From contig NZFL01000013.1 in assembly GCA_002690655.1 (NCBI GenBank), forward strand, positions 1-64,000: a stretch of DNA of 64,000 nucleotides, written 5' to 3'. The notes under the pieces are model-generated. The model ran no database searches, was not told the origin of the DNA, and saw only the letters and a program-made list of their open reading frames with translations. Positions 1-64,000 of the stretch are shown piece after piece. The translations under genes were made by a program, and so were the position numbers. The stretch's first letter is position 1; each line of letters starts with the position of its first letter. This DNA comes from Pedosphaera sp. (GTDB taxonomy: Bacteria; Verrucomicrobiota; Verrucomicrobiia; Limisphaerales; AAA164-E04).

Positions 1-94
1 ATGCTGAGGCATCGTACCAGAAACCAGATTCATGGCCTTTTGTTCGAATCGATCGAATCTCCTGTTGTTCAGCTCCTGCAGGGAGAAGGTTTTG
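1..94. other. Window-start region downstream of the first propeller gene
   Basis: Bases before the minus-strand gene that ends at 95. No gene or terminator hairpin is supported here. Confidence 0.4.
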
Positions 95-1414
95 TCAGTC
101 CCGTTTCTTCTCGATGCGGTAAAGGCTTTTGTCACTTCGAAGAAAGAGTGCTTGACCATCCACTGCGGCGCTAGCCATCAATTGACCGTTCAATTGATTT
201 TTGGAAACAACTTTAAATTCTTTCCCGGCTTCGATGACGGTGGTTTTGCCTTCTCGACTGTGAAAATAGACCCGCCCGTTGGACTGAAGAGGGGAAGCGG
301 AATAATTGCCACCTATGCGTTCGCGCCAATGTTCTTTTCCTGTGTGAGCATCCAGGCAGGTCACCATGCCTGCGCTATCGCTGACAAAATAAATTTCATC
401 TCCAACGAGGATCGCAGAGGGTTGGTTAGACACGCCGCGATTCCATTTCCATTTGATGGAGGGTTTGTTTGAGCTCAGGTAATCGATGGCCAACAATTGC
501 GGGCGCATGAAACTTGTGATCACATAAATCAACCCATGACCAGCGACAGGGCGAGGCACGATGGAGAACCCAAGCATGCCGTAATTGAGTTTATTTAATT
601 CCTTGCCCGTATTGGGATCGTAAGAGTAAAGCCAGTCTGCTGCTGGAGAATAAAGGATAGGTTGTCCGTTCGTATCAAGGATAAGGGGGGTGCCATAAGA
701 TTTTTTAAGCTGTGGATTGGGATTCATTTCTCCGGTCCGGTCCGTTCGCCACGCAACGCCTCCGTCCTTCTTGTTTAAGGCAACAACGTATTGCTGATCA
801 CTTCCGTCCATATGAAAAATCAGTTTATCATCCCAGATGATCGGTGTACTTCCCGGCCCGTTTTCGTGATGGACGTATAAGTCCTGATTGCGCCAGATGA
901 CCTTTGTCGTTCTGGTATCCACGCATGCTGTTCCGTAAGAACCAAAGTGGCAGTAAAGTTTTCCATCTTCGATGACCGGAGTGGGGGAGGCGTAGCTATT
1001 GAGTTTGTGCGTCCATTGTGGGTTCTTTTTGTGAATAATTTCGAAATCATGCAGTAATTCACCCGAGTCTTTATCAATACAAACGGCGTGAAGTTTAACA
1101 GAAGAAAGTACGACGACGGGTTGCCCTCCGGTATTGGATTTAAGGCGTTCTTCTTTCTCCTCTTCACTTGCCTTGATCTCATGTGCGGCGGTCAACCAAA
1201 TCTGGTTGCCTTCGATGACTGGAGATGACCAGCCTTTGCCTGGAACGGGAGTCTTCCATGAGATGTTCTGAGTCTCACTCCATTCGGTAGGGATCTTTCC
1301 CTCCGCGTGACCTTGTCCTGTGGGGCCACGCCATTGCTTCCAGTCGGCTTGCATGTTCAATACGTAACATGTGGAAAAGACCGCTGCCCAAAGTGTCCTG
1401 TAATTCTTCATCAT
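95..1414 (-). CDS. Secreted PQQ-like beta-propeller protein
   Basis: A 439-residue exported protein. The N-terminus is a short signal peptide (basic MMKNYR, hydrophobic stretch, mature part near QADWKQWRGP). The opening W-x-Q-W-R-G-P, followed by W-S-E-T and W-K-T-P-V-P-G-x-G-W-S-S-P, is typical of planctomycete and verrucomicrobial PQQ-binding-like (BamB-like) propellers. Repeated blade motifs such as LDAHTGKEHW and YDPNTGKELN are visible through the rest of the chain. No catalytic residues of true quinoprotein dehydrogenases (calcium-site Glu/Asn/Asp set, disulfide-linked Cys pair) could be recognised, so a structural or binding role is more likely than alcohol oxidation. It is a paralogue of the proteins at 7051-8364 and 33243-34679. 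The start is either of two adjacent ATGs at 1414 and 1411. Family assignment is secure; function unknown. Confidence 0.85.
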   Translation of the reverse strand: MMKNYRTLWAAVFSTCYVLNMQADWKQWRGPTGQGHAEGKIPTEWSETQNISWKTPVPGKGWSSPVIEGNQIWLTAAHEIKASEEEKEERLKSNTGGQPVVVLSSVKLHAVCIDKDSGELLHDFEIIHKKNPQWTHKLNSYASPTPVIEDGKLYCHFGSYGTACVDTRTTKVIWRNQDLYVHHENGPGSTPIIWDDKLIFHMDGSDQQYVVALNKKDGGVAWRTDRTGEMNPNPQLKKSYGTPLILDTNGQPILYSPAADWLYSYDPNTGKELNKLNYGMLGFSIVPRPVAGHGLIYVITSFMRPQLLAIDYLSSNKPSIKWKWNRGVSNQPSAILVGDEIYFVSDSAGMVTCLDAHTGKEHWRERIGGNYSASPLQSNGRVYFHSREGKTTVIEAGKEFKVVSKNQLNGQLMASAAVDGQALFLRSDKSLYRIEKKRD

Positions 1415-1756
1415 GAATGAACACAGAATGATACATTCACGACCTGGGTCAAGATGTTCTACATCGCGTTTTTACGTAAATTTTTTCAGGTCAATCACAT
1501 CGTTTCTATCCGCCTTGCATCTTTAGAGAAGGCACTTGGATACGGAAATTGCAGCGGGCCCGAGTGGGGTGTCTGAACGCCATGAGGGCTTTCTGAGTTG
1601 TGCTTCCGCATAATATCTTTCTAGGGCTGTTTCCTCTGCAAGAAATACACGATCAACAAGCTGCGACCAGATCACAGCATGGACACGCTCCTGATTCCGC
1701 TGGATCAAGGACCCAGAGAAAATTTTATCCAGAGATTAAAATTTTCTTTGGCAATG
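1415..1756. other. Intergenic stretch with no recognised gene
   Basis: 342 bases between two minus-strand propeller genes. A TTG-started 61-codon frame on the minus strand (1523-1708) is open, but it has no ATG and no recognisable motif, so I do not call it a gene. The part next to the 95-1414 gene (about 1415-1520) is AT-rich and presumably holds its promoter; I could not identify a specific box. Confidence 0.5.
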
Positions 1757-4700
1757 CTAATTTTGATGTTTCGGAGCAAACACAATGGATGTTTCCATCC
1801 ACGAGCCGCAGCTGCAACCTCCACCCCCTTCAGGTGAAAGCAACAAGCCCGCAGCGGGGATGGTGCTCAACCAGCAGTCAGGGCGTAGTCGATTCCAGCT
1901 CGTTGTTTTTCCTTGAGAGGGATCCCACATCGTGACATTGCCGGATCGGAAAAACAGGGCCTTTTCGGTGGCTGCATAAGTGCCGCAGCCTCCACCTGGC
2001 ATTTTGATATCCAGTATTTTTCCATCAGCAAGAGATAACGCACTGGGTCGAACATAGACTTTATTCCCGACGATGGCTGGTCGAGCCATGTGACCTCCAT
2101 GATGATCTTGAGGCCATTTAATATCTACGTTCCAATCCACTTCTCCGTTTGCGTCATCGAAAGCATAAGTGTGATAAGATCCACTACCCGATGAAACCAA
2201 TACTAGTTTTCCTCCTCCGTGAGCCATGTAGAGGGCGACTTCTCCGGGAACGATGTTGAGCGCAGAAGACCACAAGGTCTGTCCTGATTCAAGATCAAGA
2301 CAGACAAGGTATTGATCTTTCCAAAAGAGACTGCCTCCCAGTTGGCGAGTTTTGGCTGCCATGATGTCCGGGTTGCGTGCTTCTACGAACCAGGCTTTGC
2401 CGTCCGCCATCGTGATAGAACTATTTACGATGAGCCCCCCTTGGTAAAGCCATTGAAGTTTTCCACTGTATGAATCAAGAGCGAACAAGTTTTCGCTGCA
2501 AACCTTCTGAGTTACCTCACCGCTTTTGGCGTCATACCAGCCTGCACCTCCACCGCCCCAGAAGTTGGTGAAAGCCGATCCTTGAATGACCGAACTGCCA
2601 ATGATGCGCTTGCGGTGGGGCGAGAGGTAAGACCAGTCCAAAGGCTCATCAGGGTTGGCCTGCGGTGGTACGGGAAAGCGATTGACGAGATGCCCTGTCT
2701 GGGCATCCCATTTCCAACACTCGCCATCCATCGCGGTAAACAAAAAATCCCGGTTGGCCGACCAATTACTGCTGTCACGTGGCATGTTGAATCTTTGAAT
2801 ACGCGGCAGCTCTTTGGCCCAGAGGACATAGCCATTGTAGGCGTCCAAAGCAATGATTCGATTCAGTCCCTGCACAAATAATCTTCCACCTGTGGATAAT
2901 GGAGCAGGCTTGCGTCCGTTGCGGTCGGGTTGAGCCCGGGGGCCGGGGCGACCAATCCATTGAACCTCGAGATCTTCTGTCTTGGAGACACCTGATAATT
3001 TTTCACCGCCAAACGCCGCATTGGAAGCATTGCCATATTGATGAGACCATTCCCCTGAACCTTCCAATGGTCCGCGAGTCATCATCATACCCTCTGTACC
3101 TGATTTGAGTTCCAGTTGATGCTTTACTGCCATCTTTTTCAGGGCGGCGAACCAAGGTGAAAGATGAGCTTTCTCCTGTTCGATTCCTTTTGGCGTAGGA
3201 ATATAGGCCACTCCTCCATCAGGACGCAGCCACTGGGCAACATTTTTAAATAAAGGAGGTAGGAGGGCTGGTTCTGAGCTTGACGCGGGATGGATGACAA
3301 TCAAGTTGGCAAACATGGGAGTGATCGGCAATGGCAGCGAGGCAGTTGACTTGTGAATGGCGATACGCGATCCATAACTTCCGAGCGATGTTAACATGTC
3401 CCTTGATGACGCAATTTTTTGCGGATCTTTCTCGAGACCGATAATACGTAGTTGACTCTGCTTCGCCAGGCTGTGCGCCAAGCGACCATCATCGCTCCCA
3501 ATCAAGAGTCCGATACCTTGTCGAATACCCGTGTCCTCAATCAAAGTGGCAGCCAATCGTGATGCTTCAAGGTTTGATGTGGTGTGAGGTAAGGCCGTAA
3601 TTCTGGGCATTGAAAAGTTAAAGAGGTTGTCACATTCGAACTCCTCCGTGGCTTTAAGGCTACCATCATTACCAATTGCCTCGACAGTGAATGAGTAGAC
3701 TCGATTATGCTGCAGCGATGAGAGAACCATGCGATGCTCTGTTTTCAACTGGTTTTCCAGGAAGACAACGGGTTCCTTGTTTTTACCGGTTAAAATGAGT
3801 TTAGTCGGGCTCGGCTGGACGGTTTCGTACGAGATTTCTGCTTCCGATTTCGAGATGAATTGCAGGATAGGGCCGGATGCCAATTCAAGGACAGGTGCAG
3901 GAGGCTCGGGCAATGGGAAATCAACTTCTCGTGTATGATTGCCGATTTCTTCCACACTGAGGACTCGATGGTAAACTCGGACTTCATGCACCATGCCTTT
4001 GCTGAAATAATGTTCATCCTTGTCGTGATAAGCTCCTATTTCATAAAAGGCACTGGGCGGATATTGAATCGCACCGCTCTGTTGTGTTGAGGTGGCAGCT
4101 ATTGCTCCATTGACGTGCAGTGACATTGTGGCTCCATCATAGGTAGCCGCGAGATGATACCACTGCCCCGTGAGGAAATCCTCGTCAGCTTTCATGTAGT
4201 TGAGTTTGTCAGGCCCATTTTGACCATTCAGCGCAAAGCTGAACTTTTGATCCACAAATCCAAGTAACCAACCTTTTTCATAGGTGCCGTTATCCTGGAT
4301 GGCACCCACAATGCCGCCCCACGAAAGTGGTTCGTCAATACGCACCCAGGCTTCTACCGAGAATTGTTTTTTCGGGATTTCAGAATCAGATAAATCTCCC
4401 TTAATAAGCGCACTGGTCGATCCATCCAGTGTCAAAGCTTGCTTCTCATCGATCCTGGCCAGTTTGGCAGATCCGACTAAACTGGCTGGAAGTTTGCCCG
4501 CCAGGTTGCGTATGACTTTTCCTTCTGTCGCATCCTGATGGAATACCCAACGACTTATCAATGAATCATCCTTTACCGTTTGAATCGGCTTCAGTGGAGG
4601 TAAACTTTCAGATTCGTTTTCAACCGTCTGGCTGAGCGCAAGTGGAGAACTTGCCGTGGGGCGAAAGGATTGAATGATACCCTGATCCGTGCTCGCGTAG

Positions 4701-5890
4701 AGCGCTCCGTTTGCCACTGCCAGGCCGTAAACGCGACCAGGTATGGATGATTGCCAGATCATCTTGCCACTCAATGCCTCAAAAGCTGCGAGTGTGTCCG
4801 TACCTCCGGCAAAAAGGGTTTCTCCAGCCTTGATCAGACTATGAGAAAATGTGTTTTCCTGGCCCCACAGAGGATTCTTGTTTTTCCGATCCATCGCAGC
4901 CAGGGATTTGTTTGTGAGAAAAAATGCTTTTCCTCCATCCACGACCATGGCGTTGGCGTTGGGGTAAGTGGCATATGTCGTTCGATTACTGCGGTTGCTG
5001 TCGGTGATCCATCCGGTTTTGTTACCCGGGCCATGCAGAATACCCGCATCGGGTGTCAACATGACAAAACATCCGCCTCCCCCTTTGAGCCCTCCTAACA
5101 ATTTTCCATTGGCTCGGTTGTAGATGAGTGGGGATACCCTTCCTTGCGGAGCTACCAAATGTTCATCGGAGGCAAGCAATGCACCTTCAAACGTGGCGTT
5201 GTCGATTCGCTTGACGAAATGTTTGTCCGCAGAGAGTTTTCCTGTCGCGGCATCGATGGCGCATAGATAGGATTCCTTCCAGGGTAAAAGGCTTGCGGCG
5301 AAATAAGCCGTATCATTCCGAATGAGAACTCCAGTGCGTATGGGCCAAAAAGGGATCAACTTGCCATTGTTCAAGATTAGTTTTTCGAGAGGTTTAGGGC
5401 GAAAAGACCAGATTAAAAGGCCATTCTCCGCATCAAGACATCGAACCATGCCATCATCCGACCCGAAAAAGATCCTTCCATCATGATACGATGGCGCAAT
5501 CCTGATGGGGCCGTCTGTGTGATAAATCCAACGTTCATTGCCCGTTTCCGCATCCAGGCAGCGCACGGAGTCATCCACACTGGATCCGAAATACACATTA
5601 TTGCCTGCGGCAATGACATGGAAAACCGGGTCGTAATTCCTCATGGACTTCAGTCCGCGAATGCCTGCGTAGGCATCCCACTTGGCGGGACCTGACCATG
5701 CAGGATGAGGAGGGTGTGCAGATTTCCACGTCCAAGATGTTTCCAGCGAGCTGGCGGGCAGTTGCTCCGTTGTCTTGGCGCTCCTGTAATTATCGTGCTG
5801 GTAAACGGGCCAATCTTCTCCGACAGCCTCAAACGTCAAAAAAGCAGCGATGACACAAAAGGTTGATTGAATGTTTTTCCAGTGAAACAT
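1757..5890 (-). CDS. Giant secreted double beta-propeller with LamG and methyltransferase-like domains
   Basis: About 1377 residues from the preferred ATG at 5890, which places a signal peptide (FCVIAAFLTFEAVG) directly at the N-terminus; in-frame ATGs at 5929 and 5977 would add an unlikely extension. Domain order: a first PQQ-like propeller (about residues 30-425, blades such as CLDAETGNERWIYHT); a concanavalin A-like LamG_3 lectin domain (about 450-665, with FSVEAWVRI, WYHLAATYDG and the VRVYHRVLS ending); a short Ig-like linker; a Rossmann domain resembling class I SAM methyltransferases (about 785-900, IGSDDGRLA as glycine loop and GLEKDP as the acidic strand-2 end); and a second propeller (about 975 to the end, ALDAYNGYVLWA, CLDLESGQTLW). 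Propeller and LamG parts are secure; methyltransferase activity is unproven and would be odd outside the cytoplasm. It may bind cell-surface or environmental glycans. Confidence 0.85.
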   Translation of the reverse strand: MFHWKNIQSTFCVIAAFLTFEAVGEDWPVYQHDNYRSAKTTEQLPASSLETSWTWKSAHPPHPAWSGPAKWDAYAGIRGLKSMRNYDPVFHVIAAGNNVYFGSSVDDSVRCLDAETGNERWIYHTDGPIRIAPSYHDGRIFFGSDDGMVRCLDAENGLLIWSFRPKPLEKLILNNGKLIPFWPIRTGVLIRNDTAYFAASLLPWKESYLCAIDAATGKLSADKHFVKRIDNATFEGALLASDEHLVAPQGRVSPLIYNRANGKLLGGLKGGGGCFVMLTPDAGILHGPGNKTGWITDSNRSNRTTYATYPNANAMVVDGGKAFFLTNKSLAAMDRKNKNPLWGQENTFSHSLIKAGETLFAGGTDTLAAFEALSGKMIWQSSIPGRVYGLAVANGALYASTDQGIIQSFRPTASSPLALSQTVENESESLPPLKPIQTVKDDSLISRWVFHQDATEGKVIRNLAGKLPASLVGSAKLARIDEKQALTLDGSTSALIKGDLSDSEIPKKQFSVEAWVRIDEPLSWGGIVGAIQDNGTYEKGWLLGFVDQKFSFALNGQNGPDKLNYMKADEDFLTGQWYHLAATYDGATMSLHVNGAIAATSTQQSGAIQYPPSAFYEIGAYHDKDEHYFSKGMVHEVRVYHRVLSVEEIGNHTREVDFPLPEPPAPVLELASGPILQFISKSEAEISYETVQPSPTKLILTGKNKEPVVFLENQLKTEHRMVLSSLQHNRVYSFTVEAIGNDGSLKATEEFECDNLFNFSMPRITALPHTTSNLEASRLAATLIEDTGIRQGIGLLIGSDDGRLAHSLAKQSQLRIIGLEKDPQKIASSRDMLTSLGSYGSRIAIHKSTASLPLPITPMFANLIVIHPASSSEPALLPPLFKNVAQWLRPDGGVAYIPTPKGIEQEKAHLSPWFAALKKMAVKHQLELKSGTEGMMMTRGPLEGSGEWSHQYGNASNAAFGGEKLSGVSKTEDLEVQWIGRPGPRAQPDRNGRKPAPLSTGGRLFVQGLNRIIALDAYNGYVLWAKELPRIQRFNMPRDSSNWSANRDFLFTAMDGECWKWDAQTGHLVNRFPVPPQANPDEPLDWSYLSPHRKRIIGSSVIQGSAFTNFWGGGGAGWYDAKSGEVTQKVCSENLFALDSYSGKLQWLYQGGLIVNSSITMADGKAWFVEARNPDIMAAKTRQLGGSLFWKDQYLVCLDLESGQTLWSSALNIVPGEVALYMAHGGGKLVLVSSGSGSYHTYAFDDANGEVDWNVDIKWPQDHHGGHMARPAIVGNKVYVRPSALSLADGKILDIKMPGGGCGTYAATEKALFFRSGNVTMWDPSQGKTTSWNRLRPDCWLSTIPAAGLLLSPEGGGGCSCGSWMETSIVFAPKHQN

Positions 5891-6121
5891 GAAGTGATGA
5901 AGTGAGGGCAGGTTCAATTGAAAACGCATGACATATTGAAATTTAAATATCGCAATGGGCTGTTCTGTTCGATTCAAATTCGAATTGACGGTCCTTAAGC
6001 TGAACTATGTTGACGGATACCCTTCAAGTCAATCGATCATCCGCTCTAATATGCCTTGTGGAGTCCCTGAAATTAAAACACGATGAAGTCATATTTTCTT
6101 GAAAACAAAGGACTCCATTTT

Positions 6122-6997
6122 ATGAAACTTCGCTACTCTTTATCGATTCTTTGGATACTCGGTTTCAATTACTGCCTTCATTCCGAAGATTGGAAAGTCA
6201 TGGTTCCTCCAAGCGAATTAAAGCTTGCTGGTTTTTACGAGAAATATGTCAGTGTGGATGGTTACCCTGTGGTGAGTTCAGGGAAAGTGAATGACTTTGC
6301 CCTCAAAGAAGCGGCTTACCTGATCGACATGATGCTGGCGCAGCGGCCCGACGTCCGAGATGCCATGATCAAAAGCGGATCCAGGATGATCGTGATGGCT
6401 CATGATGAATACACGACTGACGTACCGGAACATGCTCATCTGAAGCCCAAAGAATACTGGGATGCCAGAGCTCGTGGGCTGGGTGGCTCGCGCACGGATC
6501 CGGTCTGTTCATGTGGGCAAGAAAACCTGCTTGGCTTTGAGGGGGATCCGTATGCAACAGAGAATATTTTGATCCACGAATTTGCCCATAATATTCACTA
6601 TCGGGGACTGGATCGATTGGATGACACGTTTGATGATCGATTGAAGAAATCCTATGATGCCGCGATGGAAACTGGGCTTTGGAAAGGTAAGTATGCTTCG
6701 GTGAATCATGCCGAATACTTTGCGGAAGGTGTTCAATCCTGGTTCAACAATAACCGTCCACCGGATCATGACCATAACCATGTCGACACAAGAGCTGAAC
6801 TCCTTGAATATGACCCCGGATTAGCGGCTTTATGTGCCGAGGTTTTTGGTGAAACCAAGCTGGTATACACCAAGCCAATCCAACGCTTGAGAGACCATTT
6901 AGAGGGATATGATCCAAGAGGGGCACCCAGTTTCGCCTGGCCTGAGAGCTTTAAAAAGGTTCAACGTGAAATCCGCGAGAAAGCCAGCTCTCGCTAG
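6122..6997 (+). CDS. Secreted HExxH zinc metallopeptidase-like protein
   Basis: About 291 residues from the ATG at 6122, preceded nine bases upstream by AAAGGA; the earlier in-frame ATG at 6083 would put 13 residues before the signal peptide (YSLSILWILGFNYCLHS). The mature protein carries a zinc-site motif HEFAHNIH (about residues 152-159), and a downstream acidic segment NHAEYFAEG (about 196-203) that could give the third ligand, as in gluzincin-like folds. A conserved tail follows, with RAELLEYDP. I recognise this as a family common in Planctomycetes and Verrucomicrobia, but know of no characterised member. It is the only plus-strand gene among four minus-strand secreted proteins. A peptidase role is inferred from the motif only; the substrate is unknown. 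Confidence 0.75.
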   Translation: MKLRYSLSILWILGFNYCLHSEDWKVMVPPSELKLAGFYEKYVSVDGYPVVSSGKVNDFALKEAAYLIDMMLAQRPDVRDAMIKSGSRMIVMAHDEYTTDVPEHAHLKPKEYWDARARGLGGSRTDPVCSCGQENLLGFEGDPYATENILIHEFAHNIHYRGLDRLDDTFDDRLKKSYDAAMETGLWKGKYASVNHAEYFAEGVQSWFNNNRPPDHDHNHVDTRAELLEYDPGLAALCAEVFGETKLVYTKPIQRLRDHLEGYDPRGAPSFAWPESFKKVQREIREKASSR

Positions 6998-7050
6998 GGT
7001 AATCAGGAGTCACTCGCCACTCTGATCTATGGGTGAATCACTCACTCGCT

Positions 7051-8364
7051 CTATTTTGTGAATTGGTAGAGGTCGGTCTCGCTGCGGATGTAAATGCTGT
7101 TTCCCACAATGGCAGGTGATGCATGGAACCTACCCTTCAGTTCATTGATCGCAAGTAAGGCGGGTTCTTTACCGCGTTTCAAAACCAGTGTTCTTCCTGA
7201 CTCACTGAGCAGGTAAATGCGATTCGATGCGCCTACCGGGGAAGCGCTGAAATTGGGGTTATCGGGAAGGCGATGTTTAAAGTAATATCGATGTCCATCA
7301 TTAGCGCGTACACAGGAAAAAAAGCTGCTGTCTTCCAGCAGGTAAAGTTCATCCCCCCAGAGCATGGGGCAGGGGACATAGGGTGCGCCCCTATCGAGCG
7401 ACCATGCAATACTTTTGGAGTCTGTAAGGTCACCTATTTGTCCAAGACGGATTGCATGCACTGTATCTTTTCTCCAACCGCTGGCGGCAAACGCCAGGCC
7501 ATGGCCTACAGCAGGCATCGGAATCGCACTCAGACTTTGACCTCCACATTTCCACAAAAATCTTCCGGTGTTCAAATCGTAAGCACAAACCGAAGAGCCG
7601 TTGATGACGATTCGATCTTGGCCTTCATATCTATAGACGCGAGGAGTGGTCCAGTTGGAAACTTCATCACGACGGGTCTTCCATATTTCTTTTCCTGTAT
7701 GCTTATCGATGGCTACTACGAATGATTGGAGTTCATGGTCGACAACAATGATTAACTTGTCGCCATGCAGCACGGGTGATGTTCCTTCCCCCAAAGCATC
7801 CTCCATGGCCTGTGCTTGAAAATCTTTTTTCCACACAAGTCGCCCATCGTAGTCGTGGCAAAACAATCCAAAGGAGCCGAAATACGAGTAGACGTGTTTT
7901 CCATCAGTTACGGGAGATTCGGAGGCGAATCCGCCTTTCCTGTGGTGGCCTTGATGCGGCATTCCCTCAAACACAGTTTTGTTCCAGAGCGTCTTGCCTT
8001 TGATGCCGTCCAGGCAAATCACCGCGAGCCGCTGAGCTTTCCATGAACTTGCGACCGCTGGATGTTTTCGAATGTTTGGAGTGCCTGAAGGAATCACATC
8101 AGGGACGGGCAGTTTTTCACTCAACGGGATGGCTGTATGAATGAAAATACGATCCCCCCAGATGATTGGCGTACTCCATCCACTGCCTGGTATCGGTGTT
8201 TTCCAAGCTAGATTTTCTGTCTCACTCCACGTAACCGGCGGATCTCCCTCGGGTGAAACACCATTCCAGGTAGGCCCCCTCCATTGAGGCCAATGGTGAT
8301 TGGCCTCGCTCGCAAGGGCTAGAGCGCTGGTGAACAAAAAGAGGGTGTTCAGGAACGTCCGCAT
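7051..8364 (-). CDS. Secreted PQQ-like beta-propeller protein
   Basis: About 437 residues from the ATG at 8364, which gives a clean signal peptide (MRTFLNTLFLFTSALALASEA); the frame stays open to 8433 but the extra residues are charged and not signal-like. The mature N-terminus HWPQWRGPTWNGVSPEGDP and WSETENLAWKTPIPGSGWS match the BamB-like propeller subgroup seen at 95-1414, and the two are clearly paralogues along their whole length (shared VAIDKHTGKEIWKT-like blades, C-terminal SIYIRSETDLY). Divergently transcribed from the SGNH hydrolase gene, with about 290 bases between them. No quinoprotein catalytic site is evident. Probable role: exported scaffold or binding protein; specific function unknown. 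Confidence 0.83.
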   Translation of the reverse strand: MRTFLNTLFLFTSALALASEANHHWPQWRGPTWNGVSPEGDPPVTWSETENLAWKTPIPGSGWSTPIIWGDRIFIHTAIPLSEKLPVPDVIPSGTPNIRKHPAVASSWKAQRLAVICLDGIKGKTLWNKTVFEGMPHQGHHRKGGFASESPVTDGKHVYSYFGSFGLFCHDYDGRLVWKKDFQAQAMEDALGEGTSPVLHGDKLIIVVDHELQSFVVAIDKHTGKEIWKTRRDEVSNWTTPRVYRYEGQDRIVINGSSVCAYDLNTGRFLWKCGGQSLSAIPMPAVGHGLAFAASGWRKDTVHAIRLGQIGDLTDSKSIAWSLDRGAPYVPCPMLWGDELYLLEDSSFFSCVRANDGHRYYFKHRLPDNPNFSASPVGASNRIYLLSESGRTLVLKRGKEPALLAINELKGRFHASPAIVGNSIYIRSETDLYQFTK

Positions 8365-8658
8365 GGATCCAAGGCTAGTGGCTGGATTTTGGAAATCAAA
8401 CCGAATGTGGATGACAATATCCCAATGGCGCACTCAGGACATTGCCTGTCTTCTTCCCTGAACTCTTTTCAATCGTCGAAATGCTACGAGTTTGTTTACT
8501 GACCGATAAGGCATCCATAAACAAGCGAAAAGAAAGGTGCTCAAGCCTCGTGACGATCAAAGAAAGCTTTTCATCTAGTCGGAAGGTCGTCAGGGAAGAC
8601 GATTCATTGCAGGGTTGTGTCGAAGTGGGGGTATCTGTCAGTATTGGACTCGAGATTT

Positions 8659-10776
8659 ATGACGCAGAAAACATCAAAGAAATCCTTGAGCCGTAGCCAG
8701 CTTTTTACCTTCAGGTTGTTGGCGCTTACAGTGGTGCCTCTGGTTTTGCTGGTAGGTATCGAATTGTGCCTGCGCCTTTTTGGTTTTGGTTATTCGACCG
8801 ATTTTTTCGTTCAGACTGAATTAGATGGCAAACCATACTGGCGTGAAAACCCAAAGGCTCTTTGGCGCTTCATGCCACCCTCCATGGCGAGACAGCCAAG
8901 GCCGCAGATGATTCCAGTGGAAAAAGCCGATGGTGTAACTCGTATTTTTGTTCTTGGCGAGTCTGCTGCTCTTGGAGATCCGGAGCCTTCTTACAGCATG
9001 GGGCGCATTTTGAAAATACTCCTGCAGTATCATTTTCCAGATCAACAGTTTGAGGTCATCAATACGGCGATCACTGCCATTAATTCACATGTCATTTTAC
9101 CAATGGCCCGGGAGTTAACCGAAATGAAGGGAGATTATTGGCTGGTCTACATGGGAAACAATGAAGTGCTGGGCCCTTTTGGTCCAGGTACGGTGCTGGG
9201 TGATCAGATGCCCCCACAATGGCTGCTGAACCTTTCATTGAAAGCCAAAACGACTCGATTTGGGCAATTATTATCCGGGCTGGAGAGTGGTTCTGGGACT
9301 AGTTCCGGCAAAGAATGGACGGGGCTGCGCATGTTCATGGAACAAACACTAAAGGATTCCGATCCGCGAATGGAGTCCGTGCAGCGTGTTTTTCAGCGCA
9401 ATCTCAACGCCTTGCTCGAAGAAGCGAAACAGTCAGGAGTGCGTGTTGCTTTGTCAACGGTCCCAGTCAATCAGGCGGATCATGCTCCCTTTGCATCCTC
9501 AGATCCTGATGGTTTGACCTCAGAGGAGGCTCAGCTCTGGGAAAAGTCCATGATGCAAGCAAAGCAGCTTCTGGATTCGAATCTTTTCGTGGAAGCTTTG
9601 AACGCGCTTCAACAAATCGAAAAGCTTGGTGAATCTCATGCCGAACTGCAGTGGTTGATCGGTCATTGCTTATCCAGTCTGGAGCAAAAGGAAGCATCCT
9701 TGCCATATTTTAAAAAAGCGCTTGAGTTGGATACGCTGCGTTTCAGGGCCGATCAACGAATTAATCATGCTATTCACGAATCTGCGGACTTGTATCAGGG
9801 AGACTGGATTCATCTTGTGGATGCGGAGGCTGCCCTTGCTTCAAAGGCAAAAAAGGGTCTGCCAGGCGATGATTTTTTCTGGGATCATGTCCATATGAAG
9901 TTCCAGGGTAATTATCTGGTCGCCTTGCTGACCGCCGACTGGATTGCCAAGGATTTGCGGGCTCGATTCAATCTAGAGGTCAAGGAATCTTCACAATGGC
10001 TCTCAGTAAGGGACGTTGCCAAATTCCTTGGATTGTCGCTATGGAGTGATTACCAAATGACCACTCAGATGCTGCAACGCATGAACCAGGCACCTTTCAC
10101 TCAAATGGTGAATCACGCCCAGCGAATGGAGCGACTGAAGGTGCAGCTGGATCAACAATCCAGGGGTGCGCAAGCGGAATCTTTTGAACCCCAGGCAGCC
10201 GTTTATCTGGGTTTGGTCCGCATGAAACGTGATGATTGGGTTTATCAGGATCAATTTGCAAAGTTTCTTGAATCCTTTGGGCACAAAAAGAAAGCGATTA
10301 CAACATGGCGTGAGGTTTTGAAAATTATGCCTCATTACCTCATCGGAAGATATCAGCTGGCCATGCTTCTGGGGGAAGATGCTTCCACCGCCCAAGAGGC
10401 TGAGATCCTTGCACGCGCTTTGATTCAGGAACGACCAGAAGCACCTGAATTCATTCGGGCATTGGGGCGATCACTCTACGCTCAATCCAGAGATCCTGAA
10501 GCGGTAGCTGCGTTTCAAAAAGCCTATGAGCTTCGTGAAGATGATCTTGAGTCGGTCATGATGCTGGGTGCCGCCTTGGACAAAGCTGGGCAAGTTCAAG
10601 AGGCCATAGCGATTTTTGAGAAAGCACTTGCCTTGAATTCAGAATTAAAGGCGGCCCATCAGTCCATTGCGGCTATTTATCGAAGATTGGGGAACGAACC
10701 CAAGGCACTTGAGCATGAGAAGCAGGTAAGCACAGCGGAACTCGAGGGAGATGAAGAGATCGTTGAATTGTTTTAG
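8659..10776 (+). CDS. Membrane-anchored SGNH/GDSL hydrolase with C-terminal TPR repeats
   Basis: About 705 residues from the ATG at 8659, chosen because it sits just before the single N-terminal membrane segment (FRLLALTVVPLVLLVGIEL). The exported part starts with a conserved FGYS...FWREN-like region and an SGNH hydrolase core: block I GESAALGDP with nucleophile Ser near residue 102, GNNE near 166-169 giving the oxyanion Asn, and block V DHVH at 409-412 supplying Asp and His. An insert with TPR-like helices lies between blocks, and about 500-700 is a TPR array (EAVAAFQKAYELREDD, EAIAIFEKALALNSELK). The arrangement resembles AlgX/AlgJ-like O-acetyl-group enzymes in fold, so esterase or acetyltransferase action on exported glycans is plausible but inferred. 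It ends 150 bases before ileS. Confidence 0.8.
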   Translation: MTQKTSKKSLSRSQLFTFRLLALTVVPLVLLVGIELCLRLFGFGYSTDFFVQTELDGKPYWRENPKALWRFMPPSMARQPRPQMIPVEKADGVTRIFVLGESAALGDPEPSYSMGRILKILLQYHFPDQQFEVINTAITAINSHVILPMARELTEMKGDYWLVYMGNNEVLGPFGPGTVLGDQMPPQWLLNLSLKAKTTRFGQLLSGLESGSGTSSGKEWTGLRMFMEQTLKDSDPRMESVQRVFQRNLNALLEEAKQSGVRVALSTVPVNQADHAPFASSDPDGLTSEEAQLWEKSMMQAKQLLDSNLFVEALNALQQIEKLGESHAELQWLIGHCLSSLEQKEASLPYFKKALELDTLRFRADQRINHAIHESADLYQGDWIHLVDAEAALASKAKKGLPGDDFFWDHVHMKFQGNYLVALLTADWIAKDLRARFNLEVKESSQWLSVRDVAKFLGLSLWSDYQMTTQMLQRMNQAPFTQMVNHAQRMERLKVQLDQQSRGAQAESFEPQAAVYLGLVRMKRDDWVYQDQFAKFLESFGHKKKAITTWREVLKIMPHYLIGRYQLAMLLGEDASTAQEAEILARALIQERPEAPEFIRALGRSLYAQSRDPEAVAAFQKAYELREDDLESVMMLGAALDKAGQVQEAIAIFEKALALNSELKAAHQSIAAIYRRLGNEPKALEHEKQVSTAELEGDEEIVELF

Positions 10777-10873
10777 CATCTGCAGAAAAACCTCATTTCA
10801 GACACATTCCTTTGAGAGAGCGGCCTATTTTCCCTCCGTGTTGCACGCTCCAGCAATCAAGGTGTGCAGTTCG

Positions 10874-10902
10874 TTGACACCTACTGGGAGGATTGTTACC
10901 TT
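10874..10902 (+). promoter_or_regulatory. Candidate sigma-70-type promoter for ileS
   Basis: A perfect TTGACA at 10874-10879 is followed after 17 bases by TACCTT at 10897-10902, a weak -10 match (first, second and last positions agree). A start near 10909 would leave an approximately 18-base leader before the chosen ileS ATG at 10927. Supported only by consensus and placement. Confidence 0.4.
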
Positions 10903-10926
10903 GGTCGCTTTGGAAAATTCCAGATA

Positions 10927-13761
10927 ATGAACTATAAAGACACACTGAATCTTCCGCAAACCGGCTTTCCGATGAAGGCCGATCTGGTAAAACGCGAACC
11001 TCAACGCCTGCAGGCCTGGGAGCAGGCAGGCTTGTATGATCGCATTATTGAATCGCGTCGTGATAGAGAGGTGTTTCTGCTCCACGACGGCCCCCCCTTT
11101 GCCAATGGGGATGTCCACATCGGCACGGCTGGCAATAAGATCCTCAAGGACTTTATCCTGAAATTTCAAACCTTGAAAGGAACCCATGCGCCTTACGTAC
11201 CTGGTTGGGATTGCCATGGATTACCGATTGAATTTAAAGTTGTTCAGGAACTGAGGAAAAAGGGTGCGGACATGAGTGATGTCGCTGGGATCCGTACCGC
11301 CTGTGATGCCTACGCACGTAAATACATAGATCTTCAACGAGAACAGTTCAAGCGACTCGGTGTCCTGGGGTGCTGGGACAAACCTTACCTTACCCTCAAT
11401 AAAGAATATGAAGCCGCTGAGTTGAGGATGTTTGCAGACTTGATTGATCAGGGCTATGTGTATCGAGGCAAGAAGCCTGTCTACTGGAGTATTCCCTGCC
11501 ACACCGCTCTGGCGGAGGCCGAGGTCGAGTATCAAGATCATGTCAGCCCGAGTGTGTTTGTTAAATTCAAGGTCATGGGAGAGCCCAACACCTTTGTGTT
11601 GATCTGGACGACGACACCATGGACGCTGCCTGCGAATCTGGCTGTTGCCTTTAATTCAAAACTCCAATACTCAGAAATCCAGGTTGAAGACGAGTCTTAC
11701 ATTCTTTCCAATGGTCTTCTGGATGCACTGGTTGAAAAGATGGGGTGGGACAATTTTCAAATTACCAGAAGCCTTGATTCAGACCAGCTCGAGCAGATTG
11801 AATATGAACACCCGTTCTGTGATCGTAGCGGTAAGCTTCACGATGCTGATTTTGTGGATGATAGCACGGGCACCGGATTTGTTCATATCGCCCCCGGCCA
11901 CGGGCTTGAGGATTATGGCTTGGGAATGCGAGTTGGTTTGCCAATCTACTCCCCGGTTGATGACCGTGGTTGTTTGACTCACACCTCAGACTTGCCTGCT
12001 GAGGCTCAGATGCCTGAAGAAATGATAGGCAAATCTATATTGGAAAAGAAGCATCAAAGCGAAGCAAACGAAGCGGTTATTGAAAGACTCAAGGCATCAG
12101 GGCACCTGCTATTTAATCAAAAATACACTCACAGTTACCCCCATTGCTGGCGTAGTAAGACCCCTGTTATTTTCAGAGCAATGGATCAATGGTTCATCAA
12201 TGTGGATCACAATGATTTTCGGGAGAAGGCACTTAACGAGATCGCTCATGTGAAATGGGTTCCCGAGTGGGGTCGGAATCGTATTGAAGGGGCTGTTAAA
12301 TCACGCCCTGATTGGTGCATCTCAAGACAACGCACCTGGGGAGTTCCGATTCCAGCCTTTCATGATGCAGATGGAAATCCCTTACTTGATGGCAGAATCG
12401 TGCGCAAAGCATCTGATCTGATTGAAAAGCATGGATCCAACATCTGGTTTTCTGAATCTACGGAATCTCTCTGGAGACAATGCCGGCCGGAAGATTGGGA
12501 TGGGGCCGAGGCTACTGCAAAATCATCGGACACACTCGACGTCTGGATCGATTCCGGAAGTTCTTCACGCAGTGTTATCATGCAGCGTGAGGAGCTGCGC
12601 AGGAATGCTGGACCACAGGGTGATCCCATCGCACCAGTCTGGCAGGCGGACCTCTACCTGGAAGGCAGTGATCAGCATCGCGGTTGGTTTCAGTCCTCAC
12701 TGTTGTTGTCCCTTTCAGCGAATGGCTCTGCGCCCTATAAAACCGTCTTGACACACGGGTTCATGGTCGATGCCGACAAGGAAAAAATTTCCAAGAGTAA
12801 GCAGGGGCAAGGTGCTTATACCAAGCCCCAGACTTCGGAAGCTTATATCGGGACCTATGGTGCCGATATCGTACGTCTGTGGGTTGCTTCTCAGGATTTT
12901 CGGAATGATATTGTCGTGAGTGAGGAACGTGTCAAAAAAGTTGCTGAAACGTACCGACTGCTGCGCAATTCGCTGAGGTTTCAATTATCCAACTTGTATG
13001 ATTTTGAACCTGAAAAAAACGCTGTGCCTCATGATCAATTGACACCGTTGGATCGCTGGATGCTGGACGCTTGGTCTCGACTGGAGCAGGAGGTTTATGA
13101 TGCATTCGGCCGTTTTGAGTTTCATATCGTGTATCAGAAAGTGAGCCAGTTCACAGCGGTTGAGATTTCTTCTGTTTACCATGATCTTGTCAAAGATCGC
13201 CTCTATTCAAACGCTGCCGAATCGCATGCACGCCGCTCCACCCAAACGGTCCTGCATCATATGGTGCGTCAACTTTGCCAAACACTTTCGCCCATGCTTG
13301 TGTTTACAAGTGATGAGGCGTGGGAGTTCATTCCAGGAGTCAAAGATGGAGATTCGGTGCACCTGCAGGAATGGGAACCTTCAAACTTCAGGTTAAGCGA
13401 GCAGGAACATGCTGATTGGGTGCGATGGATGGCATTGCGCGATCAAGTGTTGGCCAAGCTTGAGGATGCTCGACGGGAGAAGGTTATTGGTAAGTCACTG
13501 GAAGCAAAAGTCACCATCCAACTTCCATTTGATGAAGTGAATAGGCTGAAAAACAACCATACTGTGATCAGGGAGATATTGAATATTTCTCAACTTGAGT
13601 GGATTGAAGGCGAGTCATTGGAAATCCACGTAACCAAAGCTGAGGGAAGCAAGTGCAAGCGATGCTGGCATTGGGAACTGGACGTTGGTAATCATGAAGA
13701 ACACCCTGAAATATGCAAACGCTGCGTGGACGCAGTTGAATCTCAGAAGGTCACTGACTAG
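10927..13761 (+). CDS. ileS: Isoleucyl-tRNA synthetase
   Basis: About 944 residues, the normal bacterial length. It charges tRNA-Ile with isoleucine in the cytoplasm. Visible landmarks are the class I signature PPFANGDVHIGT (about 56-67), the editing domain TTTPWTLPANLA, the SRQRTWGVPIPAF block, the GSDQHRGWFQSSLL segment, the second signature KISKSKQG (about 620-627) and a C-terminal zinc finger with two Cys pairs (CKRCWHW and CKRC). The ATG at 10927 is preferred over the in-frame ATG at 10864 because typical IleRS begins with a short segment like NYKDTLNLPQT-FPM. It lies 17 bases before an SDR gene and likely heads the ileS-SDR-ABC run that ends at the terminator at 16378. I saw no T-box leader. 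Identification is certain. Confidence 0.97.
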   Translation: MNYKDTLNLPQTGFPMKADLVKREPQRLQAWEQAGLYDRIIESRRDREVFLLHDGPPFANGDVHIGTAGNKILKDFILKFQTLKGTHAPYVPGWDCHGLPIEFKVVQELRKKGADMSDVAGIRTACDAYARKYIDLQREQFKRLGVLGCWDKPYLTLNKEYEAAELRMFADLIDQGYVYRGKKPVYWSIPCHTALAEAEVEYQDHVSPSVFVKFKVMGEPNTFVLIWTTTPWTLPANLAVAFNSKLQYSEIQVEDESYILSNGLLDALVEKMGWDNFQITRSLDSDQLEQIEYEHPFCDRSGKLHDADFVDDSTGTGFVHIAPGHGLEDYGLGMRVGLPIYSPVDDRGCLTHTSDLPAEAQMPEEMIGKSILEKKHQSEANEAVIERLKASGHLLFNQKYTHSYPHCWRSKTPVIFRAMDQWFINVDHNDFREKALNEIAHVKWVPEWGRNRIEGAVKSRPDWCISRQRTWGVPIPAFHDADGNPLLDGRIVRKASDLIEKHGSNIWFSESTESLWRQCRPEDWDGAEATAKSSDTLDVWIDSGSSSRSVIMQREELRRNAGPQGDPIAPVWQADLYLEGSDQHRGWFQSSLLLSLSANGSAPYKTVLTHGFMVDADKEKISKSKQGQGAYTKPQTSEAYIGTYGADIVRLWVASQDFRNDIVVSEERVKKVAETYRLLRNSLRFQLSNLYDFEPEKNAVPHDQLTPLDRWMLDAWSRLEQEVYDAFGRFEFHIVYQKVSQFTAVEISSVYHDLVKDRLYSNAAESHARRSTQTVLHHMVRQLCQTLSPMLVFTSDEAWEFIPGVKDGDSVHLQEWEPSNFRLSEQEHADWVRWMALRDQVLAKLEDARREKVIGKSLEAKVTIQLPFDEVNRLKNNHTVIREILNISQLEWIEGESLEIHVTKAEGSKCKRCWHWELDVGNHEEHPEICKRCVDAVESQKVTD

Positions 13762-13778
13762 CTTCAGTATTCAAGCGC

Positions 13779-14531
13779 ATGAATCAAATCGATCTTAAAG
13801 ACAGAGTAGCTGTGGTAACGGGCGGGGCTCGTGGAATCGGTCAATCCATTATTAAACGGTTTCTTGCATCAGGTGCAAAATGTGCCTTATGGGATCGTGA
13901 TGTCGACCTAGCCAAATCATGGGTGTCGAAACTGGAGGATCCTTCCAGAGTTGAAATCATGGCGGTTGAGTTGACAGAACCAGAGTCCGTGGCTTCAGCA
14001 GCGAAAGATACGAAAGAGCATTTTGGTAAAATAGATATTGCCGTGAACAATGCAGGTATCGCAGGGGTTAGTAAAAAGCTATGGGAATGCGAATGGAATG
14101 AATGGCGTGAGGTTATCGAATTAGACCTGATGGCGGTCTTTCATGTATGTCATGCAATTGTCCCGGTGATGCTGGGTTCTGGATACGGTCGCATAGTGAA
14201 TATCTCCTCCATTGCAGGCAAAGATGGTAATCCAAACGCTTCTCATTACAGCGCTGCGAAATCCGGGGTGATTGGACTCACGAAATCGCTTGGTAAAGAG
14301 CTTGCCGAAAGCGGTGTCCACGTAAACTGCGTGGCCCCTGCCGTTATTGAAACCGATATTTTGAAGCAAGTGAGTCAGGAACATATTGACTACATGGTCT
14401 CAAAAATTCCAATGAAACGCGTCGGTCAGCCGGATGAGGTAGCTGCATTAGTCGCATGGTTGGCTTCGGAAGACTGTTCCTTTTCCACCGGAGCAGTTTA
14501 TGATATATCAGGTGGTCGAGCGACTTATTAA
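13779..14531 (+). CDS. Short-chain dehydrogenase/reductase (FabG-like)
   Basis: 250 residues, classical SDR length. TGGARGIG (14-21) is the dinucleotide-binding loop, NNAG follows at about 90-93, the catalytic Ser lies in NISSIAG (about 143), and Tyr157/Lys161 form the YSAAK pair. The C-terminus has the usual LASEDCSFSTGAVYDISGG segment. These features support NAD(P)H-dependent oxidoreduction. The substrate cannot be read from sequence; 3-oxoacyl-ACP reductase, sugar or polyol dehydrogenase are all possible. An acidic residue after strand 2 (WDRD) favours NAD(H) over NADP(H). It is sandwiched between ileS and an MsbA-like exporter, with gaps of 17 and about 15 bases, so it is probably co-transcribed with them. 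Confidence 0.9.
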   Translation: MNQIDLKDRVAVVTGGARGIGQSIIKRFLASGAKCALWDRDVDLAKSWVSKLEDPSRVEIMAVELTEPESVASAAKDTKEHFGKIDIAVNNAGIAGVSKKLWECEWNEWREVIELDLMAVFHVCHAIVPVMLGSGYGRIVNISSIAGKDGNPNASHYSAAKSGVIGLTKSLGKELAESGVHVNCVAPAVIETDILKQVSQEHIDYMVSKIPMKRVGQPDEVAALVAWLASEDCSFSTGAVYDISGGRATY

Positions 14532-14546
14532 TCATTCAGGAGAGTG

Positions 14547-16373
14547 GTGACTAAAAACAAAGGCGGGTCCGGCAAAGGGCGTTCAAGAGACTATGGGGCA
14601 AAGAAGCGAAGCACCTTCGAAATAGTCCGTCGTGTTTCCGTCTTTTTGATGCCCTACAAATGGATGGCTCTGGGCACCATTGGATGCGCGGTTGTTTCCC
14701 TTGGTTTCGCTTTTGTTTATCCTCAATTAACTTCATATATTATCGATGAAGTAATCACCAATCAGAGGATGGAAGAGCTTCCGTGGGTGGTTGGGGGATT
14801 GATTGGCGCATTTTTCTTCAGAGAACTTTTCAACAGTTTCCGCATCATCATCAATAATCACTTCGAACAAAATGTGATTTTTGACATGCGCCAGCAAGTT
14901 TACAACCGTCTTCAGAACCTTCCTGTCAATTACTTTGACCAACGGGCATCGGGGGACCTGATGACACGTGTCATCGAAGATGTAAATAACGTAGAACGTG
15001 TCCTTATTGATGGTACTGAACAGGGGACAGTCGCTATTTTAAGTGTATTTGGAGTTCTGGTATTTCTGTTTACCATGAATCCAGTCTTGGCTTGGGTTGC
15101 ATTGATTCCCATGCCTATTCTGATTGGTGGTGCGTTGGCTTACACGTTGACCGCCCACAAAAGATATAGACGTCAACGCGTTGCCTCCAGTGCCATGAAC
15201 GCTTTGTTGATGGATAACCTCCAAGGCATTCGGCAGATCAAGGCTTTTTGCCGTCAACGGCATGAGGATCAGAGGTTTTCTGATCGATCAAACGAGTTGC
15301 GAGAAGGTTCTTTGGGAATCATGAAGGCCTGGGCCATTTATTCTCCAACGATGGCGTTTGCGACTTCGCTTGGCACGGGGCTTGTGCTTTGGGTCGGAGG
15401 CCGGATGGTGATTCAAGGGGGGATGTCCATCGGGGATCTTGTTGGGTTCGTGCTGTTTTTAGGTCTTTTCTACGAACCTATCGGGCGTCTTCATGGTTTG
15501 AACCAAATGATGCAGGGAGCCCGTGCCGCTGGCGAACGTGTGTTTGATATTCTGGACGCCGAACCTGAGAGACCCGCTCGAGATCAACCTTTGGAAACTC
15601 CGGTCACTGGGGAAGTTGTTTATGAAGGGGTGACTTTTCAATATGACAATGATCGAACTGTTCTCAATGATATTTGCTTGCACGCACAACCGGGGCAAAT
15701 GATTGCTCTGGTTGGGCCGACCGGCGCAGGAAAGTCATCTGTTGTCAACTTGCTGCCTGCTTTTTATGAGCATAATAGCGGCAGGATTCTTATTGATGGG
15801 CAGGATATTACCCATCTCGATCTGGAATCCCTGAGAACTCAGATCAGCGTTGTATCTCAAGAACCCTTTTTATTCAATGGCACCGTTCGTGAAAATATCC
15901 TCTATGGGAAATTGAAAGCGCCAGATGAGGAATTAACGCAAGCTGCTAAAGCTGCCAATTGCCACGATTTCATTCAAGCGCTGCCCGATGGGTATGATTC
16001 CCATGTAGGAGAGCGCGGTGTGAAGCTCAGTGTGGGGGAAAAACAGAGGATCAGCATTGCGCGTGCGTTGCTTAAGGACGCTCCCATACTTATTCTTGAT
16101 GAGGCGACTGCCAGCGTGGACACCGCTACGGAGCGATTAATTCAGGAAGCTCTGGAGCGACTCATGCATGGAAGGACCAGTTTTGTGATTGCACATCGAT
16201 TGAGTACGATTCGCAATGCGGATCAAATCCTTGTCATGCGGGATGGCTGTATCATCGAAAAAGGCACGCACGAAGAATTGATTCGGGTAGAGGGCATTTA
16301 TGCCCAGTTGACGCGCATTCAGAATACGACTTTTATTGAAGAGGGTTTCGAAAAGATCCCAGAGGATTGCTGA
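14547..16373 (+). CDS. ABC exporter, fused membrane and ATPase domains (MsbA-like)
   Basis: About 608 residues. Two in-frame GTG codons at 14544 and 14547 follow AGGAG at 14538-14542; the second has the more workable spacing. The N-terminal half is a six-helix type IV exporter membrane domain (MALGTIGCAVVSLGFAFVYP onward, with EDVNNVERVLIDGT as coupling region). The ATPase half has Walker A GPTGAGKSS (near 391), a Q-loop VSQEPFLFNG, signature LSVGEKQR (near 494) and Walker B ILILDEAT with a DTATE segment and switch His in VIAHRLST. This is the homodimeric lipid/multidrug exporter class; lipid A-core flipping (MsbA) is the best-known role but the substrate is not certain here. Last gene of the ileS run; a strong hairpin follows within ten bases. 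Confidence 0.92.
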   Translation: MTKNKGGSGKGRSRDYGAKKRSTFEIVRRVSVFLMPYKWMALGTIGCAVVSLGFAFVYPQLTSYIIDEVITNQRMEELPWVVGGLIGAFFFRELFNSFRIIINNHFEQNVIFDMRQQVYNRLQNLPVNYFDQRASGDLMTRVIEDVNNVERVLIDGTEQGTVAILSVFGVLVFLFTMNPVLAWVALIPMPILIGGALAYTLTAHKRYRRQRVASSAMNALLMDNLQGIRQIKAFCRQRHEDQRFSDRSNELREGSLGIMKAWAIYSPTMAFATSLGTGLVLWVGGRMVIQGGMSIGDLVGFVLFLGLFYEPIGRLHGLNQMMQGARAAGERVFDILDAEPERPARDQPLETPVTGEVVYEGVTFQYDNDRTVLNDICLHAQPGQMIALVGPTGAGKSSVVNLLPAFYEHNSGRILIDGQDITHLDLESLRTQISVVSQEPFLFNGTVRENILYGKLKAPDEELTQAAKAANCHDFIQALPDGYDSHVGERGVKLSVGEKQRISIARALLKDAPILILDEATASVDTATERLIQEALERLMHGRTSFVIAHRLSTIRNADQILVMRDGCIIEKGTHEELIRVEGIYAQLTRIQNTTFIEEGFEKIPEDC

Positions 16374-16377
16374 TGCA

Positions 16378-16406
16378 AAAAGAGTGCCCCGATGGAGCAC
16401 TCTTTT
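16378..16406. terminator. Bidirectional intrinsic terminator
   Basis: A perfect 10-bp inverted repeat, AAAAGAGTGC and GCACTCTTTT, with a 9-base loop. Ends are A/T runs in both directions, so it can stop both the ABC exporter transcript (plus) and the convergent pseudopilin transcript (minus, ending at 16434). Confidence 0.85.
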
Positions 16407-16433
16407 CGATTGATTTACTTCCTTCAGTCAAAT

Positions 16434-17282
16434 TCAATTACCCAGCCATGCGGGGAACTTCTTCGTGCGCTCAAATCCATGCCTTTGGTATGACCGGTGC
16501 CATTTCAGTGTCCACATCTGCTTGATGGAACGAGTACTTCTCACGGAATGATCGAAGTAAAGGACGTTGCTGCCATTACCATGGCGTCCAATTGAAAAGT
16601 GCATGGTTTCCTGACCATAGCCAGCCCATTGACCATTGAATGCTGGAGCCTGATCCTTCACGCCGTTTCGATGATCCGGACCTCCTCCGCGCCACATTGC
16701 ATCAAGGAAAAGTGGGATTTCCGAGACAGAATCGGTCACGTCAAAGGAACCCCAGTGATCTTTCTTGGATCTTCCTTGAATATCTACCTTGGCGTTGTAA
16801 ATCCAGTTGTTACCGCCGTAGCTGCTGACGAGGAATTTTGAACCAGCTTCACCGTCATTGGCGAAATTAGGGAAATTATATGCGGTTTTGGCTCCCCCCC
16901 AATCGACCAGCTGGCTTTCAGGACTATCGAGGGGTTTTTTGGTTTCGGTGGTAGCGCCGCCCGTTCCGCGACGGCTTGTCGCATCAGGGCACAGCAGTAG
17001 TGCAGGTTTTTCTCGATAGTGTTCGGCAAGGGCCACAACCCATTCACCGCGGGCCCAGCCAATGTCTCCATCACTGAACTTGCCTTCATTGTCATCCGCA
17101 TAGAGCTGCCAGACAATGCCCCATTGCTTTAAATTGGACACACAATGAATGGCTTTAGCTTTTGACTTTGCCTTGGATAAGGCAGGCAACAACATCCCTG
17201 CCAATATGGCTATAATCGCGATGACAACCAAGAGTTCAATTAATGTGAACCCTCCTCTCAATGAGGGATAACTTTTTTTCAT
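16434..17282 (-). CDS. Type II/IV-like pseudopilin, tandem copy A
   Basis: 282 residues. The N-terminus is a prepilin leader ending RGG before the cleavage/methylation segment [19 protein letters not shown], which is the prepilin peptidase target; the following helix ([17 protein letters not shown]) is typical. A C-terminal globular domain follows, with [23 protein letters not shown] and a late [18 protein letters not shown] that corresponds to the H-x9-DG signature of these proteins with the DG changed to DH. Such proteins are numerous in Verrucomicrobia and Lentisphaerae and are presumed to be secretion-system or pilus-like surface subunits. No assembly ATPase or secretin is in the window. 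It is a close neighbour duplicate of 17436-18287. Its transcript runs into the terminator at 16378-16406. Confidence 0.88.
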
Positions 17283-17435
17283 GGTGTTAAATTCTACTTT
17301 AAAGGGGTTGTTGGAATCTTAAGGGCAGAAATTCGCTTGAGAAGTAAAAATTGAGAAATGTGCTGTCTCAGACGGCCTGCGCCATCAATCAGAACGCTTA
17401 CGACTGCAAGAAGTCATTCTATCTCTGGAGGGAAT

Positions 17436-18287
17436 TCAATTTCCAAGCCAAGCCGAAAAGCGTTTGGTGCGCTCAAATCCGTGGCGCTGGTAACTTCGAT
17501 GCCATTTCATGCTCCATATTTGTTTTGGAGATCTTGTAGACCTGACGGAATGATCAAAGTAGGCAACATTGATACCTTTCCCATGTCTGGCAATTGCGAA
17601 ATGCATGGATTCTTTACCCGCACCAGACCATTGTCCGTTGAAACTTGGCGCTTCGTCTTTACCGGGATTCCGGTGGTCTGGTCCTCCACCTCGCCACATG
17701 GAATCAAGAAATAAGGGTATTTCTGAAACAGAATCGGTCACATCAAAGGAACCCCAATGGTCCTTTTTCGCTCTTCCCTGAATGTCATTTTTTGCATTGT
17801 AGATCCAGTTATTGCCGCCATAGCTGCTGATCAGGAATTTGGCGCCTGCCTCTCCATCTTGATCGAAATTGGGGAAATTATAGGATGTTTTCGCACCGCC
17901 ATAATTAACCAGCTGGCTCTCAGGAGTGCCAATGGGCTTTTTGTTTTCTTGTGCTGCCGAACCTGAGCCTCGTCGGTTGATGGCATCAGGACAAAGCAGA
18001 AGCGCGGGTTTTTCACGGTAATGCTCAGCCAAGGCAACCACCCATTCTCCCCGAGCCCAACCTACGTCGCCATCACTGAATTTGCCCTCGTTGTCATCGG
18101 CATATAACTGCCAGACGATTCCCCATTGTTTCAGGTTAGACACACAATGGATCGCTTTTGCTTTCGATTTAGCCTTTGAGAGCGCTGGTAGCAGCATGCC
18201 TGCAAGAATGGCAATAATGGCAATCACCACAAGAAGTTCAATGAGTGTAAATCCGGCCATTTTAAATTTGTGAACATTTTTATGCAT
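17436..18287 (-). CDS. Type II/IV-like pseudopilin, tandem copy B
   Basis: About 283 residues from the ATG at 18287 ([12 protein letters not shown] before the cleavage site); the frame opens to 18326 but the extra residues are not leader-like. The leader, helix and globular domain match copy A with no visible gaps and, by eye, the large majority of residues identical; divergence concentrates around residues 110-130 ([14 protein letters not shown] against [14 protein letters not shown]) and near the C-terminus. The C-terminal block reads [18 protein letters not shown], again DH for DG. A 153-base gap separates the copies and no terminator is visible in it, so they may be co-transcribed. Function: presumed surface or secretion pseudopilin; specific role unknown. 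Confidence 0.88.
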
Positions 18288-18421
18288 GATTCTGGGCAAA
18301 ATTTTGAATTGAGAGGTACAATACATATAGTAGCCCCATTTCTTTTTAAAAGGAAAAAGGGCGATTTTCTGGGGGGCGCAGTCAAAAGGGGAGAACTAAA
18401 TAATCCAATGAATTCCTGTTG

Positions 18422-18697
18422 ATGGGCAATGAATCTGGTGATAACCTGCACTCACCATTAGGTAATCCACCTGTCCAAATGAGACAAAAAACAAAACAAA
18501 CTCCCAAAAATACTGATCTGGTAAAAAACTTGTCACTCTACAAAGAGTTTCAGGCCGAGCGGGAGGAGATCCTCAAGCACAAGTGGATTGAGTCTGAAAA
18601 AGCTGGATACGACGTAGGGTTTGACCAGGCCCTAGTCGATTGGATTGTCAATCATCGTCCCTCGTGGCGGAAATCCCGCCAGATCGTCGAATCATAA
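18422..18697 (+). CDS. Small conserved hypothetical protein with HKWIESEK motif
   Basis: About 91 residues from the ATG at 18422 (a TTG immediately upstream and an ATG at 18479 are alternatives). The C-terminal half, LKHKWIESEKAGYDVGFDQ then ALVDWIVNHRPSWRKSR, looks like a real conserved small domain: I recall similar HKWIESEK...W...H...WR peptides in other bacteria, but I cannot name the family. The N-terminal part is polar and probably disordered. There is no signal peptide, so it should be cytosolic. It is followed after 43 bases by a terminator-like hairpin and then by pyrR. The codon pattern and motif support a true gene; function unknown. Confidence 0.6.
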   Translation: MGNESGDNLHSPLGNPPVQMRQKTKQTPKNTDLVKNLSLYKEFQAEREEILKHKWIESEKAGYDVGFDQALVDWIVNHRPSWRKSRQIVES

Positions 18698-18739
18698 TTT
18701 TCCTTTCTACTTTTTCATTAAGCCAGATATTTCTTTTTT

Positions 18740-18769
18740 GCCTGACACTGTAGTCAGGCTCCCATTTCT
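18740..18769 (+). terminator. Hairpin with U-rich tail directly before pyrR
   Basis: A perfect 7-bp stem GCCTGAC/GTCAGGC (18740-18746 and 18753-18759) with loop ACTGTA, followed by a T-rich run up to the pyrR ATG at 18777. It may end the small gene upstream or act as a leader attenuator for pyrR. The usual PyrR-binding loop sequence was not found, so regulation by PyrR is unproven. Confidence 0.55.
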
Positions 18770-18776
18770 TTTTACT

Positions 18777-19328
18777 ATGAATGCCCAAGTCGAAAAGACC
18801 TCAGACCTGCTGATGGATTCAAATCAGACCGGAATGATGATTCAAGCAATGGCTAATTCCGTTATTGAACAGCATCCTGAACCTAAAAAACTTGCAATCA
18901 TTGGAATACAACAAAAGGGAGTGCTGATCGCAGAAGCGATCAAATCCAAATTAAAAGCACATTGGCCTCATATTGAATTGGCATCGGGGGTGCTTGACAT
19001 AGGCATGTATCGTGACGACCTAGGAATAAACTCTGCCCCTACCTTACAGCCAACCTTCATACCTGAGTGCCTTGAAGAGTTGGATGTTATTCTTGTGGAT
19101 GATGTTTTGCAAAGTGGTCGTACCATTCGGGCTGCCTTGGACGCACTTCGAGATTTCGGTCGACCAAGCCGTATTCAGCTCGCTGTATTGTTCGACCGGG
19201 GTCAGCGTCAGTTGCCGATCCAACCAGATTACGTAGGCAAAGAGATCCAATTGAGGAATGAACAATTTATTGTTGTGAAATCTCTGGAAGAAGCAGGTGA
19301 GCTTGAGGTATGTTTAACTCTCAAATGA
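18777..19328 (+). CDS. pyrR: Bifunctional pyrimidine regulator / uracil phosphoribosyltransferase PyrR
   Basis: 183 residues from the ATG at 18777, matching PyrR length; the frame opens to 18645 but that part overlaps a hairpin and is not PyrR-like. The PRPP-binding signature ILVDDVLQSGRTIRAALD is at about 105-122. KLAIIGIQQKGVLIAEAI and GVLDIGMYRDDLG are the other type I PRTase loops typical of PyrR. In Bacillus it binds pyr leader RNA in response to UMP and makes UMP from uracil and PRPP. The stop codon overlaps the pyrB ATG (ATGA), the standard pyrR-pyrB order and coupling. No carA/B, pyrC or pyrD follow in this window. Identification is secure; RNA regulation is inferred. Confidence 0.93.
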   Translation: MNAQVEKTSDLLMDSNQTGMMIQAMANSVIEQHPEPKKLAIIGIQQKGVLIAEAIKSKLKAHWPHIELASGVLDIGMYRDDLGINSAPTLQPTFIPECLEELDVILVDDVLQSGRTIRAALDALRDFGRPSRIQLAVLFDRGQRQLPIQPDYVGKEIQLRNEQFIVVKSLEEAGELEVCLTLK

Positions 19329-20278
19329 CCTGGAAACGAAAGCATCTCCTTGACATATACAACCTTTCGAAAGAGGAAATCCTTGCTGTTCTCGACACGG
19401 CAAAGGGTTTCAAGCAATTAGGGCGTCGATCCATCAAGAAAATTCCTGCACTGCGCGGAAAAACCGTCGTTAACTTGTTTGTAGAGCCGTCCACTCGTAC
19501 GCGAATAAGTTTTGAACTGGCGGCACAGCGACTGGCTGCTGACATCGTTAATTTCACAGCAGAAGCCTCATCCTTCAAAAAAGGGGAAACCCTCAAAGAT
19601 ACCGCCAAGATTCTGGAAGCCCTTTCGGCAGACATCGTCATCATTCGCCATCGCTCTGCAGGAGCACCCCATTTTTTATCACGCGTAGTAAATACTTCGC
19701 TGGTTAACGCGGGCGACGGTGCTCATGCGCACCCTACCCAGGCGCTTCTGGACTTGTTTACCATGCGCGAAAAAGTAGGTGATATTGCTGGAAAGAAAGT
19801 GACCATACTTGGCGATATTTTATTCAGTCGAGTAGCCCGCAGCAACATATGGGGATTATTAAAACTTGGAGCTCAAGTAACTTTGTGTGGTCCTCCGACC
19901 TTGGTCCCCAAATCCTTAGAATCCATGGGTTGCAAAGTTACCTATAATTTAAAAGAAGCCATTTCCACAGCTGATTTCATCAATTTACTTAGGATTCAAC
20001 ATGAGCGTCAACGCCACAGTATGTTTCCAAGCCTGGGGGAATATTCCAAGCTTTTTGGATTGAACAAAGAGCGACTCGCCTGGACCCGACCTAATGCAGT
20101 GATCATGCACCCTGGTCCCGTGAATCGGGGTGTTGAACTGGACAGTGAAATTGCAGATTCGGATCGCAGCGTCATACTCGATCAGGTAACCAATGGTTTG
20201 GCGGTGAGAATGGCGGTTCTTTTTCTGATAAGTGGAGGAGATCCATCCAAAGAGACTGGTGACAAACCTTCCACCTGA
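19325..20278 (+). CDS. pyrB: Aspartate carbamoyltransferase catalytic subunit
   Basis: 317 residues from the ATG that overlaps the pyrR stop as ATGA; an in-frame ATG at 19310 would overlap pyrR further. It condenses carbamoyl phosphate with aspartate, the first committed step of UMP synthesis. The carbamoyl-phosphate loop STRTRISFE is seen near residue 50, KGETLKDTAK supplies the neighbouring-subunit loop, HPTQALLDL is near 135, the aspartate-site Arg region RIQHERQ is near 225, and HPGPVNRG is near 260. No regulatory subunit pyrI is present, consistent with the PyrR-type unregulated trimer class. The next gene starts 25 bases downstream on the same strand. Confidence 0.96.
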   Translation: MTWKRKHLLDIYNLSKEEILAVLDTAKGFKQLGRRSIKKIPALRGKTVVNLFVEPSTRTRISFELAAQRLAADIVNFTAEASSFKKGETLKDTAKILEALSADIVIIRHRSAGAPHFLSRVVNTSLVNAGDGAHAHPTQALLDLFTMREKVGDIAGKKVTILGDILFSRVARSNIWGLLKLGAQVTLCGPPTLVPKSLESMGCKVTYNLKEAISTADFINLLRIQHERQRHSMFPSLGEYSKLFGLNKERLAWTRPNAVIMHPGPVNRGVELDSEIADSDRSVILDQVTNGLAVRMAVLFLISGGDPSKETGDKPST

Positions 20279-20303
20279 GTAAACCAATTCATTCAATCTT
20301 CAT

Positions 20304-20954
20304 ATGCACACCAAATCGATGACTTCTCTTGGTTATTTGGTAATCCTGAGCACTAGTTTGTTCAGCGGATGCCACACATCCAAAGTAACAGAACCTTCAC
20401 GCACTGCAGCGGAGCTGTTGATGCTAAGCCATTCGGCGGACCACGCCATCAGGGAAATGGATTTTTCGACACTCGATGGTAAAAAATTATTTTTGGATGT
20501 CAGTTATTTCGAGAGCGTTGACAAGCCCTACGTGCTTGGTGCACTAAGAGAAAAACTTGGGGAAGACGGGTTGATTTTATTATCCTCTTCAGACGAGGCC
20601 GAATACATACTTGAACTTCGTAGCCGCGGTTTGGGTTTGGACACAAGAACCTCCCTGTTTGGTTTGCCTTCCATGGATATTCCCATTCCCCTGGCCGGGC
20701 GTATTACTTCACCAGAACTTGCCTTTTACAAGGCTCAAAAAGCCGACAGCATTGCGAGTTTTGCTCTGGCAGTATACCGTAAAACTGATGGTCTGGACCT
20801 TGAGCTCACGTCGAGTGGGGCAGCAGAATCTACATTCAACCAATATCAAATACTTGGGTTCATCAAGTGGAGGTCGACTGACATTCCTGAGCTTAAACCA
20901 ACCTCGTTTGGAATCAGGAATCAGATTCGCAAGCCAGAACATGATACTCGCTGA
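20304..20954 (+). CDS. Putative lipoprotein of unknown function
   Basis: 216 residues with a lipoprotein signal peptide: LVILSTSLFSGC puts the lipidated Cys at 23. The mature part contains RTAAELLMLSHSADHAI, LFLDVSYFESVDKPYVLGAL and YILELRSRGLGLDTR, followed by a Pro-rich DIPIPLAGRITSPELAFYKA segment. I have seen similar lipoproteins in Planctomycetes and Verrucomicrobia, possibly an uncharacterised DUF family (DUF6655 is a guess), but cannot assign function. It lies 25 bases after pyrB and 49 before fumC, so it is probably in the same transcript. Outer-membrane or periplasmic location is inferred. Confidence 0.75.
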   Translation: MHTKSMTSLGYLVILSTSLFSGCHTSKVTEPSRTAAELLMLSHSADHAIREMDFSTLDGKKLFLDVSYFESVDKPYVLGALREKLGEDGLILLSSSDEAEYILELRSRGLGLDTRTSLFGLPSMDIPIPLAGRITSPELAFYKAQKADSIASFALAVYRKTDGLDLELTSSGAAESTFNQYQILGFIKWRSTDIPELKPTSFGIRNQIRKPEHDTR

Positions 20955-21003
20955 AAACCGGGCTAGATAAACAGCGGCGTATCATTAAATATTATTAAAA
21001 TAT

Positions 21004-22419
21004 ATGACAGAAAACATTAACTATCGAATCGAAAAAGACACCATGGGGGAGGTGCAAGTCCCCGCAGATGCATACTGGGGTGCACAGACTCAAAGATCTC
21101 TTCAGAACTTCAAGATTGGGGAACAAAAAATGCCACGAGAAATCATACTTGGTTTTGCTTATTTGAAAAAAGCGGCCGCGTTGACAAATCGTGATTGTGA
21201 GGTGTTGTCTGCTGAAAAAGCACAGCTTATTTCGAGAGCATGCGATGAGATCCTGAGTGGAGACCTTGACGATCAATTTCCGCTGGTTGTCTGGCAAACA
21301 GGCAGTGGCACGCAGAGTAACATGAACGTTAATGAAGTGGTTGCTCATCGGGGACATGTCCTTCAGGGCGGAGAACTGGCAGATTCAAGCAAAGTGTTGC
21401 ACCCGAATGATGACGTCAACAAGTCACAGTCCTCCAATGATACTTTCCCAACTGCGATGCACATAGCAGCATACTCAATGCTTGTAGAGGTGACTGTGCC
21501 AAAAATCCGCAAATTGAGAGACACCCTCGCAGACAAGGCAAGGGCGTTTATGGGGGTTGTCAAAATTGGTCGTACGCATTTTATGGATGCCACGCCTCTG
21601 ACCCTGGGGCAGGAACTTTCAGGTTACGTGAGCCAGTTGGATCATGGCCTCAATGCCCTGGAACGTTCTCTGGATCACTTATCCGAACTAGCACTCGGTG
21701 GTACTGCAGTAGGAACCGGATTGAACACTCCCCCTGGATTTGATGTCAAGGTTGCTGCAAAAATTGCGGAGTTAACCCAGTATCCGTTCCGTACTGCCGA
21801 GAATAAGTTCGAAGCTCTGGGAGCTCACGATGCTGTGGTCGAATCAAGCGGTGCGCTGAAGACGCTTGCTGTCAGCTTGATGAAGATTGGTAACGATATC
21901 CGCATGCTGACCTCGGGGCCGCGTTGCGGTATTGGGGAAATCGTGATCCCTGCCAACGAACCCGGATCCTCGATCATGCCCGGTAAGGTAAATCCGACAC
22001 AGTGCGAAGCTTTGACCATGGTATGTGCCCAAGTAATTGGTAATGATGCGGCGATTTCAGTGGGTGGTATGAATGGTCATTTTGAACTCAATGTTTTTAA
22101 GCCTGTCATGATTTTTAATTTCCTTATGGCTGCTCGAAACCTTGGAGAAGCTTGTGAATCTTTCAATGATCATTGCATCGTTGGCCTGCAACCCAATCAT
22201 ACGAACATCAAAAAGAATCTTGAAGATTCACTGATGCTTGTTACCGCGCTCAATCCGAAGATCGGATATGAAAACGCAGCGAAAATTGCCAAGAAAGCAC
22301 ATGCTGAAAACTCAACTCTCAGACAAGCTGCTCTTGATTTGCAACTACTGACGGATGCTGAATTCACTGAGTGGGTTGATCCCTCCAAGATGATCGGTAA
22401 AACCCCAGCCATTCCCTGA
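21004..22419 (+). CDS. fumC: Class II fumarate hydratase
   Basis: 471 residues, normal length for iron-independent fumarase C, which interconverts fumarate and malate in the TCA cycle. The N-terminal [40 protein letters not shown], the [17 protein letters not shown] substrate loop, and the fumarase/aspartase signature [13 protein letters not shown] (near 320) are all present. The mobile-loop Ser is within that signature, and the fumarase-type [16 protein letters not shown] is intact. AT-rich sequence precedes the ATG. The GrpE-like gene begins seven bases after the stop, so the two are coupled. Identification is essentially certain. Confidence 0.97.
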
Positions 22420-22426
22420 ATTAATT

Positions 22427-23473
22427 ATGACCATTTTAAATCAAGCTCAACGCATATCAAAAGTACCCTTTATTATCGGAGATTTGCTCCTTCTCGCAAT
22501 AGGAGCTTGGATCATCTGGGACACAGGGGGATTGCCTGATGGTTATCTGCTGAAGACCGTTGTCGGCTGCGTGGTGGTGGGGATATTCTTTAGTGTGCTT
22601 CCTTTCCTGCTGGATTATCGAGCGGAGCTCAAGCGTGAGGAAATCAATGAGTTCCAAAACGTCGCTGAGCAGCTGAAGTCGTTGACGCAACTTGAAGAGT
22701 ATATTCGGCACGCAACTTCGCAATGGCAATCCATTCAGGACCATTGTCTCAAGACCGTTGAAGATGCCGGTCAGATTGGTCAAACAATGTCCGAAGAGTC
22801 ACAGCGCTTTGCGGAGGTGATGCAGAGCATGAATGTATCCGAAAAGGAACATCTTCGAGTTGAGATTGAAAAGTTAAGACGCAGCGAGCGCGATTGGCTG
22901 CAGGCAATTGTTCGAGTTCTGGACCATGTCTTCTCCTTGCACAAGGCCGCGCTTCAATCGGGGCAGCAAAAGCTGATCCACCAGATTTCAAACTTTCAGC
23001 ACGCGGTCACGGATGTGGTCCGTAGAATGGGATTGGTCCAGCAGAATGCCGAATCTGGAGTTCTCTATAACAGTGAACTACATCAGGTTTTAAATAAAGA
23101 GAACGAACAGTTTCGGGAAGCTTCCGTTGCTGAAACCTTGGCTCCTGGCTTTACCTTTCAGGGACGCTTGGTGAGATTGCCTTTGGTAAGGCTGGTAGAA
23201 AAATCATCGTTACCATCCTCGGGAGAAAAAACAGATTCAGCAGGTCGTCAGGTTGAAAGTTCTGGTGTTGTAAAAGGTCCAACGAGCTCTGCGACAAATG
23301 CACCTATCAAGAAGGACTCAGGATCCTTGCGGTCAGTAACTGACGCAAAACCGCAGCATGTTGATGACGAAGCGACCCCGCTGCCTTCTATCGAGAATGA
23401 ATCCAAAATAACGGATTCTTCAAATAATCCAGGAAAGAGTGAAGATCCTGGATTATTTGATCAGGATCAATGA
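22427..23473 (+). CDS. Membrane-anchored GrpE-like protein
   Basis: 348 residues. Two membrane helices come first (about 12-32 and 42-62), then a long acidic/basic coiled coil (about 65-200), and then a segment matching the C-terminal beta-wing of GrpE: RRMGL near 200, SELHQVL near 216-222, and ETLAPGFTFQGRLVRLPLV near 236-254, which follows the GrpE pattern of a His-containing turn, a V..V...GY...GR..R..-V ending. Residues 258-348 are low-complexity and probably disordered. GrpE is the nucleotide exchange factor of DnaK; a divergent membrane-tethered version could position DnaK at the membrane. This is inference, as no DnaK or DnaJ is in the window. It overlaps the convergent cobA-hemD gene by seven bases. 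Confidence 0.65.
   Translation: MTILNQAQRISKVPFIIGDLLLLAIGAWIIWDTGGLPDGYLLKTVVGCVVVGIFFSVLPFLLDYRAELKREEINEFQNVAEQLKSLTQLEEYIRHATSQWQSIQDHCLKTVEDAGQIGQTMSEESQRFAEVMQSMNVSEKEHLRVEIEKLRRSERDWLQAIVRVLDHVFSLHKAALQSGQQKLIHQISNFQHAVTDVVRRMGLVQQNAESGVLYNSELHQVLNKENEQFREASVAETLAPGFTFQGRLVRLPLVRLVEKSSLPSSGEKTDSAGRQVESSGVVKGPTSSATNAPIKKDSGSLRSVTDAKPQHVDDEATPLPSIENESKITDSSNNPGKSEDPGLFDQDQ
23422..23458. terminator. Perfect inverted repeat at the 3' ends of two convergent genes
   Basis: A 13-bp perfect inverted repeat (AAATAATCCAGGA and its complement) with an 11-base loop lies inside the last codons of the GrpE-like gene, just before the convergent cobA-hemD stop. A/T-rich stem ends could serve as the release region in both directions, but neither side has a clean T run, so termination is a reasonable but unproven role. 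Confidence 0.5.
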
Positions 23474-25014
23474 TCATCATCTGGTGATCGGAGTTCAAAT
23501 TCGGTTACGGCATGCGCAAGGCCCTTGCCTGTATGCTGGATTGCTTCGGTCGTTACCTGAACCTTCAAAGATTCCAGAGTTTTGGAAGTTTCAGGTCCAA
23601 TGCTGGCTACTTTTAATTCCGGGTATGTCTCCAGCAAATCAGGGAGATCAAATCGATCATGAAAATGTTGTACTGCTGAACTGCTCGTAAACGTCAACCA
23701 GTCAGCACCTTCATTTTGAAGTTTTTCTCCAGTTTCCTGTGGATCGTTTGTTTCTGAGACAGTTCGGTAACACGCAACGTCATCCACCATGGCGCCTTCT
23801 TTTTCCAATAATTGGGGAAGCTCGGGGTTGGCAACCTCAGCTCGCGCCAGAAGGATACGGATATTTTCTACGCTTTCATGGCTGTGGATGGCATCTTTGA
23901 TTTGATCCGCACGATAAGCCGCAGGTATGGCGTCTACTGTCAGGTGAAGTGCCTCAATTCGTTTGGCTGTAGCTGGCCCCACCGCTGCAATACGCACATT
24001 TCCAATGGAGCGAATATCATTGTAAGCTTTGAAGAAGGCTTCAAAAAAAGCGTCAACTCCTCGAGCGCTAGTGAAAATGACCCAATCGTATTCGCCGATG
24101 CCCAGGATACATTCGACAAGTTCACGAGATCGAGTAGTTACATCAGAGCGCAACACGGGCACAGGAAGAATATCGGCCCCCAGATCATTGAGACGCTGTG
24201 TCAGGGAATCTTCTTTGGACGGCGCACGAGTGACGACAACTTTCTTCCCGAATAATGGTTTTCTTTCAAACCAATTCAACGTTTTTCGCAGTGTAACGAC
24301 CTGGCCGATGACGACAATAGATGGTGAAGTGATTCCTTTATCAACGGCGATATCCGGTAAATTGCCAAGTGTTCCTGAGACTGATTTTTGCTTGCCGTAA
24401 GTACCCCAGCTGATCATTGCTGCGGGTGTGGATGCAGGGAGTTCATGCTTAATTAACTCATCTGCTACGTCCTTAAAGCGCTCGACACACATGAGCAATA
24501 CCTTGGTGCCTGGTGTGCGGGCAATCGTATCCCACGGATAATCCGGCACTTTTTGATTTGGGTTGGATCTGCCAGTGAAAACGCTGTAACTAGACGAAAT
24601 TTCTCGGTGGGTCAATGGAATCCCTGCATATGCCGGTACCGCGTTTACAGAAGAAATTCCCGGTATGACCTCAAAAATGATACCTGCCTCATGAAGGGTA
24701 GTTGCTTCTTCTCCTCCACGGCCGAAAATAAAAGGATCTCCTCCTTTCAAGCGAACGACCATTTTACCTTCTTTTGCCTTCTGGACCAGAAGCTGGTTGA
24801 TAGCTTCCTGTGACATGGTATGGGATCGTGGTTTTTTTCCTCCAAAAATTATTTCTGCTTCAGGCTTGGCATGCTCCAGCAGGGCAGGGTTGACCAGAGC
24901 ATCATGTATAATGCAATCCGCTTTGGATAGGAGTTTGGCGCCCTTCAGTGATATAAGCTCTTTATCACCGGGGCCTGCTCCTACAAGAAATACTTTGCCA
25001 ATGTGCGTCGACAT
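23467..25014 (-). CDS. Fused uroporphyrinogen-III C-methyltransferase / uroporphyrinogen-III synthase
   Basis: 515 residues combining two tetrapyrrole enzymes. The N-terminal half (about 1-250) is SUMT/CobA: GKVFLVGAGPGDKELISLKG, VVRLKGGDPFIFGRGGEE, PGISSVNAVPAYAGIPLTHR and GMISWGT-like segments; it methylates uroporphyrinogen III to precorrin-2. The C-terminal half (about 258-510) is HemD: KKVVVTRAPSKEDSLTQRL, the DWVIFTSARGVDAFF segment, AAVGPATAKRIEAL and WLTFTSSSAVQHF; it cyclises hydroxymethylbilane to uroporphyrinogen III. Such CobA-HemD fusions are known in several phyla and feed siroheme or cobalamin. hemC is not adjacent. The ATG at 25014 has the expected GKVFLVG start. The upstream region lacks a visible cobalamin riboswitch. 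Confidence 0.93.
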   Translation of the reverse strand: MSTHIGKVFLVGAGPGDKELISLKGAKLLSKADCIIHDALVNPALLEHAKPEAEIIFGGKKPRSHTMSQEAINQLLVQKAKEGKMVVRLKGGDPFIFGRGGEEATTLHEAGIIFEVIPGISSVNAVPAYAGIPLTHREISSSYSVFTGRSNPNQKVPDYPWDTIARTPGTKVLLMCVERFKDVADELIKHELPASTPAAMISWGTYGKQKSVSGTLGNLPDIAVDKGITSPSIVVIGQVVTLRKTLNWFERKPLFGKKVVVTRAPSKEDSLTQRLNDLGADILPVPVLRSDVTTRSRELVECILGIGEYDWVIFTSARGVDAFFEAFFKAYNDIRSIGNVRIAAVGPATAKRIEALHLTVDAIPAAYRADQIKDAIHSHESVENIRILLARAEVANPELPQLLEKEGAMVDDVACYRTVSETNDPQETGEKLQNEGADWLTFTSSSAVQHFHDRFDLPDLLETYPELKVASIGPETSKTLESLKVQVTTEAIQHTGKGLAHAVTEFELRSPDDDH

Positions 25015-25724
25015 CCATGCAATCTATCTGGCACTCGACCAAAATTGCAACGCATGGTTGAAGAATTTAGTGAAGAGACTGTCGATCGGAAGCTGCTTGC
25101 AAGAATGCCTGGTTCATCTTCAACTGGCACGCCCCGCCTTTGAATCATCAGAGGGTAGATGCTTGGGGTAACAAGATCGCCCCAGCTATGTGTGTTGCAT
25201 AGGCTCCGGCATGCACTGAAAGTGCCTTGCGATAAAACCTCAGTCACACCTTGCGGCTCCATCACTGCCTGAAATCCAAGCCCAGAGCTCATGCAAACTG
25301 TAAAGCCTGTTCTAATACCGCCAGTTTTAGTTCCAGTCAGCTGATGGTTCGTTCCTTCTGACTGGATACGTTTGCCGCGATACGCTCTTTGGCTGAGGAT
25401 ATCACAAGATCTCATGGTCATGAAAGCGAGTGGTTGGCAAGGGCCGGTCGTATGCTCGGGTATGGTTGTGCGCAGGTTATAAGCGGGGCGGTGGAAGTCC
25501 ATGGTTTTTCATGGACAGGGAGGCGCAGTCTTGTTCCTTGTTTCACTCTTTTAGGTTGGAGTAATCTCTTTGCTGCAGTATGGGTAGGTGACAGATCTTT
25601 CGGAATCTAATAAAAGTGTTCTAACTGCCGTTTGTCTTTTAGTGCCCCCCAATTGCCATCATGCCACTTAAGTCGACCTCAATGAAATTTCTCTCTTTGG
25701 AGGGCGAGAAACAATCGGTGATCA
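25015..25724. other. 710-base stretch without a recognised gene; contains a hairpin
   Basis: Between cobA-hemD and the ureohydrolase, both minus strand. A minus frame is open across 25502-24981 but overlaps the cobA-hemD start and has no recognisable protein features. One clear inverted repeat lies at 25497-25516 (GTCCATG/CATGGAC around a six-base loop). It may hold the cobA-hemD promoter and leader, an unannotated RNA, or a decayed gene. I found no cobalamin riboswitch, tmRNA, RNase P or SRP RNA pattern. Confidence 0.45.
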
Positions 25725-26771
25725 TTAATGGTCGATGGCCTGAAGTTTTCCCTGAGAGGCCGCTGTCCAGCAACATAGCTTGTAGAGGATACGCGCGCCT
25801 ACGTTGGCGTCCCATTCTGTTTCTCCAGGAGAAACCTCGCACAAGTCGAATCCTGCGATCCTTCTGCCGCTTTTAACGAGTGCCTTGAAGAGGCTCAGTA
25901 CTTCCCCAAAGTCGAGACCGCCGGGAACCGGAGTACCTGTATTTGGGCATAATTTTGGATCCAATCCGTCAATGTCGAAACTTACATAAACGTATTGTGG
26001 AAGTGTATCAATTATCTCTTGAATGGACTGTCCCCATGCCACTCCTTGATGAGCAGCTTCTTTCAAGTCCGCATCGAAAAATGTATGAATGCGGTTTGGG
26101 TTTTCATGAATCAATTCCAGTTCCTGCTGGCAAAGATCACGGATGCCCACTTGGGTTAATGTTTTGAGGGTAGTCATCTTGAGCGCGTTCCACATGATGC
26201 TGGCATGCGAGTATTGAAAGCCTTCATAGGCAGGTCTCAAATCGGCATGTGCATCGATTTGGAGAATTCCGAAATCTCCGTAATGCTCCGCTATCGCCTC
26301 CATTAATCCAAGAGGGCAGCTATGATCTCCTCCCAATAATGCTGGGATCTTTTGATTCTGCAATAACTCCAAAGCCTGAATTTTAATAGATTCCTTCAAA
26401 CAAAATCCGGCCTGATTCGCTTCTTGAACAACAGGGAAATTCGGATTGGGGGGCATGCCCTCTTCCAGTGACTCAATGTAAGAAACTGTTTTTGTTCTCA
26501 GCTGCTTGCTCTTCCTCTGAATGTCTGGATCAAGCAATTTCAGACAATAACCAGGCTGCCATGCCTCATGAAAATTTGGATCAGCCAGGTCTAGCTGGGC
26601 GGATGCTTTCAGAATAGCTGCGGGGCCATTTGAAGTGCCGGATCCGTATGAAACAGTCACCTCCCATGGCACAGAAAGAATGATCACGGCAGCTTGGCTT
26701 TCATCTGCGGGAAGACCAAAAAGGGTGCCTTTAATTCCCACTCCATTGGGATCAAAATCATTGGAAATCAT
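25725..26771 (-). CDS. Agmatinase/arginase-family ureohydrolase
   Basis: 348 residues of the binuclear manganese ureohydrolase fold. Metal ligands are visible: GGDHS with His150, QIDAHADLR with Asp173, His175 and Asp177, and SFDIDGLDP with Asp266 and Asp268. SYGSGTSNGPAAILKAS near 41-57 is the usual N-terminal block, and EVSPGETEWDANVGARI gives the Glu of the guanidino site. It hydrolyses a guanidino compound to urea plus amine; agmatine is the most common substrate for proteins with this N-terminal pattern (polyamine synthesis), but arginase or other guanidinobase activity cannot be excluded. Its neighbours give no pathway support. The cysteine-rich C-terminus (KLCCW) is unremarkable. Confidence 0.88.
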   Translation of the reverse strand: MISNDFDPNGVGIKGTLFGLPADESQAAVIILSVPWEVTVSYGSGTSNGPAAILKASAQLDLADPNFHEAWQPGYCLKLLDPDIQRKSKQLRTKTVSYIESLEEGMPPNPNFPVVQEANQAGFCLKESIKIQALELLQNQKIPALLGGDHSCPLGLMEAIAEHYGDFGILQIDAHADLRPAYEGFQYSHASIMWNALKMTTLKTLTQVGIRDLCQQELELIHENPNRIHTFFDADLKEAAHQGVAWGQSIQEIIDTLPQYVYVSFDIDGLDPKLCPNTGTPVPGGLDFGEVLSLFKALVKSGRRIAGFDLCEVSPGETEWDANVGARILYKLCCWTAASQGKLQAIDH

Positions 26772-27057
26772 TTCGAAAGTTTGATGGAAACTGTTTTCAG
26801 AGTTGCTTCACAGACGTTTGAATTCGATGGCAGGCTTGGTGACTGGAATCGCTGGTCGTTGCCTAACGCAATACACAGAGAATGCCAGGCTTGCCAGATA
26901 CATGATTGATTGATGCCATCTTGGACTGAAGAAATCCCTGGCGCTTGAATATGGGTATATTTGCCCTTCATGAAGCTTATCGTGTCTTGGTGTGGAGACT
27001 GAATCAAGCCTTGTTAACTTAGCCTTTTCTGGACGATTGATTTATCTTGATGTCGTA

Positions 27058-28788
27058 TCAATAACCGACCGCGCATCCATCTTTTCTTGGGTCCGATCCC
27101 CCCAAATATCTTAATGGGTCATTGATACGCCAGATTGCTTGATAACCTCCGTAGGCTCCGGTTGATTGGCGGACTCGGTGCCCTTTGTCGATCAGCGCCT
27201 GCCTGACTTCAGGGTTAATATGTTCTTCTAATCCTACTAACCCTGGGCCGGTGGAACGGGTTCCTTTGGGGGTTGAACTTTCAAAATGCGCGACACGAGG
27301 TTGTTCGCCTGCTTGTTGGGGAGACATTCCAAAGTCGATCATATTCATCAACACTTGAGCATGTCCCTGAGGTTGAAAATCTCCACCCATGACGCCAAAT
27401 GAAAGCAAAGGTATTTTATTCTTTGTGACGAATGCGGGAATGATTGTATGGAAAGGGCGTTTTCCTGGTTCCAATTTATTGAGATCCTTGGGATTCAGGG
27501 AGAAAAGTTCACCTCGGTTCTGCAAAGCGAAACCAAGTCCATCAGGTACCCATTTCGAACCCCACCCATGATATATGCTTTGAATTAAGGAAATCATATT
27601 ACCGTGCTGATCGGCTGCTGTGAGATAGATGGTATCACTGGAACTCTTCAGGCGGCCAGGTGCCACTTTTTGAGCCGCACGATCAGGATCAATCAACTTT
27701 ACTCTTTCAGCAGCATAGGACTTTGAAATCAATTCCTTCAAAGGTACGTCTGCAAAATCCATGTCCGCGTAGTAAACTGCACGATCTTCAAAAGCCAATT
27801 TCTTTGCTTCCAAAAATAAATGCAATTGTTGAGCGGAATTCGGTTCCATGGACTCAATATCGAAGTGCTCCAACAAGTTCAAGATTTGTAGCGCAGCGAT
27901 GCCCTGACCATTTGGGGGAAGTTGCCATACGTCATATCCTCGGTAAGTTGATGAAACGGGCTCAATCCAATCGCAGTTGTGGTTTTCAAAATCCGACATT
28001 GAAAACCTTCCTCCTACTTTTTCAGAATAGCGTATTATTTTCTCAGCGATCTCACCTTTGTAAAATGCACCCGGTCCCTGATCGGCCAGTATTTTAAAAA
28101 AAGTTGCAAGGTCTTTATTCCTGATCCAATCACCAAACCTGGGTCGTGCTCCTTTTGGGCAAAATGTTCGGTAAAGATTGCTATATTGACTGGACTCGCG
28201 GCCAATCCACCCATCAGCAATTACAGGGCTCAGGGGAAAACCCTCCTCTGCATAATGAATGGCTGAAGTCATTAGGTCTGAGAATTTGAGCTGGCCGAAT
28301 CGAGATGCCAGAGCTTCCCAGCCACTGACACATCCAGGAACGCTCCATGAAAGAGGGCTGTAAGGATCGATTTGATCCAGACCTAAATCCTTGGCTGCAT
28401 TTAAATTCCAATTGCCAGGTGAGCGACCGCTTGCGTTCAGGCCGTATAATTTTTTATCTTTTTGATGCCAGTAAATTGCAAAGAGATCTCCGCCGGGCCC
28501 ATTGCTCATGGGTTCAACAACGCTGAGGACAGCGTTGGCTGCGATTGCTGCATCAACGGCATTGCCTCCAGTCTTCAGGATGTCCAATCCTGATTGAGCT
28601 GCCAGTGGTTGACTGGTCGCAACCATTCCTTGTGAACAGATCAATGTGGAACGGTTTTGATTGCGGTTCCTGACATTTAATTTAGTGAAAGGCACTTCAG
28701 TCCTGGCGTTCAGGTTCGTGGCTCCATGGGCCACGGCGCTCGCAGAAAGCGTGGAACCCAGTTGAAGGAATTTCCGGCGATCAAGCAT
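27058..28788 (-). CDS. Gamma-glutamyltransferase, Tat-exported
   Basis: 576 residues. The N-terminus DRRKFLQLGSTLSASAVAHGA is a twin-arginine signal. The body is a full gamma-glutamyltranspeptidase: GMVATSQPLAAQSGLDIL and GGNAVDAAIAANAVLSVVEP near 55-95, GPGGDLFAIYW, PPNGQGIAALQILNLLE near 291-308, and LEAKKLAFEDR. The autoprocessing nucleophile Thr386 sits in SSDTIYLTAAD (the T-I-Y variety rather than T-T-H), and the small subunit ends with GGDFQPQGHAQVLMNM and GYQAIW. It transfers or hydrolyses gamma-glutamyl groups (for example of glutathione) in the periplasm. Tat export of a GGT is somewhat unusual compared with the Sec route of E. coli. It stands alone, facing the same way as the ureohydrolase, with about 286 non-coding bases between them. 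Confidence 0.92.
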   Translation of the reverse strand: MLDRRKFLQLGSTLSASAVAHGATNLNARTEVPFTKLNVRNRNQNRSTLICSQGMVATSQPLAAQSGLDILKTGGNAVDAAIAANAVLSVVEPMSNGPGGDLFAIYWHQKDKKLYGLNASGRSPGNWNLNAAKDLGLDQIDPYSPLSWSVPGCVSGWEALASRFGQLKFSDLMTSAIHYAEEGFPLSPVIADGWIGRESSQYSNLYRTFCPKGARPRFGDWIRNKDLATFFKILADQGPGAFYKGEIAEKIIRYSEKVGGRFSMSDFENHNCDWIEPVSSTYRGYDVWQLPPNGQGIAALQILNLLEHFDIESMEPNSAQQLHLFLEAKKLAFEDRAVYYADMDFADVPLKELISKSYAAERVKLIDPDRAAQKVAPGRLKSSSDTIYLTAADQHGNMISLIQSIYHGWGSKWVPDGLGFALQNRGELFSLNPKDLNKLEPGKRPFHTIIPAFVTKNKIPLLSFGVMGGDFQPQGHAQVLMNMIDFGMSPQQAGEQPRVAHFESSTPKGTRSTGPGLVGLEEHINPEVRQALIDKGHRVRQSTGAYGGYQAIWRINDPLRYLGGSDPRKDGCAVGY

Positions 28789-28860
28789 GAAAACATTAAA
28801 CTCCTATATTTGCTCGAAAGGCAAGTTTGTAAAATCGAATATACCTGTCTCCTCATGCAA

Positions 28861-28892
28861 ATAAAAAAGCGGATCTAGCTTGGAGATCCGCT
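28861..28892 (-). terminator. Intrinsic terminator of the small winged-helix gene
   Basis: Read on the minus strand: perfect 9-bp stem AGCGGATCT/AGATCCGCT (28884-28892 and 28868-28876), seven-base loop, then TTTTTTAT. It lies 39 bases past the stop of the gene at 28931-29320. Confidence 0.88.
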
Positions 28893-28930
28893 ATTTGATC
28901 ATATACGACCACTTTTGTTGGGCTCAAGCC

Positions 28931-29320
28931 TCAGCTCTTTTTATGACTGACTTTTTTCGTTTTTTTATTAGCGCCCTTAAGGGAGAAAAGTTGTCCGTCT
29001 TTCACGAACTGCTTGTTCGTGTAGAGAGCAGCAGACAGTGAATTTAATGGGTTGCTTGTCGAGAACCTGTAACCCATTCCCTGAACAGCTTCCAAAATCA
29101 TGTTGCGATTTTTCGGTCCATCAGCAAGAGCTTTACCGATGGCTTCCCTAAGTTTGAGCTCGTTTTTCGGGCGTTTGGTCCGTTGTCCAAATTTTGAGGT
29201 TGTTGAGTTTCCTCCGTTACCAAGCAAATGGTCAATTTCCCTAATTTTTTCGAGAATTCTGGCTCTTGTTTGTAAGAGACTATCTCTTTTCTCCAAAAAC
29301 ATTTTTAGTTTTTCTCTCAT
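28931..29320 (-). CDS. Small basic winged-helix-like protein
   Basis: 129 residues, no signal peptide. The first 35 residues form a coiled-coil helix (KLKMFLEKRDSLLQTRARIL). A linker rich in Ser, Thr and Lys follows, and then a compact domain, LREAIGKALADGPKNRNMI, MGYRFSTSNPLNSLSAALY and QFVKDGQLFSLKG, which has the spacing of a winged-helix HARE-HTH-like fold (helix-helix-recognition helix-wing). The last 15 residues are strongly basic (NKKTKKVSHKKS). This suggests a DNA-binding or nucleoid-associated protein, comparable in design with coiled coil plus basic DNA-binding proteins, but no family name is certain. The upstream region (29321-29470) is very AT-rich, and the gene is closed by its own strong terminator, so it is monocistronic. 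Confidence 0.7.
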   Translation of the reverse strand: MREKLKMFLEKRDSLLQTRARILEKIREIDHLLGNGGNSTTSKFGQRTKRPKNELKLREAIGKALADGPKNRNMILEAVQGMGYRFSTSNPLNSLSAALYTNKQFVKDGQLFSLKGANKKTKKVSHKKS

Positions 29321-29471
29321 AGTATGATTTCTTGTTGGTTTATAAACCTGTTAGGATATCGAATCTTTATGAGTATGTGTCTACATTGCAATAATAAAAA
29401 TTTTGTAAATATTATTCGAATTCATTGTTTGGGGGAAATGTTAATTATAGTCAATAAATCTTAAAATATAC

Positions 29472-29507
29472 AAAAAAGAACCTTTTGAAGGTGTGCCAAA
29501 GGTTCTT
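29472..29507 (-). terminator. Intrinsic terminator of the large membrane protein gene
   Basis: On the minus strand: perfect 10-bp stem (29498-29507 with 29476-29485, AAGAACCTTT/AAAGGTTCTT), 12-base loop, followed by a six-base T run. It lies about 85 bases past the stop at 29593. Confidence 0.85.
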
Positions 29508-29592
29508 AGAGACAGATGCGGAATAACTTAGAAATAAAGTTAAAGGGGGTGGGGGTTCAGAAATGATAAACAAGTGGTATTTATATAACTGT

Positions 29593-32500
29593 TTATTTTA
29601 TTGCTTCCAACTCAAGAATGGACTGCTTTTCACTTGAATTTTGATTGGGAAGATCAATTGCAAACAATATTTTTCGAACAACTTGTTCAAGCTCAGAGTG
29701 GTGAAAGGTTGCATTGGGCCCAATGTATTTGCCCTCTAATGCTTGAAAACATACTTGCTTTGCTTTCTCCAACTGTCCTTTTCTCCACCAATGTTCGCTC
29801 ATCAACGCCAGAGTTCTGTAGGGTGCCATTGGTTCGGCACTGAAATTCAAGGGTCCAAAGCTTTCCGTCTCAGGGTTAAATGCATCTTCGCTTAATTTGA
29901 GAAATTGTTCCGTCTTCCCTTGATCCCAGGCCAGTTCACCAAGGTTCATGCGATAAACGCGTTGGTTTTGTGGGTCCTTTTGAATCATATGATCCAGCAT
30001 GGCTTCGAGAAATGATGTATCTGGGCGATAGATGAAAGTTCGTTGATCTCGATAAGCTTTCAACGAGTGATATGCCGCCTGCTTGACCAACTCCAGAGGT
30101 GGTTCCGTGTCTGCTGAAAACGAGGCTATTAACGTGGTCAATCGTTCAGACTCGTAAGTCCATGGGCTTTCATTCTTCGCTGTCGATGCAGATAGTATTT
30201 GAAGGGGTGTTTCGTCGGGGGAAAGGTTCAACCATCGTTTGACAACCGAGCGGAATACCTTCGGGTCATAAAACTGATGATCAATCTGTAAGATACTAAA
30301 CGCTCGTAATTGTTCATTCTTCCATGATTCCCTCTGGGCAAAACCTCCTATCATCAGCGAAGATTGGGTATTGAAATGTCTGTTGTTTTTTTCGAACAAA
30401 GTCAAAGGCGCAGGTGAAGTGTAGGCATTGTTACCAAGCATTCGCAGCGCTGGATAAGTTTCGGAATGCATAAGAGACTCATCCGGAACTAAATGGAAGC
30501 CTTCCTCAAATCCTGATATTTGACTTGTCAGCAGCATGGGCCAGACGTCGAGATCCTGTGATTTTAAAATCGATTGCACCTCCTCTCTTTCAATTCGTTC
30601 TTTCAACAGATCCAGAGACCACTCGCGAGGTGTACTTGTGCCTATCAGCATCCATTCACCATACCCCAGTTTCCAGATGGAAGTTTGATTGAAAACAGAT
30701 CCAAAAGTTGCGATGACGCTTTCCAGTGTAGGGTCATCCACATGATTTGCCTGAATGTTCTGAATCATGAGTCCTTCACGACTTAATCGTCTCTCGCAAT
30801 CCCGGTAAAACTCCAAGGAAAACCATCCGGTATCTGATGCTTTCCATGGGCGAGCATATTGATTGATGATAATCTCTAATTCCTCTTCGCTTTGACGGAG
30901 AAATTTTGATGGTGTTGTATGGTGGAATTGAAACGAATCTCGTTGCAGCAGTTCCCCGTTGGAGTTGGAAAACTGCTCGATAATACTCAATAAATCAAAA
31001 TTTACCTCTACTCCATGAAGTTGTTTCACAGAAGGAAGTGAAGCCAGTATACCCGCCGCTGATCCCGATCTGAGACCAAAAATGGCTACACGCTCGGGAT
31101 TTTCGTGCAGTATATAGGGCACCATAGTATTAATGACGGGTTTCAACTGATGCGCAAATCCGCGTTCGATGACTTCGCCGTTTATGCGAAGTTCTAATTG
31201 TGAGTTGCGCGGATAGTCGTAAGAATGTACTGCCAGACTTCCATATGCGGATTCCTTGTAAACGATTTGATCCGAGCGATAGGCCCATTGAATGACTTCA
31301 TCTCGCGTGCTGAAAAATCCGGTGGTCAAATCATCCGATTGGCTGAAAATTCGCTTCCAATGTTTATCAAATTGGGATCCTGTAAATGAAATGATCAACA
31401 GTCCACAAATCGCTGCAGCGATTTTGCTCAAACCTCTCCATTTATCATGACCTTGAAGTGCGAGAAAAACAGCCAGGGAGATCATGCCAGCAATGCCTAC
31501 TCCGGCTTGTCGTGCGAGTCCAAGCAATGGCATGGCCAAGTGCTGAAAGAGTGGCCAGAACAAAGCTGTTGAAAGAATCACTTGGAAACCTGTAGGAAAC
31601 TTGGTTTTTGAAGTTTGGACTTGAGAAGCGTGATAGCCAAGACAACCGATGGCATAGGATGGTATCAGTATAAACCCTCCCACGATAGCGGTGTAAGTCA
31701 GGACATGTATTGGAAATGAGACCGTTGTTTCTCCTAACTGGTTTCTCAGGTTCCGGAGCCAAAATGGCAGGTCGTCAAACCCGTAAAGAAAACTAAAGGA
31801 GAGTATTCCCGAAAAGGCCAATCCCCAGGTCAAATTGCGTCTGCTTGATTTAGCTTTTCCGATCGGTGTCAAAAAACCGAGTCCGATTCCAATCAAAGCC
31901 AAACAAGGCCAATAATAGTTCCAGAAAAAAGTGTCACCGAACACCCAATCGGAGATTCGCATCCAGACCGTCAAAGTGGATGCGGCTGTCAGCCCGAGAT
32001 AAATCCCCATTCGCCGGGTTTGAACCGTCTGCAGTTCTTCCGGGGTTTGAGCCATCGTTTTTTCAAATGTCGATGGTTGAAATTGAATTTGACCGCCTGC
32101 TTTTGCAATCAGACCCCCGCCACCAATCAGGAGCCATACCAGTGCGGTCATTGGATTTGAAAATTCAAGACCGAATTTCTGGATCAAAAAAAGTTCTGTC
32201 AGAAATAAACCCAAGCTGCCCGTGAGGAGAGCCCAACCGGTGGCCTTGTCTGTGTTGAGCTGATTGACGCCAGTAGATACATGGCATGTCGCTCCAATGG
32301 ACAATCCGGCAAACAATCCTGGTATCAGCCCTAAACAAATGGAAGTGAGCAGGGTGGGCCCCGGAAGGAAACCGTCAGGTGTTCCGGGGGACATCCAGAA
32401 TGAGATTAATTTCTGGCTGACTACAGGCATGAGCCATGAGACGATACCCGTTATTAACCCAGCCCATCCAACCAAACCCCAGCGTTGTATGCACGAGGTC

Positions 32501-32733
32501 GCGATAAATTGAATCGCACCAAAGTATCCCAGGCCTACTCCTGCGGCCATAAGAAGTAAAATCCAGGATTGCAGGTAAGGTGTTGCTCCCGAACTTATGC
32601 TGGCAAAATGAAACGCGTGACTGAACAGCATGCCTAGACCTAGCCCATTTGCCATGATCGCACAGACAGGTATTGGGTGATGAGTGCGCACGACCTCTTT
32701 GTTTGGTTGCGCATTGTTTGATGTCCAGCTCAT
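29593..32733 (-). CDS. Polytopic membrane protein with spermidine-synthase-like domain and C-terminal helical repeats
   Basis: 1046 residues. The N-terminal 460 or so contain about a dozen hydrophobic helices (GLGLGMLFSHAFHFASIS, WILLLMAAGVGLGYFGAI, and so on) like the MFS-type membrane part of fused spermidine synthases. Residues about 480-720 resemble the soluble synthase: an N-terminal YGSLAVHSYDYPRNSQLELRINGE strand, a Rossmann motif RVAIFGLRSGSAAG, then GVEVN at the end of strand 2. Where true synthases have an Asp-rich catalytic strand, this protein reads IIINQYARPW, so aminopropyl transfer is doubtful. The last 250 residues are helical with TPR-like features (KGQLEKAKQVCFQALEGKY). It is probably an inner-membrane protein; function unknown. 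It ends at a clear terminator (29472-29507). Confidence 0.75.
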   Translation of the reverse strand: MSWTSNNAQPNKEVVRTHHPIPVCAIMANGLGLGMLFSHAFHFASISSGATPYLQSWILLLMAAGVGLGYFGAIQFIATSCIQRWGLVGWAGLITGIVSWLMPVVSQKLISFWMSPGTPDGFLPGPTLLTSICLGLIPGLFAGLSIGATCHVSTGVNQLNTDKATGWALLTGSLGLFLTELFLIQKFGLEFSNPMTALVWLLIGGGGLIAKAGGQIQFQPSTFEKTMAQTPEELQTVQTRRMGIYLGLTAASTLTVWMRISDWVFGDTFFWNYYWPCLALIGIGLGFLTPIGKAKSSRRNLTWGLAFSGILSFSFLYGFDDLPFWLRNLRNQLGETTVSFPIHVLTYTAIVGGFILIPSYAIGCLGYHASQVQTSKTKFPTGFQVILSTALFWPLFQHLAMPLLGLARQAGVGIAGMISLAVFLALQGHDKWRGLSKIAAAICGLLIISFTGSQFDKHWKRIFSQSDDLTTGFFSTRDEVIQWAYRSDQIVYKESAYGSLAVHSYDYPRNSQLELRINGEVIERGFAHQLKPVINTMVPYILHENPERVAIFGLRSGSAAGILASLPSVKQLHGVEVNFDLLSIIEQFSNSNGELLQRDSFQFHHTTPSKFLRQSEEELEIIINQYARPWKASDTGWFSLEFYRDCERRLSREGLMIQNIQANHVDDPTLESVIATFGSVFNQTSIWKLGYGEWMLIGTSTPREWSLDLLKERIEREEVQSILKSQDLDVWPMLLTSQISGFEEGFHLVPDESLMHSETYPALRMLGNNAYTSPAPLTLFEKNNRHFNTQSSLMIGGFAQRESWKNEQLRAFSILQIDHQFYDPKVFRSVVKRWLNLSPDETPLQILSASTAKNESPWTYESERLTTLIASFSADTEPPLELVKQAAYHSLKAYRDQRTFIYRPDTSFLEAMLDHMIQKDPQNQRVYRMNLGELAWDQGKTEQFLKLSEDAFNPETESFGPLNFSAEPMAPYRTLALMSEHWWRKGQLEKAKQVCFQALEGKYIGPNATFHHSELEQVVRKILFAIDLPNQNSSEKQSILELEAIK

Positions 32734-33242
32734 TTGATTATGGATAGTTCTACTAAAAATTCCGTGAACTTATTGCACCATTCCCTCCACGAAAATGACT
32801 TCTGAGCAAGTAAATCTTCAATGAACTCATCCGTAAAGAAAATCAGCAGGATCAGGATCCTTAAGGGGGTGACTTCTTCTTCTCAACTTAGAGTGGGAAC
32901 AAGCTTTTGTGAACTCGGATTCAAATGGTATAAATGGTTTCTGTTTTCCGCACGAAACGCTCCTTGTGAATCCGCAGTAAAGCTCTTTCAGCGAGTTTTT
33001 AGCAACCCTGACATAGGTTTCTAGCCCTGAATGTGATTAAGAATAGGAGCTTGAAGGGCAAAAGTATAGAATGGAACAGATGCAAGCAGGAGCTCAGATT
33101 ATCAATGAAGATCAAGTTTTCAAACCAAGGTTTTTTTGTGATAAATTCTAAGTTTGACGGCCAATGAGATTGAATATCCCAGACACCTTTTCGAATCTTA
33201 ACTATGATAAAGTGTCCTCAAGAGGAACATGTTTTCGGTTTC
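32734..33242. other. 509-base intergenic stretch without a recognised gene
   Basis: Lies between two minus-strand genes. A 67-codon plus-strand frame (32821-33024) has no recognisable features and no convincing start context. No strong hairpins, repeats or tRNA-like folds seen. It presumably contains the promoter of the membrane protein gene. Confidence 0.45.
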
Positions 33243-34679
33243 CTAGTCTTTTGCTGACAGATCGACACAGATAATTTCCCGATCATTTCTGGCATAAACG
33301 CGTTGGTTGGCAAAAGCTGGATGCGACCAGACCAACTGACGTCCTCCTGCAGTGTGAGTGGGCTCAATGAGTTTGGCACGCGAGATTTCTTTGTAACCTT
33401 GCGGAGAAAGGTTCGCCATGATGAGTTCTCCATGATCGTTTGCAAGAAAGAAGGTTCCACTTGGTTTATGCTTGATCGTGAAAACGTTCGGCCAGCCGCC
33501 AGCGCGCTCTCCAGTCGATCGGTTTGTCGGTTGTTTGTTTTCCCATTGGCGTTTGCCTGTCAGTATGTCGATGCACGTGTAGTAACCTCGATGACCTGTC
33601 CCATACGCGTATCCTTTCTCCAGCCAAGCAGTGTCCATTACACCTCCAATGCCTGTTTTTGGAGTGGATTTCCAAACCAATTTTGCGCTCAGGCCATCTT
33701 CTGCAATTTTAATCATCGCGGAAAGCCGGTTGAACGACATGACAAAAAGTTTTCTGTCCTCGATGCGCGGCATGCCAATGGACATTTCGTAGGTCGGGGG
33801 GAGAGCTACCTGCCAAAGGTAGTCGCCGGTCTCTGGGTTTAGGCCGCAGACAGTCTCTGCATCCCAGACAATCAATTGCCTCATCCCTGCAATCTGATGA
33901 ATCCCTGGAGCGCAATATCCCGGCCCTTTGGCGGAACCGGTTTTCCAGATTACCTGTCCTGTCATTTTATTGAAGGCGACCACTGTGGAACCTTTTCCCC
34001 CAACCATGCAGATCAACCTCTCGTTGTCGATAAGGGGGTGAGCGGCGAAACCCCAGTCAGGAGTCTTTGCGCTGAATGTATCTTCGAATTTCAATGTCCA
34101 TACAATGTCACCTTTCTTCGTATTCAGACACAACAAGTCACCTTCCGCACCCAGAGTGTACACGCGGTCATTATCCACAGTTGGTGTGCATCGGGGCCCG
34201 ATGGCATAGGGGTACACACTGGTATACGTGCAGTCATATTCCTGCTGCCAAAGAAGCTTACCGGTTTTTTCATCCAAACACAGAATACGCTCGGTTCCGG
34301 GGATGTGCGCCTTGATAAAATTGATGTTGCCTTTTTCGTTGGACTTTGGCTTGAAGGGGGCTGCCTTTCTGTCCATGACAAACACTCTGCCATTTGAGAT
34401 CGCCGGGCCGGAGTAACCTCCACCAATCTCACTCCGCCAAACCGGCTCGAGTTCAGAGGAGGTAAATGCCTCTAAGATGCCTTCTTCTTCCCATACCGCG
34501 TTTCGATCTGGTCCAAGCCATTGAGGCCAATCGGCACCTTGAACCATCAGGATTTGTCGCAATACTGCAATTAGCAGGATGCATGACATGATGCGGGGAG
34601 GTTTCAAACGCGCGGGAGACTGAATGCATGCTTTTTTCAATGGGATACCTTTTTTCAGATTTAAGGAGTCAGTTTTCAT
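33243..34679 (-). CDS. Secreted PQQ-like beta-propeller protein
   Basis: About 478 residues from the ATG at 34679; a TTG at 34691 overlaps the preceding stop as TTGA, and an ATG at 34589 would place the hydrophobic segment MSCILLIAVLRQILMVQG at the extreme N-terminus as a conventional signal peptide. Mature sequence starts near ADWPQWLGPDRNAVW, with IGGGYSGPAISNGRVFVMD and blade motifs such as CLDEKTGKLLWQQEY, CLNTKKGDIVWTLKF and AFNKMTGQVIWKT. This propeller subgroup (WPQWLGP) is distinct from the WRGP pair nearer the window start. It is coupled to the DUF1552 gene upstream, which suggests the two exported products act together. No catalytic site could be assigned. Confidence 0.83.
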   Translation of the reverse strand: MKTDSLNLKKGIPLKKACIQSPARLKPPRIMSCILLIAVLRQILMVQGADWPQWLGPDRNAVWEEEGILEAFTSSELEPVWRSEIGGGYSGPAISNGRVFVMDRKAAPFKPKSNEKGNINFIKAHIPGTERILCLDEKTGKLLWQQEYDCTYTSVYPYAIGPRCTPTVDNDRVYTLGAEGDLLCLNTKKGDIVWTLKFEDTFSAKTPDWGFAAHPLIDNERLICMVGGKGSTVVAFNKMTGQVIWKTGSAKGPGYCAPGIHQIAGMRQLIVWDAETVCGLNPETGDYLWQVALPPTYEMSIGMPRIEDRKLFVMSFNRLSAMIKIAEDGLSAKLVWKSTPKTGIGGVMDTAWLEKGYAYGTGHRGYYTCIDILTGKRQWENKQPTNRSTGERAGGWPNVFTIKHKPSGTFFLANDHGELIMANLSPQGYKEISRAKLIEPTHTAGGRQLVWSHPAFANQRVYARNDREIICVDLSAKD

Positions 34680-34687
34680 ATAGGCGA

Positions 34688-36007
34688 TCAACCGAGATTC
34701 AAGCCTCTCAAGGTGCCAGTCGAAGACGCAAATAGATCCGTTTTAATTTCCATGCTCTGCAACATGGTGACAAATAAGTTGGGTAATGGGTAATTGCGTT
34801 TCCTGTCGAAGGCCAGGTGTTGTCCGTGTTCCAAGTTCCCTCCGGCAACGAGTATCGGCATGTTGTCTGTCGTATGTTTGTTGGCATCGCCAAAGTTACT
34901 TCCAAACAAGATGAGTGAATGATCCAAGAGGGTGCCCTCCTGATCCTGTATTCCTTTTAAATCATCCAGCATGCCATTCAATAGTTTCATGTGCGCCCGG
35001 TCAATAGCATCCAGTTGCTGAAGTTTACTTTCGCCTTTACCATGATGGGACAGGTTGTGGTAGCCATCAGAAATAGTGGCTCCATTCACATGTATGGTCG
35101 GGGAATTGTTGCTATCCAGTAAGAGCGAAATACTACGAGTCGAATCTGTCTGGAAAGCCAGCAATGCCATCTTATACATCAACCTTGTTTTTTCCATGTA
35201 TTTACTTCTGGCGGAGGGCTCGTCAGGCAACGGAAAAGGAGCTTTGGGCTTGGGACGTTTTATCCATTCACGCGACTTGAGCATGCGCCGCTCCACTTCT
35301 CGAATGGCAGTCAGGTATTGATCCAGTCTTCCACGATCGGAAGCATCCAAGCGACGGGCGAGTGATTTTGAATCAGCAGCGACTGTGTCCATGATGCTTT
35401 GCCCCAGCTGAAGCCTGCGCATTTGATCATTTACCTCTTTTTTAGATCCCTGAAGGAACAATTGCTTGTAAACCTCCGTGATTTTGTTTTCGCAGGGAAT
35501 CAACACACCTGCATCGGTCCAGGAAAGACTGCGCCTGCCCTCCTTGGCATTCACACCAAGGGTCAAGGACGGGAACCGGGTCTGGTGACCAATTTTACCT
35601 GCAATGTATTGATCGAGTGAGATAGAGTTCCTGAAACCTCCACTGGCGGGGTGGGGGGCAGCTGTCAAAAATGAAACATCTGAGGAATGGCTCCCGTCAA
35701 CTCCCGGATGTGAAAGACCACTGAACACGGTCAAATCGTTCCGATGCGCTTTCAATTCCTTCAGGTATGGCGAGAGCTTGAAGTTCCTGCCTGTTTCTTT
35801 CGGGAAAAACCTTCCAGGCAGAACGCCCAGATTATTGCAAATTCCCAGAAATCGTCTGGGAGCTTTCGAGCTGGAATCCGCCCGCATCTTTGGATGGAAT
35901 GCAGGTTCCATTGCACCAAGAAATGGAAGCATGAGAGCAACGCCGCTTCCGCGCAGGAATCCCCGGCGGCTGAGGGGGGATTTTTTTGCAATGTAAGGTG
36001 CCTTCAT
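34688..36007 (-). CDS. DUF1552 protein, Tat-exported
   Basis: About 439 residues from the ATG at 36007; seven more residues precede it in frame. The N-terminus KSPLSRRGFLRGSGVALMLPFLGAM is a clear twin-arginine signal. Family marks are APRRFLGICNNLGVLPGRFFP, SGLSHPGVDGSHSSDVSFLTAA, SISLDQYIAGKIG, DQYLTAIREVERRM and ISDGYHNLSHHGK followed by LFGSNFGDANKHTTDNMPIL, which recalls the alkaline phosphatase/sulfatase superfamily relatives. DUF1552 proteins are widespread in Planctomycetes and Verrucomicrobia, normally beside a large DUF1588/1592-type cytochrome; here no such partner is adjacent. It is upstream of and translationally coupled to the propeller gene. Role unknown; an exported protein possibly needing a folded cofactor. 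Confidence 0.88.
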   Translation of the reverse strand: MKAPYIAKKSPLSRRGFLRGSGVALMLPFLGAMEPAFHPKMRADSSSKAPRRFLGICNNLGVLPGRFFPKETGRNFKLSPYLKELKAHRNDLTVFSGLSHPGVDGSHSSDVSFLTAAPHPASGGFRNSISLDQYIAGKIGHQTRFPSLTLGVNAKEGRRSLSWTDAGVLIPCENKITEVYKQLFLQGSKKEVNDQMRRLQLGQSIMDTVAADSKSLARRLDASDRGRLDQYLTAIREVERRMLKSREWIKRPKPKAPFPLPDEPSARSKYMEKTRLMYKMALLAFQTDSTRSISLLLDSNNSPTIHVNGATISDGYHNLSHHGKGESKLQQLDAIDRAHMKLLNGMLDDLKGIQDQEGTLLDHSLILFGSNFGDANKHTTDNMPILVAGGNLEHGQHLAFDRKRNYPLPNLFVTMLQSMEIKTDLFASSTGTLRGLNLG

Positions 36008-36092
36008 GAATTGAAAATCATAATACAAAGAATCGCAGCTATCAACGATTGATGTGTTGAGTTTTCAGTGATGGAATGATAATGCGTATTCC

Positions 36093-37478
36093 ATGCACAA
36101 ACCACTGTTTACCTTCTTTTCCGTTGTGATATGTTATCTTTGCTTTCAGGTTCATGGATCAGAAGAACGTCCCAGGCACATCCTGCTGATCATGGCCGAT
36201 GACATTGGGATAGAGGGATTCGGATGTTACGGCGGTGAGGATTACAATACACCGAATATAGATCAATTGGCATCTACAGGACTTCGTTTCACGCATGCAT
36301 ATGCTCAGCCCTTGTGCACCCCCACGCGACTGGAAATAATGACGGGTCGCGAAAATCATCGGAACTGGAAATATTTTGGCGTCCTTCCGCCAGAGGAAAA
36401 AACCTTTGGGCATATGATGCAGGGATTTGGTTACAAGACATGTATTGCCGGCAAGTGGCAACTTCAATCATACGACCCCCCGGAATTCCCCAATGCGGAG
36501 CAAAGACGTGGTTCAGGCATGCACCCGAGGGATGCTGGTTTCGATGAGTATTCGTTATTTCACTCACTTCATACCGAAGACAAGGGTTCGCGCTATGCAA
36601 ATCCGACTTTCCTGAGAAACGGCCAATTATACGAATCGCTTGATGGGCAATATGGAGAAGATCTTTCGGTTCAATTTATTCTGGATTTCATGAAACGACA
36701 TCAGGAAGCCTCCACATTTGTATATTATCCGATGGCTTTACCACATTGGCCCATGGTTCCAACTCCTGCATCCGATACCTGGAAAACGCCTTCGAAAAGG
36801 TTGGAAGAAAATACGCGTTATTTTCCTGACATGGTTGAGTATATGGATCAGCTGATCGGTCGTTTGCTAGCCGGTATGGATCAGCTTGGGATTAGGGATG
36901 AGACACTCATTCTATTCTACTCAGATAACGGCACGGATCGGCGCATTCAGTCAAATTTCCGAGGACAACGCATTAACGGAGGTAAGAATACCACGGCTCA
37001 GACCGGCATACGTGTGCCGCTCATTGCTCACTGGAAAGGGGGAATTCGACCTGGACTTCAGTCGGAACTGGTAGAAGCCTCAGATTTTCTTCCGACCCTG
37101 GCTTCGTTGGCAGGGAAACCTGTGCCTGAAGGTTGGCAAATTGACGGAGTCAGTTTTGCTCATCAACTGATGGGGCAAAAAGGAACCTCTCGAGAATGGG
37201 CTTTTTTTTGGTATGACCCTCGTCCGGGCTGGGACAAGGATCAATTTAAGCGCTCCATTTTTGCCTTGGATCATCAACATAAATTATTTTCAGATGGACG
37301 CATGTATGATATCCGAGGGGAAGGTCTATGTGAAAGGTTAATGGATTTGCATCAGCTTACCAGTGAGCAACGAAGAGCTCGTTGCAAATTATCGGCGGTC
37401 ATAACACACATGATGCGTGAACCTATGTCACAGGTGGCAAAGTTTGAAGTGAATGCCTTTGGCGTTCCTTTCAACTGA
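36093..37478 (+). CDS. Secreted sulfatase
   Basis: 461 residues. Signal peptide MHKPLFTFFSVVICYLCFQVHG is followed by the sulfatase N-terminal metal site (LLIMADDIGIEGFGCYGG). The formylglycine motif is CTPTR with Cys75 (C-x-P-x-R), so it should need anaerobic-type or FGE maturation, neither of which is encoded here. CIAGKWQL, YYPMALPHWP and LIFYSDNGTD supply further metal and sulfate ligands; the substrate His normally in GKWHLG is replaced by GKWQLQ, which is uncommon. The remaining chain is a normal C-terminal subdomain. It hydrolyses sulfate esters, probably from algal or animal polysaccharides. Divergent from the DUF1552 gene with 85 bases between, and convergent with the MtfA-like gene. 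Confidence 0.9.
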   Translation: MHKPLFTFFSVVICYLCFQVHGSEERPRHILLIMADDIGIEGFGCYGGEDYNTPNIDQLASTGLRFTHAYAQPLCTPTRLEIMTGRENHRNWKYFGVLPPEEKTFGHMMQGFGYKTCIAGKWQLQSYDPPEFPNAEQRRGSGMHPRDAGFDEYSLFHSLHTEDKGSRYANPTFLRNGQLYESLDGQYGEDLSVQFILDFMKRHQEASTFVYYPMALPHWPMVPTPASDTWKTPSKRLEENTRYFPDMVEYMDQLIGRLLAGMDQLGIRDETLILFYSDNGTDRRIQSNFRGQRINGGKNTTAQTGIRVPLIAHWKGGIRPGLQSELVEASDFLPTLASLAGKPVPEGWQIDGVSFAHQLMGQKGTSREWAFFWYDPRPGWDKDQFKRSIFALDHQHKLFSDGRMYDIRGEGLCERLMDLHQLTSEQRRARCKLSAVITHMMREPMSQVAKFEVNAFGVPFN

Positions 37479-37489
37479 TTTATCGCAGA

Positions 37490-38272
37490 TTAAATTGAGT
37501 GATAGACAACAGGATCTTGGCCATAGAAGGTTTTTAATTCACCGTAGAGCTCTGGCCGGTGGCGCTTCAACTGACGCGGCTTTTCAAAAAAACACTCGGA
37601 AGCGACCGCGAAAAATTCCGCTGGATTCGTCGCTCCGTAAGCGTCCATGATCGTTTTTTTACCTTTTTCAACCCGGTTCTGGAGCCGGCTATACTCTTTT
37701 CCAAGAACAGATTTCCACGCTTCGTATCGGCAACTGGACCTGAGCACAGGTAGGCCATTTGCATGGCCGTCCTCCTGGTCCAGTTGATGGGCAAATTCAT
37801 GAATCACAACATTGCGACCGTCTTTCATGTTTGCGGCACCACGCTTCGTCGATTCCCAGGACAGTGAAACTAAGCCTTGCTCCCATGATTGCCCTAAAAC
37901 GGTCTGCTCCGATACGGTAACGATACCATGTTCGGATATTTGCTCAGACTTGGAATAGTAATGCTTCGGGTAGATGAGAATGGACTTCAGTTTGGAGAAT
38001 TCACGCTGCTTGTTCCCAATAAGGAGAGTGCAGGCTTGAGCAGCCACCAATACGCGTATTTCATCCGATATTTCAAAGCCTTTGCAACCTTCAAACTGTT
38101 TTTCTGCCAGAAAGACCTGAATCAAATCCTCCAGGACTTTTTGCTGCTCGGAGGGTAACTTCAAAAACAATGGAAATTCGTTTTGTAATATTACCTTGTA
38201 CAATGTCGGAAACGGCTGGGACAGTATCTTCTTTCTCCGTCGTCTTTTCAGGAAGGTAAATATCATCGTCAA
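37490..38272 (-). CDS. mtfA: MtfA-like zinc peptidase
   Basis: 260 residues of the MtfA (formerly DUF980) family. The zinc site HEFAHQLDQEDG (about 158-169) and downstream Glu in NPAEFFAVASECFFEKP are diagnostic, as is FEISDEIRVLVAAQACTLLIG and the final RHRPELYGELKTFYGQDP. In E. coli MtfA is a cytosolic peptidase that binds the glucose-repressor Mlc and so affects the glucose PTS; in many bacteria its partner is unknown, and no Mlc or PTS is in this window. The N-terminus is basic (FLKRRRRKKIL) without a signal peptide. It is convergent with the sulfatase (12-base gap) and divergent from the MFS gene. Family certain, role open. Confidence 0.92.
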   Translation of the reverse strand: MTMIFTFLKRRRRKKILSQPFPTLYKVILQNEFPLFLKLPSEQQKVLEDLIQVFLAEKQFEGCKGFEISDEIRVLVAAQACTLLIGNKQREFSKLKSILIYPKHYYSKSEQISEHGIVTVSEQTVLGQSWEQGLVSLSWESTKRGAANMKDGRNVVIHEFAHQLDQEDGHANGLPVLRSSCRYEAWKSVLGKEYSRLQNRVEKGKKTIMDAYGATNPAEFFAVASECFFEKPRQLKRHRPELYGELKTFYGQDPVVYHSI

Positions 38273-38416
38273 TTCGTCTTTGGTTCAGTTTCTTCAGAGC
38301 ATGCCAAGTTTTGTATGTTTCTTAAAGCCTCTTTGGAGACTTGTGAATTAGGTACAAGACCACAGGGATTGTTCATGGACATTATTTGCTTTCTGCTTTA
38401 TCCAAGATCTCATCCA

Positions 38417-39718
38417 ATGACTTCCAATGTGCATGATTCATCCGAAGTGGCCGTTCGCGCGAGGCGTAAGGCTTATCGAAATATTATTCTACCCTTGTTC
38501 ATCACATCGGTCATTGCCTATCTGGATCGAATCAACTTGAGTTATGCCGCCCTGACCATGAATGAAGATCTCGGCTTTTCCGATGCGGTATTTGGGTTAG
38601 GCGCAGGTATTTTCTTTGCAGGATACGTTTTTTTTGAGATTCCAGGAGCATTGATTGCTGAGAAATTCAGTCCGAAATGGTGGCTGGCCCGTATCATGAT
38701 CTCCTGGGGTATTGTGTCCGGCTTAATGGCTTTTATGACTCAGGTTTGGGAATTTTATTTACTGAGATTCTTATTAGGCGCGGCGGAAGCCAGTCTCTAT
38801 CCCGTACTTTATGCATCCTGCATTCCAAGATGGTTTGTTGCTCGTGACCGGCCCCGGGCGATTGCACTCATGCTGACTTCTTTACAAATCTCCAGCATTA
38901 TCGGGGCACCTCTTGCAGGATGGGTATTGGGGGTGAAATTTTTTGGGATGAAAGGATGGCAAGGATTGTTCATCATTGAAGCAATACCGGCCATTATTTT
39001 TGCTTTCATTCTTGTTCGCTGGATGGCGGATTCTCCCAAAGAAGCCCAATGGCTTGAGGAGGATGAAAGGCAATGGCTGATCACTCAATTTGAAGAAGAA
39101 AATGCCCGCAAGAAATCGACGAAAGATTATACCATTTGGCAGGCCCTCTCGGACAAGGAAGTGATCAAGCTGTGCTTGACCTATTTTCTCTGGATTACAG
39201 GATTCTGGGGTTTTGGTTACTGGATGCCGACTGTGCTTAAATCCACATCTAATTGGTCGAATCTCGCAGTTGGTTGGATGATTGTCATACCGATGATGCT
39301 GTCCTTGTTTTTCATGCTTTGGATTGGTCACCGGTCTTCGGTGACAGGTGAAAAACGATGGCATGGTGCCATCGGGACCTTCATCGCAGCTGTCGGTCTT
39401 CTTTGTGGTACCATGTCAAACCACCCGATATGGGCGTTTTTCTTCCTGTGCGTCACAGCCATTGGTATTTATGCTCCTTTTGGCGTCTGGTGGTCTTATC
39501 CTACGAATTTTCTTTCCGGGCCTGCCGCCGCTGGGGCAATAGGCATGATCAACTCATTCGGCAATATAGGAGGTTTCGTGGGGCCCTATATTACGGGTTA
39601 CCTGAAAAATTTAACAGGTAGCTTCACGCTGGGGTGGATATATCTTGCGGGTTCTCTGATCGTCTCCGGACTGCTCATGTTGACCATGCGGAGAGATGTC
39701 GACTTGGAAAGGTCCTGA
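38417..39718 (+). CDS. MFS transporter, anion:cation symporter family
   Basis: About 433 residues from the ATG at 38417; the frame continues to 38315 but those residues are not MFS-like. Twelve hydrophobic helices are visible, starting FITSVIAYLDRINLSYAAL, whose D-R-I-N-L-S-Y-A motif is characteristic of ACS-type MFS carriers for organic anions such as tartrate, hexuronate or galactarate. The GAAEASLYPVLYASCIPRWF segment, the central loop with PKEAQWLEEDERQWL, and the second-half repeat GYWMPTVLKSTSNWSNL also match. The protein presumably imports a carboxylate sugar acid with protons. It lies between two sulfatase genes, so uptake of uronates or sulfated-sugar breakdown products is plausible but inferred. 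Confidence 0.88.
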   Translation: MTSNVHDSSEVAVRARRKAYRNIILPLFITSVIAYLDRINLSYAALTMNEDLGFSDAVFGLGAGIFFAGYVFFEIPGALIAEKFSPKWWLARIMISWGIVSGLMAFMTQVWEFYLLRFLLGAAEASLYPVLYASCIPRWFVARDRPRAIALMLTSLQISSIIGAPLAGWVLGVKFFGMKGWQGLFIIEAIPAIIFAFILVRWMADSPKEAQWLEEDERQWLITQFEEENARKKSTKDYTIWQALSDKEVIKLCLTYFLWITGFWGFGYWMPTVLKSTSNWSNLAVGWMIVIPMMLSLFFMLWIGHRSSVTGEKRWHGAIGTFIAAVGLLCGTMSNHPIWAFFFLCVTAIGIYAPFGVWWSYPTNFLSGPAAAGAIGMINSFGNIGGFVGPYITGYLKNLTGSFTLGWIYLAGSLIVSGLLMLTMRRDVDLERS

Positions 39719-39778
39719 TCTTGATTCTCTTACGCTGGGTTTTTGTCGGGATGCTTACATGCAGCAAACACAGATTGT

Positions 39779-41152
39779 CTAACCATTATCTGGTGGCATG
39801 GATTGATGCCAGGAGATAAGGGCTCGTGTTAAACTTTTCACGGTCTGGGGGTGATTGCTTGCGACATTGATCGTCTCTCCGCGGTCCGTTTGCATGTCGT
39901 AGAGTTCGGGGTGGCTTCCGTCATATTCACATAACAGTTTCCATTTTCCATGTCGCACTGCCAAGTCGGGCAGGTCTTTGATTCCATAAAACGAATCTCT
40001 GTCAGGAGGGCGCCTGAAAAAAATGGGTTTCTTTCTGGATGCGGTCGATGCTGCAGTCAAAACGTCTGGCAAGGATTCCCCATCAAACCGGACACCTTGA
40101 GGATGCTCTGCGCCTGCGAGGTCGAGCAGTGTAGGGACCAGATCGATCGCCGAAAAAACAGATTCACGATTGACTGTATTTTTTTTTGTAATGATTTCAG
40201 GTCCCCATGCGACAAGTGATGACCTTATCCCACCTTCATAAAGATGGGTCTTAAATCCTTTGAAAGGACCTGCAACCCCGGCTCCTTTTTCAGGCCCATT
40301 GTCCGAGCAAACGAGAATCAATGTGTTTTTTTTCAACTTCGGATCCTCTCTGACAAAATTAAAAAGTCTGCCGAGTTGTTGATCCATTTCTTGAAGGACA
40401 GACAAATAGAGTTCCCGCTTACCATTCCCCCATTTTTCCACAGGAGGCCAGAAAGGTGAATGCACATCATCGGGCCAAAGATTGACGTAAAAAGGTTGAT
40501 TGTTTTCAGAAGCCCGCTTCATGAATGGAATGGCTTCGTCAATGAATCCGCTTGTGATTTCGGAGCGCAGCATCCATTTGAACCCTTTACCCAATACTTC
40601 CGCCTTATCCCAGATGCGCCCTGGCTTTTGTTGTCTGGGTTTCAGTGTTAGAGGCAGAAGTTTAGGGCCCATGCCTTCAAAATTGGTCAGTGAGCTATCA
40701 AATCCATACTCCGTGATGTAGGGCGCCTCATTCACATCGCGCTGTCCTCCCATGTGCCATTTGCCAAAATGACCCGTAGCATAACCTGCTTGCTGGAGAG
40801 ACCGAGCAAGCATCGGTGCCTTTGGATCAAGCCACTGAGCCATTCCACGTTCATCATTCAATTTGCGATGAGCAAGGTAAGAGGTGATTTTCCATCTTTG
40901 TGGATACTGGCCTGTTGAGATAGCCGTTCTGGAAGGGGAACAGATGGGTGAATTCACGTAGAACTGCTCAAAACGAATACCCTCTTTTGCCAGTCCATCC
41001 ACATGGGGTGTTGATGCTGCTTGGTTTCCGAAGCAGGAAAAATCCCCCCAGCCCATGTCGTCGATGAAGACCAGAATGATGTTTGGTTTGTCAGCTTGCA
41101 GGTTGATTGCCAACGTTAAAAGCACGGTAGCGATAAACAGTGGTTTTTTCAT
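39779..41152 (-). CDS. Secreted sulfatase, CSPSR type
   Basis: About 457 residues from the ATG at 41152, which starts a signal peptide (MKKPLFIATVLLTLAINLQA); an in-frame start at 41200 would overlap pabC. The mature protein begins NIILVFIDDMGWGDFSCFG (metal site) and carries the formylglycine motif CSPSR with Cys71, GHFGKWHMGG with Lys/His, PFYVNLWPDDVHSPF and LILVCSDNGPEKG. All expected sulfatase ligands are present, unlike the sulfatase at 36093. Activity: sulfate ester hydrolysis in the periplasm or outside the cell. It is the last gene of the five-gene minus-strand run from the PSD1 cytochrome at 47691, 34 bases after pabC, which is an unexpected partner. Confidence 0.93.
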   Translation of the reverse strand: MKKPLFIATVLLTLAINLQADKPNIILVFIDDMGWGDFSCFGNQAASTPHVDGLAKEGIRFEQFYVNSPICSPSRTAISTGQYPQRWKITSYLAHRKLNDERGMAQWLDPKAPMLARSLQQAGYATGHFGKWHMGGQRDVNEAPYITEYGFDSSLTNFEGMGPKLLPLTLKPRQQKPGRIWDKAEVLGKGFKWMLRSEITSGFIDEAIPFMKRASENNQPFYVNLWPDDVHSPFWPPVEKWGNGKRELYLSVLQEMDQQLGRLFNFVREDPKLKKNTLILVCSDNGPEKGAGVAGPFKGFKTHLYEGGIRSSLVAWGPEIITKKNTVNRESVFSAIDLVPTLLDLAGAEHPQGVRFDGESLPDVLTAASTASRKKPIFFRRPPDRDSFYGIKDLPDLAVRHGKWKLLCEYDGSHPELYDMQTDRGETINVASNHPQTVKSLTRALISWHQSMPPDNG

Positions 41153-41186
41153 TGAATAACTTGAGTTGTCATTTTGTTTCAAAGCA

Positions 41187-42125
41187 TCACTTTGTCGCAT
41201 TCAATTGCTTCAGGTAAGCTTTGTAAATGGTTTGTTCCAATGGATGTAAATCAAACCTCTGGCCCTGAATGCTGTCGATGTGAATCATTCCAAATGTTGT
41301 TAATGTCGCAAAGACGGATCTTGCGTGATGAAGGGTTTCCATATCGCAAGCCGCCTCCTTACAATCAACACCCGCCTGCGCTGCAATATCCAGAATCAGG
41401 GCACGTGTGGTGCCGGGTAAAATCCCGCTGCCCAAAGGCGGGGTAAGTAAAAAGTCACTCATCACAAAGAACAAGTTAGCACAACTTAGTTCGGTGATAT
41501 GGCCGGATTCATTCAAGATGATGGCATCATCCGCGTGAGCCTCTTTTGCCTCCTGTTTGACGAAAGTCTGGAACAATTTATTGCTTGTTTTCCACTCTGC
41601 ACATTCCCAATGCGAGGGCATTCTCATTCTGGATAGAATGACCCTCCATGACTGAGGTTGTTTGAGGGGAAGTTCGGGTGCTGAATGTAATGTAATGACC
41701 CATGTTGCCTGCGCGTTTTCAGGTGGGAGGTAGCCTCTTGGTCCGGGGCCTCGAGAGATTTGGATGCGGGCCATACACTCATTGAGTTGATTCTTTTGAA
41801 CCAAGTCCAGGATATTTGTTTTCAACGCTTCCTCTGCAATGTCCAATCGAATGGTTAAACCTTCACAACCAGATTTTAATCGTTCCCAATGCCTTTGCCA
41901 TTCGAACAGCTTGCCCCCGTGAATGCGGATCGTTTCGAATAAACCATCCCCATATAAATATCCACGATCAAAAACCGAAACGGATGCGTTGGCCGATTCG
42001 ATGAATGAACCATTCAGCCAGCACCATTTGTAAGCGTCTGGTTGGAGGTGCTTGTTTGACGATAATAGTGCCTCCGGATTTTTGAGAGATGTCATCGATC
42101 GTATAGGTATTATTTCCCGCTCCAT
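41187..42125 (-). CDS. pabC: Aminodeoxychorismate lyase-like class IV aminotransferase
   Basis: 312 residues of the fold-type IV PLP enzymes. WCWLNGSFIESANASVSVFDRGYLYGDGLFETIRI is the standard start block; the PLP-linked Lys is probably K179 in EWKTSNKL; LNESGHITELSCANLFF and PPLGSGILPGTTR are the phosphate-binding parts. The first about 30 residues are an extension, and an ATG eleven codons in is an alternative start. Class IV folds include branched-chain aminotransferases and D-amino acid transaminases, but the one-base TGATG coupling with pabB argues strongly for aminodeoxychorismate lyase, which releases p-aminobenzoate and pyruvate for folate synthesis. The neighbouring sulfatase follows within 34 bases. 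Confidence 0.85.
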   Translation of the reverse strand: MEREIIPIRSMTSLKNPEALLSSNKHLQPDAYKWCWLNGSFIESANASVSVFDRGYLYGDGLFETIRIHGGKLFEWQRHWERLKSGCEGLTIRLDIAEEALKTNILDLVQKNQLNECMARIQISRGPGPRGYLPPENAQATWVITLHSAPELPLKQPQSWRVILSRMRMPSHWECAEWKTSNKLFQTFVKQEAKEAHADDAIILNESGHITELSCANLFFVMSDFLLTPPLGSGILPGTTRALILDIAAQAGVDCKEAACDMETLHHARSVFATLTTFGMIHIDSIQGQRFDLHPLEQTIYKAYLKQLNATK

Positions 42126-43573
42126 CAGAGCGATTGCGGTTTGGATGGAGAGAGTTGATTGGAGGTCTTGAAAGCTGCCAGAAATCCCGCCGCTTTGTCC
42201 TCTGTTTCCTGAAATTCAGCTTCAGGAACAGAATCAGCGACGATTCCCGCTCCAACGTGCAATGATAAGTGATTTTTCTGTTTTACGGCGGTTCTAATGA
42301 TGATGTTAAGTCTGCTGGTTTTGTTGAAGCCAAGATATCCCATGCTGCCCGTATAAGGTCCGCGTGTCATGGGTTCGAGTTCCTCTATAATTTGCATGGC
42401 ACGGAATTTGGGAGCTCCCGTGATGCTTCCACCTGGGAAACAGCGGGACAATGCCTGCAGGTGTGAGCAGTCTCTGGCAAGTGTTCCCTCAATCGTGGAT
42501 ACCAAATGATGAACCTGTGGGTAGCGTTCCAATTGCATGAGATCGGGCACAGTGACGCTTCCATATTCACAGACACGCCCCAGATCGTTGCGTAGTAGAT
42601 CGGTGATCATGAGCAGCTCGGCTCGTTCTTTCTCACAGGACTGTAGTTCATAGGCCAGTTGTGCATCGGCCTGTGGATTCAGCCCACGTGGACGTGTTCC
42701 TTTGATGGGGCGAGTTTGTATATGATTCCCGTCCAGTTTCAGGAAAGACTCTGGCGAAGCACTCAGGATTTGAAATCCTCCTTCATTAATGAATCCTGAA
42801 AAAGGAGCAGGGGACATGTTTTGCAGCTGTCTGTAGGCGGTTAAAGCGGAACTCTCGACACGCGTGCTCAGTTCTCTAGCAAGATTGACCTGATAAATGT
42901 CCCCTTGACCAATGAGTTTCTGTGCTCGTTGTACCGATCGAACATAAGCATTCCGATCTGGATAGCTGGGCCATGAAAGGTTGGGGTTTCCGCTCGGGTG
43001 AGGCAAATCGGGGAGTTTGATGTTGCTGCTCGATTCCAAGAGCTGTTTCCACTGATCGACCTGTCTGGTCGCCTCGGTATGGGACCATGTGCCATCCGGA
43101 TGAAAACCGGTGGCCACAATCCACGTTTTGTTATCCCAATGGTCAACGGCTACCAGACTCGCAAAGAGGCCCACATAGGCATCGGGTAATACGCTTGACC
43201 TGACTGCTCTTCTTTCAAGGCTGGGCTCAACAAAATGTTTCAAGTCATAACCCCAATAACCAAAACAGCCACCCAGCGGAAAAGGAGAGTCAAGTTCCTC
43301 CATCACTTCAAATGGGTGCATGAGCTGATCCATCACGGACCAGGGGTTTCCGTAAACTGTGTGGCTCTTTTGAACCGTCGGATAATGTAGATGGCAATCC
43401 GCCCCAAATGCTCGAAGGGTGACCATGGGAAAAGCCGTGAGGAATGAAAACCGGGCATCGGGGTGCCCCTGAAGTGACGAATGCAACAGCATGACGTCGG
43501 GTTGATCTCCCACTGTCGCGAGCAAGTTTTCAATTTGAACCTTTCCTGCAATGAGTTCGATTCGGCTTCTCAT
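42125..43573 (-). CDS. pabB: Aminodeoxychorismate synthase component I
   Basis: 482 residues of the anthranilate synthase/PabB chorismate-binding family. PIKGTRPRG places Lys291 at the position of the PabB nucleophile (TrpE has Ala there), which identifies it as PabB rather than TrpE. GQGDIYQVNLAREL, LSASPESFLKL, ELLMITDLLRNDLGRV, VHHLVSTIEGTL, CFPGGSITGAPKFRAM and YTGSMGYLG are the canonical C-terminal blocks. It aminates chorismate with ammonia from a PabA partner that is not in the window (often shared with trpG). Its stop shares one base with the pabC start (TGATG). It begins 15 bases after the DUF1501 gene, an odd neighbour for a folate gene. Confidence 0.94.
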   Translation of the reverse strand: MRSRIELIAGKVQIENLLATVGDQPDVMLLHSSLQGHPDARFSFLTAFPMVTLRAFGADCHLHYPTVQKSHTVYGNPWSVMDQLMHPFEVMEELDSPFPLGGCFGYWGYDLKHFVEPSLERRAVRSSVLPDAYVGLFASLVAVDHWDNKTWIVATGFHPDGTWSHTEATRQVDQWKQLLESSSNIKLPDLPHPSGNPNLSWPSYPDRNAYVRSVQRAQKLIGQGDIYQVNLARELSTRVESSALTAYRQLQNMSPAPFSGFINEGGFQILSASPESFLKLDGNHIQTRPIKGTRPRGLNPQADAQLAYELQSCEKERAELLMITDLLRNDLGRVCEYGSVTVPDLMQLERYPQVHHLVSTIEGTLARDCSHLQALSRCFPGGSITGAPKFRAMQIIEELEPMTRGPYTGSMGYLGFNKTSRLNIIIRTAVKQKNHLSLHVGAGIVADSVPEAEFQETEDKAAGFLAAFKTSNQLSPSKPQSL

Positions 43574-43588
43574 GGATGGATCGGTTTT

Positions 43589-45052
43589 CTAAGCCAGGAT
43601 TTCCTTGATGACATGGCCGAAATCTTCTTCGAGACGCTTATGTCCGGGCACTTCCATTCGATGTGCATCCAGGCCCAGTTGATGGAGAAGGGTGGCATGC
43701 ACATCGGTTACATAATGAGGATGTTCGATTGCATGAAAACCCAATTCATCGGTCGCGCCATGAGTGAGTCCTCCCTGTATGCCTCCACCTGCCATCCATA
43801 CTGAAAATCCGTAAGGATGATGATCGCGACCGTCATTGCTCTGCGAACCGGGCGTGCGTCCGAACTCGGTTGCAAAAACAACGATAGTTTCGTTCAGAAG
43901 GCCGCGCTGTTTGAGGTCTTTCAAGAGTCCGGCAATCGGTTTGTCGACCTGAGCTGAAAGCTTTTCATGATTCTTCTTGAGTCCGCTGTGAGCATCCCAG
44001 GCTCCGGCTGCGCCATCTCCATGCATGATCTGGATGAAGCGAACTCCCTTTTCCACCATGCGCCTCGCTGCCAGTAATTGTTTTCCAAAGGGACTAGTCA
44101 CGTCTTGATCCATGCCATACATGTTTCTGACATGGTCAGGCTCCTGATCAAGATCCAAAAGATTCGGAACGGATGACTGCATTCGGTAAGCAAGTTCATA
44201 GGATTGAATGCGGGCCTCCAGTTTGTCATCGTTTGGGAACACCTTGGAACGCATCTGATTTAATTTGTTTACCAAATCAAATACCGATTTTTGCCTTTCC
44301 ATACTGATGGGACGTTGTGGTTTTGCAAAATCCAGAGGGGCTTTGGGATCGATCTTGAGTGGCACCGCATCGTAGGCTGGCCCCAAGTAGTGACCGTCTC
44401 TTTTATCAAAAAAACGGGGCCCGATAGTGACAAACTGGGGCAGGTTTTCGTTGAGAGACCCCAGTCCGTAAGTGACCCACGCCCCGATGGTTGGAAAACG
44501 GCCATCAAGCATATGACGTCCCGAGTGAAACTGAACCTGAGCGCCATGATTGTCATCGGTGGTCCACATGGATCGTAACACGGCGATGTCATCCGCGCAT
44601 GATCCGATATGAGGGAACCAATCACTTACCTGCATGCCGCTTTGTCCGTATGGTTTGAAAGAGGTCTGCAGTGGGTAGATCTTGTTCCTTTGTTGTCCGT
44701 TGGCATCATTGATCACCACGACACGCACCTTCTTGAGCAGCTCGGGAGATTGAACCCGGCTGTAGGGTGTTTCTCCAATGCTCTTGCCCTGATACTGGTT
44801 GAGAGCGGGTTTGGGGTCAAAACTCTCCATGTGACTGACTCCTCCGCGCATGAACAGCCAAATCACATTTTTGGCTTTTGCTGGACGATGATGTTGTCCA
44901 AATCCCGGACCAGGAACCGCCATGGCCTCTTGGTGAAGGAGTGATTGCAACGCGATACTCCCGAATCCCAAGGCGCTTCGGGTCAGAAAGGAGCGACGGT
45001 TCATCGCGAGTTGATTATCGTTGTGCACATGCCAAGGGCCGGGGCTGTTCAT
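43589..45052 (-). CDS. DUF1501 protein, Tat-exported
   Basis: 487 residues. N-terminal [18 protein letters not shown] is a twin-arginine signal; a Met at residue 17 just before it is an alternative start, but longer leaders (about 17 residues) are usual in this family. Family marks are [113 protein letters not shown] and [12 protein letters not shown]. These align with sulfatase/alkaline-phosphatase superfamily relatives of unknown activity. It follows the PSD1 cytochrome gene after 2 bases. The two normally occur as a pair in Planctomycetes and Verrucomicrobia, so they probably function together at the cell surface. Confidence in family is high. Confidence 0.93.
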
Positions 45053-45054
45053 GA

Positions 45055-47691
45055 TTAACGAATGGTGGCGAAATCATTGTGGTTGAGCAGAACATGAATC
45101 AGACTTGCACGAGGTGATTGCGTGTCGGGATTTGAGTTCGATTCGTTTTCCTGTTGCCAGTTTGTGATACTGTTCAGGCATGCATTCATTTCTTCCGGCG
45201 TAGGTGTCCATCCCAATATGGTTTCAAACGCTAGCTCGACAAAAGCTTCGTGACTGTCCTCGTCAATGTCGGTTTTTAAAGTCAATGCCTCTGTAATTCG
45301 AGTGGATGCATCCATGGAAAGACTGCTGTTGGCGAGCGCTAGAGCTTGTTGTGGGATGACGCTTTCGGAGCGTCGATAACATGCTAAAATAGATGCATCA
45401 TCAAACAGCGTCAGAAAGCGATGTTGATCGTCCCGCGAGTGCTTGAAATAGAGGCTTCGGCGATGCATGTTGGGATTCCCTTCCGGGTCAATCGTCGGTC
45501 CGCCTAGTTGTGTGTGGAGCTGATTTGACAATTGAAGGATGCTGTCTCTGAGAATCTGTGACTCCATACGAATTGAGTTCTGTCTCCACACGAGTTCGTT
45601 ATGCGGATCAATCATAAGATTCTCAGCCAAGGTATTCGATTCTGAGCTGGATCTTTTGTAGGCCCGACTCGTTACGATCAGCCTGTGAATTGGCTTCATC
45701 TTCCAATCATTCTCAATGAGGGTGATGGCAAGGAAATCCAGCAACTCCTGGAGTTTTGGCGGGCTGGTTTGTCGTCCGAAATCCGTGACGGGGTCTACCA
45801 ACGGTGCCCCGAAATGTCGCATCCAAATGTGATTCACTGCGACACGAGCTGTGAGTGGGTGGTCAGGATGCGTGATCCACATTGCCAGAGCAGTCCGCCT
45901 TCCCGTACTTGTTTTTGGGTAGGGCAAGAAACGTTCCTTTTCGGTTTCCGCCGGAGATTCCAAAGCCTTGATAGATGCGCGCAGGGGGGTGTATTGAAGT
46001 GGGTTTTCCAGATGGCTCTGAATGTGTTGAATTCGCTTTTCCTGAATCTGATCGAGTGTCTGTTTCAGAGCTTCTTTGCTGCTTTCATTTCCTGCTTCAA
46101 TGGCTTGCCTGGCTTTGCTGATTTTCCAATCGAATCGGGTCAGCTCATATTCGTATTCGGTCTTTGCTGCTTTTTCGTCCAATGCTTGCTGTTGGAGGGA
46201 GTCCGGCACCATTGCCTTATTCCGGATCGCCTCAAATTTAGCGGTGATCATGGCTGGGCGCAGTTTGGCGGCCGTCCATTCATGCTCTTGTGTATCTGCG
46301 CTCTTACTGTTGGAGTGGTATGCGTCACCATCGCTTGAGCCTTTTCTCAATCCTGCTTCCAGGACATCGATGTGGGTCTGGGCTTCTTTCAACAGCGTGT
46401 CTTTGACATGAGTCTGGATTTCCGGTCGGTATGCTGTTGGCGGCAAGATGACAGGGGTGATTTTAAAAGGAACATGCCTTAAAAAAGCAGGAGGAGCGGG
46501 GTGCATCTTTTCTGAAATGTCCCGTTGCTTTTCATTTCCTCTTACGTGCACATAAGTCGGGGCGTCTGGATGCATGTCAAAGACTCTTGGTAATCCGTTT
46601 TTGTTCAAATCGGATTCTCCCGGAAGGGCGTCTGTCCGGATTTGATGAGGCTCCAGGATGGCTCTGAATTGATAGTAATCTCTGGCGGAAATAGGATCGT
46701 ATTTGTGGTCGTGACATTTGCTGCACTGCATGGTCAATCCAAGGAATGCCTTTGAGGTATGCTCAATGGTCTTGTCCAACCACGTTGTTCTGTTGAAAAG
46801 GAAATAATTGCGCGCCAGAAACCCAGTCGCACGAAGCTTGTTCTGGTCTGTGGGATATAACTCATCCGCAGCCAGCATTTCCAAAATCATCTGATCATAA
46901 CCCTTGTCTTCGTTGAGTGATTCCAGAATCCAGTCACGCCAATGCCAGATGTGTTTCTGGCTATACCTCAATTGTGTCCCAAGGCCAAACCAGTCACTGT
47001 ATCTCCAGACATCCATCCAGTGCCTTCCCCATCTTTCGGCATGGTGTGGAGAGGCAAGAAGTTGATCCACCATTCGGCTGTATTCGGGTGCCTCGGGTGC
47101 ATTGAGAAAATCTTCAATCTCTTCAGGCTCTGGAGGAAGTCCAACCAAATCGAGGAATAATCGCCGCATCAACAATCGTGGTTCTGCGGCTGGTTGTGGA
47201 TTCAGGTTGTTTTCCTCATGATGTTGGGCGAGTAAGGCGTCGATGGGATTTCTTGCAGGATGGTTCAGCTCTGGTTTCTCAGGGGGTAGAAAGGCCCAGT
47301 GGTTGAGTGGGTCGTCTTCAGGCTTTTCATCGCTCGGAGCAGGATGGCCAGCTTTGATCCACATCCGCAGGGCTTGAATGGTTTTCGTTTCTATGGGCTT
47401 GCCTTCAGGCGGCATCCGTTCCTCAGGGTCCGTTGAGATCAGGCGCTGAAAAAGAGGGGGCAGATCCTTGCCCTCCACATCAAGGATATTGCTGTTGTTG
47501 CTGCCCCTTTCCATGAGCGTAACCGAGTCAAGCCGCAGTCCGGCTTTTTGTTTCAAAGCTCCGTGGCAAGCATAGCATCGCTCTTTAAATACAGGTTTGA
47601 TTTGCTCAAGGTACAGTTGAAGGCTGTCGGCTCGACAGGAGAGATCCAACATCCATACAAGAAGCAATCCAATGTGACGCACGCGATACAT
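45055..47691 (-). CDS. PSD1-type cytochrome c with DUF1549 and DUF1553 domains
   Basis: About 878 residues from the ATG at 47691, chosen because the signal peptide ([18 protein letters not shown]) follows at once; an ATG at 47712 lies in frame. One covalent heme site CYACH (about 39-43) is in the planctomycete cytochrome domain with GLRLDS and RMPPEGKP (a possible distal Met). DUF1549 follows, with [60 protein letters not shown] (a second CxxCH-like site). DUF1553 includes [41 protein letters not shown] and SRAYKRSS. Electron-transfer role presumed, natural partner the DUF1501 protein encoded next. It heads the run that includes pabB, pabC and a sulfatase. Confidence 0.93.
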
Positions 47692-47883
47692 ATTGTGACT
47701 TCCATTGAACACTGAGAGCTGAAAGCCTGCCAGTATAAATTTGCGGCTTTCAAGGGTGAAATTGCATCCCTAGCCTGCAATCCCTGAGGGATGCAGCGCG
47801 TAGTATCCCTCTGGCATTTTTCATGCAGAATCGACTGTTTTTACGTGGTCATGTTTAAGGTCTTTCTGTATGTTTCAACCCTT

Positions 47884-49686
47884 ATGCGACCTCTAACAGC
47901 TATTCTATGGATGCTTTCTTTTTCAGTCCTGCCGGAACTCCTGCACGCTCATGTTGGGGGACACCCATCTGTTCATGACACGGTGGCAGCGATTACGCTG
48001 AGGATGAAATCTGCATTTACTGAAACCGAACTCAAGACCTTGACTCCATATCAGGTGGAGGAGTTTCTGAATGAAGAGGAAAAGAAGATACTGAGCACTG
48101 AGCATGTCCATTTCAGAGTCAATGTACCTGTTGTCGTCAGCATTATTCGTGATCGGTCGCTCAAATCACAACCTTTCTGGATTCGCGGAAACGGTTGGAA
48201 TTTAACGGGTATCGTGATCAAAATCAAAGATGTGGAAGTGGATGTCTGGCAGAAATCCTTCCCTGCGGGTGATGTGGGACTGGGCGTGAACTCACTTGGG
48301 TCTGGGGGGGCGCATTATATCCCGATCCTGAAACCTCAGAATGAAGGTGATGTGATCGAGGTCAGCGACATCTATCCAGGCCAGGTCCAGGCTGCTATCT
48401 TGAAGGCCGGCGTCAAGCTCTATACCGATCAAGAAGAGACCTTGGCAAGCGTGCCAGAGCTGTTCAATGAGAGCGTGATCATTCAGACCAAATATAACAG
48501 TCGACAAGATGCTTCTCTTGTGAACTATTTCAAATGGACTCAGTACCCCAGCACGCCTCAACCCGATCAGGTTGTGCTGACCTGGAGTGACGACCCTCAA
48601 ACCACTCAAACCCTCCAGTGGCGCACCGATACCAGTGTCAAGGAAGGGCATGTGCTTTTTCAAAATAAAGCTTCATTCAACCGTTTCAATCCAAAACCTC
48701 TTGAAAAGATCTTGGCAAGATTCGAGGTTTTGGAAACGCCCAACATCATCAATGATCCTATTTCGCATCGCTTTTTTGCGACGCTGACCGGATTGCAGCC
48801 TGACGCAACCTATGTTTATTCTGTGGGCGATGGCAGCGAGGATGGGTGGACGGAGTTATCCGAATTCACGACCGCACCTTCCAGCATAGAACCGTTCTCT
48901 TTTATCTACATGGGAGATGCTCAGAATGGACTCGATCGCTGGGGAAGTCTGGTTCACAACGCCTTTCGAGAACGACCCGATGCTGCTTTTTACATCATGG
49001 CCGGTGATTTGGTGAACCGAGGCAATGATCGAGACGATTGGGATAGTTTTTTCTACAATGCGGATGATATTTACGATCGGCGTCAACTCGTTCCAGTGAT
49101 CGGTAATCATGAGAATCAGGGAGGGCATCCAACACTCTACCTTCGTAATTTCGACCTTTTCAAGAACGGGCCTAAAGGCGTTGAAAAAGAGCGTGCCTAT
49201 GCCTTTGAATACAGTAATGCCCAGTTTGTCGTGCTTGATTCAAACATCAAACCAGAAACACAAACGGCGTGGTTGGAAAAAGTGCTTTCCGAAACCAAGG
49301 CGACGTGGAAATTTGTCACATATCACCACCCTGCCTACTCATCTGCTCCGAGCCGTGACAATGCTTCCATTCGCAAGGAATGGTTGCCTTTGTTCGACAA
49401 ATATCATGTCGACCTTGCCTTACAGGGGCATGACCATGCATATCTCAGAACCTTTCCGATGAAAGGGGAGAAAAAGGTTGCCTCACCGAAGGAAGGAACC
49501 GTTTATATCGTTTCAGTCAGCGGAACAAAAATGTATGAGCAAGATCCCCGGAACTACACAGAATTTGGAATGACCAATACCGCGACATATCAGGTTCTGG
49601 ACATTCAGATTTCCGGAGATCGTTTGGTTTACCGTGCGTATGATATTGACGGCAAACTTAAAGATGAGCTGGTCATTCAAAAATAA
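47884..49686 (+). CDS. Secreted purple acid phosphatase-like metallophosphoesterase
   Basis: About 600 residues from the ATG at 47884, where a signal peptide begins (MRPLTAILWMLSFSVLPELLHA); upstream in-frame ATGs at 47791 and 47851 lengthen it without benefit. An N-terminal unknown region (HEXH-free, about 20-230) is followed by a purple-acid-phosphatase N-terminal fibronectin-like domain (PDQVVLTWSDDPQTTQTLQW, TLTGLQPDATYVYSVGD) and a full catalytic domain: YMGDAQ, IMAGDLVNRGND, VIGNHEN, TYHHPAYS and GHDHAYLR. These supply the Asp, Asn and His ligands of the bimetal centre. It should release phosphate from organic esters outside the cytoplasm. Divergent from the PSD1 gene with about 190 bases between; followed 21 bases later by the kinase-MurQ fusion. 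Confidence 0.9.
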   Translation: MRPLTAILWMLSFSVLPELLHAHVGGHPSVHDTVAAITLRMKSAFTETELKTLTPYQVEEFLNEEEKKILSTEHVHFRVNVPVVVSIIRDRSLKSQPFWIRGNGWNLTGIVIKIKDVEVDVWQKSFPAGDVGLGVNSLGSGGAHYIPILKPQNEGDVIEVSDIYPGQVQAAILKAGVKLYTDQEETLASVPELFNESVIIQTKYNSRQDASLVNYFKWTQYPSTPQPDQVVLTWSDDPQTTQTLQWRTDTSVKEGHVLFQNKASFNRFNPKPLEKILARFEVLETPNIINDPISHRFFATLTGLQPDATYVYSVGDGSEDGWTELSEFTTAPSSIEPFSFIYMGDAQNGLDRWGSLVHNAFRERPDAAFYIMAGDLVNRGNDRDDWDSFFYNADDIYDRRQLVPVIGNHENQGGHPTLYLRNFDLFKNGPKGVEKERAYAFEYSNAQFVVLDSNIKPETQTAWLEKVLSETKATWKFVTYHHPAYSSAPSRDNASIRKEWLPLFDKYHVDLALQGHDHAYLRTFPMKGEKKVASPKEGTVYIVSVSGTKMYEQDPRNYTEFGMTNTATYQVLDIQISGDRLVYRAYDIDGKLKDELVIQK

Positions 49687-49707
49687 TCACTGAGATGGCA
49701 AAGAACT

Positions 49708-51534
49708 ATGAGCGAAACCATTCTAGGGATCGAGGCGGGTGGCACGCGGACTACGCTGATTCTTTCCAACACGCAGGGTGAACTGATTCACCAGCGCGTT
49801 TTTGGACCGGGTAATTTTCGGGTTATTGGAAAACAGGGCCTCCTTGATCTGCTGAAAAGCTGCGCCAATGATGAACAAGACCCAGCATGCGTGTGTCTAG
49901 GCCTGGCTGGTGTGCGTGATGATCGAGACCGCGGATGGATCATCGAAGCTGCGCGTGAAATATGGCCCAATGCTCTTATCTGGGTTGACCATGATCTAGC
50001 CTCGGCGCTCATAGTAGCCCAGCGAAATTTTAAAAAAGCTGATTCGCACGTTTTAGTCCTATCTGGAACAGGCAGCTGTTGCTTTGGCAGAGACAAAGAA
50101 GGAAAGGAAGCTAAATGTGGTGGATGGGGACACCACTTAGGTGATCGTGGAAGCTCTTATGATATAGCTCATTCTGCAATTAGGGCAGTGATTCAACATT
50201 TCGATCAAACTGGCAGCTGGCCCAAACTGGGGGAAAAACTACTTCAGGCGTCCATGCACAATGATCCAAACGATTGGATTCCCTGGTTTCAACAAGCCTC
50301 AAAAACTGAAATTGCTGCTTTGGCTGTGGCTGTTTTTGAGGCATTCAAGAAACGTGACCCTCTAGCTAGAGGAGTCATATATCAAGCTGCACTTGCCTTG
50401 GTCACGGATGCCATCGCATGCTGGAAACGCTTGGAATCCAAAACCTGCTATTTTGTTCTGGCTGGTGGTGTTTTTCTAAAACAGCCTGCATTTACGCGTT
50501 TATTTAAACGGTTATTGCGTGAGATTAAGGAGGATGCGCAGATCGCCATCATTCCTGTAGAGAGTGCCTGGGGGACCATTTACGCAGGCCTTGATCTACA
50601 TGCTTCGTCCAAGGTAAGAAGGTCACGGAATTCACAGTCAGCCGCCAGGCACACTCGCACTCCCTTGCGAGATCAAGTGCTACCTGTTGCAACTCAGATT
50701 TCTCCTACGGAAATACGTTTGCCACTTTCTCGGAAACTGGATGTGATGAGTCGAGGCAAGGCGATGGACCTTTTTTTGGCTGAAGATGAAAGCATTCCTT
50801 CGGCAATCAGAGAAGAGAAGAAAAAAATCCTCAAATGGATCAGCTGGGTGACTGAAGGGCTTAAAAAAGGAGGCAGGCTTTTCTACGTGGGAGCTGGCAC
50901 GAGTGGGCGTCTGGGTATTCTGGACGCAAGCGAATGTCCTCCGACTTTTGGTGTGCCTGCATCCATGATTCAAGGTGTGATCGCCGGGGGACGTACGGCA
51001 ATATGGGAATCGATGGAGGGGGCGGAAGACGATTTCAAGGCTGGATTTCAAACCCTGCAACGGCGTGGATTTGATCGCAGGGATATGGTGTTGGGCATTG
51101 CGGCAAGCGGCAGAACCCCTTTCGTTCATGGGGCATTGAGTTATGCAAGGTCTCTGGGGGCAAGACAGGGTATGTTATGTTTTAACCCTCACCTTGAATG
51201 GCCTCGAGACCACCACCCAGATGTCGTGATTTGTCCCGAAGTGGGTCCGGAAATCCTTACCGGTTCAACGAGGTTGAAAGCGGGCACCGCGACCAAACTT
51301 GTACTCAACATGATTACCACCTTGTCAATGGTAGGCATTGGTAAGGTGAAGAGCAATCTGATGATCGACGTCCGGGCTTCCAATGAAAAACTACGCGATC
51401 GGGCTATTCGAATGGTCGTAACCCTTACCGATGTCAACTACGACCTGGCTCACTCTACATTGCTTGCTGCGGGGTGGGATATTCAACAGGCCTGCCTTAT
51501 CCTGGAAGGAAAAGGTGACCGACCCAAGGCCTGA
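49708..51534 (+). CDS. Fused BadF-type sugar kinase and N-acetylmuramic acid 6-phosphate etherase
   Basis: 608 residues, two enzymes in one chain. Residues about 4-295 are a BadF/BcrA-type ATPase sugar kinase (GIEAGGTRTTLILS, CLGLAGVRD, LSGTGSCCFG, GGWGHHLGDRGSSYDI), as in GlcNAc/MurNAc kinases including clostridial MurK. After a linker (about 300-330), residues 335-605 are MurQ: LDVMSRGKAMDLFLAEDE, VGAGTSGRLGILDASECPP (phosphosugar loop and catalytic Glu), SMEGAEDDF, IAASGRTPFVHGAL and NMITTLSMVGIGKV. The kinase would make MurNAc-6P (and GlcNAc-6P), and MurQ cleaves the lactyl ether to GlcNAc-6P and D-lactate, so the fusion joins consecutive steps of peptidoglycan-sugar use. The pathway logic is inferred; both domains are secure. 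It overlaps a convergent gene by 38 bases. Confidence 0.9.
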   Translation: MSETILGIEAGGTRTTLILSNTQGELIHQRVFGPGNFRVIGKQGLLDLLKSCANDEQDPACVCLGLAGVRDDRDRGWIIEAAREIWPNALIWVDHDLASALIVAQRNFKKADSHVLVLSGTGSCCFGRDKEGKEAKCGGWGHHLGDRGSSYDIAHSAIRAVIQHFDQTGSWPKLGEKLLQASMHNDPNDWIPWFQQASKTEIAALAVAVFEAFKKRDPLARGVIYQAALALVTDAIACWKRLESKTCYFVLAGGVFLKQPAFTRLFKRLLREIKEDAQIAIIPVESAWGTIYAGLDLHASSKVRRSRNSQSAARHTRTPLRDQVLPVATQISPTEIRLPLSRKLDVMSRGKAMDLFLAEDESIPSAIREEKKKILKWISWVTEGLKKGGRLFYVGAGTSGRLGILDASECPPTFGVPASMIQGVIAGGRTAIWESMEGAEDDFKAGFQTLQRRGFDRRDMVLGIAASGRTPFVHGALSYARSLGARQGMLCFNPHLEWPRDHHPDVVICPEVGPEILTGSTRLKAGTATKLVLNMITTLSMVGIGKVKSNLMIDVRASNEKLRDRAIRMVVTLTDVNYDLAHSTLLAAGWDIQQACLILEGKGDRPKA

Positions 51535-52111
51535 TATTGAACTTTTCGTAGGCAAGGCCCAGTGCCAGAAAATGGCACAATCCACTGATGGAAATCAGTG
51601 TCATCGATGAAATAAGGTACAACCCAAACCCCACACTGGTATTGGGTTGAATAATCAATGCGACGCCATGATAGAGTGCAACCAAGGTCCCGAGAGCTCC
51701 CATTCCCCAGCAAAGCCAGGAAGGGATTTGAGGCACCCCATCTAGGAAACGCAGCCAGAAAAGAGGGCTCAAAGCGTAGGCTGTCAGAGTGAAAGCTTGT
51801 TTGTAAGTCGTTTCGGTGTGGAAACCCTGGCACGACCACTGAATAAACTTGGCTCCAAAAAACATGAGAAACAACCCCAATCCTATCTGGATGATTTCGA
51901 ATGTAATGATTTGATTGCTTTCCAGACGAGTGATTCGTCCTAACCCGCCTTTTTCAGCTCCAAACTGAATCATCGCCCACCCTTCAAAAGCACAACTTGC
52001 GACCATCAGGGGGGCAACAGACAAGAAGACCAGTAATACATTCCATGACTGGTCGGCTATCTTCTCCCAAGCCTTGAGCGGAACAAACAAAATGAGCAGT
52101 GAACGAATCAT
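51497..52111 (-). CDS. Multipass membrane protein, Yip1-like
   Basis: 204 residues with five hydrophobic helices (NVLLVFLSVAPLMVASCAF, FEIIQIGLGLFLMFFGAKF, QAFTLTAYALSPLFWLRFL, WLCWGMGALGTLVALYHG, GLYLISSMTLISISGLCHFLA). The pattern, including TYKQAFTLTAYALSPLFWL, is that of bacterial YIP1-family membrane proteins, whose function is unknown. The ATG at 52111 gives an N-terminus of MIRSLLILFVPLKAWEKIA, also usual for that family. Its 3' end overlaps the kinase-MurQ gene on the other strand by 38 bases. The assignment is based on helix pattern and two motifs, so moderate. Confidence 0.7.
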   Translation of the reverse strand: MIRSLLILFVPLKAWEKIADQSWNVLLVFLSVAPLMVASCAFEGWAMIQFGAEKGGLGRITRLESNQIITFEIIQIGLGLFLMFFGAKFIQWSCQGFHTETTYKQAFTLTAYALSPLFWLRFLDGVPQIPSWLCWGMGALGTLVALYHGVALIIQPNTSVGFGLYLISSMTLISISGLCHFLALGLAYEKFNIRPWVGHLFLPG

Positions 52112-52367
52112 CTGGCAGGAATGTAAGCAAGTCCGAGGTATGACACAAAGCGAAATCCAATGTTTTTAATTTGTGATTCTTGCTCATGGGAAGTCTACCG
52201 CAAAAAATATCGGATCTTAAAGGACTTACAGAGGCGGGATGGCGTGAGTTTATGGAGAGAGAAGGTCGTGTTAAAGAGCCTGTTGTTGTATTTTGAACAA
52301 AGTCGAATTTTGATTCCCGGAGATTGCACTTATCAACTTACTTTGCCAATATGTCGTTGTTCCAATT

Positions 52368-53135
52368 ATGAATCACAATGAACGATTTTCGTTAGAAGGA
52401 AAGGTGGCATGGGTCACTGGTAGCACCAAGGGCTTAGGGCGCTCAATGGCCCTTGCTTTGGGCGAAGCTGGAGCTCGCGTTGCCATTAATTATCACCATG
52501 ATGAAACCAAGGCTCAAGCCACTCTGGAAGCATTCAAAGAAGCTGGATGCGAGGGATTGCTGGTAAAAGGAGACGTGACCGACGAAGCTCAAGTCAACGC
52601 CATGGTTGAGACCATCAATCAAGAGTTAGGTCCAGTTGATATTGCCGTCTTGAACGCAACATGTGATCAACCGCATCATCCGATTGAGGAATATTCGTGG
52701 GATTTTTATCAATCCATGCTCGATTTCTTCATCAAAAGCCCATTTCTCATCAGCCGTGCAATATTACCTGGAATGAAAAAGAAGCATTGGGGGCGCATCA
52801 TAAACATTGGTTCAGAGGTGCTGCACTTGGGGGTTCCCAACTTCAGCGCTTATGTAGCGGCCAAGGGAGGGCAAAATGGTTGGTCTCGCAGTATGGCTCG
52901 CGAGCTTGCGCCTTTTGGGATCACGGTCAATATGATTTCGCCGGGTTGGATTCCCGTTGAACGCCACGATAAGGAGCCACAGGAATGGAAAGACGCCTAC
53001 CTTCCCACCGTGCCGGTTGGACGCTGGGGGGTACCTCAGGATTTGGCTGGAGCCGTCACGTTTTTGGCCAGCGAATCCTCAAGTTTTGTGACTGGACAAA
53101 ACTTGCATGTCAACGGGGGGTTGACTTTGCATTGA
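52368..53135 (+). CDS. Short-chain dehydrogenase/reductase
   Basis: 255 residues, classical SDR. TGSTKGLG (17-24) binds the cofactor; NATC near 96-99 stands where NNAG is usual; Ser149 in NIGSEV, Tyr162 and Lys166 in YVAAK complete the catalytic set. C-terminal LASESSSFVTGQNLHVNGG is normal. The residues after strand 2 (NYHHDE) favour NADPH. Substrate unknown; in this position, 234 bases ahead of a sugar ABC importer, a polyol or keto-sugar reductase is plausible but not shown. The gap to the importer contains a palindrome like a CRP site. It is separated from the Yip1-like gene by about 256 bases. Confidence 0.88.
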   Translation: MNHNERFSLEGKVAWVTGSTKGLGRSMALALGEAGARVAINYHHDETKAQATLEAFKEAGCEGLLVKGDVTDEAQVNAMVETINQELGPVDIAVLNATCDQPHHPIEEYSWDFYQSMLDFFIKSPFLISRAILPGMKKKHWGRIINIGSEVLHLGVPNFSAYVAAKGGQNGWSRSMARELAPFGITVNMISPGWIPVERHDKEPQEWKDAYLPTVPVGRWGVPQDLAGAVTFLASESSSFVTGQNLHVNGGLTLH

Positions 53136-53175
53136 TGCGCAGCGCCAGACTGAACGATCGGTTTGCAAGCCGAAA

Positions 53176-53189
53176 GTGATCCCGATCAC
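53176..53189. promoter_or_regulatory. CRP/FNR-like palindrome upstream of the sugar ABC operon
   Basis: GTGATCCCGATCAC is a perfect palindrome; read as GTGA-N6-TCAC, it has the half-site and spacing of CRP-family operators. It lies about 180 bases before the binding-protein ATG. About 45 bases downstream a TTGACC at 53233 with a poor -10 (GATCAA) at 53256 is a possible promoter. Sequence pattern only. Confidence 0.35.
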
Positions 53190-53369
53190 GACCATGTGGT
53201 TTTTCGAATGATGTCTCTCATACGACCTTAGCTTGACCTTTAGTGAATTATTTGAGATCAAAGCTTCATCACTTTCACGAATCATCCAGGGCAGGAGCGC
53301 CTACCCTGAATGGCGAGAATTATCCTTAAATGCGTGTTTAACCTTAATGTTGGGTAACAAAAAAAGATC

Positions 53370-54395
53370 ATGAGAAAACTTATCATATTAAGCGCCGCCC
53401 TTGCTGTTGTCTTGGGGGGTATCACTGCGTGCGGGCCACGAGAACAAGGCAAAAGTGGTAAGCCCCGCTTCGCCTTCGTGACCAATATGCCAGCATCCTT
53501 CTGGGTCATAGCCAAAAAAGGCGTCGAAAAAGCCGGTAACGATTTTGGTGTGGAAACCTCCTATCACATGCCAACGGGTAATGCAGCCGGTCAGAAAAGC
53601 GTGCTCGAGAACTTATTGGCTCGTGGTGTCGATGGGATTGCTGTGAGTGTCAGTGATCCGGCGAATCAAACGGACATTCTGGACAAGATTGCCAAAAAAA
53701 CAATCTTAGTCACTGTGGATGCTGATGCTCCAGATTCGGAGAGATTGGTTTATATTGGTGTCGATAACTACACCGCTGGTCGCCAGTGTGGGAAGCTTGT
53801 CAGAGAAGCATTGCCTGGTGGCGGTAAGGTAATGATATTTGTGGGTAGTGTTGATCAGGACAACGGTCGTCGTCGTCGTCAGGGTGTGATTGATGAACTG
53901 GTTGGACGCGATTCGGATCCTTCTAGATTCGATCCCATCGACAAGGGAGTCGTCGGAAATGGATATGAAATCCTCGGTACCCTTACTGATCAAGGAGATC
54001 CTGCTCGCGCCAAGGCAAATGCAGAAGATACCCTTTCCCGCCATCCTGACATTGGATGCATGGTTGGACTCTTTGCCTACAACCCACCAGCCATCATGGA
54101 GGCGCTTTCTCAGGCTAATAAGCTTAATAAGGTCAAGATCGTTGCCTTCGACGAAGATAACGACACCCTTCAGGGAATCATCGACGGCACTGTAAGTGGG
54201 ACGATTGTTCAAAATCCTTATGAATATGGCTACAAATCCATTGAAGTATTGGTGGCACTGAACAAGGAAGACACCTCACTGATTCCTGAAAGTAAATTTA
54301 TCGACATTCCCGCTCGAACCATTGTCAAAGACAATGTGGTTGCCTTTTGGGACGACTTGAAAATAAAGACGGGCGAAACTGAAGCTGGTGAGTGA
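53370..54395 (+). CDS. Sugar ABC transporter substrate-binding lipoprotein
   Basis: 341 residues. Lipoprotein signal LAVVLGGITAC with Cys21. The mature protein is a type I periplasmic-binding fold of the RbsB/XylF group: FAFVTNMPASFWVIAKKGVEKAG, ARGVDGIAVSVSDPANQTDIL, VTVDADAPDSERLVYIGVDNYTAGRQCG and IVAFDEDNDTLQGIIDGTVSGTIVQNPYEYGYKS. These are the residues that line the sugar site in ribose- and galactose-type proteins. The mature protein also has an unusual Arg cluster (RRRRQG) encoded by a short CGT repeat at about 53866-53881. The ATPase start (GTG) overlaps its end by eight bases. The substrate is unknown; ribose, xylose or myo-inositol are candidates. Confidence 0.92.
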   Translation: MRKLIILSAALAVVLGGITACGPREQGKSGKPRFAFVTNMPASFWVIAKKGVEKAGNDFGVETSYHMPTGNAAGQKSVLENLLARGVDGIAVSVSDPANQTDILDKIAKKTILVTVDADAPDSERLVYIGVDNYTAGRQCGKLVREALPGGGKVMIFVGSVDQDNGRRRRQGVIDELVGRDSDPSRFDPIDKGVVGNGYEILGTLTDQGDPARAKANAEDTLSRHPDIGCMVGLFAYNPPAIMEALSQANKLNKVKIVAFDEDNDTLQGIIDGTVSGTIVQNPYEYGYKSIEVLVALNKEDTSLIPESKFIDIPARTIVKDNVVAFWDDLKIKTGETEAGE

Positions 54396-55950
54396 TTTGG
54401 ACCAGCAGCAGGGGCTCAGAACCCCCAAGCAAAGCGCGGAGCCACCCGACTTGCTGCGGGTATGTGGCGTCACTAAGAGCTTTCCCGGGGTGAAAGCGCT
54501 CAAGGGAGTGGATCTTCACCTCAAAGCAGGAGAAGTACTGGCTGTCATCGGTGAAAACGGTGCAGGTAAAAGCACACTCATGAAAATCCTGGCAGGGGTT
54601 CAGGATTATGATGAAGGTGAGGTTCTGGTGGATGGATTGACGGTTCGATTCAAGGGAGTAGAGGATGCTTTTGACAAAGGAATCGCTCTGATCCATCAAG
54701 AATTAAACCTTGCCGGCAATCTTGATGTCGCTGCCAATATTTTTCTTGGACGTGAACCTCGCAAAGTAGGACTTCTTGACAAAGCCCGGATGCGCAGGGA
54801 ATCCTCGATTTTTCTTGATCGAGTTGGTTTAAAGGTCAGCCCTGATCAGATTGTCAGTGATTTGACCATTGGACATCAACAGATGATCGAGATTGCAAAG
54901 GCTTTGTCCGTGGACGCGCGGGTGTTGATCATGGATGAGCCTACGTCCAGCTTGAGCCAGCACGAAACCGAGCAACTTTTCAAAGTCATCAAAGACCTTG
55001 CCTCGAAAAATGTGGCTATCGTCTACATTTCTCATCGTTTGAGTGAAGTGCGGGAGCTGGCGGACCGGGTCACCGTTCTCCGGGATGGAGACAATGCAGG
55101 TGAATTGTTCCGTCAAGAAGCGACCCACGATAACATGGTCAGACTGATGGTGGGGCGTGATATTTCTAAATATTATGCGCTTGAGCCGAGGTCTCACGGG
55201 GTCGTGGCCCTCAAAGTTGACAAGTTACGCACGATTCAGAATCCAAAGCACGCACTGAGCTTCGAGATTAAATCAGGCGAGATTGTAGGAGTGGCGGGTT
55301 TGGTTGGTGCCGGGCGGACCGAGATGCTGCAGACCTTGTTTGGTGTGATGCCTGCGCTTGATGGGTCGATGGAAGTTCAAGGCCACTCGGTGGCCATTCG
55401 TTCGCCCATTCAGGCTATTCAAAATGGTTTGGCTTTGGTGCCTGAAGATCGCAAGCAACAGGGCCTCGTGCTAGAAATGGCAGTCAGGGAAAACATGAGC
55501 CTGGCCAGTCTTGGCAGGGATCAGAATAAAGGCTTTCTGAATCACAGGCGTGAACAGGACATCAGCAGGGAAATGGTCGCTGAGATGAAAATTAAAACAC
55601 CTTCAGATCTTCAGGAAGTCCAATATTTGTCTGGCGGCAATCAACAAAAGGTGGTTCTGGGCAAATGGCTCGCCATGAAACCAAAGGTGCTTTTTCTGGA
55701 TGAACCCACTCGGGGCATCGATGTGGGAGCCAAACAGGATATTTACAAGCTGATGGAAAAGCTGGCTGAAGAAGGTGTTGCTATTTTATTTGTGTCCAGT
55801 GAAATGGAGGAAATTATCGGTATGTCAGATAGAGCGATCGTCATGCATGAGGGAAAACTGACGGGAACATTAATGCGCGATGAATTGACAGAAGAGTCGG
55901 TGATGCAACTCGCTACCGGCACCCAAACCAAGCCGATTTCGAACAACTGA
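54388..55950 (+). CDS. Sugar ABC transporter ATPase, duplicated domains (RbsA/MglA-like)
   Basis: 520 residues starting with GTG inside the end of the binding-protein gene. Two ATPase modules: the first has Walker A GENGAGKSTL near 53-62, IHQELNL as Q-loop, LTIGHQQMIEIAKAL as signature region, and VLIMDEPTSSL; the second has the divergent GLVGAGRTEML Walker A, LSGGNQQKVVLGKWL and LFLDEPTRGID. This is the usual CUT2-family arrangement in which the first site is more active. It energises import of a pentose or related sugar through the permease encoded 15 bases downstream. Good agreement with RbsA/MglA length. Confidence 0.95.
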   Translation: MSDLDQQQGLRTPKQSAEPPDLLRVCGVTKSFPGVKALKGVDLHLKAGEVLAVIGENGAGKSTLMKILAGVQDYDEGEVLVDGLTVRFKGVEDAFDKGIALIHQELNLAGNLDVAANIFLGREPRKVGLLDKARMRRESSIFLDRVGLKVSPDQIVSDLTIGHQQMIEIAKALSVDARVLIMDEPTSSLSQHETEQLFKVIKDLASKNVAIVYISHRLSEVRELADRVTVLRDGDNAGELFRQEATHDNMVRLMVGRDISKYYALEPRSHGVVALKVDKLRTIQNPKHALSFEIKSGEIVGVAGLVGAGRTEMLQTLFGVMPALDGSMEVQGHSVAIRSPIQAIQNGLALVPEDRKQQGLVLEMAVRENMSLASLGRDQNKGFLNHRREQDISREMVAEMKIKTPSDLQEVQYLSGGNQQKVVLGKWLAMKPKVLFLDEPTRGIDVGAKQDIYKLMEKLAEEGVAILFVSSEMEEIIGMSDRAIVMHEGKLTGTLMRDELTEESVMQLATGTQTKPISNN

Positions 55951-55964
55951 ACGGTATTATCTCG

Positions 55965-56954
55965 ATGAAAAAGATCTATGGAATTTTAGGGGTTTTCACG
56001 GTGGTTTTCATATTAACCGCGATAATGAGTCCGAGTTTCTTGACGCCTTACAACATGGAGCGCTTGATCCTGCGCACATCCCTGTTTGGTATCATTAGTA
56101 TCGGGGTCGCATTCGTTATCATCACCAGTGGGATAGATCTCTCCATTGGCTCCATTATCTGCTTGATTGGCTGTGGCCTTCCCTGGCTGCTGGTCAAAAT
56201 GACAGTGCCACTTCCACTGGCCATTTTAATTGTAGTCACCTTGAGTCTTCTGATTGGCCTTGTTCATGGAGTGTTGATTACCAAATTGAAACTTCAACCG
56301 TTTGTGGTTACACTTTGCGGGCTCTTGATGTATCGAGGAATCACGCGCGGATTCACCGGAGATCAAACGCAGGGTTTTGGTAAATTTTTCAGTGAACTTC
56401 GCTGGATAGGTGTTGGCAAGATTGCTGTTCCTGGGGTTCCGATTGACACGTTCGGGATTCCTGTTCCTTTTTTCCTCTTGTTGATGGTTGCCATTCTCGC
56501 CTCTATTTTCCTGAATCGAACCATCTACGGCAGATACCTTCTTGCCCTTGGGTGTAACGAGCAGGCTGCGCGCTACAGCGGGATCAATACCGACCGCATG
56601 ATCATTCTTGCCTATATCATTTGTGCTGCCATGGCTGGGTTGGGAGGTGTTCTTTTTATTCTGGATGGAAATTCTGCCCAGCCGGTAGTCCTTGGGAATT
56701 TTTACGAACTGTATGCCATCGCTGCGGCTGTCCTGGGGGGGTGCAGTTTGCGAGGGGGACAGGGGACCATCATTGGTGTAGTCATCGGTACCGCCTTGAT
56801 GCAGGTACTGCGCAACATGATCACCTTGGTGGACTGGATACCCACGCACATTGAATACGCAGTGATTGGAGCCGTTATCCTGGCAGGTGTGGTTGCTGAC
56901 GAGGTTGTGAAGCGTATTTCTGCTTCACGTAGAGCAGCGGCCAGTCGATTGTAG
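55965..56954 (+). CDS. Sugar ABC transporter permease (RbsC-like)
   Basis: 329 residues, about ten membrane helices. The N-terminal GVFTVVFILTAIMSPSFLTPYN, the conserved FVIITSGIDLSIGSIICL (the CUT2 permease signature), GLVHGVLITKLKLQPFVVTL, NRTIYGRYLLALGCNEQAARYSGI and GGQGTIIGVVIGTALMQVL all match. It forms the channel of the CUT2 importer. Last gene of the SBP-ATPase-permease run; the three genes overlap or lie within 15 bases. After the stop there is a long inverted repeat (56967-56974 with 57029-57036, CTCTCCGG/CCGGAGAG) with a 54-base loop, too open to be a standard terminator. Confidence 0.94.
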   Translation: MKKIYGILGVFTVVFILTAIMSPSFLTPYNMERLILRTSLFGIISIGVAFVIITSGIDLSIGSIICLIGCGLPWLLVKMTVPLPLAILIVVTLSLLIGLVHGVLITKLKLQPFVVTLCGLLMYRGITRGFTGDQTQGFGKFFSELRWIGVGKIAVPGVPIDTFGIPVPFFLLLMVAILASIFLNRTIYGRYLLALGCNEQAARYSGINTDRMIILAYIICAAMAGLGGVLFILDGNSAQPVVLGNFYELYAIAAAVLGGCSLRGGQGTIIGVVIGTALMQVLRNMITLVDWIPTHIEYAVIGAVILAGVVADEVVKRISASRRAAASRL

Positions 56955-57054
56955 GTGAATTCAATACTCTCCGGAAGACGATCGCTTTTGCAGGTGATTG
57001 TATGAGTTGCTGTCTTTTTTTGATCCAGCCGGAGAGAGCCTCCTTATTTGCATT

Positions 57055-57366
57055 TCATGCCATGACTTGCTTGATGTCTCCTTCATGTGCACTGGTCAAT
57101 CGCCGGTCGAGCCCATTGTGGTTTAAAGTGAGGCGCTCATGATAGAGACTTATTAAGTGCAGCATGCTCGCATTGAAATCATAAACCGTGATTGCTTCGA
57201 CCGCCGATTTGAAACCAAACACAGCACTCAGCCTAAAGCTGTAACCTTCTCTTACGCTCGATCCGGTGAGAAAACTTTTGAAACTTTCATGGTTGTCCTC
57301 ACGCCCGTTCCCTCTTCCTTGCAGTCCAGGCAAGCTTACGGTTCGATTCGCTTCATCCCATGACGT
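57055..57366 (-). pseudogene. Decayed 3' fragment of a DUF1501 gene
   Basis: The minus-strand frame reads LPGLQGRGNGREDNHESF, GSSVREGYSFRLSAVFGFK, VYDFNASMLHLI and YHERLTLNHNGLDRRLTSA before a stop. These follow the C-terminal third of DUF1501 proteins (PG.QG.GRDHHP..F, GG..G...G.TDEFG, VHDFHATMLHLLGLDHERL, HG...KEILA). No ATG or Tat signal is present; the frame runs into a stop at 57367-57369, and the 5' two-thirds are absent. It is closer to the subgroup with a HERLT...G.D.RLT tail than to the intact DUF1501 gene at 43589. Probably a remnant of a lost PSD1/DUF1501 pair. The position of the frame break is exact; the origin is inferred. Confidence 0.7.
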
Positions 57367-57512
57367 TCAGCTAATGCTTGCGCCCAGCGCTCACCCAATT
57401 GTGGGGACTTGATAAACTGCCCCTCCATGCCTACATATGCGGATTGTGAATTCCAGGTATGAACATCCTTAAATCCCTCAATCCCTCTAGGTGGGCGGTA
57501 TTCTCCAGGAAG
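57336..57512 (-). pseudogene. Second decayed C-terminal fragment, family not identified
   Basis: A 58-codon minus-strand reading frame without a start codon: LPGEYRPPRGIEGFKDVHT, NSQSAYVGMEGQFIKSP, and GERWAQALAERHGMKRIEP before TAA. Its amino acid composition and regularity look like a real protein C-terminus (helix ERWAQALAERHG). It directly abuts, and by 31 bases overlaps, the DUF1501 fragment in another frame. I do not recognise the family. It is best seen as the tail of a decayed neighbour gene. Confidence 0.5.
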
Positions 57513-57954
57513 TCATGCACTCATTGGGGGGTCTGGATTAAATTAAGTCTAACAAATAACTCTTCAACGGGTTACCCGGAGAGATGCTTGAGACACCTGA
57601 ACTGCCACCCTTTATCAAGACAGCTCGTCGATCGATTCGGAGGTCCGATTTCTGTTTGCTTGGTCCACGGTATTCGAGGCAAAGTGCATCAAAATCGGGT
57701 TTGATACCCCTCGCTTATTCGATAGCCGTAAGGTTGGCATTGGATACCCCACTGCACCTGATAAAAGACAGACCTGCCATCTCCAAACCTGCACAGGCCT
57801 TTAGAGGCTTAAGTGAAAGTTAAATACGTCACTTTACCTTGAATCGTGCTTGTTTATGCTTTTTCTGCTCATACTTATTTCCATTTCGAAGCATTATTGG
57901 CAACAAGCAATATTGCAATCAGCCAATGACCAAGTATGCTTGAACTCATAACAA
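57513..57954. other. Non-coding or decayed stretch before folE2
   Basis: 442 bases with several short open frames on both strands and no recognisable protein. It borders the decayed fragments and may be further degraded sequence. The last 100 bases are AT-rich and probably hold the folE2 promoter, for which I could not identify convincing boxes. Confidence 0.4.
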
Positions 57955-58818
57955 TTGATTATTAGCGCAGTGGAGACTTCAGACACAAAAAAAATCGAGG
58001 CAGGTAAAAAGATACCCAAATCAGGAGCCCTCGTTGATACACAAAACCAAAAAGACGAAAGGTGCATACCTATCGATAAGGTAGGGGTTCGTGGATTGCG
58101 ATTTCCTATTCAGGTGCGTGATCGGGCCCGCCATCACCAGGATACCATTGCCTCAGTGGGTATGTATGTGGACCTGCCACATGAATTTAAAGGCACCCAC
58201 ATGAGTCGGTTTGTAGAGGTGCTCAGTTCACATGGAAATCTCGTCCATGTGGAGATCATACCCCAGATATTGCAGGAAATGCAGTCCAAATTACATGCCA
58301 AGAATGCTCATCTGGAAATGGAGTTTCCTTATTTTCTTGAGAAAACTGCACCCGTCACTCGAAAGAAAAGTCTGATGGATTACACCGTTTCGTTTGATGC
58401 ATCAGCTGACGGAGATGATTTGGATTTCGTTTTAAAAGTAGTGGTTCCGGTCACAACACTATGCCCGTGTTCCAAGGCCATCAGTCGATACGGCGCGCAC
58501 AATCAGCGTGGTGAGGTAACCGTGGCAGTTCGATTTAATGACATTGTCTGGATCGAGGATCTTATTGAACAGGTGGAATCTTCGGCCAGTAGTGAGTTGT
58601 ACGCTCTCCTCAAAAGGCCCGATGAAAAAGCTGTTACTGAAGCTGCCTACGAGAACCCTGTTTTTGTCGAAGACCTGGTGCGCAATGTCGTGATGCGCCT
58701 CAAAGCGATGCCTCAAGTGACATGGTATCGTGTGGAAGCGGAAAATTTTGAAAGCATTCACAATCACAATGCATATGCCAGCATTGAAGCTCATTCGGAT
58801 TCAATGGATTTTGTATAG
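57955..58818 (+). CDS. folE2: GTP cyclohydrolase I type 2 (FolE2)
   Basis: 287 residues from a TTG at 57955; a GTG at 57970 is an equal alternative, and there is no ATG before the conserved part. The conserved core starts KVGVRGLRFPIQVRD near 42. TIASVGMYVDLPHEFKGTHMSRFVEVL and VVVPVTTLCPCSKAISRYGAHNQRGEVTV carry the active-site Cys170 and the Cys172 and His182 neighbours typical of FolE2. IHNHNAYASIE near the C-terminus contains the His and conserved Asn-His. It converts GTP to dihydroneopterin triphosphate for folate, and unlike FolE uses non-zinc metals. It complements the pabB/pabC genes 14 kb away. It is convergent with the gene at 58826 with seven bases between stops. Confidence 0.95.
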   Translation: MIISAVETSDTKKIEAGKKIPKSGALVDTQNQKDERCIPIDKVGVRGLRFPIQVRDRARHHQDTIASVGMYVDLPHEFKGTHMSRFVEVLSSHGNLVHVEIIPQILQEMQSKLHAKNAHLEMEFPYFLEKTAPVTRKKSLMDYTVSFDASADGDDLDFVLKVVVPVTTLCPCSKAISRYGAHNQRGEVTVAVRFNDIVWIEDLIEQVESSASSELYALLKRPDEKAVTEAAYENPVFVEDLVRNVVMRLKAMPQVTWYRVEAENFESIHNHNAYASIEAHSDSMDFV

Positions 58819-58825
58819 ACTGCGA

Positions 58826-59983
58826 CTACCGAACGCTAAAATTGCGGTCCGTGGATTTTGAATAAACCCGTCGCTGAACATCATCAAAAACATCGACTTC
58901 AAAGGACTTACCGATGTTGTTTCCAGCTAAATCTTCAAGTATCATTTGGACACGAGCGGTGTAGTCGCCTTTCTTCCAATGGCTATCGGGTTTGAAATGC
59001 AATTCAGTTTCGTTTGATTCAAGTCGTTTTGATCCATTAATCCAATCGCCCTCCGAGGAGAAAATCTCTATCAGTCGTTGAGCAAGCGCAAAGTCCAGTG
59101 ATTCTCCGAACTTGATCACCAGTGCATCGCAGGTGTCTGGTTTTGGTGCAATGATTTTCCATTTGATTGGATCAATTGCTTGTCTGTCTGGCTGTATCAC
59201 ATGAAAACTTTTTTCCATTGCGCGCTTAAGCGCTATTCCGGATGCATCTTTCCAATCCTCATCGATTACCAGTCGAAATCGTTCTCCATTGACTAACGAA
59301 GGCCCTATTTCCTCCAGTGGTTTAACGCCGCGCTTGATGCGTCCCGGATCAATGAAAAGAGTCAGCCTCATCATCGCGTCGTCCCACAATTCCTCTTCAA
59401 GTTCAAGAAAGGGAAGCTCCACCTCCTGATCCAACTCGTTATAAAGGTGGATATGGTCATAGACATACCCCCCGCTCATGGGATTCGAGAAAGTAAGATA
59501 GAATTTGAGTAAGTTTTCTGGAAGGTAATCTGCGGTTGGGTAAACTTGCGTGATCTCAGTGTTCGGGGCTTTTTTTTCCTGCCCGGGAATCCATGTTGAA
59601 TGGATCTTCCTCTCATACAGATTATCAGACTCCGTATGAGATTCGGGGAGTTGAAATTCTGCACGATAAGTGACTCGGTTTGAAAAAGGGAACCTCGGGG
59701 TGAAAGTTATGGCTGCCCCGGACAGTTCACAGGAGCCAAGAACGGGTGGAGGCTTTTCATTGGATAGAAAGGCATCGGTGACCACATAGACCTTCAGGTA
59801 GGATTTCCACCCTTTTGCGAAGGTGGAACCTGGATGACTCAATCCATCAATCTCGCTTGCGATGACTCGAGCTGGGGCAGATGCTCCCTCTGGTTGGATC
59901 CATTGGATTTCTACAGCTGATAAAGTGTGAGTGCAGAATACCGTCAGCAGGGTCACGAAGGGTTTGTAATGCTTTGCGTTCAT
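58826..59983 (-). CDS. Secreted protein of unknown function, Ig-like
   Basis: About 385 residues from the ATG at 59983, where a signal peptide (MNAKHYKPFVTLLTVFCTHTLSA) starts. An alternative ATG at 60013 lies inside the hairpin described at 59991-60026. The mature protein is rich in beta-strand patterns with repeated segments of the Ig-like or bacterial-SbsA type: ELSGAAITFTPRFPFSNRVTYRAEFQLP, TQVYPTADYLPENLLKFYLTFSNPMS, and ESNETELHFKPDSHWKKGDYTARVQMILEDLAGN. The last matches the ...L...Y.V.V.....D.aGN ends of big_5-type Ig folds. The C-terminus DVFDDVQRRVYSKSTDRNFSVR has no anchor. I recognise no enzyme motif. It could be a surface or cell-wall-associated protein. Confidence 0.7.
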   Translation of the reverse strand: MNAKHYKPFVTLLTVFCTHTLSAVEIQWIQPEGASAPARVIASEIDGLSHPGSTFAKGWKSYLKVYVVTDAFLSNEKPPPVLGSCELSGAAITFTPRFPFSNRVTYRAEFQLPESHTESDNLYERKIHSTWIPGQEKKAPNTEITQVYPTADYLPENLLKFYLTFSNPMSGGYVYDHIHLYNELDQEVELPFLELEEELWDDAMMRLTLFIDPGRIKRGVKPLEEIGPSLVNGERFRLVIDEDWKDASGIALKRAMEKSFHVIQPDRQAIDPIKWKIIAPKPDTCDALVIKFGESLDFALAQRLIEIFSSEGDWINGSKRLESNETELHFKPDSHWKKGDYTARVQMILEDLAGNNIGKSFEVDVFDDVQRRVYSKSTDRNFSVR

Positions 59984-59990
59984 GTCATCA

Positions 59991-60026
59991 AAAAAACAAC
60001 GGCGACCCCGCACAAGGCCGCCGTTG
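59991..60026 (-). terminator. Intrinsic terminator between two secreted-protein genes, 8 bases before a start codon
   Basis: On the minus strand: 8-bp stem CAACGGCG/CGCCGTTG (60019-60026 with 59997-60004), 14-base loop, then at least six T. It lies about 30 bases after the stop of the gene at 60055-61173, and its T run ends 8 bases before the ATG of the gene at 58826-59983. Confidence 0.75.
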
Positions 60027-60054
60027 ACTGGAACCTCTCCTAAGCCCTTATTTC

Positions 60055-61173
60055 TCAGGGGAGAGGGCGGGACACCAGGTCCAGAGACCCATTATCCGCA
60101 CGCACCAACAAAATAGCATGTTGATCATCGAGCTGGTCTAGTTGCACGACTCCTTTCCAGGAATTGATTGTTTCATAAGGAAGCCCCGCAGATTGCCCCC
60201 CTTCAACCCGCTTTTCTATTTTGTCAAACGACTCAATACTTTGCGCGTTGATTTTCATGATGCCACGACTGCTGTTAGCCATGAGTAGAAAAACATTGTC
60301 CTCCTTGTTGTAAACAATCATATCCAGTGGTCGATTTCGATTGCCTAATTCTGCGATTGTCTTACCAATAATTTGAGCATCGGGTTCTATTGATTTCAAT
60401 GGGATTTGAACCAGAGGCGTGCAGGTGTATGCGGCTAGTAAATGAGGTTCAGTTCCGATATTGATTGGAACAAAAGTCCTTACAGGTGATTTGGTTTCAA
60501 ACCTTCCGTGGGCGCCGTGATAAATTTCAACTCTGGTGCCCTTCTCAACAGATTTGAAAGGGAAGGGGATCCCCCTCAATGTTGAAGCGAATTCCTCATT
60601 TGAAAGCCCGGCTATCAAAACACGGTCATCGAGAAAAGCAATGTCCGTGATGGATTCCAGTCTCTTATTGCTGCTCCTTCGCCCTTGCCCCACTAATTTG
60701 TCCTCCGGGGCATCAGGAAGGATTGCTGTGGAATTTTCGACATGATTGAAATCGAGCACGATCAATTTGTCCTTGTCTTCAACCCTGACAATGACAGGGA
60801 TAGCAGATGGTCCCCGGCCTCTGCTGACGGAAAGATAGGTGTGCTTGCTAATCGGATTGACCGCAATATCCTTGATCAGGATCTCATCGGCTGTGGTCCC
60901 CAGCATTCCCGCAATCTTGGTATTGATGGCCTCCAGCTTTACCGGAGATGCCTTTGATGCCTCCGTATCACCGGTTGCGATTGCGTGAATGGATGCTGAT
61001 TTTGCATCCGCAATGAAAAGGATGCCCTCAGGTCCAAATGAAATACTTCCAGCTGAACGAAGTGCTGGTTTGCCCTTAGTCATCCCGTCCCTCCATGAGG
61101 AACCCGTCATTTCACTGGAAGTCAGGCCCATGAGGAGGCCAAGTAAAAGTGCCAATACTTTTTGTGTATTCAT
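60055..61173 (-). CDS. Secreted beta-propeller-like protein of unknown function
   Basis: About 372 residues from the ATG at 61173 (signal MNTQKVLALLLGLLMGLTSSEM). The mature sequence includes repeated strand-like blocks, SISFGPEGILFIADAKSASI, DIAVNPISKHTYLSVSRGRG, SITDIAFLDDRVLIAGLSNEEFAS, LDMIVYNKEDNVFLLMANSS and WKGVVQLDQLDDQHAILLV, which resemble NHL or SMP-30-like propeller blades (gly-pro-D-G-x-L-F-I-A-D). No catalytic residues could be recognised. The gene is upstream of the Ig-like gene on the same strand, but a strong terminator separates them. Downstream of the third pseudopilin, 127 bases away, another terminator isolates it from above, so it appears to be independently transcribed. 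Confidence 0.7.
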   Translation of the reverse strand: MNTQKVLALLLGLLMGLTSSEMTGSSWRDGMTKGKPALRSAGSISFGPEGILFIADAKSASIHAIATGDTEASKASPVKLEAINTKIAGMLGTTADEILIKDIAVNPISKHTYLSVSRGRGPSAIPVIVRVEDKDKLIVLDFNHVENSTAILPDAPEDKLVGQGRRSSNKRLESITDIAFLDDRVLIAGLSNEEFASTLRGIPFPFKSVEKGTRVEIYHGAHGRFETKSPVRTFVPINIGTEPHLLAAYTCTPLVQIPLKSIEPDAQIIGKTIAELGNRNRPLDMIVYNKEDNVFLLMANSSRGIMKINAQSIESFDKIEKRVEGGQSAGLPYETINSWKGVVQLDQLDDQHAILLVRADNGSLDLVSRPLP

Positions 61174-61219
61174 GAACTTGTGACTGGTAATGATGTTTAA
61201 CAGCTGTGGTGAGTCATTC

Positions 61220-61261
61220 AAAAAAAAAGCGGACCGAAGTCGTGTTTTTCTGTCCGCTTTT
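61220..61261 (-). terminator. Intrinsic terminator of the third pseudopilin gene
   Basis: On the minus strand: perfect 10-bp stem (GTCCGCTTTT/AAAAGCGGAC at 61252-61261 and 61225-61234) with a 17-base loop, followed by a run of T. Lies 39 bases after the stop at 61300. Confidence 0.85.
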
Positions 61262-61299
61262 GAGATTATGAAATGTTTATTGCGAAATCCACATTAGGA

Positions 61300-62172
61300 T
61301 TATCGAGCGTTTGGAAGTGGTTCATAATTTGAGTATTTGTATCGTGTATGAACCCATACAAAATCAGGATTGTCGGGATTACCACCATTCCAGAAAAAAC
61401 TGCTTTCTCCATTTGAGGAGTTTGTAGCTGCTTTTACAGTGGCTGGATCTCTCCATGAACGAGTTTCGGAATGACCGTCGGCAAATCCTATGCTGCTGTT
61501 GTTACCATGAAATATAGCGAAGGGATCTACCCAGCCAAGTGAAGGTTGCACATTAATCACCCATGTGCCTCGATTAAAGTCGCGAGGGTCTGCTTCTTCG
61601 ATGAACACCATCGCTTGGGTTGGTTGGTAAACAGAAGTCATCTTTTTGTAAGGCTTTTGTATACCTCCCTGCCATCCACTTCCGTTCATGCCATTTGCTT
61701 TCGAATAACTGTCCCATGCCCACCCACTTCCGGGCTTGTTGCGCTTAGTTCTGATATCACCTGGGCAATGATAAGATCCTGGGGCTGGCACATAACTGAA
61801 CAGAGGGCCATTTCGAACACCATCTTCAACCCGTTCTTGGGCTTCAGTTTTGTTCATACTACCAGAAATACCCGTAAAAGTGAAACCTCCGTTCGCACTC
61901 AGTCGTCCAGGGCCAGGCCAGAACCCACCGGCAGGATTTCCATCGGTTGAAAGCATATTGTCCTCGTTGTCATCTGCATACATGATGAATCCAAGACCAA
62001 GCTGTTTCTGATTATTCAGACAATTTGCTCCAAGGGCCTTTAGTTTAGCCTTGCTTAACGCGGGCAAAAGCATGCCCGCCAGAATGGCAATAATGGCAAT
62101 AACGACGAGTAGCTCAATCAGGGTAAATCCAGATCTACTCCTTTTGTTGGAATGGTATGTATTTAATTTCAT
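61300..62172 (-). CDS. Type II/IV-like pseudopilin
   Basis: 290 residues with prepilin leader ending SRSG before [19 protein letters not shown], the canonical cleavage/methylation helix. The globular part has [40 protein letters not shown] and the complete H-x9-DG signature [12 protein letters not shown], which the tandem copies at 16434 and 17436 have changed to DH. Such pseudopilins likely assemble as surface or secretion-related fibres; no assembly genes are nearby. It stands between a sulfatase (102 bases upstream, same strand) and a terminator, so it is probably transcribed alone. A close relation to the tandem pair is limited to the N-terminal helix. Confidence 0.9.
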
Positions 62173-62274
62173 CTTTTAAAAACAGTGCGTAAATTCTGAA
62201 CGAAAAAATTTATCACTTCTTGCAAGTTTGTGAAGTAAAAAAGTTGCACGCTAACGTTAAAGGTCATCTGTTTA

Positions 62275-63816
62275 TTACGGTCTGCTGCGCTTGTTTTCCT
62301 TGATTTGTGACAATAACCGCTCCATTTCTCGAGCCCTTTCAGGATATGCATTGGATAATTCACGTTTCTCCCCTAAATCATCACCAAGATAATAGAGTAA
62401 GCCTTTGGGGTCGTTTCCTAATTCCGTATTGGTGTTTTTATTGATTCTGGCACCCTTTGCAGGGCTGATCCACTTCCAATCACCAACCCTCAGGGATAGA
62501 GTCCTTGCCTGCTCAACGAGATGGTCGCGTCCACTTTTGCTATTTCCCAGCAGTGCATCCATTACGTTAAAACTGTCTGGTATGGCATCATGCGGGACCT
62601 CAACATTGGCGAGATGTGCAAAGCTGGAAGGTAAATCGACCTGCGATACCAATGCACTGCTCTTGCCTGGTTTTATTTTTCCAGGCCAACGCATGATCCA
62701 CGGGACACGAGTGCCTGCCTCAAATGCGCTGTATTTCCCGCCACGTAGAGGGCCGGCCGGATTATGTCTGCCGAGTTTCTCAACAGCGTCGTCTTGATAT
62801 CCATCATCAATGACAGGGCCGTTATCACTTGTGAAAAGAATGAGCGTCGAGCCAGCGATATTGAGATCATCGAGTTTTCCCATGATTTGGCCTACGCACC
62901 AATCTGTTTGGACGATTGCGTCACCTCTTGGCCCCATCGTTGTTTTGCCGACAAATCGTGGATGGGGTACTCGCGGAACATGGATGTCATGAAGTGAGAA
63001 AAAGAGAAAGAAAGGTTTTGTCGCGTTTCTGTCTATGAATTTCAATGCCTTGGATGTGATATCATCGGCCATATCCTCATCTTTCCAATGAGCTGTTTTA
63101 CCACCCGTCATATATCCTATGCGGCTGATCCCATTGATGATGGTTCGATCGTGGCCATGGCTGGGGTGCATTTTCAGCAATTCCGGGTGCTCTTTTCCAA
63201 TGGGTTCGCTGCCGACACGCTTCTTGAAATTGACCTGAATCGGGTCTTTTGGGTCCAAATTGACCACATGATGGTTTTCGACGTAAACGCATGGCACCCG
63301 ATCGCCTGTGGCGGGAATCAGGAAGGCATAGTCAAAACCGACCTCCAATGGACCGGGTTTTATTCGTCCATTCCAGTTGGGTCCACCATTGGGGCCCAGC
63401 CCCAGGTGCCACTTGCCAACTACACCCGTTTGATATCCTGATTTTTTCATGAGGTCAGGCATGGTCATTGTTTCAGGATCAATGATCAGTGCGGCATCAC
63501 CTCGCGCAATACCCGTGCCTTTCTGGCGCCATGCGTATTGACCTGTCAGCATGGCAAATCTCGACGGAGTACAGGTTGCAGCTGGTGCATGTCCATCTGT
63601 GAACATTAAGCCCTCATTGGCAAGGCGGTCGATGTTGGGCGTTTTCACCTGAGTGGCTCCGTAGCATCCCACATCTGCATACCCAAGGTCATCTGCATAA
63701 ATGATGATGATATTAGGTTTACTATGAACAGGCTGTGCTTGAGCAAGTCTTACCAAAAAAAATACGACAACCAGCAGCAGCACGGTAGATTTGAATATTC
63801 TGGATTGGGATTTCAT
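62275..63816 (-). CDS. Secreted sulfatase, arylsulfatase A-like
   Basis: About 513 residues from the ATG at 63816 (signal: MKSQSRIFKSTVLLLVVVFFLVRLAQA); an ATG at 63843 and one at 63912 are in-frame alternatives. NIIIIYADDLGYADVGCYGA supplies the metal Asp pair; the formylglycine motif is CTPSR with Cys82; GVVGKWHLGLGP, HDIHVPRVPHP and LFTSDNGPVIDDGY complete the active site. The internal segment KTAHWKDEDMADDI and the GGKYSAFEAGTRVPW loop are typical of S1-family polysaccharide sulfatases. It would remove sulfate groups from extracellular polysaccharide. It is the best-conserved of the three sulfatases here, with all expected catalytic residues. The C-terminus ends cleanly (SQIKENKRSRP). Confidence 0.95.
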   Translation of the reverse strand: MKSQSRIFKSTVLLLVVVFFLVRLAQAQPVHSKPNIIIIYADDLGYADVGCYGATQVKTPNIDRLANEGLMFTDGHAPAATCTPSRFAMLTGQYAWRQKGTGIARGDAALIIDPETMTMPDLMKKSGYQTGVVGKWHLGLGPNGGPNWNGRIKPGPLEVGFDYAFLIPATGDRVPCVYVENHHVVNLDPKDPIQVNFKKRVGSEPIGKEHPELLKMHPSHGHDRTIINGISRIGYMTGGKTAHWKDEDMADDITSKALKFIDRNATKPFFLFFSLHDIHVPRVPHPRFVGKTTMGPRGDAIVQTDWCVGQIMGKLDDLNIAGSTLILFTSDNGPVIDDGYQDDAVEKLGRHNPAGPLRGGKYSAFEAGTRVPWIMRWPGKIKPGKSSALVSQVDLPSSFAHLANVEVPHDAIPDSFNVMDALLGNSKSGRDHLVEQARTLSLRVGDWKWISPAKGARINKNTNTELGNDPKGLLYYLGDDLGEKRELSNAYPERAREMERLLSQIKENKRSRP

Positions 63817-64000
63817 TTTTGAATTCGACACGCAATGGGACATAGACTGTTTTTCCGGAATTCCAGAGAAATATACAAGCCAATTGAGTGTAGATTCCAA
63901 GCATTGGATCATCAGGAACCATTTTCAACTATTCGTTTTCAAATGTTCCTGATAGTGCTAGGTTCGTCTTATCGAAATGGATTCGAAAAAATCACACAAC
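63817..64000. other. Window-end region upstream of the third sulfatase
   Basis: The last 184 bases contain the presumptive sulfatase promoter region and alternative starts at 63843 and 63912. No other gene can be supported. Confidence 0.4.

Follow-up and report, generated by a model that had tools for sequence, protein, structure and literature searches.

A methyltransferase-like domain with an eroded SAM site precedes a cysteine-bearing propeller in putatively exported proteins of Verrucomicrobiota

S-adenosylmethionine (SAM) is a cytoplasmic cofactor; what, then, is a domain resembling a class I SAM-dependent methyltransferase (MTase) doing in a protein that begins with a signal peptide? 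The question is raised by a 1377-residue protein encoded in a 64,000-nucleotide stretch of DNA from Pedosphaera sp. (contig NZFL01000013.1), hereafter the window. An initial annotation, made from the letters alone, described two PQQ-like propellers and a LamG domain in this protein, and matches to PF13360, PF01011 and PF13385 bear this out. The complete domain order is signal peptide–propeller A–LamG–FN3-like–MTase-like–propeller B, the FN3-like stretch ahead of the MTase-like domain having been overlooked before. The features are listed below in window coordinates.

1757..5890, minus strand: whole gene, 1377 aa from ATG (open frame; Pfam)
5819..5890, minus strand: predicted Sec-type signal peptide, residues about 1–24, without twin-arginine (sequence)
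4571..5818, minus strand: PQQ/BamB-like propeller A, about residues 25–440 (PF13360 matches, best 95–219; outer limits inferred)
3944..4393, minus strand: LamG/concanavalin-like domain (Laminin_G_3), residues 500–649 (PF13385, E 1.9e-26)
3632..3913, minus strand: FN3-like linker, about residues 660–753, ~90 aa (sub-threshold fn3 / Pur_ac_phosph_N, E 0.02–0.04)
3056..3631, minus strand: class I MTase-like domain, residues 754–945 (AlphaFold, Foldseek, VIA-align, family profile vs. PDB)
3485..3499, minus strand: motif I remnant G798-S-D-D-G802, standard GxGxG (family alignment)
3431..3433, minus strand: E820, the retained β2 acid, which in MTases binds the SAM ribose (family alignment)
1760..3055, minus strand: propeller B, residues 946–1377, with the family signature W(S/T)H at its start (PF01011)
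1808..1876, minus strand: cysteine signature of propeller B, C1339 (RPDCW) and C1359-S-C1361 (conserved across the family)

Both propellers match the PQQ_2/BamB-like, quinoprotein-like propellers of Verrucomicrobiota (PF13360, PF01011). The protein did not reach the cut-offs of TIGR03075 for PQQ-dependent dehydrogenases (43.7 vs. 480 bits) or TIGR03300 for BamB (64.4 vs. 285 bits). The three peptides by which the MTase-like segment had been recognized were cited in the right order and map to β1/motif I (residues 795–806), β2 with its acid (816–823) and β4 (860–868); one letter had been misread, the sequence being RQGIGLLIGSDDGRLA rather than GQG... The range proposed for the segment, 2980–3620, covers most of the domain and extends slightly into propeller B. 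The same neighborhood encodes two more PQQ-type propeller proteins without an MTase domain (95–1414 and 7051–8433), and a divergent neighbor of 304 aa (6083–6997) carries an N-terminal hydrophobic leader and a HEFAH zinc-peptidase-like motif.

Export, also claimed in the initial annotation, agrees with a predicted Sec-type signal peptide. The N-terminus has a hydrophobic core at residues 12–23 (mean KD 2.17) followed by AVG/EDW, with the cleavage context MFHWKNIQSTFCVIAAFLTFEAVG/EDW. Judged by our own heuristic on full frames, nearly all complete family members begin with a Sec-like hydrophobic leader whose core ends at an Ala-x-Ala-like site immediately ahead of the first domain, and leaders are likewise present on full frames of the N-terminal type described below; family rows without a leader are mostly frames with an uncertain start or truncated by a contig end. 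On this basis the window protein is predicted to pass through Sec. Sec transports unfolded chains and the leader lacks a twin-arginine motif, so the MTase-like domain would have to fold outside the cytoplasm without SAM.

AlphaFold modeling of residues 754–945 yielded seven strands in class I order (pLDDT 89.2, pTM 0.86). With this model, Foldseek gave 3dlc as the top match (E 2e-12), the best solved structures being MTases, and VIA-align returned Z 18.8 to 1xxl (rmsd 2.5, 155 residues) and Z 18.1 to 3dlc (rmsd 3.1, 172 residues). As a single sequence, the domain produced only sub-threshold matches (Methyltransf_25, E 0.005; PDB 3dlc, E 0.43) and, at 18 bits, stayed below the curated PF13649 cut-off of 27 bits, which the relatives L116 (38.1 bits) and L079 (34.4 bits) passed. 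A family profile built from a 58-row domain alignment matched 3dlc at 7e-15, along with dozens of other MTases, and 47 of the 58 members individually matched Methyltransf_25 at E up to 0.1. Chance similarity to MTases is ruled out by the profile and fold evidence together, and the class I fold is settled as far as prediction allows. The MTase-like Rossmann segment of the initial annotation is thereby upheld; the structure-prediction and profile checks that it had set for its own refutation returned a class I MTase fold at full length, with seven strands. Its word 'unrecognized' suits the role and not the domain: curated Pfam MTase models detect many relatives above cut-off, so this is not an unknown fold.

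To delimit the family, genome searches and fetched regions were combined, giving 72 matching frames, some of them stand-alone MTases. Scanning genome contigs with the window sequence alone recovered a single near-identical relative. The domain was found in 29 of 236 sampled genomes of the class (~12%) and in 34 of 388 of the phylum Verrucomicrobiota (~9%), and a single genome can have as many as 12 matches; the plasmid records searched contained no match. Nearly all matches lie in frames of 800–2600 aa, and the few in frames of about 240–310 aa resemble stand-alone MTases or unrelated enzymes. The genome of the window itself holds two further divergent paralogs (contigs C7 and C33), and its contig C23 duplicates the entire locus almost identically; there, L162 (G000:C23:52000-68000) corresponds to window 1–8433, with the MTase–propeller gene again flanked by PQQ and peptidase genes. 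MTase genes with identical scores are shared by other contig pairs as well (C2/C3), and the duplicate contigs probably reflect redundancy of the assembly at strain level, its listed contamination being 5.92.

Family members follow two architectures. The window type runs propeller A–(LamG–FN3-like, optional)–MTase–propeller B, and the N-terminal type, exemplified by L116:5037-8843 and monophyletic on the tree (100/97), runs MTase–propeller B–propeller A. The model of an N-terminal-type domain has five core strands plus one short extra and still matches MTases (Z 16.1 with rmsd 2.2 across 120 residues). Unlike the window domain, it has no helix and strand after β5, so the N-terminal type is short of some of the C-terminal half usual in MTases. 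Its genes also form tandem arrays, four and five genes long, with a separate leader on each gene (L116:1696-15891; L125:571-18209), and similar N-terminal-type proteins are presumably found in Planctomycetota. At L124:9874-10650, a 259-aa frame that combines a hydrophobic leader with an intact MTase motif (VADVGAGTGLFT), apparently a stand-alone exported MTase-like protein, adjoins two family members. Lectin-like companions include LamG (window protein), malectin and CBM96 (both L079); they suggest a carbohydrate-facing surface protein.

Propeller A shifts its position, being N-terminal in the window type and C-terminal in the N-terminal type. A search with propeller B only, in turn, found the MTase domain immediately in front at every propeller-B locus having upstream sequence; the conserved unit is therefore MTase plus propeller B, not a LamG/propeller insert. 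The initial annotation had treated the domain as an insert between LamG and the second propeller: in the window protein it does stand after LamG and the FN3-like stretch, but it is not private to PQQ–LamG proteins. An insert specific to such proteins was accordingly rejected, LamG being optional and the MTase–propeller B unit constant. In 61 of 62 family proteins, the last part of propeller B carries a C...CxC signature, a candidate metal site or disulfide, and this signature, with the obligate MTase domain before propeller B, sets the family apart from other PQQ-type propeller proteins. No c-type heme CxxCH motifs were found in family proteins. The exception to the cysteine signature is a frameshifted relative of the window protein in MAG C_MB218_1 (L001:3-3419, 97% identical), which diverges after residue 1037 in a frameshift-like manner, through either a sequence error or pseudogene formation.

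The SAM site of the window domain is damaged in part. Motif I reads LIGSDDG, the middle Gly of GxGxG being replaced by Asp and residue 796, usually D/E, by Leu; measured against the (D/E)xGxGxG of functional MTases, the acid and the middle Gly are missing, and the β2 acid (E820) is present. Across the family, the motif-I acid is absent in 55 of 57 rows (D/E retained in 2/57). The 38 window-type rows, the window included, keep the first Gly (G798) in 35, the middle Gly in 13, the third (G802) in 30 and the β2 acid in 35, and D822 is also retained in 35/38. All three glycines and the acid are intact in eight of these 38 and in nine of the 19 members of the other type. By column entropy, the least variable, near-invariant positions are structural (G840, G837, P890, N862); of 118 columns, the middle-Gly position ranks 85 and the adenine-contact loop 102. 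Aligning seven distinct ordinary MTases of this genome to the family profile showed the middle Gly in 7/7 and the β2 acid in 6/7, with the motif-I acid mostly kept; the chance of drawing 7/7 middle glycines from the pooled rows is ~0.002 by our own arithmetic, which ignores relatedness.

A tree built on only 120 columns, with several forks unresolved, separates the family from ordinary MTases (100/97) and scatters the middle-Gly losses over several lineages; SAM-site erosion is recurrent on the tree. In the sister L110 (support 99/95), motif I has become GAARP and Ser replaces the acid, and the domain is retained; the MTase-like domain can thus persist after loss of nearly the whole SAM site. 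As for intact SAM sites among exported members, these are partly kept in the N-terminal type, where acid and glycine losses recur too. Comparing the window gene with its 97%-identical relative gave dN/dS values of 0.164 for the domain and 0.119 overall, which indicates continuing purifying selection on the domain. The SAM-motif residues G798, G802, E820 and D822 showed zero amino-acid changes between close relatives.

We hypothesize that the domain is a degenerate pseudo-MTase that serves as a structural or ligand-binding module before propeller B, exported through Sec and most likely without SAM catalysis (probability about 0.68). Between the two options offered by the initial annotation, loss of cofactor binding with conversion to such a module is the better supported. 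With its SAM site eroded, and with none left in the sister L110, the window protein is unlikely to be catalytic. An ancient fusion would have placed an MTase domain ahead of a PQQ-type propeller B with its cysteines, and the two would be exported together through Sec. Their inseparable pairing suggests packing or docking, in which the MTase-like domain would form a rigid module of propeller B, packing being proposed from gene order; a small-ligand site possibly remains in the old cofactor cleft, and the multi-domain protein as a whole may bind carbohydrate or a surface. Against this reading stands the retention of the first and third glycines and the β2 acid in the window protein and most window-type relatives, together with the members of both types that keep all three glycines and the acid. 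As the former retention goes beyond what pure drift would predict, binding of some nucleotide-like ligand may persist.

Such retention also speaks for a cleft kept for another extracytoplasmic ligand, such as a nucleoside, nucleotide sugar, quinone or oligosaccharide, the domain then being a repurposed ligand sensor. This is unlikely, in our estimate: G798, G802, E820 and D822 are indeed present in most window-type members, and the motifs are unchanged in amino acids between close relatives, but the middle Gly and the adenine-contact loop are variable, and L110 is left without any cleft motifs, so that a ligand, if any, is not subfamily-wide. Somewhat more speculative is a phylum-wide exported sensor or scaffold, whose ex-MTase cleft would bind an extracellular nucleotide-like or sugar ligand read out by the Cys-bearing propeller.

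Decidedly improbable is an active exported MTase that uses SAM released into the periplasm or outside. It would accord with the nine of 19 N-terminal-type members that keep all three glycines and the acid, one of which was examined and passes the Pfam cut-off, and with the separate exported MTase-like protein at L124, whose intact GAGTG motif is encoded next to a family gene. However, SAM is established as cytoplasmic, and the window leader has no twin-arginine motif for export of a preloaded domain; the motif-I acid is lost family-wide and the middle Gly in the window protein, and the N-terminal type is missing the helix and strand after β5. Hardly credible, finally, is a cytoplasmic protein with an ordinary MTase domain and a misread hydrophobic N-terminus. 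Start codons were assumed and leaders called by our own heuristic, yet a hydrophobic core with an Ala-x-Ala-like site recurs in nearly all complete members, companion domains (LamG, malectin, CBM96) and propellers with Cys, as seen here, typify exported proteins, and the SAM motif is damaged regardless.

A non-catalytic pseudo-MTase joined to a propeller can be compared with several known systems. With the UbiE/RebM-like MTases of Methyltransf_25/Methyltransf_11 (PF13649, PF08241), the domain shares the fold, the seven strands, the motif order, the β2 acid and RVLxPGG at β5; unlike them, the family is putatively exported within propeller proteins, has lost the motif-I acid and often the middle Gly, and carries AN/VN in place of FD at β4, the window copy falling below the Pfam cut-off. 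METTL14, the pseudo-MTase partner of METTL3, has a degenerate active site and is non-catalytic, contributing to complex integrity and substrate binding (PMC5023411). A class I fold retained despite a degenerate active site, in a non-catalytic role, makes it an analogy rather than a relative; METTL14 belongs to the MT-A70 clade and is not exported, whereas the present domain would be exported, covalently joined to its propeller. A second analogy concerns the propeller, WDR4 being a WD40 propeller. In METTL1–WDR4 (Trm8–Trm82), an MTase is paired with WDR4, described as a scaffold (PMC10590456). The likeness is again one of analogy and not of kinship, and lies in the pairing of an MTase with a scaffold propeller; an active enzyme and a separate WD40 chain are found there, and a single, putatively exported chain with an eroded SAM site here.

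The literature searched (MTase–propeller and PQQ-like proteins of these phyla; secreted methyltransferases) held no description of the MTase–propeller fusion, and the family therefore appears undescribed. It also appears to be abundant, and no account of its decay series was found in the papers searched. Automatic 'methyltransferase' labels on long propeller proteins are probably wrong as to function. SAM enzymes are usually regarded as intracellular, and here a putatively exported family keeps their fold while the SAM site has been eroded repeatedly. With SAM sites that are intact, partly lost or wholly lost, its members form a natural series for studying the transition from enzyme to scaffold.
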